Assembly (NCBI RefSeq): GCF_000027225.1
Contig: NC_013892.1
Span: forward strand, 434,001-498,000
Direction: 5' to 3'
Length of the DNA: 64,000 nucleotides
From: Xenorhabdus bovienii SS-2004
GTDB taxonomy: Bacteria > Pseudomonadota > Gammaproteobacteria > Enterobacterales > Enterobacteriaceae
In this document: positions 1-64,000 of the stretch, one piece after another
Layout: each line of letters begins with the position of its first letter
Position numbering within the stretch: the first letter of the stretch is position 1
Position numbers and translations under genes: made by a program
The notes under the pieces: model-generated
Database searches by the model: none
What the model was told of the DNA's origin: nothing
Seen by the model: the letters and a program-made list of their open reading frames with translations, nothing else

Positions 1-139
1 AGAAATTTAGTCAAACTAATTTTTTCCATGTCAAAAGGATGTGTTGAAACTTCTCTATAATAATTTTTTGTCTTTTTCAATAAGGGTTGTTTATTGAGTC
101 TAATTCATTTTCTGAACCTTTAAAAGCGTTGCTGGTAGG

Positions 140-330
140 GCTAGAAGCCTTTACCAAAGCATCATTATCGCAATACAGAGGGAGAACATCAGCGCTGGTT
201 ACAAGCAACACGTAAAAAATCCACCATTATTTCACCCTGTAGTACGTACGCATCCTGTGGCAGTAAAATGTGTACAGTTTTTGCTGAACAGAACAGTTTT
301 TCTTGCTTTTCCAATAAATGTCACGAAGAC
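140..330 (+). pseudogene. Relic of a TauD/TfdA-type dioxygenase
   Basis: One forward frame reads KNPPLFHPVVRTHPV (about 215-259). This is the segment that in TauD/TfdA family 2-oxoglutarate- and iron-dependent dioxygenases lies in the C-terminal half, just before the residues that bind the co-substrate. Similarity fades within about 25 codons on either side, and neither a start codon nor the rest of the family's roughly 280 residues is present. I read it as a small remnant of a decayed gene. The match rests on one conserved motif, so confidence is moderate. Confidence 0.5.
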
Positions 331-345
331 GGACTTTTGCCGCAA

Positions 346-702
346 TTCAAAAAAATACCTCATTTCTGGTGTAAAAAACACTCATTTATTCGATAAAAAA
401 TTAATTCCAATGAAAAATAAACATTTGTTTGGTAATACATTTAGCTACCATAACATATTGTTATTAATGTAATAATTTTAGAATAAAATCTAATAACCTA
501 GATGGATTTTTTTATCATGCTGATTTTTGTTAATTTTACAGAATAATACTTGTGATGAAAATCACGATTTATACCACAAAATACATCTTATAAAAATTAC
601 GATCACTTCCGCATAATAAGAACGAAATATAAAAATAATCTTTACTGTTCGTCAGAAATGAAATAAAAACATTAACACTAAAAAAATAATCAGGGGCATG
701 AT
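346..702. other. AT-rich gap upstream of the yeiI-like gene
   Basis: This stretch of about 350 bases is very AT-rich and shows no gene that I can support. It presumably carries the promoter of the downstream kinase gene. I could not pick out a convincing operator or promoter pair. Confidence 0.4.
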
Positions 703-1776
703 ATGCCAAGCAGGGAAAACCAGATATTACGACTTATCAAGCAAGATCCTTTTATTCAGCAACAAGAAATTGCTGATATTCTTGGGGTTAGTCGTTCATG
801 TGTAGCAGGACACATTATGAATATGAACAAAAAAGGTCATATAAAAGGCAAAGGATATATTTTTCCTAGCCCTAATAATGCTTATGCTGTCACAATTGGC
901 GCAGCCAATATGGATTTCACCAGTTATGCCTCTGAAAAGTTAGTGTATGAAGATTCCAACCCAGGGAAAATAATATCGACGCCGGGAGGTGTCGGAAGAA
1001 ACATTGCACAAAATATTGCTGCACTGAAAAGTGAAAGCCATTTCATTTCTGTTGTTGGTAATGATTATAATGGCAAGGTATTATTCGAACAAACGAAACT
1101 AGCTGGTGTTAATATTAGATATTTCCATAAATTAGATGAAGAAAAAACATCGATCTGTAATTCCATCATTGATGAAAATGGCAAATGCATAGTCTCTGTT
1201 AATGACATGGACATTATGGAAAAGCTCACGCCCACATTATTATCTCAGTCCGAAGAGTTAATCCGACGTGCTAGTGTATTAGTCATTGACTGTAATCTGA
1301 CAGAAGGAGCATTGGAATGGCTATTTAATCATGCTGGAAATGTGCCGATTTTTATTGATACCGTTTCCACATTTAAGGCGACTAAGATCCGCCATTGGCT
1401 ATCTTATATCCACACCCTGAAACCCAATCGATCTGAAGCTGAAATTCTCAGTGGAATAGAAATTGAGACCCAAAAAGATGCCGCTATCGCCGCATCCTGG
1501 TTCCATCAACAAGGTGTTCAACGTTTAATTTTAAGTATGGGTGCGGAAGGTGTGTACTACAGTGAACTAGATAATAAATCAGGCTATTCACGTGCGATTA
1601 CCACCAGTGTGCTCAATGCCAGTGGAGCTGGTGATGCGATGATGGCAGGTCTTGCCCACTGTTGGTTACAGAGTATGTCTCTGGAAGACAGCATTCGTTA
1701 CGCACAACGATGTTCTGCACTCACGCTGTCTTCAGAGGATACTTGGATACTACCCAATAAGTCGTCTATACCTTGA
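703..1776 (+). CDS. yeiI: PfkB-family sugar kinase with N-terminal HTH (YeiI-like)
   Basis: The 357-residue protein has two parts. Residues 1-50 form a winged-helix segment (IKQDPFIQQQEIADILGVSR) typical of the YeiI/YegV group. The rest is a ribokinase/PfkB fold, with the glycine-rich substrate segment TPGGVGRNIAQN and the C-terminal NASGAGDAMMAG signature, whose aspartate is the catalytic base. Length and layout match E. coli YeiI (about 362 residues), an uncharacterised relative of pseudouridine kinase, so phosphorylation of a nucleoside or sugar is inferred and the substrate is unknown. The start is supported by AGGGGC about 6 bases upstream. Nothing like a pseudouridine glycosidase gene sits beside it. 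It converges with argI. Confidence 0.85.
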   Translation: MPSRENQILRLIKQDPFIQQQEIADILGVSRSCVAGHIMNMNKKGHIKGKGYIFPSPNNAYAVTIGAANMDFTSYASEKLVYEDSNPGKIISTPGGVGRNIAQNIAALKSESHFISVVGNDYNGKVLFEQTKLAGVNIRYFHKLDEEKTSICNSIIDENGKCIVSVNDMDIMEKLTPTLLSQSEELIRRASVLVIDCNLTEGALEWLFNHAGNVPIFIDTVSTFKATKIRHWLSYIHTLKPNRSEAEILSGIEIETQKDAAIAASWFHQQGVQRLILSMGAEGVYYSELDNKSGYSRAITTSVLNASGAGDAMMAGLAHCWLQSMSLEDSIRYAQRCSALTLSSEDTWILPNKSSIP

Positions 1777-1786
1777 AAAACAAAAA

Positions 1787-1806
1787 GCGGTGCTTATTCG
1801 CACCGC
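1787..1806 (-). terminator. Terminator of argI
   Basis: GCGGTGC and GCACCGC form a 7-bp stem with a 6-base loop. On the minus strand it is followed by a T-rich run, which fits intrinsic termination 12 bases past the argI stop codon. Confidence 0.8.
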
Positions 1807-1817
1807 ATTAACACCCA

Positions 1818-2831
1818 TCAAAAACTAAGTTCTTTCGCTAGCGTTGCTACCATCACTGCCTTAATCGTGTGCATACGGTTTTCTGCCTGATCAAACACAA
1901 TACTGTGTTTTGATTCAAAGACTTCACTAGTGACTTCCAGCCCACCATACAGATTGAACTCCTCAGCCAGTTGCTTGCCAAGCGTTGTTTCTTCATCGTG
2001 GAACGCAGGAAGGCAGTGGAGGAACTTCACCTCCGGGTTCTCCGTCAGTTGAATGACATCCATATTCACTTGATAGGGCTTTAGCAGCGCAATGCGCTCT
2101 TGCCAGACTGTTTTGGGTTCTCCCATCGAAACCCAAACATCAGTGTAAAGAAAATCGGCATCTTTAACGCCGGTCGCAATGTCTTCTGTCAGGGCGATCC
2201 TGCCGCCGGTTTTTTCTGCCAGAGTTTGGCATTCGGCAATCAATGCTGCATCCGGCCAGCACGTTTTGGGAGCGACCAGACGCAGCTCCATACCGGTTAA
2301 TGCAGCGGCTTCCAGCATTGTATTGCCCATGTTATTGCGGGCATCGCCCAAATAGGCAAGTTTGATTTCAGTCAGTGGCTTCTGGCTATGTTCTTGCATC
2401 GTCAGTAAATCGGCTAACAGTTGAGTCGGGTGGAATTCATTCGTTAAACCATTCCAGACCGGAACGCCGGCGTATTTCGCCAGCGTTTCGACAACTTCCT
2501 GACCATATCCACGGTACTGAATGCCGTCATACAGACGCCCAAGTACCCGTGCGGTGTCCTTGATGGATTCTTTATGTCCAATCTGGCTGCCATTTGAGCT
2601 TAAATAGGTGACGCTGGCACCTTGATCATGAGCAGCGACTTCAAAGGCACAGCGTGTACGGGTGGAGTCTTTCTCAAAAATCAGCGCGATATTTTTACCT
2701 GACAGTAAAGGCGACTCTTTACCTGATTTTTTATTCGATTTTAATTCACTCGATAGTGTCAGAAATACATTAATTTCTGAAGGAGTATAGTCATGTAATC
2801 TTAGTAAATTGCGTCGATAAAATGGATTCAT
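1818..2831 (-). CDS. argI: Ornithine carbamoyltransferase
   Basis: This enzyme transfers the carbamoyl group from carbamoyl phosphate to ornithine, giving citrulline in arginine biosynthesis in the cytoplasm. The 337-residue protein carries the carbamoyl-phosphate signature [13 protein letters not shown] and the ornithine-binding [11 protein letters not shown] segment with its active-site cysteine. Length matches the E. coli enzyme (334). GGAGA lies 8 bases before the ATG, supporting the start. It is followed on the opposite strand by rraB and then yjgM, as in E. coli. Two ArgR-box-like sequences overlap its promoter region, so repression by arginine-ArgR is expected. E. coli K-12 also has an argF copy; the symbol follows genome order. 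Confidence 0.97.
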
Positions 2832-2856
2832 GCTGTATTTTCTCCATTAGAGTGAT

Positions 2857-2896
2857 ATTGAATTTATATTCAATATATATCGATAAAAAATTCAAT
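2857..2896 (-). promoter_or_regulatory. ARG boxes upstream of argI
   Basis: Positions 2857-2874 (ATTGAATTTATATTCAAT) fit the 18-bp ArgR operator consensus with both TGAAT/ATTCA half-sites intact. A weaker second box follows at about 2879-2896, with one good half-site (ATTCA). Such tandem boxes are the usual ArgR hexamer target, here just upstream of the argI start. Repression is inferred from known arg operons. Confidence 0.85.
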
Positions 2897-3064
2897 TACA
2901 ACCCCTGTGATGTGTATTTGTCATTTCAATGAAATTAAAACAATTTGTCATGCCATAGTTCACGGTCTGTATTTCCTTTTTGACGAAATTGGATAGCTAT
3001 ATCCTTCGCAGGAAAAAGATGGGAGAATGCGCAACAGGACAGCCAAATGACGGAGGGGATTGGC

Positions 3065-3496
3065 ATGGCAGACCCACATGCTTTAGAAGAACAGCGCGAA
3101 GAAACTCGCTTGATCATTGAAGAATTATTGGAAGATGGCAGCGATCCTGATGCGCTTTATATTATTGAGCACCATTTTTCGGCGGAAAACTTCGATCTTT
3201 TGGAAAAAGCCGCCGTTGAAGCATTCAAACTCGGTTATGAAGTGACGGATGCGGAAGAGCTGGAAACTGAAGATCGTGTTGTGCTGATGTGCTGTGACAT
3301 CATCAGTGAAAGCCGTCTGGATGCTGAACTGATTAATACTCAGGTTGAGCAGCTCATGAATCTGGTTGAAAAGCTCGGTGTGAATTACGATGGTTGGGGG
3401 ACGTATTTTGAAGATCCCAATGCGCCCGATGATGAAGACGAAGACGAAGACGAAGCTGAAGATTTCCCTGAGCAAGACGAACGCAAACTTCACTAA
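3065..3496 (+). CDS. rraB: RNase E activity regulator B
   Basis: RraB binds RNase E and inhibits its endonuclease activity, changing the set of mRNAs degraded. The protein (143 residues from this start) begins [20 protein letters not shown], which follows E. coli RraB closely, and ends in the expected strongly acidic tail. A longer frame opens at 3047, but GGAGGGG sits 7 bases before the ATG at 3065, and homologues begin there. It lies between argI and yjgM as in E. coli. It is divergent from argI, with about 230 bases between the two start codons. Confidence 0.95.
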
Positions 3497-3525
3497 GTTT
3501 TTCTGACGAGATTGTCGAAATAAAT

Positions 3526-3546
3526 GCCCCACTTGGTCTGTGGGGC
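3526..3546. terminator. Hairpin between convergent rraB and yjgM
   Basis: GCCCCAC and GTGGGGC form a 7-bp stem with a 7-base loop, midway between the two convergent stop codons. No long T run follows on either strand, so efficiency is uncertain. Confidence 0.55.
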
Positions 3547-3575
3547 TGACTGATTAGTGACCACCTTTGTAAGCG

Positions 3576-4079
3576 TTATAGCACTTTGATCATCCTGATC
3601 TCACAGTCACAGTGGCCGGTATTGCCGAGTGGCTCACCAAGATGGCTGAATCCCAGTTTTTCATACAGTTTAATGGCCGTTTGCAGGATCTCAGTCGTTT
3701 CCAAATAACAACGTTTAAAACCCTGTTCTATACCGAATTCCAGCGACTGTTTCACGATTTGTCTGGCAATACCTTTTCCCCGCAGTACTGATGAGAGATA
3801 CATCTTCTGTAACTCACAGGTATCATCATCACCGCCAGCCAGTGGAGCAACGCCTCCGCCGCCAACGACTTCCCCATCCATTTCGATGACCCAGTAAGCG
3901 CTGCGTGGCTGGTTGTATACTTCGTACAATGTATCCAGAATCGGATCTGCGACGGCAAAACCTCGGTCTGCGGTCAGGCCATGTTCGGCGGATACTTGAC
4001 GGATAACGGCAGCAATGCCGGTATTATCTTGTGGAGTAATGGGGCGAATGACGTAGTTTTGTGTTGTTGTTGCAGTCAT
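3576..4079 (-). CDS. yjgM: GNAT-family N-acetyltransferase YjgM
   Basis: This 167-residue GCN5-related acetyltransferase has the acetyl-CoA-binding core (residues about 95-125: LQKMYLSSVLRGKGIARQIV), with the R/Q-x-x-G-x-G/A-type pyrophosphate loop seen here as RGKGIA. The acceptor substrate is not established. The open frame extends 34 codons further upstream, but the ATG at 4079 is preceded by AGAGGAAAT and gives the family length of about 167 residues. Position between rraB and the valS region matches E. coli. Confidence 0.88.
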   Translation of the reverse strand: MTATTTQNYVIRPITPQDNTGIAAVIRQVSAEHGLTADRGFAVADPILDTLYEVYNQPRSAYWVIEMDGEVVGGGGVAPLAGGDDDTCELQKMYLSSVLRGKGIARQIVKQSLEFGIEQGFKRCYLETTEILQTAIKLYEKLGFSHLGEPLGNTGHCDCEIRMIKVL

Positions 4080-4278
4080 TATTTCCTCTTTATATTTTTT
4101 ATTTTGACTTAAAATTCTCCCGAAACAGGCAGCTTGTTGGGGGGAGATATGACTCAAGGAGGATAAGGGGATTGGAGCCACACTTGAGGATACCGTTAAC
4201 TTTATAAGTCACTATCAGCTTGATATTAATTGAAAAAACAAATAAGTAAACAGGATAAATTCGCTGAATTTATTGATG

Positions 4279-4301
4279 AGCGGCGTGATGAAAACGCCGC
4301 T
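4279..4301. terminator. Hairpin after the ABC transporter operon
   Basis: AGCGGCGT and ACGCCGCT form an 8-bp GC-rich stem with a 7-base loop, about 22 bases past the stop of the binding-protein gene. No clear T tract follows, so it could be a weak terminator or a transcript-stabilising end. Confidence 0.45.
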
Positions 4302-4323
4302 GATTGAGGAATTGAGAGGCAGG

Positions 4324-5097
4324 TTATTTGGAAATATCAGTGCCGAAGTATTTTTCGGAAATACGGGCATAAGTCCCGTCATCTTTCATGTCTTGTAGTG
4401 CCTTATTGATGACGGCGATCAGTTCTGGATCTCCTTTACGGAGCAGAACGGCCGATTTGCTTGCATCAGCTTGCTGGGCGACGATTTTCACTGGTGCATC
4501 AGGACGCTGTTTTTTGAAATCCAGAAACGAAAGGCGATCATTCAATGTCGCATCTGCACGACCCGTAGCGACCAAATCAATGGCTTGGTTAAAGCCGTCG
4601 GTACTGACTAAATGAGCCCCATTAGAGGTTGCTAGTTGCCCATAGTTACTGGTCAGGGACTGGGCTGAACGTTTTCCTTTGATATCAGCGAAAGTTTTAA
4701 TATCACTGTTATTATCGCGAGTAATCAATACGACTTGGGAAGCGGTATAAGGAATGGAGAAACTGTACTTCGCTTCTCGTTCAGGTGTGACACCCACTTG
4801 GTTGATCACAGCATCAAAACGTTTAGCATCCAGCCCCGCAATCAAACCATCCCATTTGACTTCCATGAATTCTGGTTTGACATTCAGGCGGCGTGCAACT
4901 TCACGGGCGATATCTACATCAAAACCAGTTAATTTATTGGCCTGATCGTGATAGGTAAAAGGAGGGTATGTCCCTTCTGTTCCAACTTTAAAGACACCAG
5001 AGGCTTTTATCGCGTCCAGATCCTTTCCGGCATAACTGGGGGCGGAAATTGTAAGGGCTGTGGCACCCGCCAGTAACAAACTCAGGAATGCTTTCAT
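4324..5097 (-). CDS. Polar amino-acid (cystine-type) ABC binding protein
   Basis: This is the periplasmic substrate-binding component of an ABC importer. From the ATG at 5097 the protein has 257 residues: a signal peptide (MKAFLSLLLAGATALTISAP with an A-x-A type site near SYAG), then the family-3 solute-binding signature (TGFDVDIAREVARRL) and a two-lobed core. GGAGAAA precedes this ATG; a longer frame opening at 5172 adds an unlikely 25-residue leader. It is the last gene of a permease-ATPase-binding protein set. A closely similar paralogue lies at 8204-8977. The sequence resembles cystine-binding TcyA/FliY-type proteins, but the ligand is inferred only. Confidence 0.88.
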   Translation of the reverse strand: MKAFLSLLLAGATALTISAPSYAGKDLDAIKASGVFKVGTEGTYPPFTYHDQANKLTGFDVDIAREVARRLNVKPEFMEVKWDGLIAGLDAKRFDAVINQVGVTPEREAKYSFSIPYTASQVVLITRDNNSDIKTFADIKGKRSAQSLTSNYGQLATSNGAHLVSTDGFNQAIDLVATGRADATLNDRLSFLDFKKQRPDAPVKIVAQQADASKSAVLLRKGDPELIAVINKALQDMKDDGTYARISEKYFGTDISK

Positions 5098-5178
5098 TGT
5101 ATTTCTCCAAATCAATAATGTGTCACTATGCTTATTTGAGCTTAACGGGTTTACGCTGAGTCTAAACGTCACAGCCCG

Positions 5179-5943
5179 TTATATTTCCCAATCAGGTAAA
5201 GTTTCCGTCAGGGTTGAGATAAACTCGCCAGTGCGTTGCTTATTCGGGCGGGTAAACATGGTTTGTGCTGTTCCCGATTCGACAATTTCGCCTGATTCCA
5301 GAAAGATAACATTGTGGGCAAGATTGGCGGCCAGACGCAGATCGTGTGTCGCCATTACCATGGTCGTGCCTTCTTCTGCCAAGTGTTTCAGAACAGAAAC
5401 GACTTCTTTCGATAATTCAGGGTCAAGGGCTGAGGTCGGTTCATCACAGAGCAGCACTTTGGGAGAGGGAGCCATTGCTCTGGCAATAGCCACACGTTGT
5501 TGTTGACCACCGGATAATGTGTTCGGCCAGACATCTGCCTTATGGGACATACCCACTTTTTTCAGTAATTCCTGCGCCCGCTCTCTGGCGCGTTCGAGTG
5601 GCCATTTTTGTACATAAATCAGCCCTTCTATGATGTTTTCAATCACTGTAAGGTGAGGGAAAAGCTGAAAATTCTGGAATACCATGCCCGTTTGCAGGCT
5701 GAACCGTTGGATTTCCCTGTGCGGCAGGCGTTCTTTGCCGGTGAAGGTTATCTGTTCTTTGCCAATTTCCAATGTACCCGCCTGTGGGATCTCCAACAGA
5801 TTGATGCAGCGTAGCAGGGTACTTTTTCCACTGCCAGAAGGCCCGATCAATGCTGTCAGGCTGCCTTCTTTAATGGTCAGGCTAATGTTTTTCAGCACCT
5901 TTTGTCCGTCGAAACTTTTTTCAATGTTAGAGAGCTGAATCAT
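5179..5943 (-). CDS. Polar amino-acid ABC transporter ATPase
   Basis: The 254-residue nucleotide-binding subunit has Walker A GPSGSGKST (about residues 33-41), the ABC signature [14 protein letters not shown], Walker B LLCDEPTSALDPE and the switch histidine in MATHDLR. It powers uptake through the permease encoded just upstream, whose last 17 bases it overlaps, so the two are probably translationally coupled. The class is the polar amino-acid (HisP/GlnQ/TcyC-like) ATPases. Confidence 0.93.
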   Translation of the reverse strand: MIQLSNIEKSFDGQKVLKNISLTIKEGSLTALIGPSGSGKSTLLRCINLLEIPQAGTLEIGKEQITFTGKERLPHREIQRFSLQTGMVFQNFQLFPHLTVIENIIEGLIYVQKWPLERARERAQELLKKVGMSHKADVWPNTLSGGQQQRVAIARAMAPSPKVLLCDEPTSALDPELSKEVVSVLKHLAEEGTTMVMATHDLRLAANLAHNVIFLESGEIVESGTAQTMFTRPNKQRTGEFISTLTETLPDWEI

Positions 5944-6634
5944 TTTTCGCTTCCTTACTGCTGCGGTGTTGGGAAAATTGTTGGGAGAATTTCTTTTCCA
6001 GACGAACTTGTAGTGCTGACAGTACTGAACTTAACAGCAAATAGAGGATAGCGGCTTCGGTATACAGGATCAGCGGTTGGTATGTGACGGCTGCAATGCG
6101 CTGTGCAGCCAGAAACATCTCTGGAACAGTGATGACGGAAGCCAGTGAGGTATCTTTTACCAATGAAATAAAGGTATTTGACAGTGGTGGAATAGAAACC
6201 CGTGCCGCCTGTGGCAGTACGATCCGGCGCAGTGACTGCCACCAACTCATGCCGATGGAGTGAGACGCTTCCCACTGCCCTTTAGGCACCGAAATCAGTG
6301 CTGCTCGGATCACTTCAGAAGTATAAGCACCGACATTAAGAGTAAAGCCGATGACGGCAGAGGTGAAAGCTTCCAGCGTAATGCCCACACTGGGCAGGGC
6401 ATAAAAGATCAGAAACAATTGAACCAGCAAAGGTGTACCACGGATCAGCCAGACATAAAACCGAACGACTGCAACCAGTGGCTTTGACCCATACAGGCGG
6501 ATTAAGGCGACGATAAACCCCAAAGAAATCCCCAATGCGAATGTAATCAGCGTGAGGGGAATGGTAAATGTCAGGCCAGCGTAAAGCATCGGCCAAAGGG
6601 AATCCAGCGCTAAACTGAGCCATGATGGGGTCAT
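5927..6634 (-). CDS. Polar amino-acid ABC transporter permease
   Basis: This inner-membrane permease has about 235 residues and several hydrophobic helices. It carries the HisM/GlnP-family EAA loop (EASHSIGMSWWQSLRRIVLPQA), which docks onto the ATPase. AGGAAG lies 7 bases before the ATG at 6634, so I chose it over the 15-codon upstream extension. It is the first gene of the permease-ATPase-binding protein operon. A single permease probably acts as a homodimer, as is usual for systems with one permease gene. Confidence 0.9.
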   Translation of the reverse strand: MTPSWLSLALDSLWPMLYAGLTFTIPLTLITFALGISLGFIVALIRLYGSKPLVAVVRFYVWLIRGTPLLVQLFLIFYALPSVGITLEAFTSAVIGFTLNVGAYTSEVIRAALISVPKGQWEASHSIGMSWWQSLRRIVLPQAARVSIPPLSNTFISLVKDTSLASVITVPEMFLAAQRIAAVTYQPLILYTEAAILYLLLSSVLSALQVRLEKKFSQQFSQHRSSKEAKNDSAL

Positions 6635-7064
6635 ATATTCTTCCTGTTTATAGGGTGGATAGACATATTTATACAACATATCAGAGCCTATCTGATCAGA
6701 ATAGCGGGTTTAGCTACAGAGATAGGTTGTTGTTCAAAAAGTCTTTATTTTTTGCATAGTTCTTTTAATGATGATATTGCAATACAATGCCATCTTTATA
6801 TAAAATAAAGTTATAGCTTAGAACCAAGAGTAAGTCAGTGATCTTGATAAAAATGATAAATTCATCGATTATGGCAGACGTTTTTTATAGAGCTGGTTGT
6901 TGCAGTTTGAGATACAGCTAAGTTAATAATGCCTATTATGATAATATGTTTTATTGAGGGTGGGGTTAACATAATATAAAGGTGATGATTTTATTTGGTG
7001 TTTTTATTATATGTAACTTGATTAAATGATAGATCCTGTAAGAAAACCGAGATTAAAAGTGTTT
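6635..7064. other. AT-rich promoter region next to IS30 insertion
   Basis: These 430 bases lie between the permease start and the left end of the IS30 element. No gene is visible. The region should contain the transporter promoter, since the element separates the operon from the second binding-protein gene upstream. Confidence 0.45.
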
Positions 7065-8147
7065 CTTGGATTCACATATTAAGCGCAACACCGTAATGGA
7101 CGAAGTAAATGAGAGGATATTCCTTTAAATAACTCATTCGGTGTTTTGTAATCTCGTGTTTTACGAGGACGATTATTTAATCGGTTTGCCACAAGGTTAA
7201 TCTCCCGCTCTGATACCTTATTAAAATCAGTTCCTTTTGGGAAGTAATCTCTGATTAATCCATTCGTGTTCTCATTTATCCCTCTTTCCCAGGGGGAATA
7301 CGGGTGAGCAAAATAAATTTTTGTCTCTAAATTTTTACTGATCAGTTCGTGTTCGGCAAATTCGAGGCCGTTATCAAAGGTCATTGTTTTAATTTTATGT
7401 TTTATCAGTGATAAATGTCTTGTTGCCGCTTTTGCGACCCCTTCTGCTGTTTTATTTTCAAGTTTAATTATGATAGTAAATAACGATTTTCGTTCAACTA
7501 ATGTCAATAATGCACTTTTATGATTTTTACCCACGATAGTATCTCCTTCCCAATCACCAATACGCTGCTTTTTATCAACAAGTTTGGGACGCTTATCAAT
7601 ACTGACTCTGTTTTTAATTTTTCCTCTGCGCTCATAACTTCCATAGCGTTTACGATACGGTTTTTTCGCAATTCTAAGATGTTGCCATAAATTACCACCA
7701 TTAATTTTATCCTTATAAATCAATCGATAAACTGTTTCATGATGCAAAGATATTATATTTTCCCTTTTGAGATAACCGACTGTTTGTTCAGGACTTAAAT
7801 CTTGCCAAATTAACTGTTTGATCCACATTTCTATCTCTGGTTTCATTTTTACTGCTTTTGTAGCACACTGTCGGCGCGCTACGGCCTTAAGCTGAGCTTG
7901 TTCAGGCGTATATTTCTTTGCCTCCCGATTTCGTCTCAATTCCCGGCTAATCGTTGATGGGTTTCGATTGAGTGACTTTGAAATCTCCCGTTGTGAAAAA
8001 CCGGCTTCTTTCAGGCTGAAAATCTGATATCTTTCTGTTTCGGTCAGTTGTTTATAGGCCATAGCGCATTTTCCTTTGGCGAGAAAGATGCCTACTATAG
8101 CAACTGACCGCCTTTCTTAGAAATTGCACTTATTATGCGAATCCAAG
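7065..8147 (-). mobile_element. IS30-family insertion sequence
   Basis: About 1083 bases are bounded by imperfect inverted repeats of about 24 bases: the left end reads CTTGGATTCACATATTAAGC and the right end, inverted, reads CTTGGATTCGCATAATAAGT. TTT flanks both ends (7062-7064 and 8148-8150), which could be a 3-bp target duplication but lies in AT-rich sequence. One intact transposase gene fills the element. It sits between two genes for related amino-acid binding proteins. Confidence 0.9.
7079..8062 (-). CDS. IS30-family transposase
   Basis: The 327-residue protein begins with an HTH region (ERYQIFSLKEAGFSQREISK, then NPSTISRELRRN). It continues into the IS30 DDE domain: GDWEGDTIVG with the first aspartate, TFDNGLEFAEHE with the second, and ERGINENTNGLIRDYFPKG with the glutamate. 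No disruption is seen, so the enzyme may be active. Its stop codon is about 14 bases from the left terminal repeat, the compact layout usual in this family. Confidence 0.96.
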   Translation of the reverse strand: MAYKQLTETERYQIFSLKEAGFSQREISKSLNRNPSTISRELRRNREAKKYTPEQAQLKAVARRQCATKAVKMKPEIEMWIKQLIWQDLSPEQTVGYLKRENIISLHHETVYRLIYKDKINGGNLWQHLRIAKKPYRKRYGSYERRGKIKNRVSIDKRPKLVDKKQRIGDWEGDTIVGKNHKSALLTLVERKSLFTIIIKLENKTAEGVAKAATRHLSLIKHKIKTMTFDNGLEFAEHELISKNLETKIYFAHPYSPWERGINENTNGLIRDYFPKGTDFNKVSEREINLVANRLNNRPRKTRDYKTPNELFKGISSHLLRPLRCCA

Positions 8148-8203
8148 TTTTTTAATTTAAATGGTTTATGAATAATTAAAAAACACCCATAATTTTATTC
8201 TGA

Positions 8204-8977
8204 TTATTCAGCCACCTCTCCGCCAAAATAATTATCCCAAATCTGCTGATAAGTGCCATCGTTTTTAATTTCAGTAATGGCTTTATCAACAGCGGCTTTT
8301 AATTCAGGATCACTTTTACGCAGCAGCACGGCGGTTTGTGCTGCGTTGGTATCGGCCGCTACAATTTTTACCGGTGCATCCGGGCGATGTTTTTTATAGT
8401 CGAGATAAGAAAGTTTATCATTGATAGTGGCATCTGCCCGACCTGTGCTGACCAATTCCACTTCCTGACTAAAGCCATTGGTTCCGATAATTTCTGCACC
8501 ATAATGGCGGGCAATCTGGGCAAAGTTATTAGTCAGGGTATGGGAGGAGGTTCTGCCTTTTAAATCCCTGAAAGTTTTAATGTCGTTATTATCTTTTCGG
8601 GTAATCAGCACAGCCTCAGAAATGACATAGGGCAGGGAAAAGCTATATTTTTTCTCGCGTTCTGGTGTAATAGCAATTTGATTCATGACGGCATCGGAAC
8701 GTCCGGCATCAAGGCCACCAATCAAACCATCCCACTTGCCTTCAATAAATTCGGGTTTTACTTTCATACGCAGAGCAATTTCGCGACCAATTTCCACATC
8801 AAAACCGGTTAACTTGCCGGAAGCATCATGATAACTGAAGGGCGCATAGGCTCCTTCTGTCCCGATTCTGAATACACCTGTGGATTGGATATTATCAAGA
8901 GTGGACTTTGCATAAGCCAGTTGGGTGATGCCTAATTGGATGATAGTTGCCAGTAGTATATTCAGAATTATATTCAT
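8204..8977 (-). CDS. Second amino-acid ABC binding protein paralogue
   Basis: This 257-residue periplasmic binding protein has a signal peptide ending near AYAKST. It has the same family-3 solute-binding layout as the protein at 4324-5097; shared blocks include the TGFDVxI, PEREKKYSFSLPY and RADATxNDxLSxLDxKKxRPDAPVKIV regions. GGAGAAAT precedes the ATG. It is a duplicate receptor with no permease of its own, and it probably feeds the same permease and ATPase, from which the IS30 element now separates it. The ligand is inferred to be a polar amino acid such as cystine. Confidence 0.88.
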   Translation of the reverse strand: MNIILNILLATIIQLGITQLAYAKSTLDNIQSTGVFRIGTEGAYAPFSYHDASGKLTGFDVEIGREIALRMKVKPEFIEGKWDGLIGGLDAGRSDAVMNQIAITPEREKKYSFSLPYVISEAVLITRKDNNDIKTFRDLKGRTSSHTLTNNFAQIARHYGAEIIGTNGFSQEVELVSTGRADATINDKLSYLDYKKHRPDAPVKIVAADTNAAQTAVLLRKSDPELKAAVDKAITEIKNDGTYQQIWDNYFGGEVAE

Positions 8978-9462
8978 TATTTCTCCAAGAGTTATAATTA
9001 AAAAATCACACTTACTATGATAATGGGAATGATAGAATTTTCGTATATAAAATAATGTTATATCTTATTTGGGATATTTTTCTCATGATTTCATCTGTTT
9101 ATGCTGAAAATAACAGTAGAAATACATTCTTATTAGCGTGTTATTCAGATTATTAAACTATTTCTGTAACTAAAATATTCACCATTATTAGAATGAGTTT
9201 TGTTCATTATATATTGATTGATTATTCTCATATTGAAGTATGTCACAAATATCACTAAACCAGTTGCTATGATATTCGACCTGCTATATCTTGGCCTGTA
9301 AATGAATAACTTATTGAGTATTATGTCATTTTATAGTAAAACCTTTATGGCCATATCCTTCATCTTTCAGGTTGCTGCCGCGATGCAACCCGAAATCTAT
9401 CGGGTATATATTGCTGATATAAAATTCGTCGATTATTCTACAAATTTAAATATAGGTGCCAA
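8978..9462. other. Intergenic region with a dispersed palindrome
   Basis: These 485 bases separate the divergent binding-protein gene and azlC-like gene. They are AT-rich, contain the palindromic repeat at 9353-9419, and otherwise show no gene. Confidence 0.5.
9353..9419. repeat. Dispersed imperfect palindromic repeat, copy 1
   Basis: The left arm (CATCTTTCAGGTTGC) and right arm (GCAACCCGAAATCTATCGGG) are an imperfect inverted repeat able to fold into a long hairpin. A second member with the same arms (CATCTTTCAAGTTGC and TAACTTGAAATCTATTTTGG) is at 32020-32078. Small intergenic palindromes of this sort are typical REP/MITE-like elements in enterobacteria. Confidence 0.65.
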
Positions 9463-10170
9463 GTGCTGAATCCATTATTTAGGAAAGGCATGGTTGATTC
9501 TTTACCTGTCTGTATCTCCTTTTTTCTTATCTTTGCTTCGATTGGAGCGTTGTATCAACGTCACGGCATTCCATTAATGGAAACGTTGGTCGGTTCGTTG
9601 CTGATCTATGCGGCACCATTGCAGGTGGCTGCGGTAGGGTATCTTGCCGATGGGGCAGTGCTTTCTGTTATTATTTTGGCATTGCTGATCAATTTTCGCT
9701 TTTTCTTGATGGCAATGGTGATGTCACAATATTTTCAGGGTATTCCGAAGCGGAATATTTTACTGGCGATGTTAGGATTCAGTGCCAGTACTTATACCGT
9801 GGCGCATTCACATATTTCCGCAGAGAATATCAAGGGTGGAAAATCCCAGTTTACTTTCTATTTGGGAATTGCTATACCCTGTTTTGTCATTACATTTTGT
9901 GCCACCTTACTGGGATATGTTTCTGCGGAATACCTTAATTATGAATCCCTCTCGTTATTTCTGATGATGCTGGTTCCCATTCATTTTGCTTCTTTAACCG
10001 CCAAACGTGCAGGCAAGGATATGTCAGTCATGGCGACGGTTATGGGGGGGTTGTGTGCGCCATTGTTGAATGAAGTGAACATGAAATTAGTGGATCTGGT
10101 GATACCGATTTTGTGTGGAGTATTCATCGCACTATTTGAACGGAAAACCAGAAAGGATAGATCATCGTGA
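9463..10170 (+). CDS. AzlC-family branched-chain amino-acid exporter subunit
   Basis: The 235-residue hydrophobic protein has the AzlC/YgaZ layout of several transmembrane helices, with the family's early segment around FLIFASIGALYQRHG and a conserved RFFLMAMVMSQYF region. With its small partner it would export branched-chain or related amino acids across the inner membrane. The start is GTG with TAGGTG a few bases upstream. Its stop overlaps the start of the small partner gene by a few bases. Confidence 0.85.
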   Translation: MLNPLFRKGMVDSLPVCISFFLIFASIGALYQRHGIPLMETLVGSLLIYAAPLQVAAVGYLADGAVLSVIILALLINFRFFLMAMVMSQYFQGIPKRNILLAMLGFSASTYTVAHSHISAENIKGGKSQFTFYLGIAIPCFVITFCATLLGYVSAEYLNYESLSLFLMMLVPIHFASLTAKRAGKDMSVMATVMGGLCAPLLNEVNMKLVDLVIPILCGVFIALFERKTRKDRSS

Positions 10171-10499
10171 TGCTATTAATAATAGTAATGGGATTAATTA
10201 GTTTCTTATTGAGAGTGACTCCATTTTTGATGAATAACAATAAATCATTCAAAGCCGATAGTTTGTTTATTACATCGTTGGATTATGCTATTTGTTTTAT
10301 TATTGGAACTATTATCGTCAATATTTCCTTGAATAATTTATCACTAAGTGAATTAATTAATCAGTTTAATATTAATTATTTTATTTCTTTAGTCACGATT
10401 GTTTTGGCATATTTCATCAGCAAATATATGTGTTCAATATTAAAAATCCTGTTTTTTTCGCTGGTATTTTTTATCGTTATTCATTGGCTGTTGCGTTAA
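10170..10499 (+). CDS. AzlD-family small exporter subunit
   Basis: This small, very hydrophobic protein of about 109 residues has four likely membrane spans and the AzlD-like opening (MGLISFLLRVTPFLM). AzlC/AzlD pairs (YgaZ/YgaH in E. coli) act together in amino-acid export. The ATG at 10170 overlaps the TGA of the larger gene, and a GTG one codon earlier is an alternative. The pair forms a two-gene operon. Confidence 0.82.
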   Translation: MLLIIVMGLISFLLRVTPFLMNNNKSFKADSLFITSLDYAICFIIGTIIVNISLNNLSLSELINQFNINYFISLVTIVLAYFISKYMCSILKILFFSLVFFIVIHWLLR

Positions 10500-10507
10500 T
10501 ACAGCCT

Positions 10508-10553
10508 AGCCACTGCAATATTAAATGCAGTGGCTTAACTTGAATGAAGTTCA
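10508..10553. repeat. Direct repeat copy A (hairpin plus shared tail)
   Basis: An inverted repeat (AGCCACTGCA / TGCAGTGGCT, 8-base loop) is followed by TTAACTTGAATGAAGTTCA. Nearly the same unit is found at 11704-11750 past valS. Here neither strand has a good T tract, so the copy may be a duplicated terminator rather than a working one. Confidence 0.7.
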
Positions 10554-10731
10554 TTAAACTGGTTGGCTTATTCAGAGTACAACTCCACATGGCTTTTGTA
10601 TGTAAAATGGCCTATACGTTATGTTGATTATCATTGTGAAAATAGGATATTCCCGGATAAGGGGTTACCTCAGGGAATGGAGTTTAAAGCACTCTAAGCG
10701 GGTAGCATGGGTCATAACGCTCTGAAACTTA

Positions 10732-11070
10732 TCAGCCTATTAACGCTTTAGCTTTTGCTTTAACCTCTGAAAGTACGGAAGCCGATACTTTTCCTTTTAT
10801 TTTAGCATTGCGTTCGCGCCAGTCTAAACTTTTTACCTGATCAGCCAGTACTGCACTATCCCCTTCACCTTCACCTTCTACTTTTACTTCAAAAGGATAG
10901 CCTTTGATCTTAGTGGTCATGGGGCAACATAACATCAGCCCTATCCGACCATTATAAATAGCAGGGCTAAGAACCAATGCAGGGCGGTGTCCTGCTTGCT
11001 CGTGCCCTGCTTGCGGATCAAAATCAAGCCATACAATATCGCCAGCTTCTGGTACATATTTTGATTTCAT
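10732..11070 (-). CDS. mazF: MazF-family mRNA interferase toxin
   Basis: The 112-residue toxin has the MazF/PemK fold: the N-terminal GDIVWLDFDP segment, then EQAGHRPALVLSP with the conserved arginine, the CCPMTTKIKGYPFEV strand carrying catalytic-loop threonines, and LADQVKSLDWRER. It follows E. coli MazF along most of its length. It would cleave mRNA at short sequence motifs when not bound by the antitoxin. AGAGGATGAG lies just upstream of the ATG, so it has its own ribosome-binding site. The gap of 101 bases from the antitoxin gene is unusual for mazEF. Confidence 0.93.
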   Translation of the reverse strand: MKSKYVPEAGDIVWLDFDPQAGHEQAGHRPALVLSPAIYNGRIGLMLCCPMTTKIKGYPFEVKVEGEGEGDSAVLADQVKSLDWRERNAKIKGKVSASVLSEVKAKAKALIG

Positions 11071-11171
11071 TGAAACTCATCCTCTTTGCCTTTCCAACAA
11101 TTTGATTACAAAACTTATTCCTTCTGAGGTTCTGATTACATCCAAAGGATTAAAACAGTGACTTATCCTAA

Positions 11172-11417
11172 TTACAGTAGCTCCTTGCCAGTTGGTTTTC
11201 CGAAGGAAATTTCTTCATGAATATTTTCGTTTGTAACACCGGAAAGTAACGCATCAAGCGTATATTCTTTAGCGCGCACAGGTACAATCACGATACGCCC
11301 ATCTTCTACAGTAATTTCAACAGTATCATCGACGTTCAGAGACGCTGCTTTCATAATTGAAACCGGAAGCCTTACTGACGGGCTATTACCCCATTTTTTA
11401 ACGATAACTTGTGACAT
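11172..11417 (-). CDS. mazE: MazE-family antitoxin
   Basis: The 81-residue protein has an AbrB-type swapped-hairpin DNA-binding domain (VKKWGNSPSVRLPVSIM, then LNVDDTVEITVEDGRIVI) and a C-terminal tail (ENIHEEISFGKP) like the part of E. coli MazE that wraps MazF. It neutralises the toxin and, in known pairs, represses its own promoter. GAGGGC precedes the ATG. It is first in the operon. Confidence 0.92.
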   Translation of the reverse strand: MSQVIVKKWGNSPSVRLPVSIMKAASLNVDDTVEITVEDGRIVIVPVRAKEYTLDALLSGVTNENIHEEISFGKPTGKELL

Positions 11418-11451
11418 TGTTATGCCCTCACAACGTTTATGTAGTTTTTAT

Positions 11452-11479
11452 ATATTAAACAATAAACCGAACGTGTCAA
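11452..11479 (-). promoter_or_regulatory. Promoter of mazEF
   Basis: Read on the minus strand, TTGACA (11474-11479) and TAATAT (11452-11457) are spaced 16 bases apart, close to the sigma-70 consensus, 35 bases before the mazE start. MazE would be expected to bind near here. Confidence 0.7.
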
Positions 11480-11508
11480 CATTGTCGATACATTATAGTT
11501 TGTTATCC

Positions 11509-11676
11509 GGTGTTCGATTTAAGAGTCTGACTGATGCTATAGATACTGGTATGTCTTCAGACCGTTCTTTCTTTCATGTGATGGCGGGTCTGGCGGAAAT
11601 GGAGCGAGAACTTACAGTTGAATCTATCCGCGCAGGACGGGAAACAGTCAAAAAACATAAAATTAAGTTCATATAA
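11509..11676 (+). pseudogene. Fragment of a serine recombinase (resolvase/invertase)
   Basis: Residues GVRFKSLTDAIDTGMSSDRS and FHVMAGLAEMERELTVE match the middle of the catalytic domain of Hin/Gin/Tn3-type serine recombinases, between the active-site serine region and the long E helix. The N-terminal catalytic serine block and the C-terminal HTH are missing, and the frame stops shortly after the helix. It is therefore a two-end-truncated relic. It lies inside the segment flanked by the direct repeats at 10508 and 11704. Confidence 0.85.
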
Positions 11677-11703
11677 ACGGTCGTTAAAGTGGACTATGAA
11701 AAA

Positions 11704-11750
11704 AGCCACTGCAACTAAATGCAGTGGCTTATACTTGAATGAAGTTCAAT
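11704..11750 (-). terminator. valS terminator and direct repeat copy B
   Basis: AGCCACTGCA and TGCAGTGGCT form a 10-bp stem with a 6-base loop. On the minus strand TTTTTT follows, 31 bases past the valS stop, a standard intrinsic terminator. The hairpin plus the adjacent ACTTGAATGAAGTTCA repeats the unit at 10508-10553. Confidence 0.85.
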
Positions 11751-11759
11751 CAAGAAAGA

Positions 11760-14657
11760 TTACAGCGCAGCAATCGTCTCTTTCTGTGCCAGTAATTTCT
11801 CTTTTGCCGCATGGTTGATTGCCAGACGTTCACGCTCTTTGGCGACAACGGCCTCCGGCGCACGGCTGACAAAACCGTCGTTAGCCAGTTTGGCTTCAAT
11901 AGCGTTGATTTCTTTATCCAGCTTCTCGATTTCTTTATCCAAACGTGCCAGCTCGACGTCTTTATCGATCAGACCGGCCATTGGGATCAGTATTTCTGTA
12001 CCGTTGATCAGCTTGGTGACAGAAACAGGGGCTTCTTCGCCCGCCGCCAGAACGGTGACGGAAGTAAGACGACCCATCGACTGAATGAAGTTGAGGTTTT
12101 CAGCTACACGGCGTTGTGCATCCGCATTGGCATCACGCAACAGAACTTCCAGCGGTTTGCTGGGTGCGATGTTCATTTCTGCACGAATGTTACGTACCGC
12201 AATAATGGCTTCTTTGATCCATTCCAGATCGTTCAGCGCCAGCTCGTCCACTTTCGTCTGATCAAATTCAGGGAAGGGTTGTAGCATGATGGTATCTGCA
12301 TTGATGCCTTTCACCACTTTCACACGTTGCCAGATGATTTCGGTGATAAATGGAATGATGGGATGTGCCAGACGTAACAGGCCTTCCAGTACTTCAATCA
12401 GTGTATGGCGAGCCGCACGAACTTCGGCCTCTGAACCTTTGTTGATAGCCGGTTTTGACAGTTCCAGATACCAGTCACAGAATTGGTTCCATGTGAATTC
12501 GTAAAGAATGTTGGCGGCAATATCAAAACGGTAGGTATCCAACGCTTCACGGTAGGTTTTCACGGTCTGGTTAAATTCAGCCAGAATCCAGCGGTCGGCC
12601 AGTGACAGGGACATTTCTCCGCCATTTTGACCGCAATCCTGCCCTTCGGTATTCATCAGCACGAAACGGCTGGCGTTCCATAACTTGTTACAGAAGTTGC
12701 GATAACCTTGCAGGCGCTTCATGTCCCAGTTGATATCACGTCCGGTAGAAGCCAGTGCCGCCAGTGTGAAACGCAGGGCGTCAGTACCGTGGGCTTCGAT
12801 GCCTTCGGGGAACTGTTTTTCCGTACGTTTGCCGATTTTCTCGGCCAGTTGTGGCTGCATCATGTTGCCGGTACGTTTTTCCAGCAGATTTTCCAGCGAA
12901 ATACCGTCGATCATATCCAGCGGATCGATAACGTTCCCTTTGGATTTTGACATTTTCTGGCCTTCGTCATCACGGATCAGGCCGGTCATGTACACGGTTT
13001 TGAATGGAACCTGCGGTTTGCCGTTTTCATCTTTGATGAAATGCATGGTCATCATGATCATGCGGGCAATCCAGAAGAAGATAATGTCGAAGCCACTGAC
13101 CAGCACATTGGTCGGATGGAAGGTTTTCAGGGCTTCGGTCTGCTCAGGCCAACCGAGAGTGGAGAATGTCCACAGGCCAGAGGAGAACCAGGTATCCAGC
13201 ACGTCTTCGTCCTGAGTCAGGGTAATATCCGCACTCAGATTGTTTTCACGGCGGACTTCTTCTTCATCGCGGCCAACATAGACGTTGCCTTGAGCGTCGT
13301 ACCATGCAGGGATGCGATGACCCCACCATAATTGACGAGAGATACACCAATCCTGAATATCGCGCATCCAGGAGTAGTACATGTTCTCGTACTGTTTTGG
13401 CACGAACTGGATATCACCATTTTCAACGGCTTCAAGCGCCACTTTTGCCAGCGGAGCAGTGCGGACATACCATTGGTCAGTCAGCATTGGCTCAATTACC
13501 ACGCCGCCACGGTCGCCGTAAGGTACGGTCAGATCATGAGGCTTGGTTTCTACCAGCAGACCCTGTTTTTCAAATTCGGCCACAATCGCTTTACGGGCAG
13601 CGAAACGCTCCATGCCACGGTATTCGGCAGGAATATCAGCCGAATAAACGTCAGAAGATTCACCATTGGTATCGAAAATTTCCGCTTCGTCACGGATATC
13701 GCCGTCAAATGTCAGAATATTGATCATTGGCAGGCTGTGACGCTTACCGACTTCATAGTCATTGAAATCGTGCGCTGGTGTGATTTTCACGCAGCCGGTG
13801 CCTTTCTCCATATCCGCATGTTCATCGCCTAAGATAGGAATGCGACGGTTCATCAGAGGCAGGATGATCTCTTTACCAATCAGATCCTTATAACGTGGAT
13901 CTTCTGGGTTAACGGCAACGCCGGTATCCCCCAGCAGGGTTTCCGGGCGAGTTGTGGCGACAATCAGATAATCTTTACCTTCGGCAGTTTTGGCGCCGTC
14001 AGCCAGCGGGTAGCGCAGGTGCCACATGGAACCCTTCACTTCGCGGTTTTCGACTTCCAAGTCAGAAATCGCGGTACGCAGTTTCGGATCCCAGTTGACC
14101 AGACGTTTGCCACGGTAAATCAGGTCTTCCTGATACAGGCGGACAAAGGCTTCTTTAACCGCTTTTGACAGGCCTTCATCCATGGTGAAGCGCTCACGCT
14201 CCCAATCCACGGAGTTGCCCAGACGGCGCATCTGGTTGGTAATATTACCCCCCGATTCCGCTTTCCATTGCCAAATTTTGTCGATAAAGGCGTCACGGCC
14301 ATAATCGTGGCGGGTTTTGCCTTCTTCGGCTGCGATTTTACGCTCAACGACCATCTGCGTTGCGATACCTGCGTGGTCAGTACCCGCCTGCCACAAGGTG
14401 TTTTTGCCCTGCATGCGCTGATAACGCACCATGGTATCCATGATGGTCTGCTGGAAAGCATGCCCCATATGCAGGCTGCCAGTGACGTTTGGCGGAGGAA
14501 TGACGATGCAGAAACTTTCACGGCTGGTATCGCCATTCGGTTTGAAATAACCGTTCTTTTCCCAGTGGTTATAAAGAGGTTGCTCTATCTCTGTCGGATT
14601 ATAGGTTTTATCGAGAGATGGCTCAGATTGCGTTTGATTAGCGGGTGTCTTTTCCAT
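11760..14657 (-). CDS. valS: Valyl-tRNA synthetase
   Basis: This class I aminoacyl-tRNA synthetase charges tRNA-Val. The 965-residue protein has the HIGH motif as [10 protein letters not shown] (about residue 60), the KMSKS motif in [14 protein letters not shown], the editing-domain region in between, and a C-terminal coiled coil rich in Lys and Glu ([20 protein letters not shown]). It is slightly longer than the E. coli enzyme (951) because of about 13 extra N-terminal residues before [14 protein letters not shown]. The ribosome-binding site before the annotated ATG is weak. It lies 13 bases downstream of holC and is probably co-transcribed with it. Confidence 0.98.
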
Positions 14658-14670
14658 TTTGTCTTGATAT

Positions 14671-15135
14671 TTAATAGGTTGGCGGTGTTGCCATGGTCAA
14701 ATTAAAGCTGACGCTACGATAAACTTTATATCGTTCGCGCGCTAACTGTTTCAGATTTTCATCAATAGGGACGAAGTCTATCACTTCATGGAAAGCTGTG
14801 GCAAAGTCTGCAAAGTGAGGAAGCAGTGTTACCAGAATATCGCGGGGAGCATTGCTTCTTTTCTGCGGCCAGCACAACTCCACAGGAGCCCCATAACGAG
14901 GGCCTTCTCCGGCAAGGTTGTGTGGTACAAATTGACTTGGCTCCCGCTGCCATAGTGCTTCGTCCAGTTTTTCGGCCTGCTGCTGGCTTTCGCAAGCAAT
15001 CAGAACCCGCTTCCCTGCCCGCCACTGATCAGCGGCAAGCTGGCATGCCAGCCATTCATGTGGCTGTAATTCATCAGAAGACGATAATTGTTCCTGTGAG
15101 AGCTTTTCCAATAAATAGAAGGTGGCGTTTTTCAT
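14671..15135 (-). CDS. holC: DNA polymerase III chi subunit
   Basis: The 154-residue chi subunit links the clamp loader to single-strand-binding protein at the replication fork. It begins [12 protein letters not shown], the family start, and has the conserved [20 protein letters not shown] and [12 protein letters not shown] blocks. E. coli HolC has 147 residues. It sits directly upstream of valS, the usual enterobacterial arrangement. Its promoter should lie in the 160-base gap that also holds the pepA terminator. Confidence 0.95.
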
Positions 15136-15190
15136 AGTCTCATGATTACAGAGAATGGGTTACAGAAAAATGATGGGAAAAGCGATACAA

Positions 15191-15214
15191 AAGGGTATTG
15201 CAGCCGCAATACCC
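15191..15214 (-). terminator. Terminator of pepA
   Basis: AAGGGTATTG and CAATACCCTT form a perfect 10-bp stem with a 4-base loop. On the minus strand a short T run (TTTTG) follows, about 80 bases after the pepA stop. Confidence 0.75.
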
Positions 15215-15295
15215 TTAATTCCGTTGATTCCCTTGATACCTCTAGACTACACCTTTTATGTCGAACTATTAGGCGACAAAAAGGGGGCAGGGGTA

Positions 15296-16804
15296 TTAAT
15301 CATCCGCATTCAGACCTGCACGATTTAACAGGAATTGTGCTAAGAGCGCAACCGGACGACCTGTTGCTCCTTTGGCTTTACCTGAACGCCATGCTGTGCC
15401 TGCAATATCCAGATGCGCCCAATTGTATTTGGTCGTAAAGCGGGACAGGAAACAGCCTGCGGTAATCGTCCCGCCAGCGCGTCCACCAATGTTTGCCATA
15501 TCTGCAAAATTGGAATCGAGCTGCTCGAAATATTCGTCAGCCATTGGCAGGCGCCATGCACGATCTCCAGCCTGTTCTGAGGCATTCAGCAGTTCATGTG
15601 CCAGCGGGTTATGGTTGGACATCAGCCCGGTATAGTGACTGCCCAGCGCAATAACACAAGCGCCAGTCAAGGTAGCCACATCAATAACCAGTTCTGGATC
15701 GAAACGCTCAACGTAGGTCAACACGTCACACAGCACCAGGCGGCCTTCTGCATCGGTGTTCAGGACTTCAACTGTCTGGCCGGACATGGTGGTCAAAATG
15801 TCTCCCGGACGGAAGGCACGTCCACCCGGCATATTTTCACATCCCGCCAATACACCAATAACATTGAGCGGCAGTTGCAGTTCTGCAATAACCCGCATGA
15901 CACCATAAACAGAAGCTGCGCCACACATGTCATACTTCATCTCATCCATGCCTTCGCCTGGTTTGAGAGAAATACCACCGGCATCGAAAGTCAGCCCTTT
16001 GCCCACCAGTACGATGGGTTTCGCATTGGCGTCTTTGCTGCCTTTATACTCGATCACGGACATCAGGGATTCATTCTGGGAACCTTGACCGACCGCCAGA
16101 TAAGAATTCATACCCAGCTCTTTCATCTGCTCTTCGCCAATCACCTTGGTATTCAGGTTGTCGGCAGTGTCAGCAAGCTGGCGCGCCTGTGATGCCAGAT
16201 ATGCGGCATTACAGATATTCGGCGGCATGTTTGCCAGATCTTTCGACGCTTTGATACCCGATGCAATGGCAAGGCCATGCTGAATGGCGCGTTCGCCGCT
16301 GGTTAATTCACGGCGGGTTGGCACATTGAACACTATCTTACGCAATGGGCGGCGCAGTTCGTTTTTACTGCTTTTAAGCTGATCGAAAACATAGAGTGAT
16401 TCTTTTGCTGTTTCGACCGCTTGACGCACTTTCCAGTAGTTATTGCGTCCCTTGACGTGTAATTCGGTCAGGAAACAGACCGCTTCCATAGAGCCGGTCT
16501 CATTGAGGGTACTGATGGTTTTCTGGATAATCTGCTTATACTGGCGCTCATCCAGCTCACGCTCTTTTCCGCAACCAACCAGCAAAATGCGCTCAGACAG
16601 CACATTAGGAACATGATGAAGCAACAGGGATTGACCCACTTTGCCTTCAAGTTCACCACGGCGTAGTAAGGCACTGATATAACCGTTACTTATTTTGTCA
16701 AGTTGCTCTGCGATAGGGGAAAGACGACGAGGTTCAAACACGCCGACAATAATACACGCACTGCGCTGTTTCTCCGGACTACCGCTTTTTACACTAAACT
16801 CCAT
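15296..16804 (-). CDS. pepA: Leucyl aminopeptidase PepA
   Basis: This cytosolic dizinc/manganese M17 aminopeptidase removes N-terminal residues from peptides. The 502-residue protein has the signature [10 protein letters not shown] and the metal-binding lysine/aspartate block [16 protein letters not shown]. coli PepA (503 residues) is also a DNA-binding protein that acts in Xer recombination at plasmid sites and in carAB control; that second role is inferred here. It is divergent from lptF, as in E. coli. Confidence 0.97.
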
Positions 16805-17084
16805 GCGTTCTCCTGAATCTTAAAGACAAAGACGGATACAATCGCTAAAATATCACGTTGCGCATTAATTCATCCCAAAGAAAATTCACTGTTATGTTAA
16901 GCTCACCGCATTATTTTTTGGTACTTAGCTAACGATAAGTGTGTTCTAATTGGGGACCAATATATGGGATGCTTTGGTATCATTTTAGCAATGGGGAAGC
17001 CAAACTGATGCATATAAATGGTAGATATACGACGAAGTTAGCGACTTTCCTGCAAAAAGACAAGTTTTCACAGGCGTAATAAGC

Positions 17085-18185
17085 GTGATCATCATTAGAT
17101 ATCTAGTACGGGAAACTCTGAAAAGCCAAATCGCAATACTTTTCATCTTATTGCTGATCTTCTTCAGCCAAAAATTAGTTGAAGTATTGGGTGCGGCGGT
17201 TGAAGGAAGTGTTCCCGCAAATTTGGTTCTATCCTTGTTAGGTTTAGGTGTGCCGGAAATGGCGCAGCTTATTTTACCCCTGAGTCTGTTTCTTGGGGTA
17301 TTAATGACGTTCAGCAAACTCTATACCGAAAGTGAGATTACCGTCATGCATGCCTGTGGGTTGGGCAAAGGTGTGTTGGTAAAATCGGCCTTGATTCTGG
17401 CCTTGTTCACATCAATGCTGGCGGCGGCTAACGTTCTCTGGTTCACTCCGTGGTCTTCTAAATACCAAGAGCAAGTGTTGGCGGATGCAAAAGCTAACCC
17501 AAGTCTTGCGGCCATTATGGAAGGTCAGTTTAAGCCTTCCCGTGATGGCAACATGGTGCTGTATATCGGTGACGTCAAGGGCAATAACTTTGAGAATGTG
17601 TTCCTTGCTCAGCTCCGACCGGTGAATAATCAGCGCCCTTCCGTGGTGATTGCGGATGGCGGCCATATGGAAGAGCGTCCGAATGGTAATCAGGTCGCGG
17701 TACTCCATCAGGGGGTGCGTTATGAAGGCACTGCACTGATGCGTGACTTCCGCATTACCGATTTCAAAAATTATCAGGCGGTGATTGGGCACAAAGCCGC
17801 TGATATTGATAGCGATAAAGTTGAGCAGAAGACATTCTCCCAGCTCTGGCACAAGGGTGACGAAGATTCCCGTGCAGAGCTGCACTGGCGCCTGACCCTG
17901 ATTGTGTCGGTGCTGGTCATGGCGCTGCTGGTGGTTCCATTGAGTGCCGTGAACCCGCGGCAGGGGCGTGTGCTCAGTATGCTGCCTGCTATGCTGCTTT
18001 ACCTGATTTTCTTCCTGCTGCAAAGTTCCCTGCGCTCCAATGGCGGCAGGGGTAAACTCGACCCCGCATTCTGGATGTGGTTGGTCAACGGAGCCTATTT
18101 TGCCTTGGCGCTGGCGCTCAATATGTGGGATACCGTACCCATGCGCAAACTGCGTTCTCGCTTTAAGAATCAAGGAGCGGCCTGA
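17085..18185 (+). CDS. lptF: LPS export permease LptF
   Basis: LptF is one of the two inner-membrane permease subunits of the LptB2FG complex that extracts lipopolysaccharide and drives it along the Lpt bridge. The 366-residue protein opens MIIIRYLVRETLKSQ like its E. coli counterpart. It has N- and C-terminal membrane helices around a periplasmic beta-jellyroll, and the conserved cytoplasmic loop MHACGLGKGVLVK that contacts LptB. The start is GTG, which aligns with the E. coli N terminus. Its stop overlaps the lptG start by one base (TGATG). Confidence 0.97.
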   Translation: MIIIRYLVRETLKSQIAILFILLLIFFSQKLVEVLGAAVEGSVPANLVLSLLGLGVPEMAQLILPLSLFLGVLMTFSKLYTESEITVMHACGLGKGVLVKSALILALFTSMLAAANVLWFTPWSSKYQEQVLADAKANPSLAAIMEGQFKPSRDGNMVLYIGDVKGNNFENVFLAQLRPVNNQRPSVVIADGGHMEERPNGNQVAVLHQGVRYEGTALMRDFRITDFKNYQAVIGHKAADIDSDKVEQKTFSQLWHKGDEDSRAELHWRLTLIVSVLVMALLVVPLSAVNPRQGRVLSMLPAMLLYLIFFLLQSSLRSNGGRGKLDPAFWMWLVNGAYFALALALNMWDTVPMRKLRSRFKNQGAA

Positions 18186-19261
18186 TGTTTGGGGTACTGG
18201 ACAGATATATTGGGCGGACTATCCTGCAAACCATTTTGATGACGCTGTTCACGCTGGTGTCGCTTTCCGGCATCATCAAGTTTGTCGATCAGCTTCGCAA
18301 GGTTGGGCAGGGGGAATATAGCGCGTTTGCTGCTGGCATCTATACGCTGTTGAGTGTTCCTAAAGATATCCAAATCTTCTTTCCGATGGCGGCGCTGCTT
18401 GGAGGGTTATTGGGTCTGGGGGCGCTGGCAACACGCAGTGAACTGGTGGTTATGCAGGCTTCTGGTTTTACTCGCCTGCAAGTGGCGGGTTCAGTCATGA
18501 AAACCGCGATCCCGTTGGTATTTCTGACAATGGTGATCGGTGAATGGGTCGCTCCACAGGGGGAACAAATCGCCCGTAACTATCGTTCCCAGAAGATGTT
18601 TGGTGGCTCCCTGATGTCCACTGCCAAAGGGATGTGGGCGAAAGATGGTAATGATTTTGTCTATATTAAGAGTGTAGACAAGGATAATGCCCTGAGAGAC
18701 GTCAGTATCTATCATTTTGATGACAACAAAAAACTGCTGTCAGTAAAATATGCGGCTACGGCGGTGTATGATCAAAATAACAGGCAGTGGAAATTATCGC
18801 AGGTTGAAGAGTCTGATTTACGTCAGATTGGCCGGATCACGGGCTCACAGCGTATTTCTGCTGAATGGAAAAGCTTGCTGACACCGGAAAAACTGGGCGT
18901 AGTCGCTCTTGATCCGGATGCACTCTCCATTCGCGGGCTTCAGCAGTACATTACTTACCTGAAGCAGGGGCAACAAGATGCCGGTCGTTACCAGCTCAAT
19001 ATGTGGAAGAAAGTCTTTGCCCCTCTGTCTGTTGCGGTCATGATGCTGATGGCACTTTCCTTTATCTTCGGGCCACTGCGCAGTGTGGCAATGGGAGTCA
19101 GGGTCATTGCGGGTATCAGTACAGGCTTCATATTTTATGTCTTGAATGAGATATTTGGCCCATTGAGCTTGGTTTACAGCATGCCACCGCTATTGGGAGC
19201 GCTGCTACCGAGTCTGTTATTCTTTGTAGTGAGTGTTTACTTCCTTCTGCATCGAAAATAA
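18185..19261 (+). CDS. lptG: LPS export permease LptG
   Basis: The 358-residue partner of LptF has the same architecture: N-terminal helices, a periplasmic jellyroll, and C-terminal helices ending SVYFLLHRK. The coupling-helix motif is seen as VVMQASGFTRLQV. The ATG overlaps the lptF stop, indicating translational coupling. A strong bidirectional hairpin follows the stop. Confidence 0.97.
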   Translation: MFGVLDRYIGRTILQTILMTLFTLVSLSGIIKFVDQLRKVGQGEYSAFAAGIYTLLSVPKDIQIFFPMAALLGGLLGLGALATRSELVVMQASGFTRLQVAGSVMKTAIPLVFLTMVIGEWVAPQGEQIARNYRSQKMFGGSLMSTAKGMWAKDGNDFVYIKSVDKDNALRDVSIYHFDDNKKLLSVKYAATAVYDQNNRQWKLSQVEESDLRQIGRITGSQRISAEWKSLLTPEKLGVVALDPDALSIRGLQQYITYLKQGQQDAGRYQLNMWKKVFAPLSVAVMMLMALSFIFGPLRSVAMGVRVIAGISTGFIFYVLNEIFGPLSLVYSMPPLLGALLPSLLFFVVSVYFLLHRK

Positions 19262-19271
19262 CGTTCATCAC

Positions 19272-19317
19272 AAATCACAGCCTGAGCTTTACACTTACAA
19301 ATCTCAGGCTGTGATTT
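19272..19317. terminator. Strong terminator after lptG
   Basis: A perfect 15-bp stem (AAATCACAGCCTGAG / CTCAGGCTGTGATTT) is followed by more T residues on the plus strand and preceded by A residues, so it can work in both directions between convergent lptG and the serine hydrolase gene. Confidence 0.88.
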
Positions 19318-19357
19318 TTCAAGAACATTCCTCTAACACACGATACTCACGACAGAA

Positions 19358-20575
19358 CTATAACTTTCCATGATTTCGTGACAGTGCTGCGACCAATTCA
19401 TTCACCCCGTTAGTGACACGACTGAACTTGCTTTGTTCCTTGCGCGTCATCACCACAAACACACCGATATTTTGCTCAGGGATCATCGCCATATAGGTAT
19501 TGAACCCGCCGCCGCCGCCGGTTTTCTGATAGATGCCCGGCACCCCTTTTTTGGCATCCATATATACCCAGCCAAGCCCGATCCCGTCTGCTTGACCCGC
19601 GACATCCATTCCTGTGATTGACGTCAGATTTTCACGTTTAAAATAGATACCCTGCTCACGGCTGGCGGTCTTCTTCCTCAATTGATTGTGGGAGGATAAA
19701 AACTGCTGCATCCAGCGCTGCATATCTACGGGAGTCGAATAAATCCCGCCACTGCCTGCTGCGGCGATGGTACTGAGACAGGGACTGGGCTTAACCCCTT
19801 CCATTAAACGAGCACATTGGGAACGAGAGGGTGTCAGTGTCGTATCCTTCATGCGATAAGGGCGGGTGATCTCTTCTTGTAGCAGCCGGGTATAGGGTTC
19901 CCCCGTGGCTTTAGAGAGCGCATCCGCCAGTAAATCGTAAGCCAGATTGGAATACGAAGCCGTTGTACCGGGAGCGGCATTCATACCTGCTGTTTTCAGC
20001 CAAGCCCAGCGATTTGATTGTGTTGGCCAGATAAACACCGGCCGCCCCCATTTTCCGCCCGGCTGCTCTCGTGGCAGGCCGCTGGTATGGCTGGCCAGAT
20101 GATACAGGCGGATCGGTTGAGTTATCGCATAATCGGGTACACGCACACCATGATAAGTGTATTTCTGCAACGGATCGGTGATCTTGAGGCGTTCCTTCTG
20201 CGCCAGCTTAATCATGACCTCGCTGGTCATCAGTTTCGTTATCGAAGCAAGGCGGATCACCGAATCCTGTCGCGGACGGGCTCCACTCCCCGGATAAGTC
20301 TCCCCGAAACTGCGATGCACCACCTGATTATTATCGATAATCACCATTGCCATCCCCAACGGATTACCTTCATCAAAGATTGACTGTGCATACTGGTCGA
20401 CCAGAGATGAGGCCATTTTCTTGGTATTATCATTACCCTCAAAAACTTGCCATTTTGTGGTTTTTTTGCCTGATTGCGGAAAATTATTCTGGTGTGCATT
20501 ATCGGGGGCAGCACAAGCCGAAAGCGCCCATGACAGGGCTGAAACAGCAAAAAGTTTATATAACTGTTTGTTCAT
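19358..20575 (-). CDS. Class C beta-lactamase-like serine hydrolase, lipoprotein
   Basis: The 405-residue protein has a lipoprotein signal peptide (lipobox LSAC, cysteine about residue 21) and a beta-lactamase/transpeptidase-like domain. The nucleophile motif is SITK (S-x-x-K), the tyrosine motif is YSN and the third motif is KTGGGG (K-T-G). These mark the family that includes AmpC-type beta-lactamases, D-aminopeptidases and esterases. Whether it acts on beta-lactams, peptidoglycan peptides or esters cannot be told from sequence. A location in the envelope, anchored by lipid, is inferred. Confidence 0.85.
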   Translation of the reverse strand: MNKQLYKLFAVSALSWALSACAAPDNAHQNNFPQSGKKTTKWQVFEGNDNTKKMASSLVDQYAQSIFDEGNPLGMAMVIIDNNQVVHRSFGETYPGSGARPRQDSVIRLASITKLMTSEVMIKLAQKERLKITDPLQKYTYHGVRVPDYAITQPIRLYHLASHTSGLPREQPGGKWGRPVFIWPTQSNRWAWLKTAGMNAAPGTTASYSNLAYDLLADALSKATGEPYTRLLQEEITRPYRMKDTTLTPSRSQCARLMEGVKPSPCLSTIAAAGSGGIYSTPVDMQRWMQQFLSSHNQLRKKTASREQGIYFKRENLTSITGMDVAGQADGIGLGWVYMDAKKGVPGIYQKTGGGGGFNTYMAMIPEQNIGVFVVMTRKEQSKFSRVTNGVNELVAALSRNHGKL

Positions 20576-20620
20576 TTTTTGGATTAACCAATCAGGGAGC
20601 GTTTAATTGGAACAACATTG

Positions 20621-20707
20621 TTATTTCTTTTTCTTAAACAGCGCGATGACAGCGCCAATAATGATACCCACAAGGATACCTATAAAAATATAGCCGATAA
20701 TAGACAT
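20621..20707 (-). CDS. 28-residue membrane protein
   Basis: The frame reads MSIIGYIFIGILVGIIIGAV followed by IALFKKKK and a stop: one glycine-patterned membrane helix and a basic tail that predicts a cytoplasmic C terminus. GAGGT lies 9 bases before the ATG. Size, composition and ribosome-binding site are those of genuine small inner-membrane proteins of enterobacteria. I do not recognise the family. It lies just upstream of the serine hydrolase gene, in the same orientation, with a 45-base gap, so the two could be co-transcribed. Confidence 0.6.
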   Translation of the reverse strand: MSIIGYIFIGILVGIIIGAVIALFKKKK

Positions 20708-20968
20708 GATTGTTTACCTCAGAGCGGTATGTTGTTGTGGAATTATATAAGGTGTTTAAAGGTTGTCTATTGGTAGACGGGGATTGTGGGCGAATGATTT
20801 GTGCTGCTTGAAAGGAAGATGGTCGGGTTTTGAGCGTTTTTAATGGGAAAGGATTAGATATGCTTTTTTTTTCGACACTTGAACAAGATTGAAAGGATAA
20901 GTGTTGCGAATGGACTTCTGACAGGTATAATGACCTCCGTTTTCCGAGTACTTCTCGAATACTTCAGT

Positions 20969-21053
20969 GCCGAAGTGGCGAAATCGGTAGACGCAGTTGA
21001 TTCAAAATCAACCGCCTTCGGGTGTGCCGGTTCGAGTCCGGCCTTCGGCACCA
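20969..21053 (+). tRNA. leuX: tRNA-Leu, anticodon CAA
   Basis: The 85-base gene has all arms and an encoded CCA end. The acceptor stem is GCCGAAG/CTTCGGC, the anticodon stem-loop GTTGA-TTCAAAA-TCAAC gives CAA, it has a long variable arm, and the T-loop is GTTCGAGTC. It is nearly identical in layout to E. coli leuX, a well-known integration site of genomic islands. A P4-type integrase relic follows 118 bases downstream. Confidence 0.97.
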
Positions 21054-21061
21054 TATAAATT

Positions 21062-21088
21062 AAGACGCTAAAAAGCGTCTTTTTTTAC
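21062..21088 (+). terminator. Terminator of the tRNA gene
   Basis: AAGACGCT and AGCGTCTT form an 8-bp stem with a 4-base loop, followed by a run of T residues, directly after the tRNA. Confidence 0.85.
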
Positions 21089-21171
21089 GTCTGAAATCCA
21101 GTCCCCGTAAAGCTCTTCCCGCTTTTCCATTCAACATAAGTCAACCTGATTCAATCTACATCAACTTACTG

Positions 21172-22134
21172 ATGCGGGTACAACTGCGGGTAACGTTTGA
21201 AGTGGTTGCCAGAGACTGGCACGCCAGCAATCAGAAATGGTCGGCATCGCATAGCGCTCGTGTATTGAAAAGTCTCGAAGATAATATCTTCGCTGCTATC
21301 GGTAAGCGGAACATTGCAGAACTGAAAACGCGAGACCTACTTGTACCCATCAAAGCAGTCGAGTCATCCGGACGCCTTGAAGTCGCCGCCCGTTTACAGC
21401 AGCGTACTACCGCGATTATGCGCTTTGCCGTTCAGAGCGGCTTAATCGACTATAACCCTGCGCAAGAGATTGCCGGTGCGGTTGCTACAGCGAAAAGACA
21501 GCATCGTGCTGCTCTGGAACTTAATCGCATTCCTGAATTACTTCACCACATCGATCACTATTCTGGCAGGCCGTTAACTCGACTGGCAGTTGAACTCACT
21601 TTGTTGGTTTTCATCCGTTCAAGCGAGCTGCGTTTTGCCCGCTGGTCAGAAGTGGATTTTGAAAAGGCTATGTGGACGATTCCAGGTGAGCGTGAACCAC
21701 TTGAAGGTGTTAAGCATTCTCAACGTGGTTCGAAGATGCGGACTCCTCATCTTGTTCCCTTGTCGCAACAGGCTCTAGCAATTTTGGAAAAGATTAAAAG
21801 CATGAATGGGAATCGAGAGCTGATTTTTGTAGGCGATCACGATCCGCGTAAACCCATGAGTGAGAATACGGTGAACAAGGCTCTGCGAGTGATGGGTTAT
21901 GACACGAAAACGGAAGTATGTGGGCATGATTTTATCACACTACAGAGTGCCGGTAATACCGATTTAGATAACCTAGAGCGAAATATTCAGGGAAAAATCC
22001 AACATACGGATAATCCAAGAGAACTGGTTGCAACAGAATTGGCTCTTAACTTGCTAACTGAACAAATTGCATCATCCGATGTCCTCAGTGGATCACACCT
22101 TTGGTGGTTCAAGAGAAATGAGCCACTGTGCTAA
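21172..22134 (+). pseudogene. Truncated P4-type integrase with unrelated tail
   Basis: Codons for FEVVARDWHASNQKW through GYDTKTEVCGH match the core-binding and first catalytic parts of P4/CP4-57-type tyrosine integrases, including the first catalytic arginine region (FIRSSELRFARW). Two parts are missing: about 100 N-terminal residues, and everything after CGH, that is the HxxR arginine and the tyrosine nucleophile. From about 21940 the frame continues into some 65 residues that do not look like an integrase (ITLQSAGNTDLDNLERNIQG onward) and overlaps the end of the convergent helicase gene by 42 bases. It cannot be a working recombinase and marks a rearranged island edge. Confidence 0.85.
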
Positions 22135-25100
22135 ATCCGTTAAAGACTCATCGCCAATGTGTTTCAGGCCGAACAGCAAGTCTTCCTGGCGCGGCTGGCC
22201 GAAGACAATACGGTAGAGTGCAAGTTCTCGCTTGAGCCGCTTAAACTTAATGCTCTCTTTGCTGTACGGCAGTATGGGAACCCGGCGCTCGACGCGAGAG
22301 GTTCCTTCTTCAAAAATCCAGTAGGGAATCAAATCCGACTGTCCCGCTTTGCGCTGACTTGCCGCAAGTGCGAAGAGCTGTGTCCATGGATCTGCACTTT
22401 CTGCCAGCGAATGAAGTGCACTCAAACCATAATGCTCGGCAATATTCTTCCTTACCGCATGGCCCTTATAACGATGTACTCGTCCTTCACGCTGCTCCAT
22501 ATCGACTGGGTTTGACGGAAGATTCCAGTGCATCACCGCGTGGCACCAGGTGTGAAAATCGAGTCCCTCTTGCCCGATTGAAGTGGAAGCCAATACAAAG
22601 GGGTGAAAGGGGGAGTTAAACGCATCTTTTACCGACTCTGCATGCGCGACGGCCTGATCCGTGTCGTCCCGCAGTTGGCCGTAGCGTAAGGCAAAGCGGC
22701 AGCGTGTGTACAAATCGCTCCAAGTATAATTACCGCCTTTCGTCTTGAGCTCATCAACGTTCAATTGCGTGGTACGCAGTGAAACCACAGCCTGAATACG
22801 GGGTGCAATAGCCGCCAGTTGCGCTTCGGCGGGTTCATGCTGCAACCCCATCGACTCCAGCAGTGTATGAACATACTCATCCAGCATGGCCTGAATGTTG
22901 CCATCGATGCCATAACGCAGCGTCAGCCGCCAGTAAGTGTCATCGCCTGAGCCGCGTAGTAGCGAAATACTCTCTGCCTGGTTGTAGAGCGAACGAAATC
23001 CTGAAGCGATCTGCGCTGCTGCGGACAATATCTCAGCCGAATCGGTTGCCAGGCCTGTGTCGATACGGCTGAGCGCCCGGAGGGCACATGTTCCGGGGCT
23101 GGCAAGCGCGAAGTCACAGAGAACCTCTGCCAGATCGTCAGGACGTGGGCCGAGGGATATCTTACCATTTGCCACCTCGGCAAACTGGTCGATATGTTCC
23201 TGGAAGTTTTCGGCAGGGTCATTTTGGGATGGCCCGGTATACCAGCCATGTTCGCCCAGCCACCAGTCTGGCGTTTCGGTACGGGCATCCAGCAACGCCG
23301 GGGCTGCCCAGTACCAGCGTTCGTCCGCACGAGACCCCGGTCCGCCATTGGGCAGTGTCTCAAGCAGCGCTTCACATTTCACCGTTGCAATTGCTCTCAC
23401 GGCCTTTACACTCAGCGGCTCACCGGGGTTTTGGCGAGCAATTTCAAGCGGATCGATATGGCGGGCAAGTGTTGGTGACGGTAGCATCCAGGCTATAACG
23501 GGCATTCCGGTGAGGCGGCCATCTTTCGATGATTTTGCAAAATTGAGTAGCGATTTTACTTTTTTTTTGAACTGGCTGTGTAGAATCAGGGGAGCAGCAC
23601 CAACCATTCGTCGTTCAGCTTCATAAGAGCAGACAGTGGCAATCGCATTAGGTACTGCGCTCCAGGCGGAAAAGACCAGCGTTTTGGTCAGACTCTCTTT
23701 GTTGGCATACACCCCATTTGGTGTTGTGTAAGGCAGTGAAGGTGGCATCCACAAAAGCTGCCACATACCTTTATCCAGCGTATCTTCAAACAGCATCCGC
23801 ATTCGTGGATTTGCAGCATCTAATGGCTGGTAGTGTTCCCGCTTTTTTTTCGTCAGCAAGTGAGGTTTTGCTGATTTAACGAGTTTACGCAACGTATCTG
23901 AAGGAGATTTCAGTGCCTTATCTATAAGGGTACGTAATTCGTAATGTTTTAGGAAATTGAAAAGATAAGGCATCGATTTCCAGTATTCGAGGATATCGCG
24001 AGCTTGCACTTCCATGGCTACGCCATCAACGGCCGCAGCGTGATAAAGGTCGGTGGGCGTAATGATTGCTGGTTGCAAGACTTCCTTCGTCATCGCATCT
24101 AGCTTTTGTGTCATCGTTACCCGTTCGGTACGGCACATAACCTGTAATAAAGCGTGCTCAAGTGCATTTTTTGTCTCCGCTGCGTTTTCTGAGGTGTGCA
24201 ACGCGGTACGGTGATCGAGCAAGTGCTGCTGAATATCTTTGATTTGACTGTCATCGTTATACAAAAACTGCAATGTACGGATAAAGTCGGCGTAATGATT
24301 ATCCTCTTCGCTTTCCTGGTCGAGGGTAAACATTTTATACGGGGTCGCCGAGAGTAAGAGCACGCGTACGTCCGGCTGTTCAAAGAGTGCCTTTGCCAGC
24401 AATGCAGCTTCATCATCACCATCTAGCAAGGCTTTAAATCGCTGAAACTCATCAAGGATAACCAGATCGGGTTCCAGCGCAGATAAGCACACAGAAGCCA
24501 GTTTGCTTCTGAGTTTGCCGATCAGTGCGTAGCGCAGTTCAGAATTGTGCGTCTCGCTGTCCTCATCGTCATCGGCGAAATATTCGCACCCCTCCTTCAG
24601 CAGATCATACAGTTCGGCATCGTCTAACACCTTGCGACGAAAATCCTTTGCTAGTTCCCTGTCAATGTCGTCGACAGAAAGCTGGTCAACTGCGGAACAC
24701 CAGCCATGTCGGCTAGCTGTTGCCTGGAGCAGGTTAAGCATCCCCATGCGTAAACGTTCACGACGCTCGCCTTTAGCCAGCGGTAAATCGTACAAAATGC
24801 GATACAGGATCGCGCGCTCTTCTTTATGACCTCCACGGCTGCGGGTGTGATCAAGGGCGGTGTTCGGCGTCAGGCTGATAAAATTAATTCTGTTTTTGCG
24901 CAGAGACCGTACCTGTTTTGGTAGGAATGTCAGTCGCGTTGAGTGTGAAAACTGCGTTTCATTGCTGACGTTTAGGCGCTTGATATTCTGCGTTGCGATG
25001 GCCGCATTTGAACAGATATAAATAATGTCGATACGGTCGACTTTATCCTGCAAATGTTCGATTGTTTTGGCGATGATGCCCCGAGCAACCATCGTTTTTC

Positions 25101-25242
25101 CCAGACCCACTTCATCAGCTACCAAAAAGCGATTTTGCTGTCTATCACCGTAAAATTGCTGAAAAACATAATTCACAGTGCGTTGCTGAAAATCTTTCAA
25201 TCCCGTTAGTGGGGCGATAATACTGGGATGCTTATCGGCCAT
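22093..25242 (-). CDS. SNF2-like superfamily 2 helicase of a defence-type cassette
   Basis: The protein has about 1049 residues from the ATG at 25242, which GGGAGGAC precedes; this start overlaps the PLD gene by 11 bases. Superfamily 2 motifs are visible: Walker A VADEVGLGKT (about residues 41-50), Walker B LVILDEFQRF (about 262), motif III LLLSATPYKM (about 297), motif V GQEGLDFH (about 894) and motif VI QREGRVHRYKGH (about 917). The very long insert between the two RecA-like lobes sets it apart from ordinary remodelers. It is probably a DNA translocase or helicase working with the PLD and DUF6361 proteins. The substrate is unknown. Confidence 0.88.
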   Translation of the reverse strand: MADKHPSIIAPLTGLKDFQQRTVNYVFQQFYGDRQQNRFLVADEVGLGKTMVARGIIAKTIEHLQDKVDRIDIIYICSNAAIATQNIKRLNVSNETQFSHSTRLTFLPKQVRSLRKNRINFISLTPNTALDHTRSRGGHKEERAILYRILYDLPLAKGERRERLRMGMLNLLQATASRHGWCSAVDQLSVDDIDRELAKDFRRKVLDDAELYDLLKEGCEYFADDDEDSETHNSELRYALIGKLRSKLASVCLSALEPDLVILDEFQRFKALLDGDDEAALLAKALFEQPDVRVLLLSATPYKMFTLDQESEEDNHYADFIRTLQFLYNDDSQIKDIQQHLLDHRTALHTSENAAETKNALEHALLQVMCRTERVTMTQKLDAMTKEVLQPAIITPTDLYHAAAVDGVAMEVQARDILEYWKSMPYLFNFLKHYELRTLIDKALKSPSDTLRKLVKSAKPHLLTKKKREHYQPLDAANPRMRMLFEDTLDKGMWQLLWMPPSLPYTTPNGVYANKESLTKTLVFSAWSAVPNAIATVCSYEAERRMVGAAPLILHSQFKKKVKSLLNFAKSSKDGRLTGMPVIAWMLPSPTLARHIDPLEIARQNPGEPLSVKAVRAIATVKCEALLETLPNGGPGSRADERWYWAAPALLDARTETPDWWLGEHGWYTGPSQNDPAENFQEHIDQFAEVANGKISLGPRPDDLAEVLCDFALASPGTCALRALSRIDTGLATDSAEILSAAAQIASGFRSLYNQAESISLLRGSGDDTYWRLTLRYGIDGNIQAMLDEYVHTLLESMGLQHEPAEAQLAAIAPRIQAVVSLRTTQLNVDELKTKGGNYTWSDLYTRCRFALRYGQLRDDTDQAVAHAESVKDAFNSPFHPFVLASTSIGQEGLDFHTWCHAVMHWNLPSNPVDMEQREGRVHRYKGHAVRKNIAEHYGLSALHSLAESADPWTQLFALAASQRKAGQSDLIPYWIFEEGTSRVERRVPILPYSKESIKFKRLKRELALYRIVFGQPRQEDLLFGLKHIGDESLTDLAQWLISLEPPKV

Positions 25243-27028
25243 ATCGTCCTCCCATGGCTGATTCAAATACGGCCCACAGAGCAAGAAAATCTTGCGGAAT
25301 CATGTCGTTCTTCCCTTTTCGCATATTTTCCACCAGCGCGGCGATATCGTTTAAACGTTCGGGTTCGCGGCTATAGATACGTGTCAGCTCTTCCAGAACG
25401 CTGAATTCCTCTCCATTGGCTAGCCCTGTAAAGAAATGACCATCACCGAAGGTATTTTCGGCAAAGAAGGATTGATGCCCCGTTTCACCTATCAACATCA
25501 ACAAGTAACGTAGAAAATCCTGATTCCGCATGCTGCTTTGTAAAATCATTGCGTTGTGATCGGGGGGTAAGGAATCAATTGGCAGATTGAGAACGAACCT
25601 GAGCGATACGTCTGGGTGCGATGTTTTAAGGGAAAACGCTGTCAGTCCGGTAATTGCTTGGACTGAAAACTCTCCGAGTTCTCTTTTATTCTCCTTATTC
25701 GGGTCCTGTAGATTGCAGCTTAACACTTCTGATACCGTTATGGGCCATGCTGTTGCCTGCACAACTCCCGGTAACTTAGGAATCTCGCCAATAAGCCACA
25801 ATGCCCAGCTTTGGTCGTTTTGACCGGGGTGACCATGAAGACTCAATGTAGCTTCAGCAAGCAACGTACGCGCCTGTTCAAGATGGCATTCTGCTTTGAC
25901 ACGCAGGGCATCGGGCTCAAACGGCTGGGCAGGGTCGAAATCTTGCAGATAGCTTCCCATCCCGTCGCTGCTAAGGAGGTCATCAATAGTGCCCGTGTGC
26001 TTTTTCTTACCCTTGAGCGAGACTAAAATTTCGCAGTTTGTTTTCCCCAGTAGCGCCGCGCTGGTGGCGTTCGCTGAGCCCAGAACCAGTTCGCTGTCTC
26101 GGCCATTTTCAAATAGATACGCTTTGGCATGCAGACCGGAGGCAATGATCTCATCAGGTGAGCTCTCGTCGTGCATCTGCCCTTCGGCTGCGTCGTCAAG
26201 ATGAAGCTGGCGCGTGAAAAGGTTGAGCGTCTTTTTACTCAAGGCGAGCAGGGTGTCAGGTCTTGAAATCAGGGCATCAGCTTGTTGGCAATGTTCCACG
26301 ATGTGGCGCAGGGCCTCATCGGTGCAAAACGGTGATATAACCACCGCACGATCCGCTTCGGGTGGCTTCCATTCGTAACCTTCTCCGGGCAGGAAAAACG
26401 CGACTTTATCAAAACCAGCGGGACATTCCCATTCAATATACAACAGTTCATCTGCGAAGCGCTGCGCCTGCTTCCGGCGATGTTTCGCCATTTTTCCCGT
26501 CGCCCGTTTGGGCAATACGGAGAATAAATGCACCAGTGCTTTATTGGCACTTTGCTTACGTTTTACAGGGTAGCCGTCCAACTGCAAAGAGAGGTCCCAG
26601 GACGAATCAGTGGTTAAATTTCGGCTCAGTACTACCAACCGATACATGACTTCGTCTGTTTCAGGATTGATAAAACGAATCGCCCAGATTTTGGGGTGAA
26701 AGACCCCGCGGCCTTTGGCTTTTGATTCAACAATCATATCTTCAAGCAACCCGAACAAAGGGTTGGGCTTGAGCTTTGTGGGAACTTGAATGCGGCCTTT
26801 TTGAACGTATACCGTGATACGTTCGGAATAACGACGAATGGCTTCAAAAATGGATAGCGGATCCTGAGCGCGATTGCTGTCGGTTGCTGTGAAAGCCAAA
26901 TAGACCGGTGCCTGCAGTAAAAATGCCGGGTCGAGTGAGAAGCTTGTAGCTATGGCTTCGTCAAACACCATACCGGGAGGAGAAGTCAGTGCCGAAGTAT
27001 ATAAGCTGCGATTGTTGGGATTTAGCAT
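25232..27028 (-). CDS. Phospholipase D-like (HKD) protein of the cassette
   Basis: The 598-residue protein shows two PLD-type half-sites. The first is FHPKIW (about residue 109) followed by VVLSRNLTTDSS. The second is HAKAYLF (about residue 300) followed by LVLGSANATSAAL, the classical H-x-K ... G-S-x-N pairing. PLD-family enzymes of this type cut phosphodiesters, and in DISARM (DrmC) and BfiI-like systems they are linked to DNA attack. Nuclease activity is inferred. Its ATG overlaps the end of the DUF6361 gene by 7 bases and its end overlaps the helicase start by 11, so the three are one translationally coupled unit. Confidence 0.87.
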   Translation of the reverse strand: MLNPNNRSLYTSALTSPPGMVFDEAIATSFSLDPAFLLQAPVYLAFTATDSNRAQDPLSIFEAIRRYSERITVYVQKGRIQVPTKLKPNPLFGLLEDMIVESKAKGRGVFHPKIWAIRFINPETDEVMYRLVVLSRNLTTDSSWDLSLQLDGYPVKRKQSANKALVHLFSVLPKRATGKMAKHRRKQAQRFADELLYIEWECPAGFDKVAFFLPGEGYEWKPPEADRAVVISPFCTDEALRHIVEHCQQADALISRPDTLLALSKKTLNLFTRQLHLDDAAEGQMHDESSPDEIIASGLHAKAYLFENGRDSELVLGSANATSAALLGKTNCEILVSLKGKKKHTGTIDDLLSSDGMGSYLQDFDPAQPFEPDALRVKAECHLEQARTLLAEATLSLHGHPGQNDQSWALWLIGEIPKLPGVVQATAWPITVSEVLSCNLQDPNKENKRELGEFSVQAITGLTAFSLKTSHPDVSLRFVLNLPIDSLPPDHNAMILQSSMRNQDFLRYLLMLIGETGHQSFFAENTFGDGHFFTGLANGEEFSVLEELTRIYSREPERLNDIAALVENMRKGKNDMIPQDFLALWAVFESAMGGRYGR

Positions 27029-28248
27029 TCTTCTCTCCTGAGGCCGTGCGCCAGATCCTTAAGAACTATTTGGACGTTATGCCAGCGGTAAACCAGCCGC
27101 AGGGTTCCGGCATAGCCACTCCATTGCTCCAGAGAGCGTCTGTTTTTGAAGCGCGAACGTGGGCCTTTGAGGGTTATTTCGCGAGCACGGATTAGATCAC
27201 AAGCTTCTTTACTGGTGAGTAATGTCACAGGGGACTGTTGGATAAGAGCAATCCACTGTTCCACAAAGCGGCGGGTTTTTAGGCTAATGCTATAGCCCGG
27301 TTCGGCGGTGAGTTCCCACATGCGGCCGAGCGACCAGGTAGCGATTTCCTTACGTGGGAGTGCAGTAAACCAGTCGACGAAGTTGTTATTGTGTTGAGAC
27401 AGAAGGTCGTTATCTGAACGCTCTTTGGCGAGCAAATAGTTATAAAGCAGGGCTGCACCGTGCATCGTATAAGAAAAAAGCCGCGCGTGAGTCAGCAGTT
27501 CCTTGAGTTCATCTGGGAACCTCGCGTAATCAGGGTGTTCCCATGGTGAACTCACATCTGCCGGTTCGCTATGCAGCGTCAGCCAGGCCAACAGACTGCC
27601 TTTGCATGACAATTGAATACGATCGCGAAGAAAGCTGGCTTCCTGGCGTGTTAGTGCAAACGTTGCATCATTAGGAAAGTTGGGCGGTGGCGCAGGCAGG
27701 CTGGAGTGCCAGCTCTGGGCTGGTTTATACGCGCTTGTGTCGCCCATATCACCCCGATTTTTTTCAAGGTATTCTCGCTCGCTGATTTCCGTACGTTCGC
27801 GATACAATTCATCCACACGCCGATGATATTCTTCCTGCGACCACATAGTCTCGCGAATACCCCAGCGCCGCAGCCCGGACCAGTAAACGGAGCTGGGCAA
27901 GCGTTTAAGCTTCTCGCGTGAGTTTTTACCAAATGTACCGGCCGAATCTTCGAGCCGGGAGAGTGTGATAATTAAGGCGCGTTCGTCACGGTCGGCCTGA
28001 GTACCAAAGTTTGCGGCGGGTATGCGTTTATTCTCGAGGCGCAGATAGATCCATGGAACAAAAAGCATGTAGCGTAAACGGGTCTGGATGGTGCTGGTTC
28101 CTGGAAATAACTGTTCAGCAAAACTATCTCGGATCGAGCCAATACCCAATTCATCACGGCTCTCTTTTTGTTGAAAGAGCGCAAGAATATTTAACGTTTT
28201 AGCCTGTGTGTCTGCATCGTGATCAAGCCAACCTAACGCGGATGCCAT
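27022..28248 (-). CDS. DUF6361 family protein, first gene of the cassette
   Basis: The 408-residue protein opens MASALGWLDHDADTQAKTLN and has the block RDELGIGSIRDSFAEQLFPG then TSTIQTRLRYMLFVPWIYLR, which I recognise as the uncharacterised DUF6361 family. No catalytic motif is obvious; the protein is rich in aromatic and charged residues, without membrane segments or signal peptide. It is the promoter-proximal gene of a three-gene operon with PLD and helicase genes. A sensor or adaptor role is a guess from context. The 340-base region upstream should hold the operon promoter. Confidence 0.82.
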   Translation of the reverse strand: MASALGWLDHDADTQAKTLNILALFQQKESRDELGIGSIRDSFAEQLFPGTSTIQTRLRYMLFVPWIYLRLENKRIPAANFGTQADRDERALIITLSRLEDSAGTFGKNSREKLKRLPSSVYWSGLRRWGIRETMWSQEEYHRRVDELYRERTEISEREYLEKNRGDMGDTSAYKPAQSWHSSLPAPPPNFPNDATFALTRQEASFLRDRIQLSCKGSLLAWLTLHSEPADVSSPWEHPDYARFPDELKELLTHARLFSYTMHGAALLYNYLLAKERSDNDLLSQHNNNFVDWFTALPRKEIATWSLGRMWELTAEPGYSISLKTRRFVEQWIALIQQSPVTLLTSKEACDLIRAREITLKGPRSRFKNRRSLEQWSGYAGTLRLVYRWHNVQIVLKDLAHGLRREEC

Positions 28249-28591
28249 ATCTAATTCCTTGGTTAAATTTATTATCTGTTGCTTGCTTTTGCATGCATTT
28301 CCAACCGCTCGTTAATCGTCTGTTTTAGGCCGATACAAATATCTCATAGATAATCAATATTCACTCACTGAGTTTTTCCTCGCAAGTGAGATGTCTGGGT
28401 CGTTCTGGCACCGATCATTATCATTGGGAGCGATAAAGGTTCAGCAAACATAATCAGACGTCAGTAGAACGGCGTTAGTCATCCCCAAAAGGGTAGACTG
28501 ACGCCATCCGGTTCAATAGCTTAAAGGGATTAAGAAGGGGATAGCTATGTAGTTGTCACTCTATGAGATGTTGGAGTAAAAACTGTGATAC
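28249..28591. other. Promoter region of the defence-type cassette
   Basis: These 343 bases separate the DUF6361 gene from the YagK/YfjJ-type gene, both read leftwards. I see no gene or clear RNA structure. It should contain the cassette promoter. Confidence 0.4.
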
Positions 28592-29107
28592 TCAGAAATC
28601 AATTCTGCGTGGGCGCCCGGGGACTTCATTGCAGCCGTACAGCAGCAGGCCATGTTTCTGCTGAATTTTGGTCATATACGCCAGTACCTGTCGGATATTG
28701 GCGATACTGCCCGGATCGCTGTAACGTACCGGGATATTGATATCGGCCTCGTAATGCTCTTTAAACTCGCATCGGTGATACCAGCCATCCCGGTCAGTGA
28801 TATCGCTCCATTGCAAACCGGCTTGCTGAGCCCAGGGATATGTGTTCTGAGTTTTGCTACCATCCAGCCAGAACACGACATGGGCATGGTAGTGATGATC
28901 TTCAGTCCATTCGATAACCCAGAAGAAACCGACCACCGCTTCGAGTTGCCGATAATCTCGCAGGAAAAACTTAGCGGTATGATCCTGGTAAAATAGATCT
29001 GTTCGGAATGCACGCAGGCAGGAATAGTGCTCTACCAGTTTGTCGATATGGTTGTTCAGGAGTGACTGTAGAAACCAGTCTGGCTCCCATCGTTTTTTGT
29101 TTTGCAT
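28592..29107 (-). CDS. YagK/YfjJ (inovirus Gp2)-type protein
   Basis: The 171-residue protein resembles the C-terminal domain of YagK/YfjJ and Gp2-like proteins found in P4-like elements, cryptic prophages and inoviruses. It has the central HxH segment HHYHAHVVFWLDG, reminiscent of HUH replication endonucleases, followed by WYHRCEFKEHYEADINIPVRY and a conserved VLAYMTKIQQK. It is somewhat shorter than the roughly 208-residue E. coli relatives. A role in replication of the parent mobile element is inferred. It supports the idea that this segment came from an integrated satellite element. Confidence 0.75.
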   Translation of the reverse strand: MQNKKRWEPDWFLQSLLNNHIDKLVEHYSCLRAFRTDLFYQDHTAKFFLRDYRQLEAVVGFFWVIEWTEDHHYHAHVVFWLDGSKTQNTYPWAQQAGLQWSDITDRDGWYHRCEFKEHYEADINIPVRYSDPGSIANIRQVLAYMTKIQQKHGLLLYGCNEVPGRPRRIDF

Positions 29108-29238
29108 AGGATAAATTTCTTTAGTGCTGGCGAGGACCAGCTAGTGGAATGCACCAGGCCTTCAGGAGGGGCCATGGCTGGGGATCTACATAGATTAAGA
29201 GGATGAATGTAAAAAGGGAGTGCCTATTAATTATATTA

Positions 29239-30076
29239 GGGGCTGTTGACGTTTTGAGTTCATCATTTACTCAACCCACATAGGCAGCCACACAATGGTA
29301 AACGCCAGTGCTAACGTACTGGCATAATTGCGTGCTAATTTATCGTATCTTGTGGCTATTGCCCGGAAATGTTTAATTTTGGCAAAGGCATTTTCCACCA
29401 AATGCCGGTGACAGTATAAATAGTCATCAATGTTTTTATCTGCTCTACGGCTATTTTTTCTATAAGGAATGACCGCTGTCGTAACCTTTGTCCGCTATCA
29501 CAAAGTCCGAAGGGGGCGATTGTTCGACTAAACTTTCCGCATGAACAATGTCATGCACTTGTCCCCCGGATAATTCAAAATGAACAGGCAAGCCGTAACT
29601 ATCGACGGCTAAATGAATTTTGGTAGAAAGTCCTCCCCGACTTTTACCAATGGCTTCATCTTCCACAGAAGCGGCACCTGAACTATGTTGATGAGCCCGA
29701 ACAATACTGCCATCAATGAACAACCATTCTGTATCTGTATTCTCAGATAATAATTTGAATAATAAATTAAAAATAGCTTTCTTAGACCCATCATTAAAGC
29801 GCTTAAAAATGGTGTTCCATTTGCCAAATTCAGTGGGGGCATCTCGCCAGGGACAGCCTGTTCGCATCCGGTAAAGGATCCTCTCGAAAGTCAGATAATG
29901 TTCTTCTTTGTGATATACATATCCACTTTGTTGCATCAATACAGCTAGCTTATTCCATAAAGGTTTTGATAACATTGTTCTTGGCATGATGGTCTGGGGT
30001 AATGGTTTTTTCGCGAAGACAATGATACCAGAGCATCATGCTGTTCAAATTCTCCTCATAAAACGTCAACAGCCCC
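29239..30076 (-). mobile_element. IS5-family element with damaged transposase
   Basis: About 838 bases are bounded by matching ends, GGGGCTGTTGACGTTTT on the left and its inverse on the right. TA flanks both ends, compatible with the short TA/TNA target duplications of the IS427 group. Only one two-part transposase gene is inside, and it has lost coding sequence. Confidence 0.85.
29271..29987 (-). pseudogene. IS5-family transposase with internal deletion
   Basis: The first part (29460-29987, 175 residues) has FIDGSIVRAHQHSSGA with the first DDE aspartate and GGLSTKIHLAVDSYGLPVHF with the second block, and stops after ADKGYDSGHSL. A different frame then gives AVIPYRKNSRRADKNIDDYL and HRHLVENAFAKIKHFRAIA with the catalytic glutamate, to the stop at 29271. 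In intact relatives about 15-20 residues separate GYDS from the IPxRKN block. Here they are nearly adjacent and out of frame, so I infer a small internal deletion rather than programmed frameshifting. Confidence 0.75.
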
Positions 30077-30241
30077 TAGTAACATCACGTTTTATGGGCG
30101 ACAGGCTGCAACGAAAGGATCTCTTGTTACTTGTGGAAATCATTCGGGTAATTTTTCTATCGTAGGTGGTGTGAATTGCTTTTTTTATATGGGAACTAAA
30201 CTGGCTGGAACGTTAGATAGCCAGAGCACTTGCCCTTGCGG
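30077..30241 (+). pseudogene. Fragment of a PAAR-domain protein between two ISs
   Basis: One frame, from about 30080, reads NITFYGRQAATKGSLVTCGN and continues to MGTKLAGTLDSQSTCPCG before running into the IS1 end. The spacing GRxAATKGxxVTCG with a following LAGTLDSxSxCPC is that of PAAR-motif spike proteins, which cap VgrG in type VI secretion. Both ends are cut by insertion sequences, so only this piece remains. No other type VI gene is in the window. Confidence 0.55.
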
Positions 30242-30270
30242 GGTCATGTATTAAATGATTAGATTAGGTA

Positions 30271-30709
30271 TTAAAAATAATGTTCACGTTCAATAAAGGT
30301 TCCTATCACTTTATCGTGCATTTCTTCCGATTTTGAATACCCAATGGTTTTTCTATTCAGCCTTTTGATTCGGGTACGATGCGTTAAATTCGTTCTCTCT
30401 ATACGCTGAATAAACGCCTTTCCAGTCAAGTGCTCTTCCTCGGGAAGTGGGTCATAAACAACATAGTCATCCGTGCAGTAAAACCGAATAGTAAAGGAAG
30501 ATAAGAGGGTAAGCAGCTTGTCTAACGTTTTTCGACTGCGATCGCCAAAAACATGAGCCACTATTCGCTTCAGGCGGGGTTCCCAAGCATACCAAAGCCA
30601 GCGTTGGTTTTTCTTATTGCCGACAAACGACCATTGCTCGTCGATTTCACAGACAATCTGGATGCCACATTCCGCAAGGGGAAGTGTCGTTACGTTTCGG
30701 GGTCTGAGG
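30271..30709 (-). CDS. insB: IS1-type InsB' part of the transposase
   Basis: From about 30709 the minus strand is open in the InsB frame (NLRPRNVTTLP, CEIDEQWSFVGNKKNQRWLW, then AHVFGDRSRKTL) to the stop at 30271. It carries the DDE-like catalytic part of the IS1 transposase. It has no usable start at its beginning and is reached from insA by a -1 frameshift, probably at the A5 run about 15 codons before the insA stop. The frame appears intact. Confidence 0.85.
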
Positions 30710-30965
30710 TTTTTAATGTTTTCATGACGGTGGCGGTGGCGACTTTCAGGATCCGAGCGGTGTCACGAATTCCCCCGTTATTCATCGCGATATCGACAAT
30801 CTGTTCTTTAACGCCGGGTTTGCAGGCCTGATAGGTATACGCCAACTGAAAGACCTTACAGCAGCTATAACAGCGATAACGAGGATGTCCGCCATTTCCT
30901 TTCCCATGTCCTTTGACCTGTTCTGATTTGTGGCAATAACGGCAATAGACATCAACTTTGGCCAT
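30690..30965 (-). CDS. insA: IS1-type InsA regulatory protein
   Basis: The 91-residue protein has a zinc-finger-like N terminus (VYCRYCHKSEQVKGHG, then YRCYSCCKVFQ) and an HTH (GIRDTARILKVATATVMKTL), the standard InsA layout. Alone it represses transposition; fused by frameshifting to InsB it forms the transposase. Confidence 0.92.
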   Translation of the reverse strand: MAKVDVYCRYCHKSEQVKGHGKGNGGHPRYRCYSCCKVFQLAYTYQACKPGVKEQIVDIAMNNGGIRDTARILKVATATVMKTLKTSDPET

Positions 30966-31023
30966 ACTTCATCCTTAAAAAGCCGGAAGCATATCACAGC
31001 AACTAACCATTTAATACATGACC

Positions 31024-31271
31024 GCTTTTTAGCGGCTTAAGTTATCCATTTATAATCAGCAAAACACTGATAACGCACCTCACTCTTCCATTGCGATCCG
31101 CACGGCTTCGTCCATTCGTTTCAGCCTTCGCGGTTATGCTCTGTCGGTGGCAGGGTACAGTTAATGCGCAGGAAAATGAAATGTAATAATTGTTGGAAAG
31201 AATATTTGGATGCCACATGCTCTGGCTTATTACCAGTTTAGGGAACCTAAAATCCTGCCTACTATCCCTCC
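31024..31271. other. Gap between IS1 element and ybjQ
   Basis: About 250 bases carry no recognisable gene. They lie between the IS1 right end and the ybjQ stop codon and may be remnant DNA of the interrupted island. Confidence 0.35.
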
Positions 31272-31592
31272 TTACACAATCTTCACCGCAGTCCCCGAGA
31301 CAGTGACCATCAACATGCCGCCATTTTTACCAACCGTCTCATAGTCAATATCAATACCGACAACCGCATTGGCTCCTAGCGCTTGGGCTTGTGCATTCAT
31401 TTCCGCGAAGGCGATTTCCCGTGCATTTTTCAATTCTTTCTCATAAGCGCCAGAACGTCCGCCGATGATATCTCTCACCCCAGCAAAAAAATCCTTAATA
31501 ATATTGACCCCAAGAATCGTTTCCCCTGTGACGACACCCAGATATTCCGTGATGGTATGACCTTCCAGCGTAGGTGTTGTTGTATTTTTCAT
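31272..31592 (-). CDS. ybjQ: YbjQ/UPF0145 family protein
   Basis: The 106-residue protein has the conserved signature of the YbjQ family ([20 protein letters not shown], then [19 protein letters not shown]) and the C-terminal [13 protein letters not shown] block. E. coli YbjQ has 107 residues. The family forms pentamers and has been called heavy-metal-binding, but its function is unsettled. It stands alone amid island remnants. A GC-rich hairpin at 31639-31665 lies just upstream of the start. Confidence 0.93.
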
Positions 31593-32019
31593 AATCGATC
31601 TCCGTTTGATATTACATCACTTATGTTTTTTGTTGGTACTCAGGTGGCCTTATTTGCCACCTGAGCTTGCTATATTACCGCGGGAGCTTGCCGATCACTA
31701 CGAATGTCATACGTTGTGGCTGATACTAATCGTGATAATAGGCTTTAGCCTGCTCACTAGACGCGTGGCGCACTGTACCAAGGGAGACAATCGGGTCTCG
31801 TTCGGTCGGCTACGTGATAGCGCAATTGCTCTCATTGTTGATTGATCCGAAAGCCGATATCTTGTCGTAAACCAGATCCTGTGAAAGCGGATAAAGAAGC
31901 GATTGCGACTATTCAACGATCGGCTCCATTCTCCGCGTCACCTCAGGATTTAGTATAAGATGGGGGTGGAATTTGTCGCCACTATCACGTTTGATGCAGT
32001 GGCTATGTAGGATTTTACG

Positions 32020-32078
32020 ATACGCCTCATCTTTCAAGTTGCTGTTTTGTTGGTTGTAACTTGAAATCTATTTTGGCT
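32020..32078. repeat. Dispersed imperfect palindromic repeat, copy 2
   Basis: This is the second member of the family described at 9353-9419. The arms CATCTTTCAAGTTGC and TAACTTGAAATCTATTTTGG can pair across a short centre. It sits in decayed intergenic DNA. Confidence 0.65.
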
Positions 32079-32084
32079 GAAAAG

Positions 32085-32240
32085 TCAGAAGCGAGAAATG
32101 GTTTCTACTACCAGTTTAAGAAACGTCGCTTTTACTTTTTCCGCTGTTTCAATGACTTCTTCATGACTAAGAGGCTGTTCTAGAATGACGATTTTATCGA
32201 CTATTAGTAGACACGATGCTAAGTGAGTCAAATCATTCAT
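32085..32240 (-). CDS. Doubtful 51-residue protein or gene fragment
   Basis: The frame starts MNDLTHLASCLLIVDKIVIL, continues with EQPLSHEEVIETAEKVKATF and ends LKLVVETISRF. Its composition is protein-like, but there is no ribosome-binding site and I do not recognise a family. It may be the 3' end of a lost gene; a stop codon lies 10 codons upstream of the ATG. Confidence 0.3.
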   Translation of the reverse strand: MNDLTHLASCLLIVDKIVILEQPLSHEEVIETAEKVKATFLKLVVETISRF

Positions 32241-32411
32241 AAGGGTGATTCGCTTGACAAAACAGTATCAGCAAATGCAACAGGATTTCCATGTCACAGT
32301 GCTAAACTAGAAATAGGGCGGTAATATCACCTAGCTGAGCACAAGTGAAGGCTGGTTGTTCTGGCCGTGGTTATCGATAGGGTGGTTATTGAGTGAGGCA
32401 TGTCTTCTTGA

Positions 32412-32769
32412 ATGAAGGTACAACTGGCCTGTGATGCACTAATTATGTGCTTTGGCTACATAAACGCCAAAGTATGTGATTGTGTACGCTGGCAGAGGAA
32501 ATCAATACTGGTCGGAGGATTATTAGGCATTATTGATAAAAGGTATGACTTGCATTGCAGTATGAGTGCTAAAGCCTGCTGATATGATAATACACGTCCG
32601 TGCAGAAAGTTTTTTCCATTCGTTAGAAGTTGAATTTATACATGGTGAAAGCTTCGCGATACGAATGGTTATGTGTCAGACAGTTTTTGACTATATAGAA
32701 GGGGATTATAATCGTCGGTGTTATCACAACGCTAACAGTGGTCTCAGTCGAGAATCATTTGAGAAATAG
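32412..32769 (+). pseudogene. Decayed IS3-family transposase (OrfB) C terminus
   Basis: Codons for [20 protein letters not shown], then [18 protein letters not shown] and [15 protein letters not shown] through LSRESFEK follow the C-terminal half of IS3-family OrfB. This includes the ESFF...K/E-E block that carries the catalytic glutamate. A TGA stop at about 32577-32579 and a +1 frameshift just after it break the gene, and the N-terminal half and terminal repeats are not visible. Confidence 0.85.
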
Positions 32770-32920
32770 AATTTTGCTTAGTTTGGTGTCCATTATTTGT
32801 GAGTAAAATCACAATACTATAATAAAGTTTTGTCTAATTTACAGAAAACAAATAAAAAACACAAATGAATAACCTATGATTAATGTAATCATAGATCAAC
32901 ATAAAACAGAGGCTTAGTCG

Positions 32921-34611
32921 ATGAGAAACAAAAAAAGGAAAAATACAAAAAAAAAGAATCCATTTATCCATTTGAAATAAATGGAGATATTTTATCGGTG
33001 TGCAATAGTATTATAGAATTTCTGGATGAAAATGAGATAACAGAACATCCTGACTATTATATAAGTAAAGCGATTTTAGCAAGAGAGAATAGAGAGTATA
33101 TAACTGAAAGGCAGTCGGTGCTTCATTTACTATTCTTCATAGAAAAAAAACCTATTCTTATAAGTGAACTCTTGAATAAAATAGATGATATGAATCTTAC
33201 AGATAAAACACAATTCCTTCTCGGGATAAATAAATCAACATCTATTTTACATCCATATATTAGAACTATTATTACTTTTATCCTCTCAGGCACTAAGCAG
33301 CAGATAAATTCTTACTTTAATTGTTTTCTGGGACGTTCTCCAAAATATGGTGAGATACCGCCATTCCCTGCCGTTGATACTTTATCTATTGATATCTTGC
33401 TTAATTTCTATGAAGCAACACATAGATTCTTAGTCAACACCTCTTCAGGGCTAGCTATTCTTGAAAAGATGACGAAACTTATCTATGCAGTTGCAAAAGA
33501 AAAATCTAGTCAAAGTGTGCTTTTCTTTATGTCATATTTTAATACAGATATAAACCCCCGTTATGCTATAGATATAGCAAATACTTTCTTTGATGCGGAT
33601 AACATTTCATTAGAAAATAGTGTGTATACTCAATCTTTGGCATATAACACAGCTTTAACTGCAACAAAAATTGGAGATATCAGTGAAGCAGAACACTGGC
33701 TGGATTATATCGATGATGATGATAAAAAGAATAGAATTATATCGATCGTCACAGAAATAGATAAAAAACAAAATGCAAGAAAAAAACACCCATTAAATCC
33801 GAAGAATATTAAAATAAAAAACATTAACGAAATTGAAACGCTTGATCTTATATCAATTTGTTCATTTCTTGATGGTTGTGGTGATGATTGGGGTTTTAAA
33901 GAACTCTATCGATCAGGTAGTTACATTTTTCCATCAAAAATATTGACAACTGAGATGTTTAAGTCGCTAGCTGTCAAAGGAATAATAACTCTAACTCAAC
34001 AGGATTTTGATAACATTGAAAACAAATTACTCAATGATTTTGACCATATTGTTAATAATTTTAAGTTCCATTTAAATGTTATAGGGATTATTGATAATAG
34101 AAAGATCTCCATTAAGATATTCCTAGAGGAGATAGATAGAAGAAAAGATAAATTTGATGCGTCCTTTGAAATGTGGAAGGAAATTTCTACTGGATATTTT
34201 CATGACGCAATGGAGTATTATTTAGGAAATATAAGAGATAGTTGGTCAAATGAGTTCATGCTCAATGAAAAAACTATTGAAAGACTCTCGACTACGTGTT
34301 TGAGTGCAAAAGATCTCTCTTATATAGCAAGTTCATCTGTTAGGTATTCCGCAGGACAACATGCCATTAAATATACACAAAGCAATAGACACACCTGCAA
34401 TACTTTAATTAGCAGTATTAATAAAAATATTGACTGGGTTGAAAGCGATAAATTTCTAGGAAAAGCGTACCCTAGAGGCAAAAAACAGCCAGTTCTATCC
34501 TCTGAAAGGATTATCGAGCATATTACTAATATTAATCCAGATGATTTATACAACAATGTACCAAAATTGACAGAACCAGTCATCAAAGATGAAACTGAAA
34601 GTGATAAATAA
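32921..34611 (+). CDS. Unknown AT-rich protein with an A9 tract near its start
   Basis: The clear open frame runs from GTG 32998 to 34611 (537 residues). It has no signal peptide, long membrane span or motif that I recognise; a short TPR-like stretch (AYNTALTATKIGDISEAEHW) suggests a helical solenoid. Protein-like coding continues upstream of that GTG (KESIYPFEINGDILS), but this frame has no ATG. A good start, ATG 32921 with AGAGG 8 bases upstream, lies one frame away, and the two are separated by nine A residues (32947-32955). Either translation starts at GTG 32998, or a change in the A tract has shifted the real start out of frame. The coding is far more AT-rich than its neighbours, suggesting recent transfer. 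Confidence 0.6.
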
Positions 34612-34616
34612 ATTGT

Positions 34617-34637
34617 AAGCCCCTGTAATCAGGGGTT
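34617..34637 (+). terminator. Hairpin after the unknown AT-rich gene
   Basis: CCCCTG and CAGGGG form a 6-bp stem with a TAAT loop, followed by TTATTTTAG, just after the stop codon. Confidence 0.6.
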
Positions 34638-34697
34638 ATTTTAGTCATTTATATAAATAACGTATCGGCATTAGCTCTAATCAAAGCGGATATTCAC

Positions 34698-34970
34698 TCA
34701 GTATTCATTTCCTTTAATACGACTACGATAACTGCCCCAATTAAATATAACCCATAGGCTATCACCAAGACGCATACGATCCATTACCCTTTCACCAAGT
34801 AGAGTATTCATACCATTCATGTCAAGATTTGACAACATACCAGTGGGACGCTTTGATGATGAACGACGATCTACTATCTGATTGATAGTCACTTTTTCAT
34901 AGCGTGACTCTATCTGCATGCCTATCTCATCAATTACAAGTAAATCAACAGTACTCAGCTCTTGCAGCAA
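34698..34970 (-). pseudogene. C-terminal fragment of DnaC-type helicase loader
   Basis: These codons encode VDLLVIDEIGMQIESRYEKV, INQIVDRRSSSKRPTGMLSN and LGERVMDRMRLGDSLWVIFN, which match the C-terminal 90 or so residues of E. coli DnaC, including Walker B (LLVIDE) and the arginine-finger region. The N-terminal DnaB-binding part and Walker A are missing; similarity ends abruptly near 34970, where a C-rich inverted repeat begins. It is probably a prophage-derived or duplicated dnaC remnant and cannot load helicase. Confidence 0.88.
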
Positions 34971-34972
34971 CC

Positions 34973-35026
34973 CCCCTCTCTATCAGCGTTGTTAGTGGGG
35001 GTGACAACTATGCTGACAGAGAGGGG
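34973..35026. repeat. Inverted repeat at the dnaC/PTS relic junction
   Basis: CCCCTCTCTATCAGC (34973-34987) and GCTGACAGAGAGGGG (35012-35026) are inverted copies with one mismatch around a 24-base spacer. The repeat begins where the DnaC match ends. It might be a terminator or the scar of a mobile element. Confidence 0.55.
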
Positions 35027-35029
35027 TAA

Positions 35030-35410
35030 CCGGAGAGCACTGGCACCATTAGCGAAAGTGCGGAGCTGGCGCCGATTTGCATCAGGGCTGCGGCCAGTGT
35101 GCCGGATTCTTTAAATTCTTCTATGCCGAAGACAAATGACAGGGAGATGCACACCCCCCGCGACGACCATCGGCAGTATGTAGGAAACGCCGGTCATTAA
35201 GTGCTGGTGAGCGCCACGATGTTCATTGTGTTGTGCTGCACCGCGTTATCAGGCGCAGAATTGCCGATGATAATCACCAGCTCTGCGTTGTTCACGTCTG
35301 TGACAAAGGAAGGGCCGTGTTGGTGGCGATGGTCATCAATACTCCAACGAGTTGCTGTTGTCCCATGTGGAATGGCAATGCCGTTACCAAGATAGGTTGA
35401 GGACGGTATT
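35030..35410 (-). pseudogene. Remnant of a fructose-type PTS gene cluster
   Basis: On the minus strand several short segments in changing frames match fructose/mannitol-type PTS enzymes II. First comes LGNGIAIPHGT (about 35395-35363), the IIA active-site histidine motif. Then come VNNAELVIIIGN and LMTGVSY-LPMVVAGG (about 35215-35170), the start of IIC, and FVFGIEEFKESGTLAAALMQ (about 35130-35070). Frames change and large parts are missing, so the cluster is dead. Order IIA then IIC fits Frw/Fry-type operons. Confidence 0.7.
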
Positions 35411-36127
35411 TCACGCTCTAAAATAATCTCTATTCATTCTCTTAATATCGCATCAATGTTCAAATGAACTCACCTTTTGGAGGTGAGGAGATGATGCGAT
35501 CCTGATTACCTGAATAGGGTTATTTAATTGTTTTTATTTGTGCAGATAGTCAATGCTGATTATCGACAACAATGCGCACGTATCGCCAAAAAGTTAGGGT
35601 GTAAAGTAGGGGATCCGGATTATTTTCCTAGAGGGTGATAGCGATCTTACTTATTTAAATTTTATTAATTTCAAAAAAGAATCGGATGGCGCGTTTTTGT
35701 CGAGGGGGAAAGAAAAGATAGCAGGGCCTGTATAACGCCGGAAGTGTGGCAGAGTAGCATAAACGGTGTTTTCAAGTGAGTTTTAATGGAGGGAAGAGCG
35801 GGTTTTCGTGTCTGAAGGATCTTATTGAAAGTAAAGAAAATTAAAAGTGATTGTAAAATGCCCGATAGGAAATTATTTCCAGGCGTGTAGACTGGGTACA
35901 ACATGGAGTGCGATGTTATCATTTATGAAATGATAACAAAAAATGACATATTGTTATTGTTTCGGCTTTCAATTTCAGCTTACTGCGTTTATTATGCGCG
36001 CTTCGTAATTTCAACCGGCGCTACTGGTTTGAGCTTCAGCGGAGAAACGATTTTTCCTGCTGGCTGACACAGTCTTTTCCCGTGGCGGTTCTATCTGCAT
36101 TATTCCAAGGGATAGATGATAGCATAA
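35411..36127. other. Gap upstream of potA
   Basis: About 700 bases between the PTS relic and potA hold no gene that I can support. A notable feature is the palindrome at 35914-35938. The potA promoter should lie in the last 200 bases. Confidence 0.4.
35914..35938. promoter_or_regulatory. Operator-like palindrome upstream of potA
   Basis: TGTTATCATTT and AAATGATAACA form a perfect 11-bp inverted repeat around ATG, about 190 bases before potA. The symmetry suggests a dimeric repressor site or a hairpin. No regulator can be named. Confidence 0.45.
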
Positions 36128-37243
36128 ATGACTGAGAATACCTCTCTGACACCACTCGTTGAACTAAACACCCTGAGTAAGGGTTTCGACGGCAAACAAG
36201 TTATTTCACAGCTCGATCTGATTATCAATGATGGCGAGTTCCTGACCATTCTTGGGCCATCCGGTTGCGGCAAGACCACTGTACTCCGTCTGATTGCCGG
36301 GCTGGAAGATGCGGATAGCGGCAAAATTTTATTGGAAGGGCAGGATATTACTGATATTCCCGCCGAGCACCGTCACGTTAATACGGTGTTCCAAAGTTAC
36401 GCGCTGTTCCCCCATATGACCGTATTTGAAAACGTCGCTTTTGGATTGCGCATGCAGAAAACACCGGCAAAGGAGATTGCCCCGCGTGTTGAAGAAGCGT
36501 TGCGCATGGTGCAGCTTGAAGAGTTTGCCCAGCGGCGTCCGGCTCAGCTTTCTGGCGGTCAGCAGCAGCGCGTGGCGATTGCCCGTGCGGTTGTGAACAA
36601 GCCGAAAGTCTTGCTGCTGGATGAATCGCTGTCGGCACTCGACTATAAGCTGCGTAAGCAGATGCAAAATGAGTTGAAAGCACTTCAGCGCAAGCTCGGC
36701 ATCACTTTTATCTTCGTGACCCATGATCAGGAAGAAGCGCTGGTGATGTCAGACCGGATCGTGGTCATGCGTGATGGGTACATCGAACAGGATGGCACGC
36801 CGCGTGAGATCTACGAGGAGCCGAAAAATCTGTTCGTTGCCCGCTTTATCGGCGAAATCAATATCTTTGATGCCAAGGTGCAGCATCGCATTGATGAGCA
36901 GCGGATACGCGCTGACGTCGAAGGCCACGAATGTGATATTTTCACTTCGTTGCCCGTCACCGCCGGACAAATACTGAAAGTGTTGCTGCGCCCAGAAGAT
37001 CTTCGGGTCGAAGAGATCAATCATGGCGAGCAGGTGTCGGGTCTGGTTGGTTATGTGCGTGAACGTAACTACAAGGGCATGACGCTGGATTCGGTGGTCG
37101 AAATGGAAAATGGCAAAATGGTCATGGTGAGCGAATTCTTTAACGAAGACGACCCCGATGTTGACCACTCCCTGAACCAGAAGATCGCGGTCACTTGGGT
37201 AGAAAGCTGGGAGGTTGTGCTGGTCGATGAAGAAGACGCGTAA
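36128..37243 (+). CDS. potA: Spermidine/putrescine ABC transporter ATPase PotA
   Basis: PotA energises polyamine import through PotBC with the binding protein PotD. The 371-residue protein has Walker [10 protein letters not shown], signature [14 protein letters not shown], Walker [12 protein letters not shown], the switch region VTHDQEEA, and a C-terminal TOBE regulatory domain ([10 protein letters not shown]). It is first of potABCD. Its end overlaps the start of potB. Confidence 0.97.
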
Positions 37244-38087
37244 ATTATTCCAGAATATCGTCATCACGGGCATGGTGTCTTGGCTGATGCTGTTCGTCTT
37301 TATGCCGAACCTGATGATCATCGGAACCAGCTTTCTGACCCGCGATGACGCCAATCTGGTACAGATGGTATTTTCGCTGGACAACTATTCCCGCCTGTTC
37401 GATCCGCTGTATGCCGAAGTCTTGCTACACTCGCTGAATATGGCTATCGTCGCGACGTTATGCTGTCTGGTGATCGGCTACCCGTTCGCCTTTTTCTTGG
37501 CTCGGATGCCGGAGAAGCTGCGTCCGCTGATGCTGTTCTTGTTGATCGTCCCGTTTTGGACGAACTCTTTAATCCGCATTTATGGTTTGAAGATGTTCCT
37601 CAGCACTCGTGGTTATCTTAATGATTTCCTGCTGTGGCTGGGAATAGTCGATAAACCGCTGCGCATTATGTATACCTCCGAAGCCGTTGTGCTGGGGCTG
37701 GTTTATATCCTGCTGCCGTTTATGGTAATGCCACTCTATTCCAGTATTGAGAAATTGGATAAACCCTGTCTGGAAGCCGCGCGTGATCTGGGGGCGGGAA
37801 AATTGCAGACGTTTATCCGCATCATTATCCCTTTAACGATGCCGGGTATTATTGCGGGTTGCCTGCTGGTACTGTTGCCGGCAATGGGGCTGTTCTACGT
37901 GGCTGACCTGATGGGCGGGGCGAAAAACCTGCTGATCGGTAACGTGATAAAAAGCCAGTTCCTTAATATTCGCGACTGGCCGTTTGGGGCGGCAACCAGC
38001 ATATGCCTGACGCTGGTGATGGGGCTGATGCTGCTGGTTTACTATCGTGCGGCTAAACTGCTGAACAAGAAGGTGGAACTGGAATGA
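37227..38087 (+). CDS. potB: Spermidine/putrescine permease PotB
   Basis: The inner-membrane permease has 286 residues from the ATG at 37227; an upstream TTG would add 4 residues that homologues lack. It follows E. coli PotB ([20 protein letters not shown]) and has the EAA loop [20 protein letters not shown] that contacts PotA. GGGAGG inside the end of potA serves as ribosome-binding site, so translation is coupled. Confidence 0.96.
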
Positions 38088-38863
38088 TCGGACGCCTGTT
38101 GCGTGGTGGTTTCATGACCCTCGTTTATGCTTATTTGTATATCCCGATCGTGATCCTGATCGTCAGTTCGTTTAACCAGTCACGGTTCGGTATTAGCTGG
38201 CAGGGTTTTACCACTGAATGGTATAACCTGCTGTTCAACAATGACAGCTTGCTTCAAGCGGCGGGACACTCCCTGACGATGGCGGTCACTTCCGCCACAT
38301 TTGCCACTCTGATTGGTTCACTGACGGCGGTTGCCTTGTACCGTTATTCGTTCCGTGGCAAAAAGTTCGTGAGCGGTATGTTGTTCGTGGTGATGATGTC
38401 GCCGGATATTGTCATGGCGATTTCATTGCTGGTGCTGTTTATGCTGCTGGGCGTTTCACTGGGATTCTGGTCACTGCTGTTTTCGCATATCACGTTCTGT
38501 CTGCCATTTGTGGTTGTGACGGTTTATTCTCGTCTGAAAGATTTTGACGTCAAAATGCTGGAAGCGGCGCGGGATTTAGGGGCGGGTGAGTTGACCATTC
38601 TGCGTAAAATTATCCTGCCACTGGCGATGCCGGCAGTGATGGCAGGTTGGCTGCTCAGTTTTACCCTGTCGATGGATGATGTGGTTGTTTCCTCATTCGT
38701 GACGGGGCCAAGCTATGAAATCCTGCCCCTTAAGATTTATTCAATGGTAAAAGTGGGCGTTTCGCCGGAAGTTAACGCATTAGCGACTATTTTGCTGGTA
38801 ATGTCACTGATATTGGTGCTGTTCAGCCAGTTTATTATGCGTGATCGTACTGGCAAAGCTTAA
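38084..38863 (+). CDS. potC: Spermidine/putrescine permease PotC
   Basis: The 259-residue second permease has six likely membrane helices and an EAA loop [20 protein letters not shown]. Its ATG overlaps the potB stop by 4 bases. With PotB it forms the channel for spermidine and putrescine. Confidence 0.96.
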   Translation: MIGRLLRGGFMTLVYAYLYIPIVILIVSSFNQSRFGISWQGFTTEWYNLLFNNDSLLQAAGHSLTMAVTSATFATLIGSLTAVALYRYSFRGKKFVSGMLFVVMMSPDIVMAISLLVLFMLLGVSLGFWSLLFSHITFCLPFVVVTVYSRLKDFDVKMLEAARDLGAGELTILRKIILPLAMPAVMAGWLLSFTLSMDDVVVSSFVTGPSYEILPLKIYSMVKVGVSPEVNALATILLVMSLILVLFSQFIMRDRTGKA

Positions 38864-39083
38864 CGTTGATTTGGGCGTGGTCACAAGCTGGCCACGTCTT
38901 CACTTTATTTGTAACATCGCTTTTTACCCTGAAAAATCAGAATTTCTTGCCAAAACGCCAATAAAACACGGGATAATTGGCTTTACCCCATGAAATGTCG
39001 CTTCTATAATAGCCGCTTTTCAAAGGATAGGTTCACTCTGGGCCTATACATGACTAACGCACCAACTGTGAGGGAAACACTGC

Positions 39084-40136
39084 ATGAAAAAGTGGTTCTA
39101 TCTGCTAGCCGCTGGGATGATGGCATTTAGCATTGGTTCGGTGAATGCCGCTGCCGCTGATGATGGCAAAACGCTGTATTTCTACAACTGGACTGAATAC
39201 GTTCCGCCTGGTTTGCTCAACCAGTTCACCAACGAAACTGGGATTAAGGTGATTTACTCCACCTATGAATCCAATGAGAGCATGTATACCAAGCTGAAAA
39301 CCTATAAAGACGGCGCTTATGATTTAGTTGTGCCATCCACTTACTTTGTCTCAAAAATGAGTAAAGAGGGGATGCTGCAAAAGATTGATACGAGCAAACT
39401 CAGCAATTTCAAAAATCTTGATCCGAATCTGCTGCATAAGTCTTTTGACCAGAATAACGAATATTCTATCCCCTATATTTGGGGAGCGACGGTCATTGGT
39501 GTCAACAGCGATAATATCGATCCAAAAACCATCAGCTCTTGGGCCGATTTTTGGAAGCCTCAGTATCAAAGCGGTCTGGTGCTGACTGATGATGCTCGTG
39601 AAGTCTTCCAGATGGCATTGCTGAAGCTGGGCTATTCCGGCAATACGACCAATCCGAAAGAGATTGAAGCGGCTTATCAGGAACTGCAAAAACTGATGCC
39701 AAACGTACTGGCATTCAACTCTGATAACCCAGCCAATCCATTTATGGAAGGTGAAGTTGATTTAGGTATGGTGTGGACAGGCTCTGCCTATGTAGCACGC
39801 CAGTCGGGAACACCGGTTGATATTATCTGGCCGAAGGAAGGCGGAATTTTCTGGATGGATAGTCTGGCGATCCCTGCCAATGCCAAGAATGTTGATGGGG
39901 CGATGAAGCTGATTAACTTCCTGTTACGTCCAGAGATCGCGGCACAGGTTGCACAAAAAATCGGTTATCCGACGCCGAATCTGGCAGCGAAAAAATTACT
40001 GCCGGCAGAAATCACGGGAGACCCGTCACTGTATCCTGATGAAGCCATTATCCAGAAAGGGGAATGGCAGAGCGATGTTGGCAACGCCAATATCCTGTAC
40101 GAAAACTATTTCCAGAAACTGAAAGCGGGTCAATAA
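39084..40136 (+). CDS. potD: Polyamine-binding protein PotD
   Basis: The 350-residue periplasmic binding protein has a signal peptide ending near SVNAAAADD, followed by LYFYNWTEYVPPGLL, the PotD/PotF family opening with the polyamine-contacting Trp and Tyr. GAGGGAAAC precedes the ATG. A 220-base gap after potC suggests that potD also has its own promoter, which would let the binding protein be made in excess. A terminator follows. Confidence 0.97.
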   Translation: MKKWFYLLAAGMMAFSIGSVNAAAADDGKTLYFYNWTEYVPPGLLNQFTNETGIKVIYSTYESNESMYTKLKTYKDGAYDLVVPSTYFVSKMSKEGMLQKIDTSKLSNFKNLDPNLLHKSFDQNNEYSIPYIWGATVIGVNSDNIDPKTISSWADFWKPQYQSGLVLTDDAREVFQMALLKLGYSGNTTNPKEIEAAYQELQKLMPNVLAFNSDNPANPFMEGEVDLGMVWTGSAYVARQSGTPVDIIWPKEGGIFWMDSLAIPANAKNVDGAMKLINFLLRPEIAAQVAQKIGYPTPNLAAKKLLPAEITGDPSLYPDEAIIQKGEWQSDVGNANILYENYFQKLKAGQ

Positions 40137-40159
40137 CCTGCAACAGTCTGAATAGCAGA

Positions 40160-40181
40160 GGAGCGGGTGGCTCCCCTTTTT
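40160..40181 (+). terminator. Terminator of potD
   Basis: GGAGC and GCTCC form a 5-bp stem with a 5-base loop followed by CCTTTTTAA, 24 bases past the potD stop. Confidence 0.65.
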
Positions 40182-40184
40182 AAT

Positions 40185-40731
40185 CTGTGCGGATTGTTGC
40201 TTAAAGACTTGGCTGCGATGCCAAATGACGAACTCTTCCAGCGGGTAATATTCTTTTTGCTGAGGGAGCAAGATTGGCTGATCGGCAAAATTCCAGAAAA
40301 GCTGCTCCACCATCTGGCCGCCATTAATACCTTTTGAAACGATTAACTTCATACTATCGTCAAGACCAATTGAACCCATATCGAATCCTCCTATCACGCC
40401 ATATTCAATCAACTCGCGCTTTGGTGGTTCTTTATTGCCTTTTTGGGGTGTGCAGCGTTCGGTATTCTGCAACTCCCAGAACCCATCGCCGCGTAACCGC
40501 CAGAATGGCATGGTTGGATAATGGTTTTTGCGCTTTGGCCCAAAATTGTTGAGTAACTCCAGTAATGGCTGGTGGATTTCTTCCCCGTAGTTAAACAGTC
40601 GCCCATGCTTTTTTTGGTATTGAGAAAGTACATACAGCAGTAATAATGGCTTATGTGGCGCACGTTGATCCCCCCTTGCGCCATACCGAAAGGCTTGAGA
40701 TAGCGGTTTGCAGTTTCTTGATCGTAAGCAT
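40185..40731 (-). pseudogene. Frameshifted phosphorothioate-DNA-binding HNH endonuclease
   Basis: The minus strand begins MLTIKKLQTAISSLSVWRKG at 40731, then shifts by one base at a run of six G residues (about 40671-40676), and continues DQRAPHKPLLLLYVLSQYQK, LLELLNNFGPKRKNHYPTMP and FWRLRGDGFWELQN. These are the conserved blocks of the N-terminal domain of McrA-like phosphorothioated-DNA-binding restriction endonucleases. The C-terminal HNH nuclease domain is absent, and the frame simply runs on to 40026 antisense to the end of potD. It is therefore a frameshifted, truncated gene. Confidence 0.7.
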
Positions 40732-40814
40732 GTGGGCTTTCTGACTAACGGGTAAAGGTATTGCGATCATGCTCGCAAAACGGGGAGAGGGCAAGGTGTT
40801 CAACATGTAGACGT

Positions 40815-40837
40815 CCTGCCCGCTCTGAATGGGCAGG
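40815..40837. terminator. Hairpin downstream of the unknown lipoprotein gene
   Basis: CCTGCCC and GGGCAGG form a 7-bp GC-rich stem with a 9-base loop, about 85 bases past the lipoprotein stop on the minus strand. It may terminate that transcript. Confidence 0.4.
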
Positions 40838-40919
40838 AGGCAAATAAGGTTTTATCAATACCCATGCGTCATCATCTTGTTCCGGTATTAAGACCAGATG
40901 ATAATACTATCAGTTTGCC

Positions 40920-42344
40920 TTAAGGTCGCAGCTTTGAAGGTGAGTACCCTTGCAGCTTAGTAGGATCTAAATGACGTAATACGCTGAGGAAAGCCATTCG
41001 TTCGACGGTGCTATGAATATCAGTGGCCACAAATATCTCATAAACCATACCATTATGGTTAATAAAATAACTATAGCCGCTTTCGGAAGATGGAGAAATA
41101 TTGTAAACAAAAACATTCTCAATCCATTTTCCTCTAGGGTATTTATTCTTAAATTCAGAAATAACTTTTTTCATAGGTTTTGGATGAAAATAAAAATAAA
41201 TTTTGGAGCTAAATGATTCTGATGGAAACCTTACCAATATGGAATTGAACCAATCTTTATCTTTGGAAAAATCTTTAGTTTCAGCCAACTTATCATTCAT
41301 TTTTTTGATAAGAACCTTATGGATTTCTTGACTGTCAAAACTATCGGATATTTTTATTCCGTATTTGTTTTCAAAGTCAGTTTGAGATAGAGAAACATCC
41401 TGTATATTGGCGATTTCTCCTCGGTACTGCTCATCCATAGTACGTAGCATAATATAGGATTTTTTTATGGTTTCTAATTTAGGTGCGTTAGCAAGACCGA
41501 TAAAATAATGTTGGGATTTTTCATCGTATTGATAATAAACTGCTTCCAGTTCACCGTGCATATTGTAGTAAATAGCGCCCTGTTTATCTTGATATAATAT
41601 TTCATCTTGTATCTCTAACCATGATGAATAATCGAATTTATCTTTGAGGGATTTAATAATAAATAATTCACCAATAAGTTGACTGTTTTGATTTTTGAAA
41701 TTATAAATTGTATTATCTTCACTCTCCAAATCAATACGTAATCCACCCATGTTACGAAAATATATACCAGAATTAATTTCATTTAAAGAGCCTGATTCTA
41801 TCGGCTCGAGTTTAATACTAAAATCGTCTAAATAGGTTAACTGACCAAAGAAATCCTTAAAAACAAGTTCAGCCAGTTTTTCTTTCTGTGCAGCATATAA
41901 TTTTTGTTTTTTAATTTCTGACTCTTTGAATTTATTTTGTATATCAAGAAGTCTTTTATCATTTTGTTTAACTTTATCTAATTCAAAGGTAATTATACAA
42001 TTGTAAAAACCACAGATTCTCTTTTTATCACCAACTAGTTTGACACCTGAAAACGTGTTTTTCAGAGTAAGCATGTCATGGCCAATCTCAAGCCTGTTAT
42101 CCTTGATCGCTGTTTTTTCTGGTTTAACACCGGTAAAGTAGCTGGCCTCATCAGGAGTCAGAAAAAAATACATATAATCTTTTTCTCCTTTGATTTTCTT
42201 TGCAATTAATTCCTTGAAATCCTCAAGCCCTTCGTCTTCATCAAAAATGACGTCAATATTTTTGATAAGATAATAACCTTCGTCAGCATCACCACAACCT
42301 GACAAAAATAACGTAAGTACAAACACTAAAAAAAACCTTTTCAT
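40920..42344 (-). CDS. Unknown large lipoprotein
   Basis: The 474-residue protein has a lipoprotein signal peptide (MKRFFLVFVLTLFLSGCGDA, lipobox LSGC, cysteine at residue 17). The mature part is hydrophilic, with a lysine- and glutamate-rich helical stretch (about residues 125-165, KQNDKRLLDIQNKFKESEIK) between beta-rich parts. I recognise no family. The residue after the cysteine is Gly and the next Asp, so outer-membrane sorting is possible but not certain. The gene is AT-rich compared with potABCD and rtcB and stands alone, which hints at horizontal gain. Confidence 0.75.
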   Translation of the reverse strand: MKRFFLVFVLTLFLSGCGDADEGYYLIKNIDVIFDEDEGLEDFKELIAKKIKGEKDYMYFFLTPDEASYFTGVKPEKTAIKDNRLEIGHDMLTLKNTFSGVKLVGDKKRICGFYNCIITFELDKVKQNDKRLLDIQNKFKESEIKKQKLYAAQKEKLAELVFKDFFGQLTYLDDFSIKLEPIESGSLNEINSGIYFRNMGGLRIDLESEDNTIYNFKNQNSQLIGELFIIKSLKDKFDYSSWLEIQDEILYQDKQGAIYYNMHGELEAVYYQYDEKSQHYFIGLANAPKLETIKKSYIMLRTMDEQYRGEIANIQDVSLSQTDFENKYGIKISDSFDSQEIHKVLIKKMNDKLAETKDFSKDKDWFNSILVRFPSESFSSKIYFYFHPKPMKKVISEFKNKYPRGKWIENVFVYNISPSSESGYSYFINHNGMVYEIFVATDIHSTVERMAFLSVLRHLDPTKLQGYSPSKLRP

Positions 42345-42765
42345 TTTCCCTACCTATTTTAATCCCGAATTGTATTTAACACTAATAATAAAATAATGTT
42401 AACATTATTCATTAAATTTATTTGAATTTTAAGCGATCTAATCTCGTTAATTCAAGATATTAAAAAACACCCATTAATTCTGAGCCTGTTTCTGCTTAAT
42501 CAACACATACGATTCAACCATTAAATAAAATGTGAATCTGTCTGCTAGAGTCATTCTGGTGGTAATTTACCTTATTAAACGAAATACATAATTTGGGGGG
42601 GTTACGGTGATTTTTTGTCGGTATCAGAAAGGCCTTTACAATCTCAGAATTCATGGATAGAGTAACGCCGCTAAAATCTTCCTGAATTGAGCTGCTGCAG
42701 GAAAAACAACACTTCTTCCCCATGAAAACGGAAGAAGCAATTTTTTGTTTTTCTAGGTAGCCAAC
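42345..42765. other. Gap between lipoprotein and rtcB genes
   Basis: These 420 bases separate divergent genes. A 69-codon frame on the minus strand (42514-42723) has no support. The region should hold both promoters. Confidence 0.4.
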
Positions 42766-44166
42766 ATGTCTACGTTTACTCGTTTACAAAAACGTTTATC
42801 CCGTCAGGGAATCGAAACCCAGTACGAAAATAATATCTATCGTTTCAATAAAGAGCAGATTGAAGCTGAAGTTCTACTGCCTGAATCCTTGCCGTTGGAA
42901 GAAAAGGCCGTACAGCAATTACTTGACCTTGCTTCCGTTCACGTACCCGGTAGCGACGCGAAAGTGTGTCGTACCAGAGCGACACCGGATTTTCATCCGG
43001 GAGCGGTGGCGCCAGTGGGCTGTATTGTGGCAACGACAGAGGATCTGGTGATCCCTGCTGCTATTGGGACAGACATCAACTGCGGTATGCGCCTGCTGAC
43101 AACGGGTTTGAGCTATGCAGAAGCGAATAGCCAAAAAGAAGCCTTGATTCAGCAGCTAAAAAATACCCTATTGATGGATCAACGTGATGTACCCGTCACT
43201 CCAACCTCATTCAGTGCCTTGTTTGACGAAGGGCTGGCGGCATGGTTACAGGAATTGCCCCAACAGGGGGTCTGGCAACAGGCCGATTTCAAGCGCATGC
43301 ATACTGAATTAAACGCGATACTGAGTACTCAGGCAGTACAGGCGCATAGCCGATACGCACCTGAAGCCTTTTTCGAGCACCGTGAAATTATCCGTCCAGC
43401 CAGCTTGGGTACAGTGGGTTCAGGCAACCACTTTGTTGAACTGCAAATCGTCGATACTATTCTGGACAGGCACGCGGCATACGCGGCAGGTCTGCATGAA
43501 GGTGAGGTATTGATGATGATCCACACTGGTTCACGGGATGTGGGCTTTTACATCGGTCAGCGTTGGGTGGATAAAGCGAGAGCTTTATGGCCGGTTACGG
43601 CAAAATATCCATCTTCTGGCCTGTTTGGTCTGACAGATGAACACGCTCAGGAATATTTTCTGGCGATGGGCTGTGCGGCGCGTTATGCGTGGGCGAATCG
43701 CATTGTTTTGACGGAACTGGTGCGCGCGGCTTGGAAACAGATTTTTGGGCAGGATAAAAGTAAGCTGATTGTGGATCTCTCGCATAATATTATCTTTCCT
43801 GAGCAGGGTATGAACCTCCATCGCAAAGGTGCCACACCTGCACGAGCTGGGGAATTGGCGTTAATTCCCGGCTCAATGGGGGATTATTCTTACCTTGTAT
43901 TGGGGAAAGGCAATGAAGACTGGCTGTGGTCGTGTTCACACGGAGCCGGGCGTTCGATACGCCGTCAGGCAATGCGGAATAAAGTGCCTGATCTACAAAA
44001 AAATAGTCGATTGCCGTGGCAGTGCATCACTTTGAAAAGTGATCGCCTGCGTGAAGAAGCGCCTGAGGCTTATAAGCCAATTACGCCGGTAATTGAGATT
44101 CAAGAACAGGCTGGATTAATTCAGCCCGTTGCAAGGGTCAGGCCGTGGATCACGTTCAAAGCTTGA
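42766..44166 (+). CDS. rtcB: RtcB-family RNA ligase (variant)
   Basis: RtcB joins 2',3'-cyclic phosphate and 5'-OH RNA ends using GTP and manganese. The 466-residue protein keeps the metal and guanylate sites: GTDINCGMR (Asp and Cys), GSGNHFVE (Asn, His), HTGSRD (His), and SHGAGR, whose histidine becomes guanylylated. It differs from E. coli-type RtcB in having TPDFHPGAVAPVGCIVAT where the canonical enzyme has an MPDVHxGKG block, so it belongs to a divergent RtcB subgroup. No rtcA, rtcR or archease gene is adjacent. Repair of cleaved tRNA or rRNA is inferred. Confidence 0.9.
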   Translation: MSTFTRLQKRLSRQGIETQYENNIYRFNKEQIEAEVLLPESLPLEEKAVQQLLDLASVHVPGSDAKVCRTRATPDFHPGAVAPVGCIVATTEDLVIPAAIGTDINCGMRLLTTGLSYAEANSQKEALIQQLKNTLLMDQRDVPVTPTSFSALFDEGLAAWLQELPQQGVWQQADFKRMHTELNAILSTQAVQAHSRYAPEAFFEHREIIRPASLGTVGSGNHFVELQIVDTILDRHAAYAAGLHEGEVLMMIHTGSRDVGFYIGQRWVDKARALWPVTAKYPSSGLFGLTDEHAQEYFLAMGCAARYAWANRIVLTELVRAAWKQIFGQDKSKLIVDLSHNIIFPEQGMNLHRKGATPARAGELALIPGSMGDYSYLVLGKGNEDWLWSCSHGAGRSIRRQAMRNKVPDLQKNSRLPWQCITLKSDRLREEAPEAYKPITPVIEIQEQAGLIQPVARVRPWITFKA

Positions 44167-44179
44167 TATCTGATTGAAA

Positions 44180-44211
44180 ATGCAAAGGCTGGTTTTTACC
44201 GGCCTTTGCAT
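44180..44211 (+). terminator. Terminator of rtcB
   Basis: ATGCAAAGGC and GCCTTTGCAT form a 10-bp stem with two further G-C pairs beyond a bulge, 14 bases past the stop. Confidence 0.65.
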
Positions 44212-44607
44212 AATATGAATAATAGGTTTATTTGTTTATAATTTATCTGTTTTTTTGGTTATTTTGTCGTTTTATTGTCATTGGTGTTTCATTTTTTAAT
44301 AAAATAATTTTTGAAATAAAAAACTGTATTCTTAATATGTAAAAAGAATAATTTTGGTGATTGAGAAATGCAGGTGTTGGGATAATAAAAACAGCAAATA
44401 TAAAAAAACTTTGAGTGTGTTAATTATTTATTTTTGAAGATGTTTTCATCTATTTCTGTTAGTCTTTATTTATTCTTAATAAAAAATTGATTTGGTTATG
44501 AATAATACTCAACAACAAGATAGAGTTAAGAAAAATTGTATAGATATTGGTAACAAGGTAAAACGATTGCGTTTAGCTAGAAATATTTCTTTAAACGAAC
44601 TGTCTAA

Positions 44608-45498
44608 GAGCCTATCCCAATAGGATTATATTCCAGACAATTAAACTACAAGCCAAATGAAGCATGGCTTCATAATTTTCAACCCGTTTTTCCCAACGGA
44701 CCAGAATCCGACGAAAACGATTAAGCCAACTGTGTGTCCTTTCAACAACCCAACGGTTCACTTTAAAATCCTCTTGTTCGGCCAGCGCATCTTGTTCTTC
44801 TTTTCTTGATTGTATGCAGGGGACGTATCCACGGGTTTTTAATTCTTTTTCCAGCCATTCCGCCTCATAAGCTTTATCCCGATGGAGTTTGGTTCCATAA
44901 CCCCGGCGTCCTGTCTGTAAACCGTCCAGGGTGGCTATAACAAGTCTGATATCATGAATATTAGCGGGCGCAACGGCAATCGCTAATGGCAAGCCCTGTC
45001 CATCCGTGAGCAAACTTCGCTTTACGCCTTGTTTTCCCCGGTCTGTTGGGTTGCGGCCTGTTTTTTTGAGCCGGCCAGGGGCGCTTTAGTCAAACAGCCA
45101 TCCAGTGCCAATTTGCCCCAGTCGATAGCCCCTATTTTTTCACTGGCGAGTAAGCCATTTTGCCAGAGTCGCTCAAAGACGCCTCCCGCCACCCATTCCT
45201 GAAAACGGCGGTGAGCACTGCTTGAAGAACAAATCCCTGTGGCATTGAGGGCATTCCACTGGCATCCGGTTCGTAACACAAAAAAGATAGCATTCATAGC
45301 GGCCCGATTATCGACACGGCGGCGATGGCAGCCCAAAGGGTGATGGGTTTTATGTGGAGGGAGTAAGGGTTCAATTTTCTGCCAGAGTTCATCAGAAATG
45401 AACCATTGGGCTATTGATTTCTTATTCATGAAAAAATCCCCTAAATGTAAAAAAACAGGCTGACTATAATATCAAATATCTCCTATTGGGATACACTC
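44608..45498 (-). mobile_element. IS5-family element inside the XRE-cupin gene
   Basis: The element is 891 bases with imperfect inverted ends (GAGCCTATCCCAATAGGA left; GAGTGTATCCCAATAGGA inverted right). The target duplication TAA is exact (44605-44607 and 45499-45501), as expected for the IS427 group. Two overlapping transposase frames are intact. Confidence 0.95.
44612..45429 (-). CDS. IS5-family transposase made by frameshifting
   Basis: OrfA (45022-45429, 135 residues, MNKKSIAQWFISDELWQKIE) carries the N-terminal region and the first aspartate (WGKLALDGCLTKAPLAG). OrfB (44612-45013) carries GYGTKLHRDKAYEAEW and VERTHSWLNRFRRILVRWEK with the glutamate. The run of seven A residues in TCAAAAAAACAGG (about 45060) is a slippery site; a shift there joins APLAGSKK to TGRNPTDRGKQGVKRSLLTD and gives one full transposase. 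Both halves look undamaged, so the element may still move. Confidence 0.88.
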
Positions 45499-46038
45499 TA
45501 AGTTGTCTGGTGTATCCAAGGCCGCACTATCTCAATTGGAGTCGGGCAACTCTAATCCTCGAATTGATACGTTAGATGCTATTGCAATTGCGCTACGTCT
45601 TCCGCTGGGAGATTTATTTGGCAGCAATAATGAGCGCTACCCCTATCTGGAAAAAAAGATTCCAATGAAGGATACATATTCCCAAGTGATGAAGTTTCGT
45701 ATCGGCTTGGGGAGTGTTGCTGAAATATGGCATTTACAAATGAATCCAGGGGTTATTATTAGTAGTCCCGCTCATACAGTAGGGACTCATGAACACATTA
45801 TGATTCATGATGGTGTATTAATGTTACGACTTTCAAACGATGAAAGTGTGATATTAAATCCCGGTGACTTTTATGCATTCTCTGGTGATGTCATACATTC
45901 CTATATATGTATTGATGTTGCCGTTAGTGCAACAGTAGTCATGTCTTATTCAATTCAAAGTTAATAATGATGGGGGAAAGATTGCCCCCATCATGTCAAC
46001 ATAATTATCTCTGCTCACTATCTATATGAGAAGGTTGA

Positions 46039-46956
46039 TTACTCATAGCGTTTTCCTTCCACGATACGTCCTAGCAGAGCGGCACAGACAATAATGGCTC
46101 CGCCGAAGCCCTGCAAAATACCGATAGTTTCTCCCATAATTGTGACAGCAAACAGGGCTGCAAACCCGGGCTCCAATGACAAGATCAGGCCAACCCGAGT
46201 AGGGCTGGTGATGTTTGCTGCATAAAGCTGCATCAGAAAAGCAAAAGCAGTTGCGAGCAAACTCAGAAACAGAATATATCCCCAAACATTGAATGTGATG
46301 GTTGGAATGAGGAGCAATGATGCTGAATCAGTCATTAAAACAAAGGCTAATCCAAGTACGGAGACTGTCACCAGTTCAATCAGGGTGATATTAACTAATG
46401 AGTAGGATTTACCGGATGTCTGCTTACCAAACATAAAGATTTGGAAACCGCGAATCAGCGCTGCAAGCAGGATCAACCAGTCACCGTTATTAAAGCCAAA
46501 GTTGTCTGTATTGGAAAAACTTAATATCCCACCGCCGACTAAAGAAATAAAACAGGTAAAGTAAATAAACTTACTTTGCTTACGTTTGCCCAATATACGT
46601 TCAAAAAAGGGGACGATGACGACAGACAAGGCAATAAGGAACCCAGCATTAGACGCTGTAGTGTACTTTACTCCCAAGGTTTCAAACGTCAGGATGGCGT
46701 ACAGCAGGCAGCCGAATATCAGGCCATTAATAATTTCTCCGGGTTTGATGTTATGCAGGCGTATTCGAGTGCCAAAAAACATAAAAGGTACGGCCAGAGC
46801 AAAGCGCAGCATCAAAAATAACGGTATAGTCACTCCGGCTTGAATGATCAATTGCATCAGCGAATAGCTGGCGCCCCAAGAAAGGGCAACAGCCAGTAGT
46901 CCCAGATCCAGCAGATAGAGACGCCTACGGGATAAGGGTAATGCATCATGAGACAT
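46039..46956 (-). CDS. EamA/DMT-family transporter
   Basis: The 305-residue protein has about ten hydrophobic segments in two repeated EamA halves. The conserved end of each half is visible: LETLGVKYTTASNAGFLIAL in the first and SPTRVGLILSLEPGFAALFA in the second. DMT transporters of this type export amino acids or other metabolites across the inner membrane. Its start overlaps the end of the AlaX-type gene by 11 bases, so the two are one operon. The cargo is inferred to be the amino acid handled by the neighbouring enzymes. Confidence 0.87.
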   Translation of the reverse strand: MSHDALPLSRRRLYLLDLGLLAVALSWGASYSLMQLIIQAGVTIPLFLMLRFALAVPFMFFGTRIRLHNIKPGEIINGLIFGCLLYAILTFETLGVKYTTASNAGFLIALSVVIVPFFERILGKRKQSKFIYFTCFISLVGGGILSFSNTDNFGFNNGDWLILLAALIRGFQIFMFGKQTSGKSYSLVNITLIELVTVSVLGLAFVLMTDSASLLLIPTITFNVWGYILFLSLLATAFAFLMQLYAANITSPTRVGLILSLEPGFAALFAVTIMGETIGILQGFGGAIIVCAALLGRIVEGKRYE

Positions 46957-47629
46957 TGTCAGTCCTTAAAATAATATGGCTGGCGTCGTAGCTGATACGT
47001 AGAGTTTCCTTTTTGAACTTGACCGACTTAATAGTAAATTCATTGATTTTATTCAGATTATCAACATGTGTGCCTGCACAGGGCATGGGTTCAGTACCTT
47101 CAATTAAACACAGCCGGGTATCCGCTTCATACCAAGTTGTTACTTGCCCGCCATCACGCAGTCTAGTGTTGATAGTTGTTTCGATATTTTGTAAAGATAG
47201 TTGATCGGAGGGTATGGCACTGGAGCCCATAGGAGAGAACTCAACGCGTGATTCTCCGGGAAAGTGGTGGCCTTTGATTGCCATCCAGCCATATTGACGC
47301 ATTTCCCAGTTCAGCAGGTGACCAGCAGTGTGTAGCGCTGCATGACATATACGAGCCTCTTCTGATAGTTTTGAGTTCAATTGTGCACCTGGTGGGGCAT
47401 GAAGTGCGGATTCCGGATACACGACTACCTGCCCTGTAGCCTGCTTTCTAACCTTCACGGGGATGTTATTTACCCAGCCAATATCAGCGGGTTGCCCCCC
47501 GCCTTGTGGATGAAATATGTTGTTGTTTAGAGCAATCCACTGTCCCCATTCATCAGAACCATTGGCGATGACTTCTCCAGTGGAGAGGAAACAGTATGTA
47601 TTGTTGAGATAGCATTGAATTTGAGTCAT
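46946..47629 (-). CDS. AlaX-type alanyl-tRNA editing protein
   Basis: This is a free-standing relative of the AlaRS editing domain. The zinc ligands are present in HTAGHLLNW (H-x-x-x-H) and CAGTHV (C-x-x-x-H), and a glycine-rich stretch FHPQGGGQPADIG precedes them. AlaX proteins hydrolyse misacylated tRNA, usually Ser- or Gly-tRNA-Ala. I chose ATG 47629 (MTQIQCYLNNTYCF), where the family normally begins; the frame is open further to a TTG at 47725, and an ATG at 47647 is another option. Coupling to an exporter gene suggests protection against a misincorporated amino acid. Confidence 0.85.
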   Translation of the reverse strand: MTQIQCYLNNTYCFLSTGEVIANGSDEWGQWIALNNNIFHPQGGGQPADIGWVNNIPVKVRKQATGQVVVYPESALHAPPGAQLNSKLSEEARICHAALHTAGHLLNWEMRQYGWMAIKGHHFPGESRVEFSPMGSSAIPSDQLSLQNIETTINTRLRDGGQVTTWYEADTRLCLIEGTEPMPCAGTHVDNLNKINEFTIKSVKFKKETLRISYDASHIILRTDNVS

Positions 47630-48260
47630 TAAAACATTTTCTCTCATGGATGTGTTGAGCGGTATAAAAGGTTGACCAAGCAGGTTATGAGAGGCAATCC
47701 GGTTGTTGGTTTTTAGCAGTTTCAAAGAAACGATGTAGCATTGTCGCCTGCCTATGTGTTGTTGAGCGTGTCTGAGCCACAGTTACCGCTTTAATTGTTC
47801 GTAATTAAAATACAATGGATAAGTAAAACGAACAAATGTTTCTTATGTGTTAATAAAGAGATGAATTATTTTATATTGTTAATATAGTATAATTTAATAA
47901 TCAGTATTATGAATTAAATTTGTTGTGGACTTTTTGCCGTATAGAGATGATCTTAATAAGATTTTGTGGGAGTTATTTCTAATAGTAAATAATATATTAT
48001 TGAACTATAAATATTTACTACGGGCTCTACCATGAAATATAGGAGATAATTGATCTGTGGATTACTTTGCTTTATGTGTTAATGATTGATAATGAAAAAT
48101 CACTAAAAATAGCTATTAATGGGTATATAACAGAGATAGGGTAAATTAACAAAATGATGAAATTTTACTGAGTCTTTATAAAAAATATAAAATTAATTAT
48201 AGTAATAAGTCCAGCATGCTAAAAATATAAAGTATTTTTCTCAGTTCAGGAGCTTAAAAA
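47630..48260. other. Long AT-rich gap before the ammonia-lyase gene
   Basis: About 630 bases lie between the divergent AlaX-type and ammonia-lyase genes. I see no gene. The region should hold two divergent promoters and perhaps operators of the XRE-cupin regulator. Confidence 0.45.
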
Positions 48261-49235
48261 ATGAATTTCATTCCAGATTATCATGATGTGGTAGAAGCGC
48301 ATTCCCGAATAAAAAAATATATCAATAAAACCCCTGTTTTTACGTCAAGGACTGTTAACCAACTCTTCAATGCTGAAGTCTATTTTAAGTGTGAAAATTA
48401 CCAAAGAATGGGAGCATTCAAATTTCGTGGAGCTATGAATGCACTATATCAATTTAGTGATGAACAGAAAAAAGCGGGAGTCGTTACTTTTTCGTCTGGA
48501 AATCATGCTCAAGCTATTTCTTTGGCTGCTAATTTACTCAATATTCCTGCTACTATTGTTATGCCACAGGATGCTCCGAAGGCCAAAATTGCAGCGACAA
48601 AAGGTTATGGTGGTAAAGTAGTAATTTATGATAGATATACTGAAGATTGTGAGGAAATAACTCGTAATTTAGCGAATCAGTACGGTTTAACGTTTATTCC
48701 ACCTTACGATCATCCACACATCATTGCTGGTCAAGGAACATCAACTAAAGAATTGTTTGAAGAAGTGGGAGAATTAGATGCCTTGTTCATTCCTCTTGGT
48801 GGTGGAGGATTATTATCAGGTTCTGCACTTTCTGCTGTTCATTTTTCTCCAAAATGTCGGATTTTTGGAGTAGAGCCTGTAGCAGGTAATGATGGTCAGC
48901 AATCTTTTAAAAAAGGTGAAATTGTTCATATTGCAACACCAAAAACCATTGCGGATGGAGCACAAACACAGCATCTAGGAAAATACACTTTTCCTATTAT
49001 TCGTCATCTGGTTGAAGATATTCTAGTTACTTCAGATGATGAATTGATTGATGCTATGTACTTTTTAGCAGAACGAATGAAAACAGTTGTTGAACCTACA
49101 GGGTGTTTAGGGTTCTCTGCTGCAAGAAAAATGCGAGAAGAGTTAAAAGGGCAACGAATCGGGATTATTCTTAGCGGTGGAAATATTGATATGGAACGGT
49201 ATTCTAACTTTTTATCTAATATCGGTAAAATCTGA
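48261..49235 (+). CDS. threo-3-hydroxyaspartate ammonia-lyase-like PLP enzyme
   Basis: The 324-residue fold-type II PLP enzyme has the lysine motif FKFRGA, the SSGNHAQA cofactor loop, the phosphate-binding GGGGLLSG and the C-terminal SGGN. The blocks PYDHPHIIAGQGT and TPKTIADGAQTQHLG are typical of the serine racemase/threo-3-hydroxy-L-aspartate ammonia-lyase branch rather than biosynthetic threonine deaminase, and there is no ACT domain. It would deaminate a beta-hydroxy amino acid to a 2-oxo acid. AGGAGC precedes the ATG. It is divergent from the AlaX-exporter operon. Confidence 0.85.
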   Translation: MNFIPDYHDVVEAHSRIKKYINKTPVFTSRTVNQLFNAEVYFKCENYQRMGAFKFRGAMNALYQFSDEQKKAGVVTFSSGNHAQAISLAANLLNIPATIVMPQDAPKAKIAATKGYGGKVVIYDRYTEDCEEITRNLANQYGLTFIPPYDHPHIIAGQGTSTKELFEEVGELDALFIPLGGGGLLSGSALSAVHFSPKCRIFGVEPVAGNDGQQSFKKGEIVHIATPKTIADGAQTQHLGKYTFPIIRHLVEDILVTSDDELIDAMYFLAERMKTVVEPTGCLGFSAARKMREELKGQRIGIILSGGNIDMERYSNFLSNIGKI

Positions 49236-49255
49236 TTTTATATTTTTCATAATTT

Positions 49256-49285
49256 CACCGGTATCAATATCTGTTGATACCGGTG
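49256..49285 (+). terminator. Terminator after the ammonia-lyase gene
   Basis: CACCGGTATCAA and TTGATACCGGTG form a perfect 12-bp stem with a 6-base loop, followed by TTTTATTATTTCTTT. It probably serves this gene and, on the other strand, metY. Confidence 0.9.
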
Positions 49286-49317
49286 TTTTATTATTTCTTT
49301 GAATAATAAATTAATGA

Positions 49318-50592
49318 CTATTTTGCGGCATCTAACGCCTGTGAAAGATCGGCAATAATATCATCGCTGTGCTCTATTCCAATGGAAAGACGAATCAAAT
49401 CTCGTGATACCCCTGCTTTTACCATTTCTGCATCGTTTAACTGGCGGTGTGTGGTTGATGCCGGATGGCAGGCCAGAGATTTGGCATCGCCGATGTTGAC
49501 CAGACGCACGATCAGTTCCAGTGCATCAATGAAACGTGTGCCAGCTTCTTCTTCTCCTTTGATACCGAATGACAGCACAGACGAAGGTTTCCCCCCCATG
49601 TAACGTACCGCCAGTTCATGCTCTGGGTGTTCAGGCAATCCGGCGTATTTAACCCAAGATACTTGAGGATGCTCATTCAAGTATTGTGCGACTTTCAAGG
49701 TATTTTCAGTATGGCGTTCCATGCGAAGCGCTAATGTTTCAAGCCCTTGCAGGATCAGGAACGCACTGAATGCCGAAAGTGTGGCACCAGTACTGCGCAG
49801 TGGCCCAACACGGCAGCGGGCGATATAGGCGGCTGCACCAAAATGTTCGGTATAAATAATTCCGTGATACGACGCATCCGGTGTGCTGAGAATAGCAAAA
49901 CGATCTTGATGTTCTGCCCACGGGAATTTGCCTGAATCGACGATAATACCGCCAATGGTGGTGCCATGACCGCCGATATATTTGGTCAGAGAATGGATAA
50001 CGATATCTGCACCATGTTCAAACGGACGGCATAAGTAGGGAGTTGCGACGGTATTATCGACAATCAGCGGGATACCATATTTATGGGCAACATCTGCCAT
50101 TGCTTGGATATCAATGATATGGCCACCGGGGTTTGTGATGGATTCGCAATATACTGCTTTGGTTTTCTCATCAATCAATGCTTCGATGGCTGCGATATCG
50201 TTGTGATCAACGAAACGGGTCTCAATCCCTATGCTTGGGAAAGTGTGCGCCATCACGTTATAGGTTCCACCATACAGTTTTGCCACAGAAATGATGTTAT
50301 CTCCCGCTTGGGCAATGGCTTGGATAGCATAGGTGACGGCTGCCATACCTGAAGCAACAGACAGCGCACCAATGCCACCTTCCAAGGCCGCAATGCGTTT
50401 TTCCAACACATCATTGGTTGGGTTCATCATGCGGGAGTAAATGTTACCTTCAACTTTTAAATCAAATAGATCAGCCCCATGCTGGGTATCATCGAAGGCG
50501 TAAGACGTTGTCTGGTAGATGGGAACGGCAACTGCTTTGGTGGCAGGATCTGGCGAATAACCCGCATGAATGGATAGAGTTTCTAATTTCAT
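49318..50592 (-). CDS. metY: O-acetylhomoserine sulfhydrylase MetY
   Basis: This PLP enzyme of the Cys/Met-metabolism family has 424 residues from the ATG at 50592. The PLP lysine lies in HSLTKYIGGHGTTIGG, with SVASGMAAVTYAI near the start. The length and the opening LETLSIHAGYSPDPATKAVA are those of O-acetylhomoserine aminocarboxypropyltransferase, which makes homocysteine from O-acetylhomoserine and sulfide. An ATG two codons earlier exists, but AGGA is better spaced for 50592. Confidence 0.9.
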   Translation of the reverse strand: MKLETLSIHAGYSPDPATKAVAVPIYQTTSYAFDDTQHGADLFDLKVEGNIYSRMMNPTNDVLEKRIAALEGGIGALSVASGMAAVTYAIQAIAQAGDNIISVAKLYGGTYNVMAHTFPSIGIETRFVDHNDIAAIEALIDEKTKAVYCESITNPGGHIIDIQAMADVAHKYGIPLIVDNTVATPYLCRPFEHGADIVIHSLTKYIGGHGTTIGGIIVDSGKFPWAEHQDRFAILSTPDASYHGIIYTEHFGAAAYIARCRVGPLRSTGATLSAFSAFLILQGLETLALRMERHTENTLKVAQYLNEHPQVSWVKYAGLPEHPEHELAVRYMGGKPSSVLSFGIKGEEEAGTRFIDALELIVRLVNIGDAKSLACHPASTTHRQLNDAEMVKAGVSRDLIRLSIGIEHSDDIIADLSQALDAAK

Positions 50593-51085
50593 TGTCATTT
50601 CCTGTAATTAATTGAAATCGTTAAGTGAATTCGTATTTACGTTAGAAGCTGCCAATCAAAAGTAGTGGCGATTTTATCTACACTGATGCAATGGCTCCTT
50701 TTAATTAAATATCTGGGAAAAGCAGTTTGACGCTTTTCTGAATCAGAAGACATCATGAAAATATTTCATATAGAGAAAAACATCAATGTCATGACGTTGA
50801 TTTATCCTTTTGCTAACTAATTAAATTACAACAAAATTTATTGCTGATTGACAAAATAATAGAGGTTATTGGTGTATGCCAAAAATAAATATTAAAATAG
50901 ATCAATTAGATATCGAGTTTTAGTCAAAGTTCATTTTAGTTTTTTCAGTGAAATACAATGATAAGTAAATGATCAAGGCAAAATATCAATAATTCAATAC
51001 TAATCACATTAGTAGAACTTTTTACCGATGTATTCCATAACTTATCTATACTTTTATCGGTAAATCACATCGAAGGTAATTAATA
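50593..51085. other. Gap between metY and the ail-like gene
   Basis: About 490 AT-rich bases lie between divergent genes. No gene is visible. I looked for MetJ boxes (AGACGTCT repeats) before metY and found none convincing. Confidence 0.45.
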
Positions 51086-51673
51086 ATGGTAATAAAAAAA
51101 GCACTTCTTGCTACCTTAGCCGTCTCTGGCGTTATGTATGGCTCATTGGCTTATGCGGATTCGCATACTGTCACTGTAGGTTATGCGCAAAGTAAGGTTC
51201 AGAATTTTAAAGATATTCGCGGGGTAAATTTGCATTACCGTTATGAATGGGATTCTCCAGTCAGTATTATTGGATCGTTTACTCATATGAAGGGCGATAG
51301 AGATTATAAATTTAGTTTTAAACATAATGGCAAGAATTATACTGGAGAGGATAGTCTTGATATGAAATATTATTCACTAATGGCAGGCCCTGCTTACCGC
51401 ATCAATGACTATCTAAGTGTATATGGTTTGCTTGGTTTTGCACATTCAAAAGCTGATGCAACTGAAGGGGCTTATCATCTACGCAACACAGTCGAAGTTG
51501 AGGCCAGTAAAATGAATAGAAAATCGACCAACTTCGCCTATGGTGCTGGTGTAGAAGTTAATCCGATACAAAGTCTCAGCCTTTATGCCGGTTATGAAGG
51601 CGCATCAGTAAAATATAATGATAACCGTGAGGAAATTAACGGGTTTAATCTTGGTGTAGGTTATCGTTTTTAA
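51086..51673 (+). CDS. Ail/OmpX/Lom-family outer-membrane protein
   Basis: The 195-residue protein has a signal peptide (cut near LAYADSHT) and alternating beta strands for an eight-stranded barrel. The family features are HTVTVGYAQSKVQNF at the start, MAGPAYRINDYLSVYGLLGF in the middle, and a terminal GVGYRF whose last Phe directs barrel assembly. Members mediate adhesion, invasion or serum resistance in pathogens. Which role applies here is not known. It is a single gene with GAAGGTAAT upstream of its ATG. Confidence 0.9.
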   Translation: MVIKKALLATLAVSGVMYGSLAYADSHTVTVGYAQSKVQNFKDIRGVNLHYRYEWDSPVSIIGSFTHMKGDRDYKFSFKHNGKNYTGEDSLDMKYYSLMAGPAYRINDYLSVYGLLGFAHSKADATEGAYHLRNTVEVEASKMNRKSTNFAYGAGVEVNPIQSLSLYAGYEGASVKYNDNREEINGFNLGVGYRF

Positions 51674-51789
51674 ATAAAAATCTGGAATGTCACTGTATTT
51701 ATTATATATAAAAGCAAAGTGTGATTTCAATGTTGAATGAGCTTTGCTTTTTTATTATTTAACCTCAGCCTTGTTTAAAAATAGCGATA

Positions 51790-52090
51790 TCACAATCCCG
51801 TAAATTCAAGCTCGGTTTTTCAGGTTGGAATGTATAAGCAATTAAGCCTGTGACAAATACCCTTTATCGCCATACCCTGTTAACCCTTATACCAGTGCTT
51901 TGACGGGATGACGATCATCTTTATTTCCTGAGGTCGGCTTAACCGCTAAAAGTTCAACACAATCATTGATAACTCAATGAAGTTTAAAGCCATAAAACCC
52001 GCCTGTACTTGTTTTCCCTCGCTATGCGACGCCTTCAAATACGCGATGACGGGGAATACGGAGGTTATGACAAACAGCAATTTGGGTTGA
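51790..52090 (-). pseudogene. IS982-family transposase relic
   Basis: One minus-strand frame reads CHNLRIPRHRVFEGVA, stop, RGKTSTGGFYGFKLH, stop, VINDCVELLAVKPTSGNKDD and RHPVKALV, stop, GLTGYGDKGYLSQA. These blocks match the C-terminal half of IS982-family transposases. Four in-frame stops and loss of the N-terminal half show it is dead. Confidence 0.85.
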
Positions 52091-52091
52091 A

Positions 52092-52133
52092 TTACTAAAC
52101 TACCACCGACTTTAGTCGGTGGTAGTTTAGTAA
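52092..52133. repeat. Long hairpin beside the IS982 relic and prtD
   Basis: A perfect 19-bp stem (left arm TTACTAAACTACCACCGAC) with a TTTA loop lies 14 bases past the prtD stop. It is longer than usual terminators and has no T tract, so it may be a terminator, a mobile-element end or a stabilising 3' structure. Confidence 0.75.
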
Positions 52134-52147
52134 ATGGAAAAATTTAA

Positions 52148-53530
52148 TCACTCAAAATATCCCGAAGCCAATTGAATATGCTCTCCATTCAATTGCCCGG
52201 CTTCACTCAATAATCCAATCCAGGATTTCATATATTGATATTTCGCCTGAGAAAGATCACGACGAGCGATGTAGAGCTGTTGCTCCGCATTCAGGATATC
52301 CACGTTAACCCGCTGCCCCAGTGCCACACTTTTCTGCGTTGCTTTAACCTGTAATTCAGCCGCTTCCACTGCCGATTCATAGGCACGTATCCGCTTCTCG
52401 CCGTTCATGCAGGCGTTATAATTGCGTCGCAGCGCATTCAGGGTTTCTCCCGCTTCGGCATCCATCTCATATTTGGCTTTGCTATAATTCGCTGCTGATT
52501 GACGCACTGCCGCCGACGTTCCTCCCCCATTATAGAGATTCATCGACACCCGCAAGCCGATTGAATCGGTACGGTATTTTTGATCGACGATGTTATCGCT
52601 GCTGGATTTATTTTCGGTATGGGAAGCATATAACTCCAGTTTTGGCAGATAACCTGCCCGATTGCGCTCAATGTCCTGAGCCGCAACGGCCACTTTCTGG
52701 CGAGCCTCCGCCAACTGCGGATTCTGGCTCAATGCTATCTGCTCCCAATCGGCATAATGTGCAAAAGCCAGTTTTATGATCTTGAAGTTCTGGACAGGTG
52801 ACAGGCGATTGACCGGCAAATCGTCTGGTAAAGGTATACCAACCAGCAATTGCAAGTCACGGATTGCCGCATCCAGTTCATCTTTGACAGTTAACTCATC
52901 CGCCACAACCTGACTGTAATGGGCTTGGGTTTCCGCCACATCAGTGCGTGTGCCTTCACCGGAAGCAAACAATTTCTGATTGCGTTCCAGTTGTTCTTCA
53001 TAAGCCCTGCGCTGCTGGGCAACCTGCGCCTGCCTGTCCTGCGCATAAGCGACATCCACATAGCTGTTTACTACCCTGACTGCCAGTTGTTGGGTGTCTA
53101 CCCGAAAACGGGCATCACTCATCAGCACGTAGGCCTGACGGGTTTTGTAACGCGCCCACGCCTCGAAATCCACCAGCGGCTGAGTCAATACAAGCGAACC
53201 ACTGTAACTGTGATACTGGCGGTTGCGACTTTCCGTGATCATATTTCCCCTTTGCCCTGAAGCTGAAGAAGAGGACTCCATTTTCTGCCAATTCTGGGGA
53301 ACATATTGGTAGTTAAAAGCGAGCTTGGGCAGTAATTCCGCCCGCCCAAGGTTTTTCTCTTCCTGCCCCGCTTCCTGCGCTTTTATCGCCGCCTGAAACG
53401 TCGGATCGTGTTGCAGTGCCAGAGCGTAAGCCTCCGTTAAGGAAAGCGCCTGAACCGTACCTGAAAACAACATCAGCAGAAACAACGGTAAAAACAGGAC
53501 ACGCCCTGTAACACTATAAGATCTGAACAT
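52148..53530 (-). CDS. prtD: Type I secretion outer-membrane protein PrtD (TolC family)
   Basis: The 460-residue TolC-family channel spans the outer membrane and periplasm. It has a signal peptide (ending near VQALSLTEAYALAL) and the duplicated outer-membrane-efflux repeats, with the typical opening ALALQHDPTFQAAIKAQE and the later VNVDILNAEQQLYIARRDL. It forms the exit duct for PrtA together with PrtB and PrtC. It is the last gene of the operon, 5 bases after prtC. Nomenclature follows Photorhabdus; Erwinia calls this component PrtF. Confidence 0.92.
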   Translation of the reverse strand: MFRSYSVTGRVLFLPLFLLMLFSGTVQALSLTEAYALALQHDPTFQAAIKAQEAGQEEKNLGRAELLPKLAFNYQYVPQNWQKMESSSSASGQRGNMITESRNRQYHSYSGSLVLTQPLVDFEAWARYKTRQAYVLMSDARFRVDTQQLAVRVVNSYVDVAYAQDRQAQVAQQRRAYEEQLERNQKLFASGEGTRTDVAETQAHYSQVVADELTVKDELDAAIRDLQLLVGIPLPDDLPVNRLSPVQNFKIIKLAFAHYADWEQIALSQNPQLAEARQKVAVAAQDIERNRAGYLPKLELYASHTENKSSSDNIVDQKYRTDSIGLRVSMNLYNGGGTSAAVRQSAANYSKAKYEMDAEAGETLNALRRNYNACMNGEKRIRAYESAVEAAELQVKATQKSVALGQRVNVDILNAEQQLYIARRDLSQAKYQYMKSWIGLLSEAGQLNGEHIQLASGYFE

Positions 53531-53535
53531 CCCTG

Positions 53536-54873
53536 TTACTCCTCAATCAGTGACGTTGACGCCCTGTCCATCAATGGTTTGAATAGATAACTCAACAGTG
53601 ATCGCGAACCCGTTTTAACGAAGACTTCAACCGGCATCCCCGGCTTGATATGCAGCCCTGCCAGTTGTGCCATCCCCTCTGGTGTCACTCTGACCCGCAT
53701 CTGGTAATAAGGTTCTCTTGTCACCCCATCCACCAATCGGTCGGCGGAGATCACTGTCACTTTGCCTGTCACTTTCGGCGTCTGGTTCTGATTGAATGCG
53801 GTGAACATCAAATCCACATCCTGCCCCATTGCGACTTTATCAATCAGATGTACCATCAGGCGCGCTTCGACTTCTAACGCACTCTGGGCTGGCAAGATTT
53901 CCATCAATTTTTCCCCGGAAGCCACAACGCCGCCTTGGGTAAATACTGTCAGCCCCATTACCGAGCCACTCACCGGGGCGGTAATTGAGGTATGGGATAA
54001 ATCAAACTGAGTTGTTTCCAGCTTGTTTTTCAGCTCATTGGCCTGCACCTGCACATCCGAAAGCTGGCTACGGACTTCACGTTGATAATCTGCCTGCCGC
54101 TGGATAATCCGCTGCCGGGTTTCCTGACACTGTTTTTCAAGCTGACCAATGCGTCCCGCCATCTCGGCCATGCTGCCACTTAACTCACTTTGACTGCGCT
54201 GCAATTCCAGATAACGGTTACGGGGAAAGTAACCCTCTTCGGTCAGCGGCCGCAGATTGGTCACTTGCTCTTTAAGTGAAACCTGCTGCTGCTGTTTATT
54301 TGTCAGCGCGTTCCGCAACCCTTTGAGCTGAAAACTCAGCCCCTCTTCAGCCTGCTGCATCCCCGCCAGATCACTTCTCAGCATCTCACGACGTGACAGG
54401 AAAAGCTGTTTCTGTAATACCAGAATATCCTTAATGCGTGGTTCCGATTGTTGATCCCACAACGTAGCCGGAAAGGAAATCACCTCCAGTCCTTGCTGCT
54501 CGGCCAGCAATCGGGCTTCCGTCGCCAGAGTGGTATGCAATTGCTGTTTCAGGGAGTCAATTTGGGCATTAACCTGCACCTGACTGAGCTGCACTAGTAC
54601 CTGTCCGGCTTTAACCTGTTCCCCTTCCGATGCCAGAATTTGTCTGATGATGCCATTGGCTGGCGACTGCACGGTTTTACGGTTGCCATCCACCACCACA
54701 ATACCGGAGGAAGCAACACCTTTATCGAGCGGGGCAAAGGCCGCCCAGACGAAAAACCCCAAGAGGCCAATACCGATGACCAGCCAGCCCAGCCGCAGGT
54801 AGCGATTCGCATCCAGCGGCAATAATCCCGATTCATCATTTTTCGCACTTTTTGCGTTGGTCTGATAGGACAT
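53536..54873 (-). CDS. prtC: Type I secretion membrane-fusion protein PrtC
   Basis: The HlyD-family adaptor joins the ABC transporter to the TolC-like channel. The 445-residue protein has one N-terminal membrane helix (LGWLVIGIGLLGFFVWAAFA), the lipoyl halves (VQSPANGIIRQILASEGEQV and SITAPVSGSVMGLTVF), a long coiled coil between them and the C-terminal RVTPEGMAQLAGLHIKPGMP beta-barrel. I chose ATG 54873, with GGGAG well spaced before it, over GTG 54879. Confidence 0.93.
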   Translation of the reverse strand: MSYQTNAKSAKNDESGLLPLDANRYLRLGWLVIGIGLLGFFVWAAFAPLDKGVASSGIVVVDGNRKTVQSPANGIIRQILASEGEQVKAGQVLVQLSQVQVNAQIDSLKQQLHTTLATEARLLAEQQGLEVISFPATLWDQQSEPRIKDILVLQKQLFLSRREMLRSDLAGMQQAEEGLSFQLKGLRNALTNKQQQQVSLKEQVTNLRPLTEEGYFPRNRYLELQRSQSELSGSMAEMAGRIGQLEKQCQETRQRIIQRQADYQREVRSQLSDVQVQANELKNKLETTQFDLSHTSITAPVSGSVMGLTVFTQGGVVASGEKLMEILPAQSALEVEARLMVHLIDKVAMGQDVDLMFTAFNQNQTPKVTGKVTVISADRLVDGVTREPYYQMRVRVTPEGMAQLAGLHIKPGMPVEVFVKTGSRSLLSYLFKPLMDRASTSLIEE

Positions 54874-54945
54874 CTTCACTCCCAGGCAGAAACTTCCCCC
54901 TGCCCACTGATTAAAACCGTGTCATAAAAACATGGCAGAGCCACA

Positions 54946-56673
54946 TTACGAGGCACGTTCGACTGTTTTTGACTGCGACAGCGCCGCCATAACTTGCTGA
55001 GATGGGCCAAACATTTTCATTTTTCCCTGCACCAACAGCAAAATTTTGTTTGTTTGTGAGAGCAAAGAAGGCCGATGCGTGATCACTACCACTGTTTTGC
55101 CCTGTTCCCGCAATTGCGTAATCGCCTGACTCAGCGCCTTTTCACCGATATCATCCAGATTGGAATTTGGTTCATCCAGCACCAGCAGCGACGGATTGCC
55201 GTACAATGCCCGTGCCAGCCCAATCCGCTGCTTCTGCCCACCGGACAATCCCATTCCTCCAGTGCCAATCACCGTGTCATAACCCTGTTCAAGATTGAGT
55301 ACCAGTTCATGGACACCCGCTTTTTTGGCCGCTTCAATGACTTTTTCAGGATCCACGTCATTAAAACGCGCAATGTTTTCCGCAATCGTGCCACCAAATA
55401 GTTCGATGTCCTGCGGCAAATAACCTATCGATGCCCCCAGTTCATCCTTGTTCCATTGGTAAATATCGGCATCATCGAGCCGCACAACACCTTCCTGTGA
55501 CGGCCAAATCCCCACCAGCAGGCGAGCCAGCGTAGATTTCCCCGACGCACTGGGGCCAATCACGCCCAACACATCGCCGGCATTCAGGGAAAAACTGATA
55601 TCCTGCAAAACCTGTTTATGATTCCCCGCCGTTTGTCTGGCCTGTGTTTTACTCGGTGGTATTGCGGCAACTTTTTCCAGCAACAAAATACCTTTAGGGG
55701 CAGGCAGTGACATACCGCTTTTACGTTCTGGCTGCGCCTTCAGCAATTTATCCAGTCGCTGCCATGACAGACGAGCGGCGCTCCAGCTTTTCCACGCTTG
55801 GATCAACTGCTCAATCGGCGACAATGCCCGTCCCATCAAGATAGAACCCGTGATCATCATACCCGGCGTGATATTGCCTTCAATCGCCAGCCAGCCTCCC
55901 AAACCGAGGATCAACGACTGCAAGGCCATGCGCACTGTTTTGGTCAGTGCGGTGATGGATGCTGCCCGTTCGCTGGCAATACGCTGGAAATTGAGAAAGC
56001 GCTCATGCAGGCTAAACCATCGCTGACGCAGTGCCGGCAACATACCCAAGGCTTCAATGACTTCCGCATTACGCAGATTAGTACTGGCAAGATTGGCAGA
56101 GCGCAGGGAGAGATGACTCGCTTCCGATAAAGGCGACTGAGACAGCCATTGGTTCAGTACCGCCAACGTGATCAAAATGATCGCCCCAACCAGCGCCAGC
56201 AGTCCCAAGTACGGGCTAAACAGAAAAATAACCCAGAGATAGATCGGGAACCAAGGCACATCAAAAAAAGCAAACAGCGCATTGCCCGTCAGGAACTGGC
56301 GGATAGTTGCCAAGTCATTGAGCATTTGCCCGGCATCGGTGGAGCCATTTTTCAGGTTGGACTCATACGACGCGGTATAAACACGCTGGTTCAGGCACAT
56401 ATCAAACTGGCTGCCGATGCGGATCACCACCATGCTACGGATATATTCCAGCCCGCCCATAATAGCGAACATGCCGAGCGTGATCAGGGTCAGCATCAGC
56501 AGAGTCATTTCATTACTGGATGGCAGGACTCGATCATATACCTGAAGCATATAAATAGAGGGAACCAACATCAGCAGATTGATAAATGCCGTAAATAAGC
56601 CAATAGTCCAGAATACTTTGCTGCGTGCACGGATAACATCCGTGATTTCATCCTTTGGAAAGCGTAGTTTCAC
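54946..56673 (-). CDS. prtB: Type I secretion ABC transporter PrtB
   Basis: The 575-residue protein joins a six-helix membrane domain to an ATPase domain with Walker A GPSASGKST, signature GLSGGQKQRIGLARAL and Walker B LLVLDEPNSNLDD. It lacks an N-terminal C39-like domain, as expected for transporters of RTX proteases. It recognises the C-terminal signal of PrtA and powers one-step export. It lies between inh and prtC. Confidence 0.94.
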   Translation of the reverse strand: MKLRFPKDEITDVIRARSKVFWTIGLFTAFINLLMLVPSIYMLQVYDRVLPSSNEMTLLMLTLITLGMFAIMGGLEYIRSMVVIRIGSQFDMCLNQRVYTASYESNLKNGSTDAGQMLNDLATIRQFLTGNALFAFFDVPWFPIYLWVIFLFSPYLGLLALVGAIILITLAVLNQWLSQSPLSEASHLSLRSANLASTNLRNAEVIEALGMLPALRQRWFSLHERFLNFQRIASERAASITALTKTVRMALQSLILGLGGWLAIEGNITPGMMITGSILMGRALSPIEQLIQAWKSWSAARLSWQRLDKLLKAQPERKSGMSLPAPKGILLLEKVAAIPPSKTQARQTAGNHKQVLQDISFSLNAGDVLGVIGPSASGKSTLARLLVGIWPSQEGVVRLDDADIYQWNKDELGASIGYLPQDIELFGGTIAENIARFNDVDPEKVIEAAKKAGVHELVLNLEQGYDTVIGTGGMGLSGGQKQRIGLARALYGNPSLLVLDEPNSNLDDIGEKALSQAITQLREQGKTVVVITHRPSLLSQTNKILLLVQGKMKMFGPSQQVMAALSQSKTVERAS

Positions 56674-56756
56674 TGCAATCCCTTCATCATTAACTGAAGC
56701 AAAAACGATTTATTTACCCAGTCATTTGTTATTTTTATTTTATTTTGTCACTGCAT

Positions 56757-57179
56757 TTACTTTGTCACAGAATGCGTGCCACTGAATGTCATAACGAGTT
56801 CCCGCCCATCAACCAGGTATGCCACCCATTGCTCGGACTCATGGCCAAAAAAGGCCAGACTATTGCCATCATCGTCAGTCAGAGTGATACCATCAGGTGT
56901 AGGACGCCAGCCCTCTACAGGGTTCCCCATCAGTTCGGTCAGGCAAGAATCACCTTTCAGCGCCCAAATTGACCCCTCAGGCAAACGGGTATCCGTTAAT
57001 TCAATACTGCATACCTGATTGCCATCTGATAGCTGCCATAACCCTTTCAGTTCAGCCGGTTCAGGAAGTCTCAAACTACTCGCCATACATCCTCCAATCA
57101 AAAAAAGAGAAAACATTATCGATAAGGCCAATTTAAATAAACAAGACTTCGCTATACGCCTTTGCACCTTGTGTAACAC
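56757..57179 (-). CDS. inh: Periplasmic protease inhibitor Inh
   Basis: This small inhibitor of serralysin-type metalloproteases protects the periplasm from any PrtA that is not exported. The 140-residue precursor has a signal peptide cut after CMA, so the mature chain starts SSLRLPEPAELKGLW; that N-terminal pentapeptide is the part which, in known Inh/AprI complexes, enters the protease active site. Two mature cysteines (QVCSIEL, GDSCLTE) fit the conserved disulfide. The start is GTG with a very strong GGGGAGGAAG upstream. Confidence 0.92.
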   Translation of the reverse strand: MLHKVQRRIAKSCLFKLALSIMFSLFLIGGCMASSLRLPEPAELKGLWQLSDGNQVCSIELTDTRLPEGSIWALKGDSCLTELMGNPVEGWRPTPDGITLTDDDGNSLAFFGHESEQWVAYLVDGRELVMTFSGTHSVTK

Positions 57180-57197
57180 GGTAACTTCCTCCCCGTA

Positions 57198-57230
57198 ATA
57201 CTGCCGTATTATTAATACATACGGCAGTAT
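57198..57230. promoter_or_regulatory. Stem-loop between prtA and inh
   Basis: ATACTGCCGTAT and ATACGGCAGTAT form a perfect 12-bp stem with a 9-base loop, between the prtA stop and the inh ribosome-binding site. There is no T tract. It could protect the prtA mRNA end or reduce read-through, so that protease is made in excess of inhibitor and exporter. Confidence 0.65.
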
Positions 57231-57257
57231 CGCGCTATCGTGATATGCCAGTCTGCA

Positions 57258-58688
57258 TTAGACGATAAAATCAGCTTCAGCTACAGGCTGACCGATAATT
57301 TTCACCAGAAAATCATGACTGGCTAAGTCACCACCAAGGCTGATAGACATATCGGTTATATCGGTCACTTTGTCGTAAGTCAGCAGGACTTCACCCGCCC
57401 TACCAGAGAATGAATCAACAAATTTGATATCACCCTTACCACCAAAGTTAAAGTCTGAGAGATCAATCTTGTCTTCACCGGAAATAAAATCATGGATCCA
57501 GTCAGGATTGCCTTTCAGTGACTCTTTGCCATTCAGATAAACAAAAGTATCCTTGCCTGCGCCACCCCAGAGGTCATCGCCGCCCAAGCCACCATAAATG
57601 ATGTCATCGCCGTCGCCGCCTTTCAGCACGTTATCAGCACTGTTGCCTACCAGAATGTCATCGCCGCTGCCACCGATCGCATTCTCAATGGTTACGCCAC
57701 GGGCAATAGATACGTTGCCTTTCAAGCCACCGACATCCGAGAAAGCCCCTTCATTCAGGTTAATACGTTGATTCTGAGTAAAACCGGAGAAATCGAAAGT
57801 ATCATTACCATCCGCATCCCAGACACTGAATACCAGTTTGCTTTTGGCATTGGTTGCAGTCATGAAATCACGGTCGGTATTGGAGTTGAAACCATATACA
57901 GTATCACCTGTACGAGTTTCAGTATTGGCTCCATATAACTGCTGAATGGCGGAGATATCATTCAGCAGTGGGGCAGATGAGAATGCTCCTTTGTAGTCCT
58001 GACCGGTGTATTTTTCACTGAAATAGCTCATGACGGTATAGGCACGGCTATCTTCGAAGTACTCCCCCACACTAATATAGGTTGGTCTGACCGCATCAGA
58101 AGCATCGTACTCGGCAGGATGATCCAGACCCAGCGTATGCCCGATTTCATGGGTAAATGTCTGGCGGCCATAGCCATTCACACCAATGTCATTGTCTATG
58201 AAAGTACGACTCTCCGCGCTATACCAGGAATAAGTCGTATTCTGCCCTTTTGGTAAAGTCGCAAACGCATAGTCGTCAGTTATACTATAATCAAAGAAAC
58301 CAAAAGTAATATTGGCTTTAGAAAGGCTGCTGACTTCATTAAATTTTACATTGGCAACATCAGACCACGATTGTAAAGACAATAGTGCGGCCTCTTTCTG
58401 CTCATCATTAAAGGAACTGAATCCAGCAATACCAAATCTTGGCATCACGGAAGGAGCAGATTCTAGAAAGTGATATGATAATTCCACTGCACCGGAAGAG
58501 CCGACTTTATTCGTCCAATGATAATTGGTTCGTACAAGTTCATCGGGAGCTTTATTTCCCAGCGGTGTATGTGCGACACGAATACCCGGATCGGAATTTG
58601 GAACGTAGGCTGTGAGAAGTGCATTAACATCCTGAACGGACTTGGAATCAGATAACCCCACATAGGTATATTTATTCTTTGAGGTCAT
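57258..58688 (-). CDS. prtA: Serralysin-type alkaline metalloprotease PrtA
   Basis: This secreted RTX zinc protease (family M10B) has 476 residues from ATG 58688, which AGGAGAT precedes. The zinc site is FTHEIGHTLGLDHPAEYD (about residue 179), with the Met-turn in YTVMSYFSE. RTX calcium-binding nonapeptides follow (GGSGDDILVGN, LKGGDGDDIIYGG, WGGAGKDTF). It has no N-terminal signal peptide; the C terminus ends EADFIV, the acidic residue plus hydrophobic residues typical of the uncleaved type I secretion signal. It is the first gene of prtA-inh-prtBCD. It is known as an insect virulence or nutrient protease in relatives. Confidence 0.97.
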   Translation of the reverse strand: MTSKNKYTYVGLSDSKSVQDVNALLTAYVPNSDPGIRVAHTPLGNKAPDELVRTNYHWTNKVGSSGAVELSYHFLESAPSVMPRFGIAGFSSFNDEQKEAALLSLQSWSDVANVKFNEVSSLSKANITFGFFDYSITDDYAFATLPKGQNTTYSWYSAESRTFIDNDIGVNGYGRQTFTHEIGHTLGLDHPAEYDASDAVRPTYISVGEYFEDSRAYTVMSYFSEKYTGQDYKGAFSSAPLLNDISAIQQLYGANTETRTGDTVYGFNSNTDRDFMTATNAKSKLVFSVWDADGNDTFDFSGFTQNQRINLNEGAFSDVGGLKGNVSIARGVTIENAIGGSGDDILVGNSADNVLKGGDGDDIIYGGLGGDDLWGGAGKDTFVYLNGKESLKGNPDWIHDFISGEDKIDLSDFNFGGKGDIKFVDSFSGRAGEVLLTYDKVTDITDMSISLGGDLASHDFLVKIIGQPVAEADFIV

Positions 58689-58920
58689 ATAAATCTCCTG
58701 TAAAAACAATATTTATATCTAAAGCCCGAAATTTTCATAATAACGGGAGTAAGAGTTTTTTATTCTTTCTAAGATTCCCTTAAAAAGAAGACTCTCGAAT
58801 AAAATAGCGTGAGTTTCATTCGGTGTAAAAATAATTAATATATCTTTTTAGAATACAAATAAATTAAATTTAATTTATGTAATAAATTATTAATTTTAAA
58901 ATGAATTTTTTTGATAACAA
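58689..58920 (-). other. prtA promoter region
   Basis: About 230 very AT-rich bases lie between the rlmM terminator palindrome and prtA. No gene is present. The prtA promoter and any temperature or growth-phase control should act here, but I could not assign sites. Confidence 0.45.
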
Positions 58921-58958
58921 AAAAACAGTATTATTTATTAATAAATAATACTGTTTTT
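58921..58958. terminator. 38-base perfect palindrome after rlmM
   Basis: AAAAACAGTATTATTTATT is followed directly by its reverse complement, giving 19 paired bases with no loop and T runs at both ends. It most likely terminates rlmM and insulates prtA. Confidence 0.75.
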
Positions 58959-59005
58959 ATATGCTGCGAATTGATCCTAAGAAAGGATTATCTATTTCTC
59001 AATAA

Positions 59006-60103
59006 TTAAAAATCCCGGGTCATTGCATATGCAGACCAAATACGACGAACATGTACCGTGACCTCTTCACGATCGTGGTACAAGTGCTTGGCCTGAATTT
59101 GGGCATTAACTCCATTTTCTTTCAGTTGCTGTTCTATCTTCTGCAAGATCTGAGCAACTTCCTCATAACGCTTTTTCATCGGCAACTTGAGGTTGAAAAT
59201 GGCTTCACGACACCAGCTTTTCACTAGCCAGTCTGTCATGAGATGGGCAACCTTAGCAGGCTGCTCAACCATGTCACAAACCAGCCAGTAAACATTTTTC
59301 ACTGTGGGTTCAAATTTGAAGCCATCCACACGATGATGTTTCACCTGCCCGGTGTCCATCAAACTATCAGCCATCAAGCCATTATCTACCGCATGAACTA
59401 TCATCCCGCGTTTCACGAGCTGGTAAGTCCAGCCTCCCGGACAAGCACCAAGATCCACTGCATACAGCCCACTGCCCAGACGTTCTTCCCACTCGTCATG
59501 TGGAATGAATACATGAAAAGCTTCTTCCAGCTTCAGCGTTGAACGGCTCGGAGCATCTGACGGAAACTTCAGACGGGGGATCCCCATATAAAAACGGGAA
59601 TTGTTGTTGCTGTAAGAATAGCCGACGTAACAACAGCCCGGAGCAATAAACAAAACATGAATCACCGGGCGGTTAGCACTTTCCTTTGCCAGCAAGAATT
59701 TTTCCTGACGCATGGCATGACGCAGCGGAACCGTAAACTTACGGCAGAATGTCATCAACTCTTTACTTTCATCATTATCCGGCACTTCTACGCGCAGCTC
59801 ACCTGCACGTTCAATAACCCCCGTCAACATCCCAAGGATAGGGGTAATACGATCTTCCTGAGGTAAATTTTTGAGCAATTCACCCACAACCACCATCTGG
59901 CGGGCAAAGATCAATTCACCGAACGGAATTTCACGGATCAGACGATCCGCATCATCATGCTGATAACACTCAAACAACACATAACCGCTGTTTTCTTTTA
60001 CGCGGGCAAAACCGTAAATTCCTTTCTTACCCGCCTTATCAGTAATTTCTGCCGCACACTCTTTTTCAAACCCGGGGCGGCAATATAAAGCAACTTTATT
60101 CAT
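59006..60103 (-). CDS. rlmM: 23S rRNA C2498 2'-O-methyltransferase RlmM
   Basis: The 365-residue S-adenosylmethionine-dependent enzyme methylates the ribose of C2498 in 23S rRNA. It has an N-terminal THUMP-like part ([20 protein letters not shown]), then a Rossmann domain with [20 protein letters not shown] (motif I) and the catalytic-tetrad region [13 protein letters not shown]. It overlaps the ygdD stop region by 8 bases and is probably co-transcribed with ygdD, as in E. coli. Confidence 0.96.
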
Positions 60104-60491
60104 GGCTAGGCGCCGATTTCCTTAGACGCAGAGCGCCAATTAATATACATAACCAACCAATGAGAAAACTAAACCCACCGATGGGTGTCAGATAAACCAA
60201 AAATTTTAGCGGTAAAAAGGCCAGACAATAAAGACTGCCACTAAATAACACTATTCCCGCAGCGAAAAAAATACCCGCCCAGCCAAACGGCTTCGTTGGC
60301 TGCCTCATCAGTAAAGCAGCCAGCACCATCATGACCAGTGTATGCAACCCTTGATATTGCAGGCCGGTATGGATCCATTCCATTTGGCGTGACGTCAGGA
60401 CAGGTGCCAGCATATGTGCACCCATCGCCCCCAATGCCACATACAAAAAACCGCTGATACCAACAAAAATAAGCATGAAACGACTGCTCAT
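60096..60491 (-). CDS. ygdD: DUF423 membrane protein YgdD
   Basis: From ATG 60491 the protein has 131 residues, the same as E. coli YgdD. It has four hydrophobic helices and the conserved [12 protein letters not shown] and [10 protein letters not shown] blocks of DUF423. Its function is unknown. AGGAGCGGAG lies just before this ATG, so the 16-codon upstream extension is unlikely. It lies between gcvA and rlmM, the conserved order. Confidence 0.93.
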
Positions 60492-60546
60492 CGCTCCGCT
60501 CCTGTTTCTGGATATATGACGTGATACGCCTTCACACATCCGGTTT

Positions 60547-61467
60547 TCATTCGTTAGTGATAAATCCTAACCTTGCCTGTTCACTCGCGGCCTGCATCAA
60601 GATCCATTTCCGAAAAGCCGCAATCTTGCCCAATTCTGCCTGATTATCATGGCAAACCAAATAAAATGCATTCTTGCTGACCAAAACATCATTGAATGGG
60701 CAGACAAGGCGCCCCGCATCAATTTCATTTTGTGCCATCACATTATTGGCAAGGGCAACCCCCTGCCCATGCACCGCCGCCTGAATCACCATTGAGCTAT
60801 GGCTGAATATCGGCCCCTGCTGAACATTGATCTGCTGCTGCATATCAAGCTGGCGAATATAGGCCTGCCAGTCCCGCCGGGAAGAATCGTGCAACAAAGT
60901 ATGCTTGGCCAGATCTGCCGGTATTTTTAATGGGCGTTCCCCCATCAGTAAAGAGGGAGAACAAACGGGTAGCAGATATTCAGGATAGAGACGATCTGTC
61001 CGCATGCCTGGCCAATTGCCTCTGCCATAAAAAATCGCAACATCAACATCATCTGCCAATTTATCTTCTTCCCTATCCACCGCCTGAATCCTGACATCAA
61101 TGCCCGGAAAACTCTGATTGAAACCAGAAAGCCGTGGCACCAGCCACTGAATGGCAAAGCTCGGTGACAAACTTACCGTCAGTGCACCTTTGGCACTGCG
61201 AGCCTGAAGTTTGCGGGTTGCATCATTGATAGCAGTGAAAATTTCTTTGATATCCAGATAGTAACTCTGCCCGTCTTCCGTCAGCAGTAGTGAACGGTTA
61301 CGGCGACGAAAAAGTTTCAATCCCAGAAAGTCTTCCAGACTTTTCATCTGGTGACTTACGGCCGCCTGAGTTACAAATAATTCTTCTGCTGCTTTAGTAA
61401 AACTAAGATGACGAGCTGCAGCATCAAAAACGCGTAACGCATTAAGGGGTGGTAAACGTTTAGACAT
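60547..61467 (-). CDS. gcvA: Glycine cleavage regulator GcvA (LysR family)
   Basis: The 306-residue LysR-type regulator activates the glycine cleavage operon and, in E. coli, the sRNA gene gcvB next to it. The N-terminal HTH is LPPLNALRVFDAAARHLSFT, then AEELFVTQAAVSHQMKSLED, followed by the effector domain. It is divergent from gcvB, with 124 bases between, where GcvA should bind. Confidence 0.96.
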   Translation of the reverse strand: MSKRLPPLNALRVFDAAARHLSFTKAAEELFVTQAAVSHQMKSLEDFLGLKLFRRRNRSLLLTEDGQSYYLDIKEIFTAINDATRKLQARSAKGALTVSLSPSFAIQWLVPRLSGFNQSFPGIDVRIQAVDREEDKLADDVDVAIFYGRGNWPGMRTDRLYPEYLLPVCSPSLLMGERPLKIPADLAKHTLLHDSSRRDWQAYIRQLDMQQQINVQQGPIFSHSSMVIQAAVHGQGVALANNVMAQNEIDAGRLVCPFNDVLVSKNAFYLVCHDNQAELGKIAAFRKWILMQAASEQARLGFITNE

Positions 61468-61591
61468 GTTCGTTTCTTATATGATAGTGGCGATACCGAT
61501 ACTTCTTTTCTCTCAGGTATTAGTTTTTGTAATCCGAATCATTATAATTTGTCCATTGATGATATACCAGCAAATCCCTATAGTGTGCGCA

Positions 61592-61790
61592 ACTTCCTAA
61601 GCCGGAACGAAAAGTAACTCTGTAGTGATACATTGAAGCTTTTGGCTTTGTAGTTGTGATGTTGTGTTTGCAAGTTGTCTGGTAGACCAGACTTTGTAGC
61701 ATATGCTACTGTTTTTTTTCACTTCCTGTACATTTACCCTGTCTGTCCATAGTGATTTTTTTAATGCACCGCAATTGCGGTGCTTTTTTT
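61592..61790 (+). ncRNA. gcvB: GcvB small regulatory RNA
   Basis: About 199 bases match E. coli GcvB (about 205) in order. The 5' start is ACTTCCTAAGCCGGAACG, followed by the GU-rich R1 target-binding segment (GTTGTGATGTTGTGTTTGC), the R2-type segment CACTTCCTGTACATTTACC and CTGTCTGTCCATAGTGATT. The Rho-independent terminator is GCACCGCAATTGCGGTGC with a T run. GcvB is an Hfq-dependent repressor of many amino-acid and peptide transporter mRNAs. It is divergent from gcvA, as in relatives. Confidence 0.96.
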
Positions 61791-62114
61791 CTCAACTTTC
61801 CTGTAAAATTATCCCCACTTGGTTAAAGAAAAAATGATTCTTACCGACCACAAAAGAATCTAAATATGCCACGTGTTTTGATAAAATCACCATGTACTAA
61901 TTTTTCTCGATTTAAATGGCACATTTTTTCAATTCACGTGGCGCGCTACATACACAATTTGATGAACAGGCTTAAACAAGTAGATCTTTTTAGTGTGTTC
62001 TCAGTACATACGGAGATAACTCACAACAAATTTTATGATTATCTCTTGATTCTCATCCCTTATTCACTGGATAATCATTCGCCTCAAATTCTCTCTCCAT
62101 TTTTTTATCTGAAA

Positions 62115-62130
62115 AGCCAAACGATTGCGT
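62115..62130 (+). promoter_or_regulatory. PurR-box-like site 1
   Basis: AGCCAAACGATTGCGT agrees with the 16-base PurR operator consensus ACGCAAACGTTTGCGT at all but about three positions. It lies 124 bases before the ghxP start. Confidence 0.7.
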
Positions 62131-62180
62131 ATTGAAGTGGCTGTACTAATGAGTACAGCACCAATTTTAAGTATCTTACG

Positions 62181-62196
62181 ACGTAATCGTTTTCGT
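62181..62196 (+). promoter_or_regulatory. PurR-box-like site 2
   Basis: ACGTAATCGTTTTCGT keeps the central CG and most consensus positions of a PurR operator, 57 bases before ghxP. Two sites suggest purine-dependent repression of the permease, as known for several E. coli purine permease genes. Confidence 0.7.
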
Positions 62197-62253
62197 TAGG
62201 CAAAGTGGAGAGATGATAGCGTTAGAAATTCAACATAATGGCAGGGGAAAGAC

Positions 62254-63600
62254 ATGTCTGGCATGCAGGCACCAACTCAATGCAAACTCGATAAGTATTT
62301 TAAGATTACTGAACGCGGAACGACGGTACGTCAGGAAATTTTGGCTGGATTGACGACATTTCTGGCGATGGTGTATTCCGTTATCGTTGTGCCGGGCATG
62401 CTGGGGCAAGCCGGATTTCCTCATACAGCGGTCTTTATTTCTGTATGTTTGGTGACGGGTATCGGCTCATTATTGATGGGATTGTGGGTTAACCTGCCGA
62501 TGGCAATTGGCTGTGCAATCTCGCTGACCGCATTTACAGCGTTCAGTCTGGTTTTAGGACAGCAGGTGAGTATTCCCGTGGCGCTGGGTGCTGTTTTCCT
62601 GATGGGATGCCTGTTTACGGTGATTTCAGTGACGGGGATTCGGTCTTGGATCTTGCGCAATATGCCAATGGGAATTGCTCATGGAACCGGTATTGGTATC
62701 GGGCTGTTTCTGCTGCTGATTGCGGCAAATGGTGTGGGGATGGTGATTAAAAATCCTCATGCCGGTTTACCGGTTGCTTTTGGCTCATTGACTGCATTTC
62801 CCGTAATAATGACGTTATTAGGTCTGGCGGGGATTATTGGTCTGGAAAGGAAGAAAGTACCCGGTGGTATTTTGTTGGTCATTATCGTTATCTCAATTAT
62901 CGGCCTGATTTTTGATCCCGCAGTGAAATATCAAGGATTTTTTAAGCTGCCAACGTTGGGAGAAGATGGGTTGTCTCTGATGTTTAGCATGGATATTGTG
63001 GGAGCTTTGCAGCCTGTAGTGTTGCCGAGTGTCTTGGCATTGGTGATGACAGCGATATTTGATGCGACAGGGACAATTCGAGCCGTAGCAGGGCAAGCTA
63101 ACCTATTGGATAAAGGCGGCCAGATTATCAATGGAGGCAAAGCTCTGACGGCTGATTCCGTAAGCAGTATTTTTGCAGGCGCGATGGGTTCTTCTCCTGC
63201 TGCTGTCTACATTGAATCCGCTGCGGGCACTGCCGCCGGAGGCAAGACGGGCTTAACCGCCGCGGTTGTGGGTATTCTGTTCCTGCTGATTTTATTCCTT
63301 TCTCCGTTGTCGTACCTGGTTCCGGCCTATGCGACAGCCCCTGCTTTGATGTATGTCGGGCTACTGATGCTGAGCAACGTGCGGAAGCTGAATTTCGATG
63401 ATTCTGTCGAAGCTATGTCAGGATTACTGTGTGCGGTGTTTATTGTACTGACTTGTAATATCGTCACCGGCATTATGCTAGGGTTCAGTGCTTTGGTTGT
63501 CGGGCGAGTTTTCTCTGGTGAGTGGCGTAAACTGAATATCGGTACGGTGATCATTGCTATCGTGCTAGTGATATTTTATGCCGGAAATTGGGCTATCTAA
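62254..63600 (+). CDS. ghxP: Guanine/hypoxanthine permease GhxP
   Basis: The 448-residue NCS2/AzgA-type purine proton symporter has about 12-14 membrane helices. Sequence blocks such as [39 protein letters not shown] and [20 protein letters not shown] follow E. coli GhxP (YjcD) closely. It imports guanine and hypoxanthine for salvage. AGGGGAAAG precedes the ATG. The next gene is yjcE, as in E. coli. Confidence 0.94.
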
Positions 63601-63862
63601 ATAAGAAAATCATGCGCAGCCGGTCAGGGTTTGCGCATACTTCCTCCTGTCGGATAAATTTTAAAACGTGTTAATTTTTCAGCACACTCCCGCCGATAAG
63701 TATAAAATAGACTAATGACTTACTGATCATTGATTCACAATGTGATTGTTTTTTGATTTTCTTTAATAACTTTAATATTTATGGTTATTACGGCTGTTAT
63801 TAGAGTGAAAAAAAAGTCACAATCTCTTCACCGACGGATTTTTGGCAATTTGTAAGGGTAAT

Positions 63863-64000
63863 ATGGAAATATTTTTTACTATCTTGATCTTGATTTTGGT
63901 GGTGTCAGTTTCAGGTGTTCTTACTAAAATGATCCCGTTCCGCATTCCCTTGCCGATAGTGCAAATAGCTATGGGAGCACTACTGGCTTGGCCTCATTTT
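63863..64000 (+). CDS. yjcE: YjcE sodium/proton antiporter, 5' part
   Basis: The first 46 codons (MEIFFTILILILVVSVSGVL, then TKMIPFRIPLPIVQIAMGAL) match the N terminus of E. coli YjcE, a CPA1-family Na+/H+ antiporter of about 550 residues. The gene runs off the window. AAGGG precedes the ATG. Its place after ghxP is conserved. Confidence 0.92.
   Translation, partial: MEIFFTILILILVVSVSGVLTKMIPFRIPLPIVQIAMGALLAWPHF

Follow-up and report, generated by a model that had tools for sequence, protein, structure and literature searches.

Three adjacent genes beside a tRNA-Leu gene of Xenorhabdus bovienii SS-2004 almost certainly constitute, judging by their sequences, a complete copy of Azaca, a defence system that has already been catalogued. 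The genes lie as follows in the window, by which we mean the whole stretch of 64,000 nucleotides that was analysed:

27022..28248, minus strand: zacA, first gene of the operon, encoding a DUF6361 protein of 408 aa
25232..27028, minus strand: zacB, encoding a 598-aa protein with a two-lobed PLD-superfamily (Tdp1-like) domain
22093..25242, minus strand: zacC, encoding an SF2 (SNF2/DrmD-like) helicase or translocase of 1049 aa, counted from ATG

The PADLOC profiles of the system are each matched over nearly their full length (ZacA, E 4.2e-146, covering 1-395 of 396; ZacB, E 2.8e-171, 1-583 of 586; ZacC, E 0, 9-1016 of 1019), and the placement of the first protein in DUF6361 agrees with Pfam (PF19888, E 8.3e-62). 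The original prediction had presented the locus as an unassigned candidate for defence. The first half of this no longer holds, as all three proteins match Azaca profiles, and the second is strengthened by the same identity, Azaca being named as a defence system in PMC10952713, PMC12278908, and PMC10121019. The coordinates of all three open reading frames agree with the predicted gene overlaps of 7 and 11 bases; the open frame of zacC reaches further, to a TTG at 25284 (22093-25284, 1063 aa). The genes are adjacent on one strand in the order A-B-C, as they are in 42 of the 50 loci recovered from genome contigs with the ZacA profile (some genes there being cut by a contig end). Relative to an Enterobacter MAG (L016) and Serratia bockelmannii (L017), the proteins are 88-93% identical and dN/dS of the three genes is 0.08-0.15, indicating that all of them are under purifying selection and hence are no chance frames. 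Content, order, overlaps, catalytic residues, and purifying selection point to a complete and apparently intact zacABC. No sigma-70-like site was found before zacA, the stretch 21900-28700 holding two such sites (vs 7.0 expected), both inside zacC; we count this against the explanation given below, and expression of zacABC in this genome would accordingly be presumptive.

Taking identity and mechanism jointly, we hold with moderate confidence that the best explanation is an Azaca copy working in the following manner. ZacC would translocate along foreign double-stranded DNA at the expense of ATP; ZacB, a Tdp1-like two-lobe H-K-N phosphodiesterase, would cut or trim the strand delivered to it by ZacC; and ZacA may be a scaffold holding the complex together, or else the component that recognises the target. 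A Pfam scan of 20 window ORFs, which include 10 chosen as at least 100 aa long, within 18185-38863, and other than zacABC, revealed no DNA methylase. One methyltransferase of another kind is present:

59006-60103: RlmM, an rRNA methyltransferase, not a DNA methylase

Since no DNA methylase was found nearby, self and non-self would probably be told apart by the state of the DNA, not by a methyl mark, and the states that could mark non-self are probably ends, breaks, or replication intermediates. The same negative scan fits abortive infection, in which ZacC would sense phage DNA or damage and unleash ZacB on DNA generally, with the death of the host. In Hachiman, a helicase serving as sensor is paired with a nuclease serving as effector, and the system responds to DNA damage (PMC12278908); Azaca has parts of the same kinds. 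However, we found no sequence feature separating selective from general cutting, and we consider abortive infection unlikely, though far from negligible.

Pfam recognises DEAD and Helicase_C in ZacC, where G46, G48, K49, D264-Q267, S298-T300, Q917, R918, R921, and R924 are invariant in 38/38 sequences and T50 is conserved in 36/38 (all 37 locus proteins plus that of the window; the zacC frame of L019 was unusable owing to a masked run of N). One long insert had been predicted between the helicase lobes. Extra sequence is indeed present, but it is divided into two stretches, the first of ~218 residues from motif III (298-300) to an invariant K520 ... F524-S525-x-W527, and the second of ~360 residues from there to motif V (887-895). 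We read the K520 ... F524-S525-x-W527 element as motif IV.

In ZacB, residues 1-372 form a two-lobe PLD-superfamily domain of Tdp1-like fold, beyond which lies a C-terminal part with no fold assigned; PLDc_2 scores below the Pfam cut-off (17.4 vs 27 bits). The prediction of two HKD motifs was correct as to the presence of two catalytic triads, but these are of the H-x-K...N type with Asp absent (alignment of 42 of the 43 locus proteins and the window's, without L046). PADLOC matches at E <= 0.01 were limited to ZacB and mREase_IV, and the ZacB profile matches 7clg (E 1.1e-4). Similarity to R.NgoAVII is weak: Foldseek returned 4rct at E 1.3e-5, but with TM 0.18/0.29 and rmsd 16.5, and the profile comparison gave E 0.25. 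Because the PLD fold also spans lipid and polyphosphate enzymes, DNA would be a presumptive substrate only.

ZacA is predicted to be all-helical, its AlphaFold model (pLDDT 85.2) consisting of helices with strands of at least 3 residues absent. Many aromatic and basic residues are invariant in an alignment of 41 of the 45 near-full-length locus proteins plus the window's (without L041, L045, L047, and L049). No clue to the fold of ZacA was obtained, which we count against our preferred explanation.

The distribution of zacABC is rare and patchy. DUF6361, in searches that were not seeded by the window's zacA, occurs in 5/398 genomes of a phylum sample and 5/260 of a class sample (nine different genomes taken together); it directly adjoins a ZacB-like gene in 9/9, or 8/8 without the window's own genome; rare co-occurrence is thus not borne out, either in these genomes or in the 42 loci of conserved order. 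In a family sample, ZacA was found in 2/295 genomes, the same two that hold full-length ZacB, and 12/295 matched the ZacB model at E <= 0.001, ten of them partially (best 2.8e-9). Matches among 14 control genomes numbered 0 for the ZacA and DUF6361 models, 5 for ZacB, and 6 for ZacC. Relatives of ZacA are carried on 45/72,556 plasmid records (19 of the 45 from Cronobacter) and 1/50,697 phage records, and 3698 of 7920 candidates in a protein database match ZacA at E <= 1e-10 (120 among the matches listed).

Several loci are incomplete. The contig ends ahead of zacC in five of the 50 (L029, L041, L059, L060, and L064). Three others hold a lone N-terminal piece of zacA (~10 kb behind in L057 and L065, ~1 kb in L045), and in L030 zacA is interrupted; these pieces and the interrupted gene count against the proposed mechanism and identity taken together.

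In L016 and L017, zacC is followed by a type III restriction-modification pair, and L017 has a gene for a LeoB-like dynamin upstream of zacA. Scanning 99 of 143 neighbour ORFs with PADLOC (94 in two batches with the best 25 families each, and five others) gave matches to type III restriction-modification, Zorya, and Druantia models for some of them, with no matched control for this tally. These neighbours, the low frequency among same-family genomes, the occurrence on plasmids, and the naming of Azaca as a defence system in print all speak against Azaca being a DNA-repair or recombination module with no defence role, in which ZacB would clean blocked 3' ends as Tdp1 does. The Tdp1-like fold of ZacB and the AddB/AddA-like neighbours described below would suit such a module, which we nevertheless regard as improbable.

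The surroundings of the operon comprise the following features:

20969..21053, plus strand: tRNA-Leu(CAA) gene (ARAGORN), the likely insertion target
21172..22134, plus strand: 320-aa ORF, remnant of a P4-type integrase, matching the Phage_integrase profile over 3-131 of 172 only
22085..28361, minus strand: stretch common to both closest relatives, comprising zacABC with 113 bases upstream and 8 downstream
28592..29107, minus strand: Rep/G2P-like ORF upstream of zacA (REP_ORF2-G2P, E 2.4e-5, 25 bits vs a cut-off of 27.8)
29234..30081, minus strand: IS4/5-family element with 22-nt inverted repeats (29234-29255 and 30060-30081)
29460-29987, minus strand: 175-aa transposase ORF in that element (DUF4096; DDE_Tnp_1 7-88 of 200)
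31272..31592, minus strand: ybjQ-like gene to the right of the variable stretch (YbjQ_1, E 3e-39)

tRNA genes are frequent insertion sites of foreign DNA, and we take the one here to be leuX. An integrase-marked leuX island had been predicted; the tRNA gene and integrase DNA are there, but the integrase is broken. Its ORF, whose 3' end overlaps that of zacC, corresponds to residues ~97-344 in the intact 415-aa integrase of L084 and lacks ~96 residues at the start and ~70 at the end, so that with this gene the island can probably no longer mobilise itself. Integrase-like DNA occurs near leuX in two relatives, L084 and L085. Operon DNA was found in none of 20 relatives searched; 12 of these belong to the same genus, and all 12 have the leuX flank. 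In our best explanation, zacABC was acquired horizontally and parked at leuX. By blastn, the shared stretch is 89.6% identical to L016, where the alignment continues to 29238 and takes in the Rep/G2P-like ORF, and 88.9% identical to L017, where it stops at 28361, short of that ORF; the travelling unit may therefore be zacABC with its 113 upstream bases. On the right, the ybjQ-like gene is kept in 2/4 relatives searched; leuX and ybjQ share a contig in G682, 56.5 kb apart vs 10.2 kb here, and their colinearity was not seen in the other three relatives tested.

An AddA-like gene (UvrD helicase with PDDEXK) and/or an AddB-like gene (PDDEXK) adjoins the operon in 16/50 loci, and both are present in 13/50, the domains having been checked for L044 and L026. 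In L041 and L055 the contig starts within the AddA-like gene, and L047, with no more than an AddB-like fragment, speaks against strict coupling at that locus. Of the 16 linked loci, fifteen belong to organisms that we take to be Alphaproteobacteria; there the pair is upstream of zacA and mostly ends within ~15 bases of where zacA starts (10004 vs 10001 in L044). In L026 (Nitrosomonas) the pair is downstream and begins 7 bases past zacC. In other Alphaproteobacteria (L038, L051, and L061) no such pair was seen at E 1e-20, and the full pair was not seen in 37/50 loci, some of them without flank, which we count against the best explanation. In four of five genomes examined, a further frame of AddA size (1110-1209 aa) with similarity to helicase motifs lies elsewhere (none was seen in the fifth, G298), so that the pair beside zacABC is probably distinct from the housekeeping one. 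An AddB-like relative at E <= 1e-30 was found in 1/398 and 1/260 sampled genomes, each time G600, which carries Azaca with the AddA/AddB-like pair; four of the five DUF6361 genomes of the class sample have no such relative. The association in sampled genomes is suggestive, though numbers are small. We tentatively propose, as a reading that is quite possible but short of probable, a five-gene Azaca subtype. In it, a dedicated AddB-like/AddA-like helicase-nuclease pair, probably distinct from the AddAB of housekeeping, would be coupled with zacABC in Alphaproteobacteria, chiefly in Rhodobacterales, and stand downstream of zacC in one Nitrosomonas. The targets of Azaca would then be DNA ends or breaks, ZacA would have a new helical fold, and ZacB would serve in defence as a Tdp1-like nuclease. 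A literature search found no paper treating Azaca and AddAB together.

Azaca (ZacA, ZacB, and ZacC) was reportedly described by Millman et al. in 2022, another copy being said to protect against phages. PMC10952713 treats its PLD-like domain in a section devoted to the binding and degradation of DNA, with reference to Millman et al. 2022, PMC12278908 counts ZacC among defence helicases, PMC10121019 and PMC12629846 record the system in E. coli and in Pseudomonas islands, respectively, and PMC12926258 places it among systems of unknown mechanism. Our search found no mechanistic study of Azaca, most subscription papers lying outside its scope. The present locus is one more copy at a familiar type of integration site. 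The mechanism of Azaca becomes testable, with residues to mutate in the ZacC motifs and in the H-K-N triads of ZacB, and with a candidate partner in the AddAB-like neighbour. Most worth following are the Tdp1-like character of ZacB and the association with AddAB-like genes.

Among known systems, the window's copy shares with Azaca all three proteins, their order, and their strand, and nothing essential sets it apart, although it has no type III restriction-modification neighbour like that of L016 and L017. The original prediction had likened it to DISARM (helicase and DrmC). ZacC does match DrmD models locally (best 3.1e-13), as a DISARM relative without DrmB and methylase might, but the similarity covers ~60 residues of the helicase C-lobe at 56.5 bits, vs an NCBIfam cut-off of 610, no full-length DrmD match exists, ZacB matches no DrmC model at E <= 0.01, and Azaca offers a better, full-length family. 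A stripped-down DISARM was rejected on the bit score and the missing DrmC match, and kinship of that kind is extremely improbable. ZacB resembles Tdp1/PLD3 in fold, but has an extra C-terminal region and belongs to a three-gene operon. The type IV restriction enzyme SauUSI has a nuclease that is presumably of the PLD type, a likeness that goes with the 7clg match of the ZacB profile. Like Azaca, it combines a nuclease with a helicase-like ATPase, but both are joined in a single polypeptide, which forms dimers by way of the nuclease domains (PMC7913695). CglI/NgoAVII keep nuclease and SF2 ATPase as separate proteins, as Azaca does, and the PLD fold is common to ZacB and the R protein; their R proteins, however, form homodimers (both from PMC4267653), whereas ZacB has both PLD lobes in one chain, and Azaca has a DUF6361 partner and no cognate methyltransferase gene found nearby. 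On account of the different subunits and the lack of a methylase nearby, we place Azaca under neither; by analogy, its working mode is most likely like that of CglI/NgoAVII or SauUSI.

Other genes accompany zacABC, the three-gene Azaca anti-phage operon, at some loci. AddB-like/AddA-like helicase-nuclease genes adjoin it in a Rhodobacteraceae locus (L044:4273-10004), a Nitrosomonas locus (L026:16272-21220) and 14 other loci. Among the 50 loci from the ZacA scan of genome contigs, both genes lie beside zacABC in 13 and at least one of the two in 16; they are found upstream of the operon in Alphaproteobacteria, and downstream of it in a Nitrosomonas. Two loci carry a DUF2357 gene and a partner ORF upstream of zacA:

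L020:5435-9722, DUF2357 gene and partner ORF
L042:5896-9537, DUF2357 gene (with PDDEXK_7) and partner ORF

Neither partner ORF had a match in a Pfam search, and each DUF2357 gene and its partner possibly form a further Azaca-associated pair. In the closest relatives, from an Enterobacter MAG (L016) and Serratia bockelmannii (L017), a type III restriction-modification pair lies directly downstream of zacC, outside the stretch that the window shares with both:

L016:16317-20805, type III restriction-modification pair
L017:16317-20805, type III restriction-modification pair

In the window itself, the following gene lies to the right of the variable stretch:

42766-44166, RtcB RNA ligase gene

Two window ORFs, of 537 aa (32998-34611) and 474 aa (40920-42344), had no Pfam match at E 0.001. 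A relative with the leuX flank (G682) carries, ~14 kb away from leuX, a second leuX-end-like stretch (L085:6061-6220, 79% to window 21033-21192), which is perhaps the att site of another island.

An unannotated ZacA-like frame (26.9% identity, E 2e-22) occupies 13075-14247 of MT835621.1, a 24-kb record named Bacteriophage sp. from human faecal samples. Distant sets with DUF6361 and ZacB-like genes occur at L079, which also has a ZacC-like gene, and L091, and could represent a separate Azaca branch. The ZacA model scores them at 126 and 132 bits, respectively; the other loci sampled reach ~490-510.
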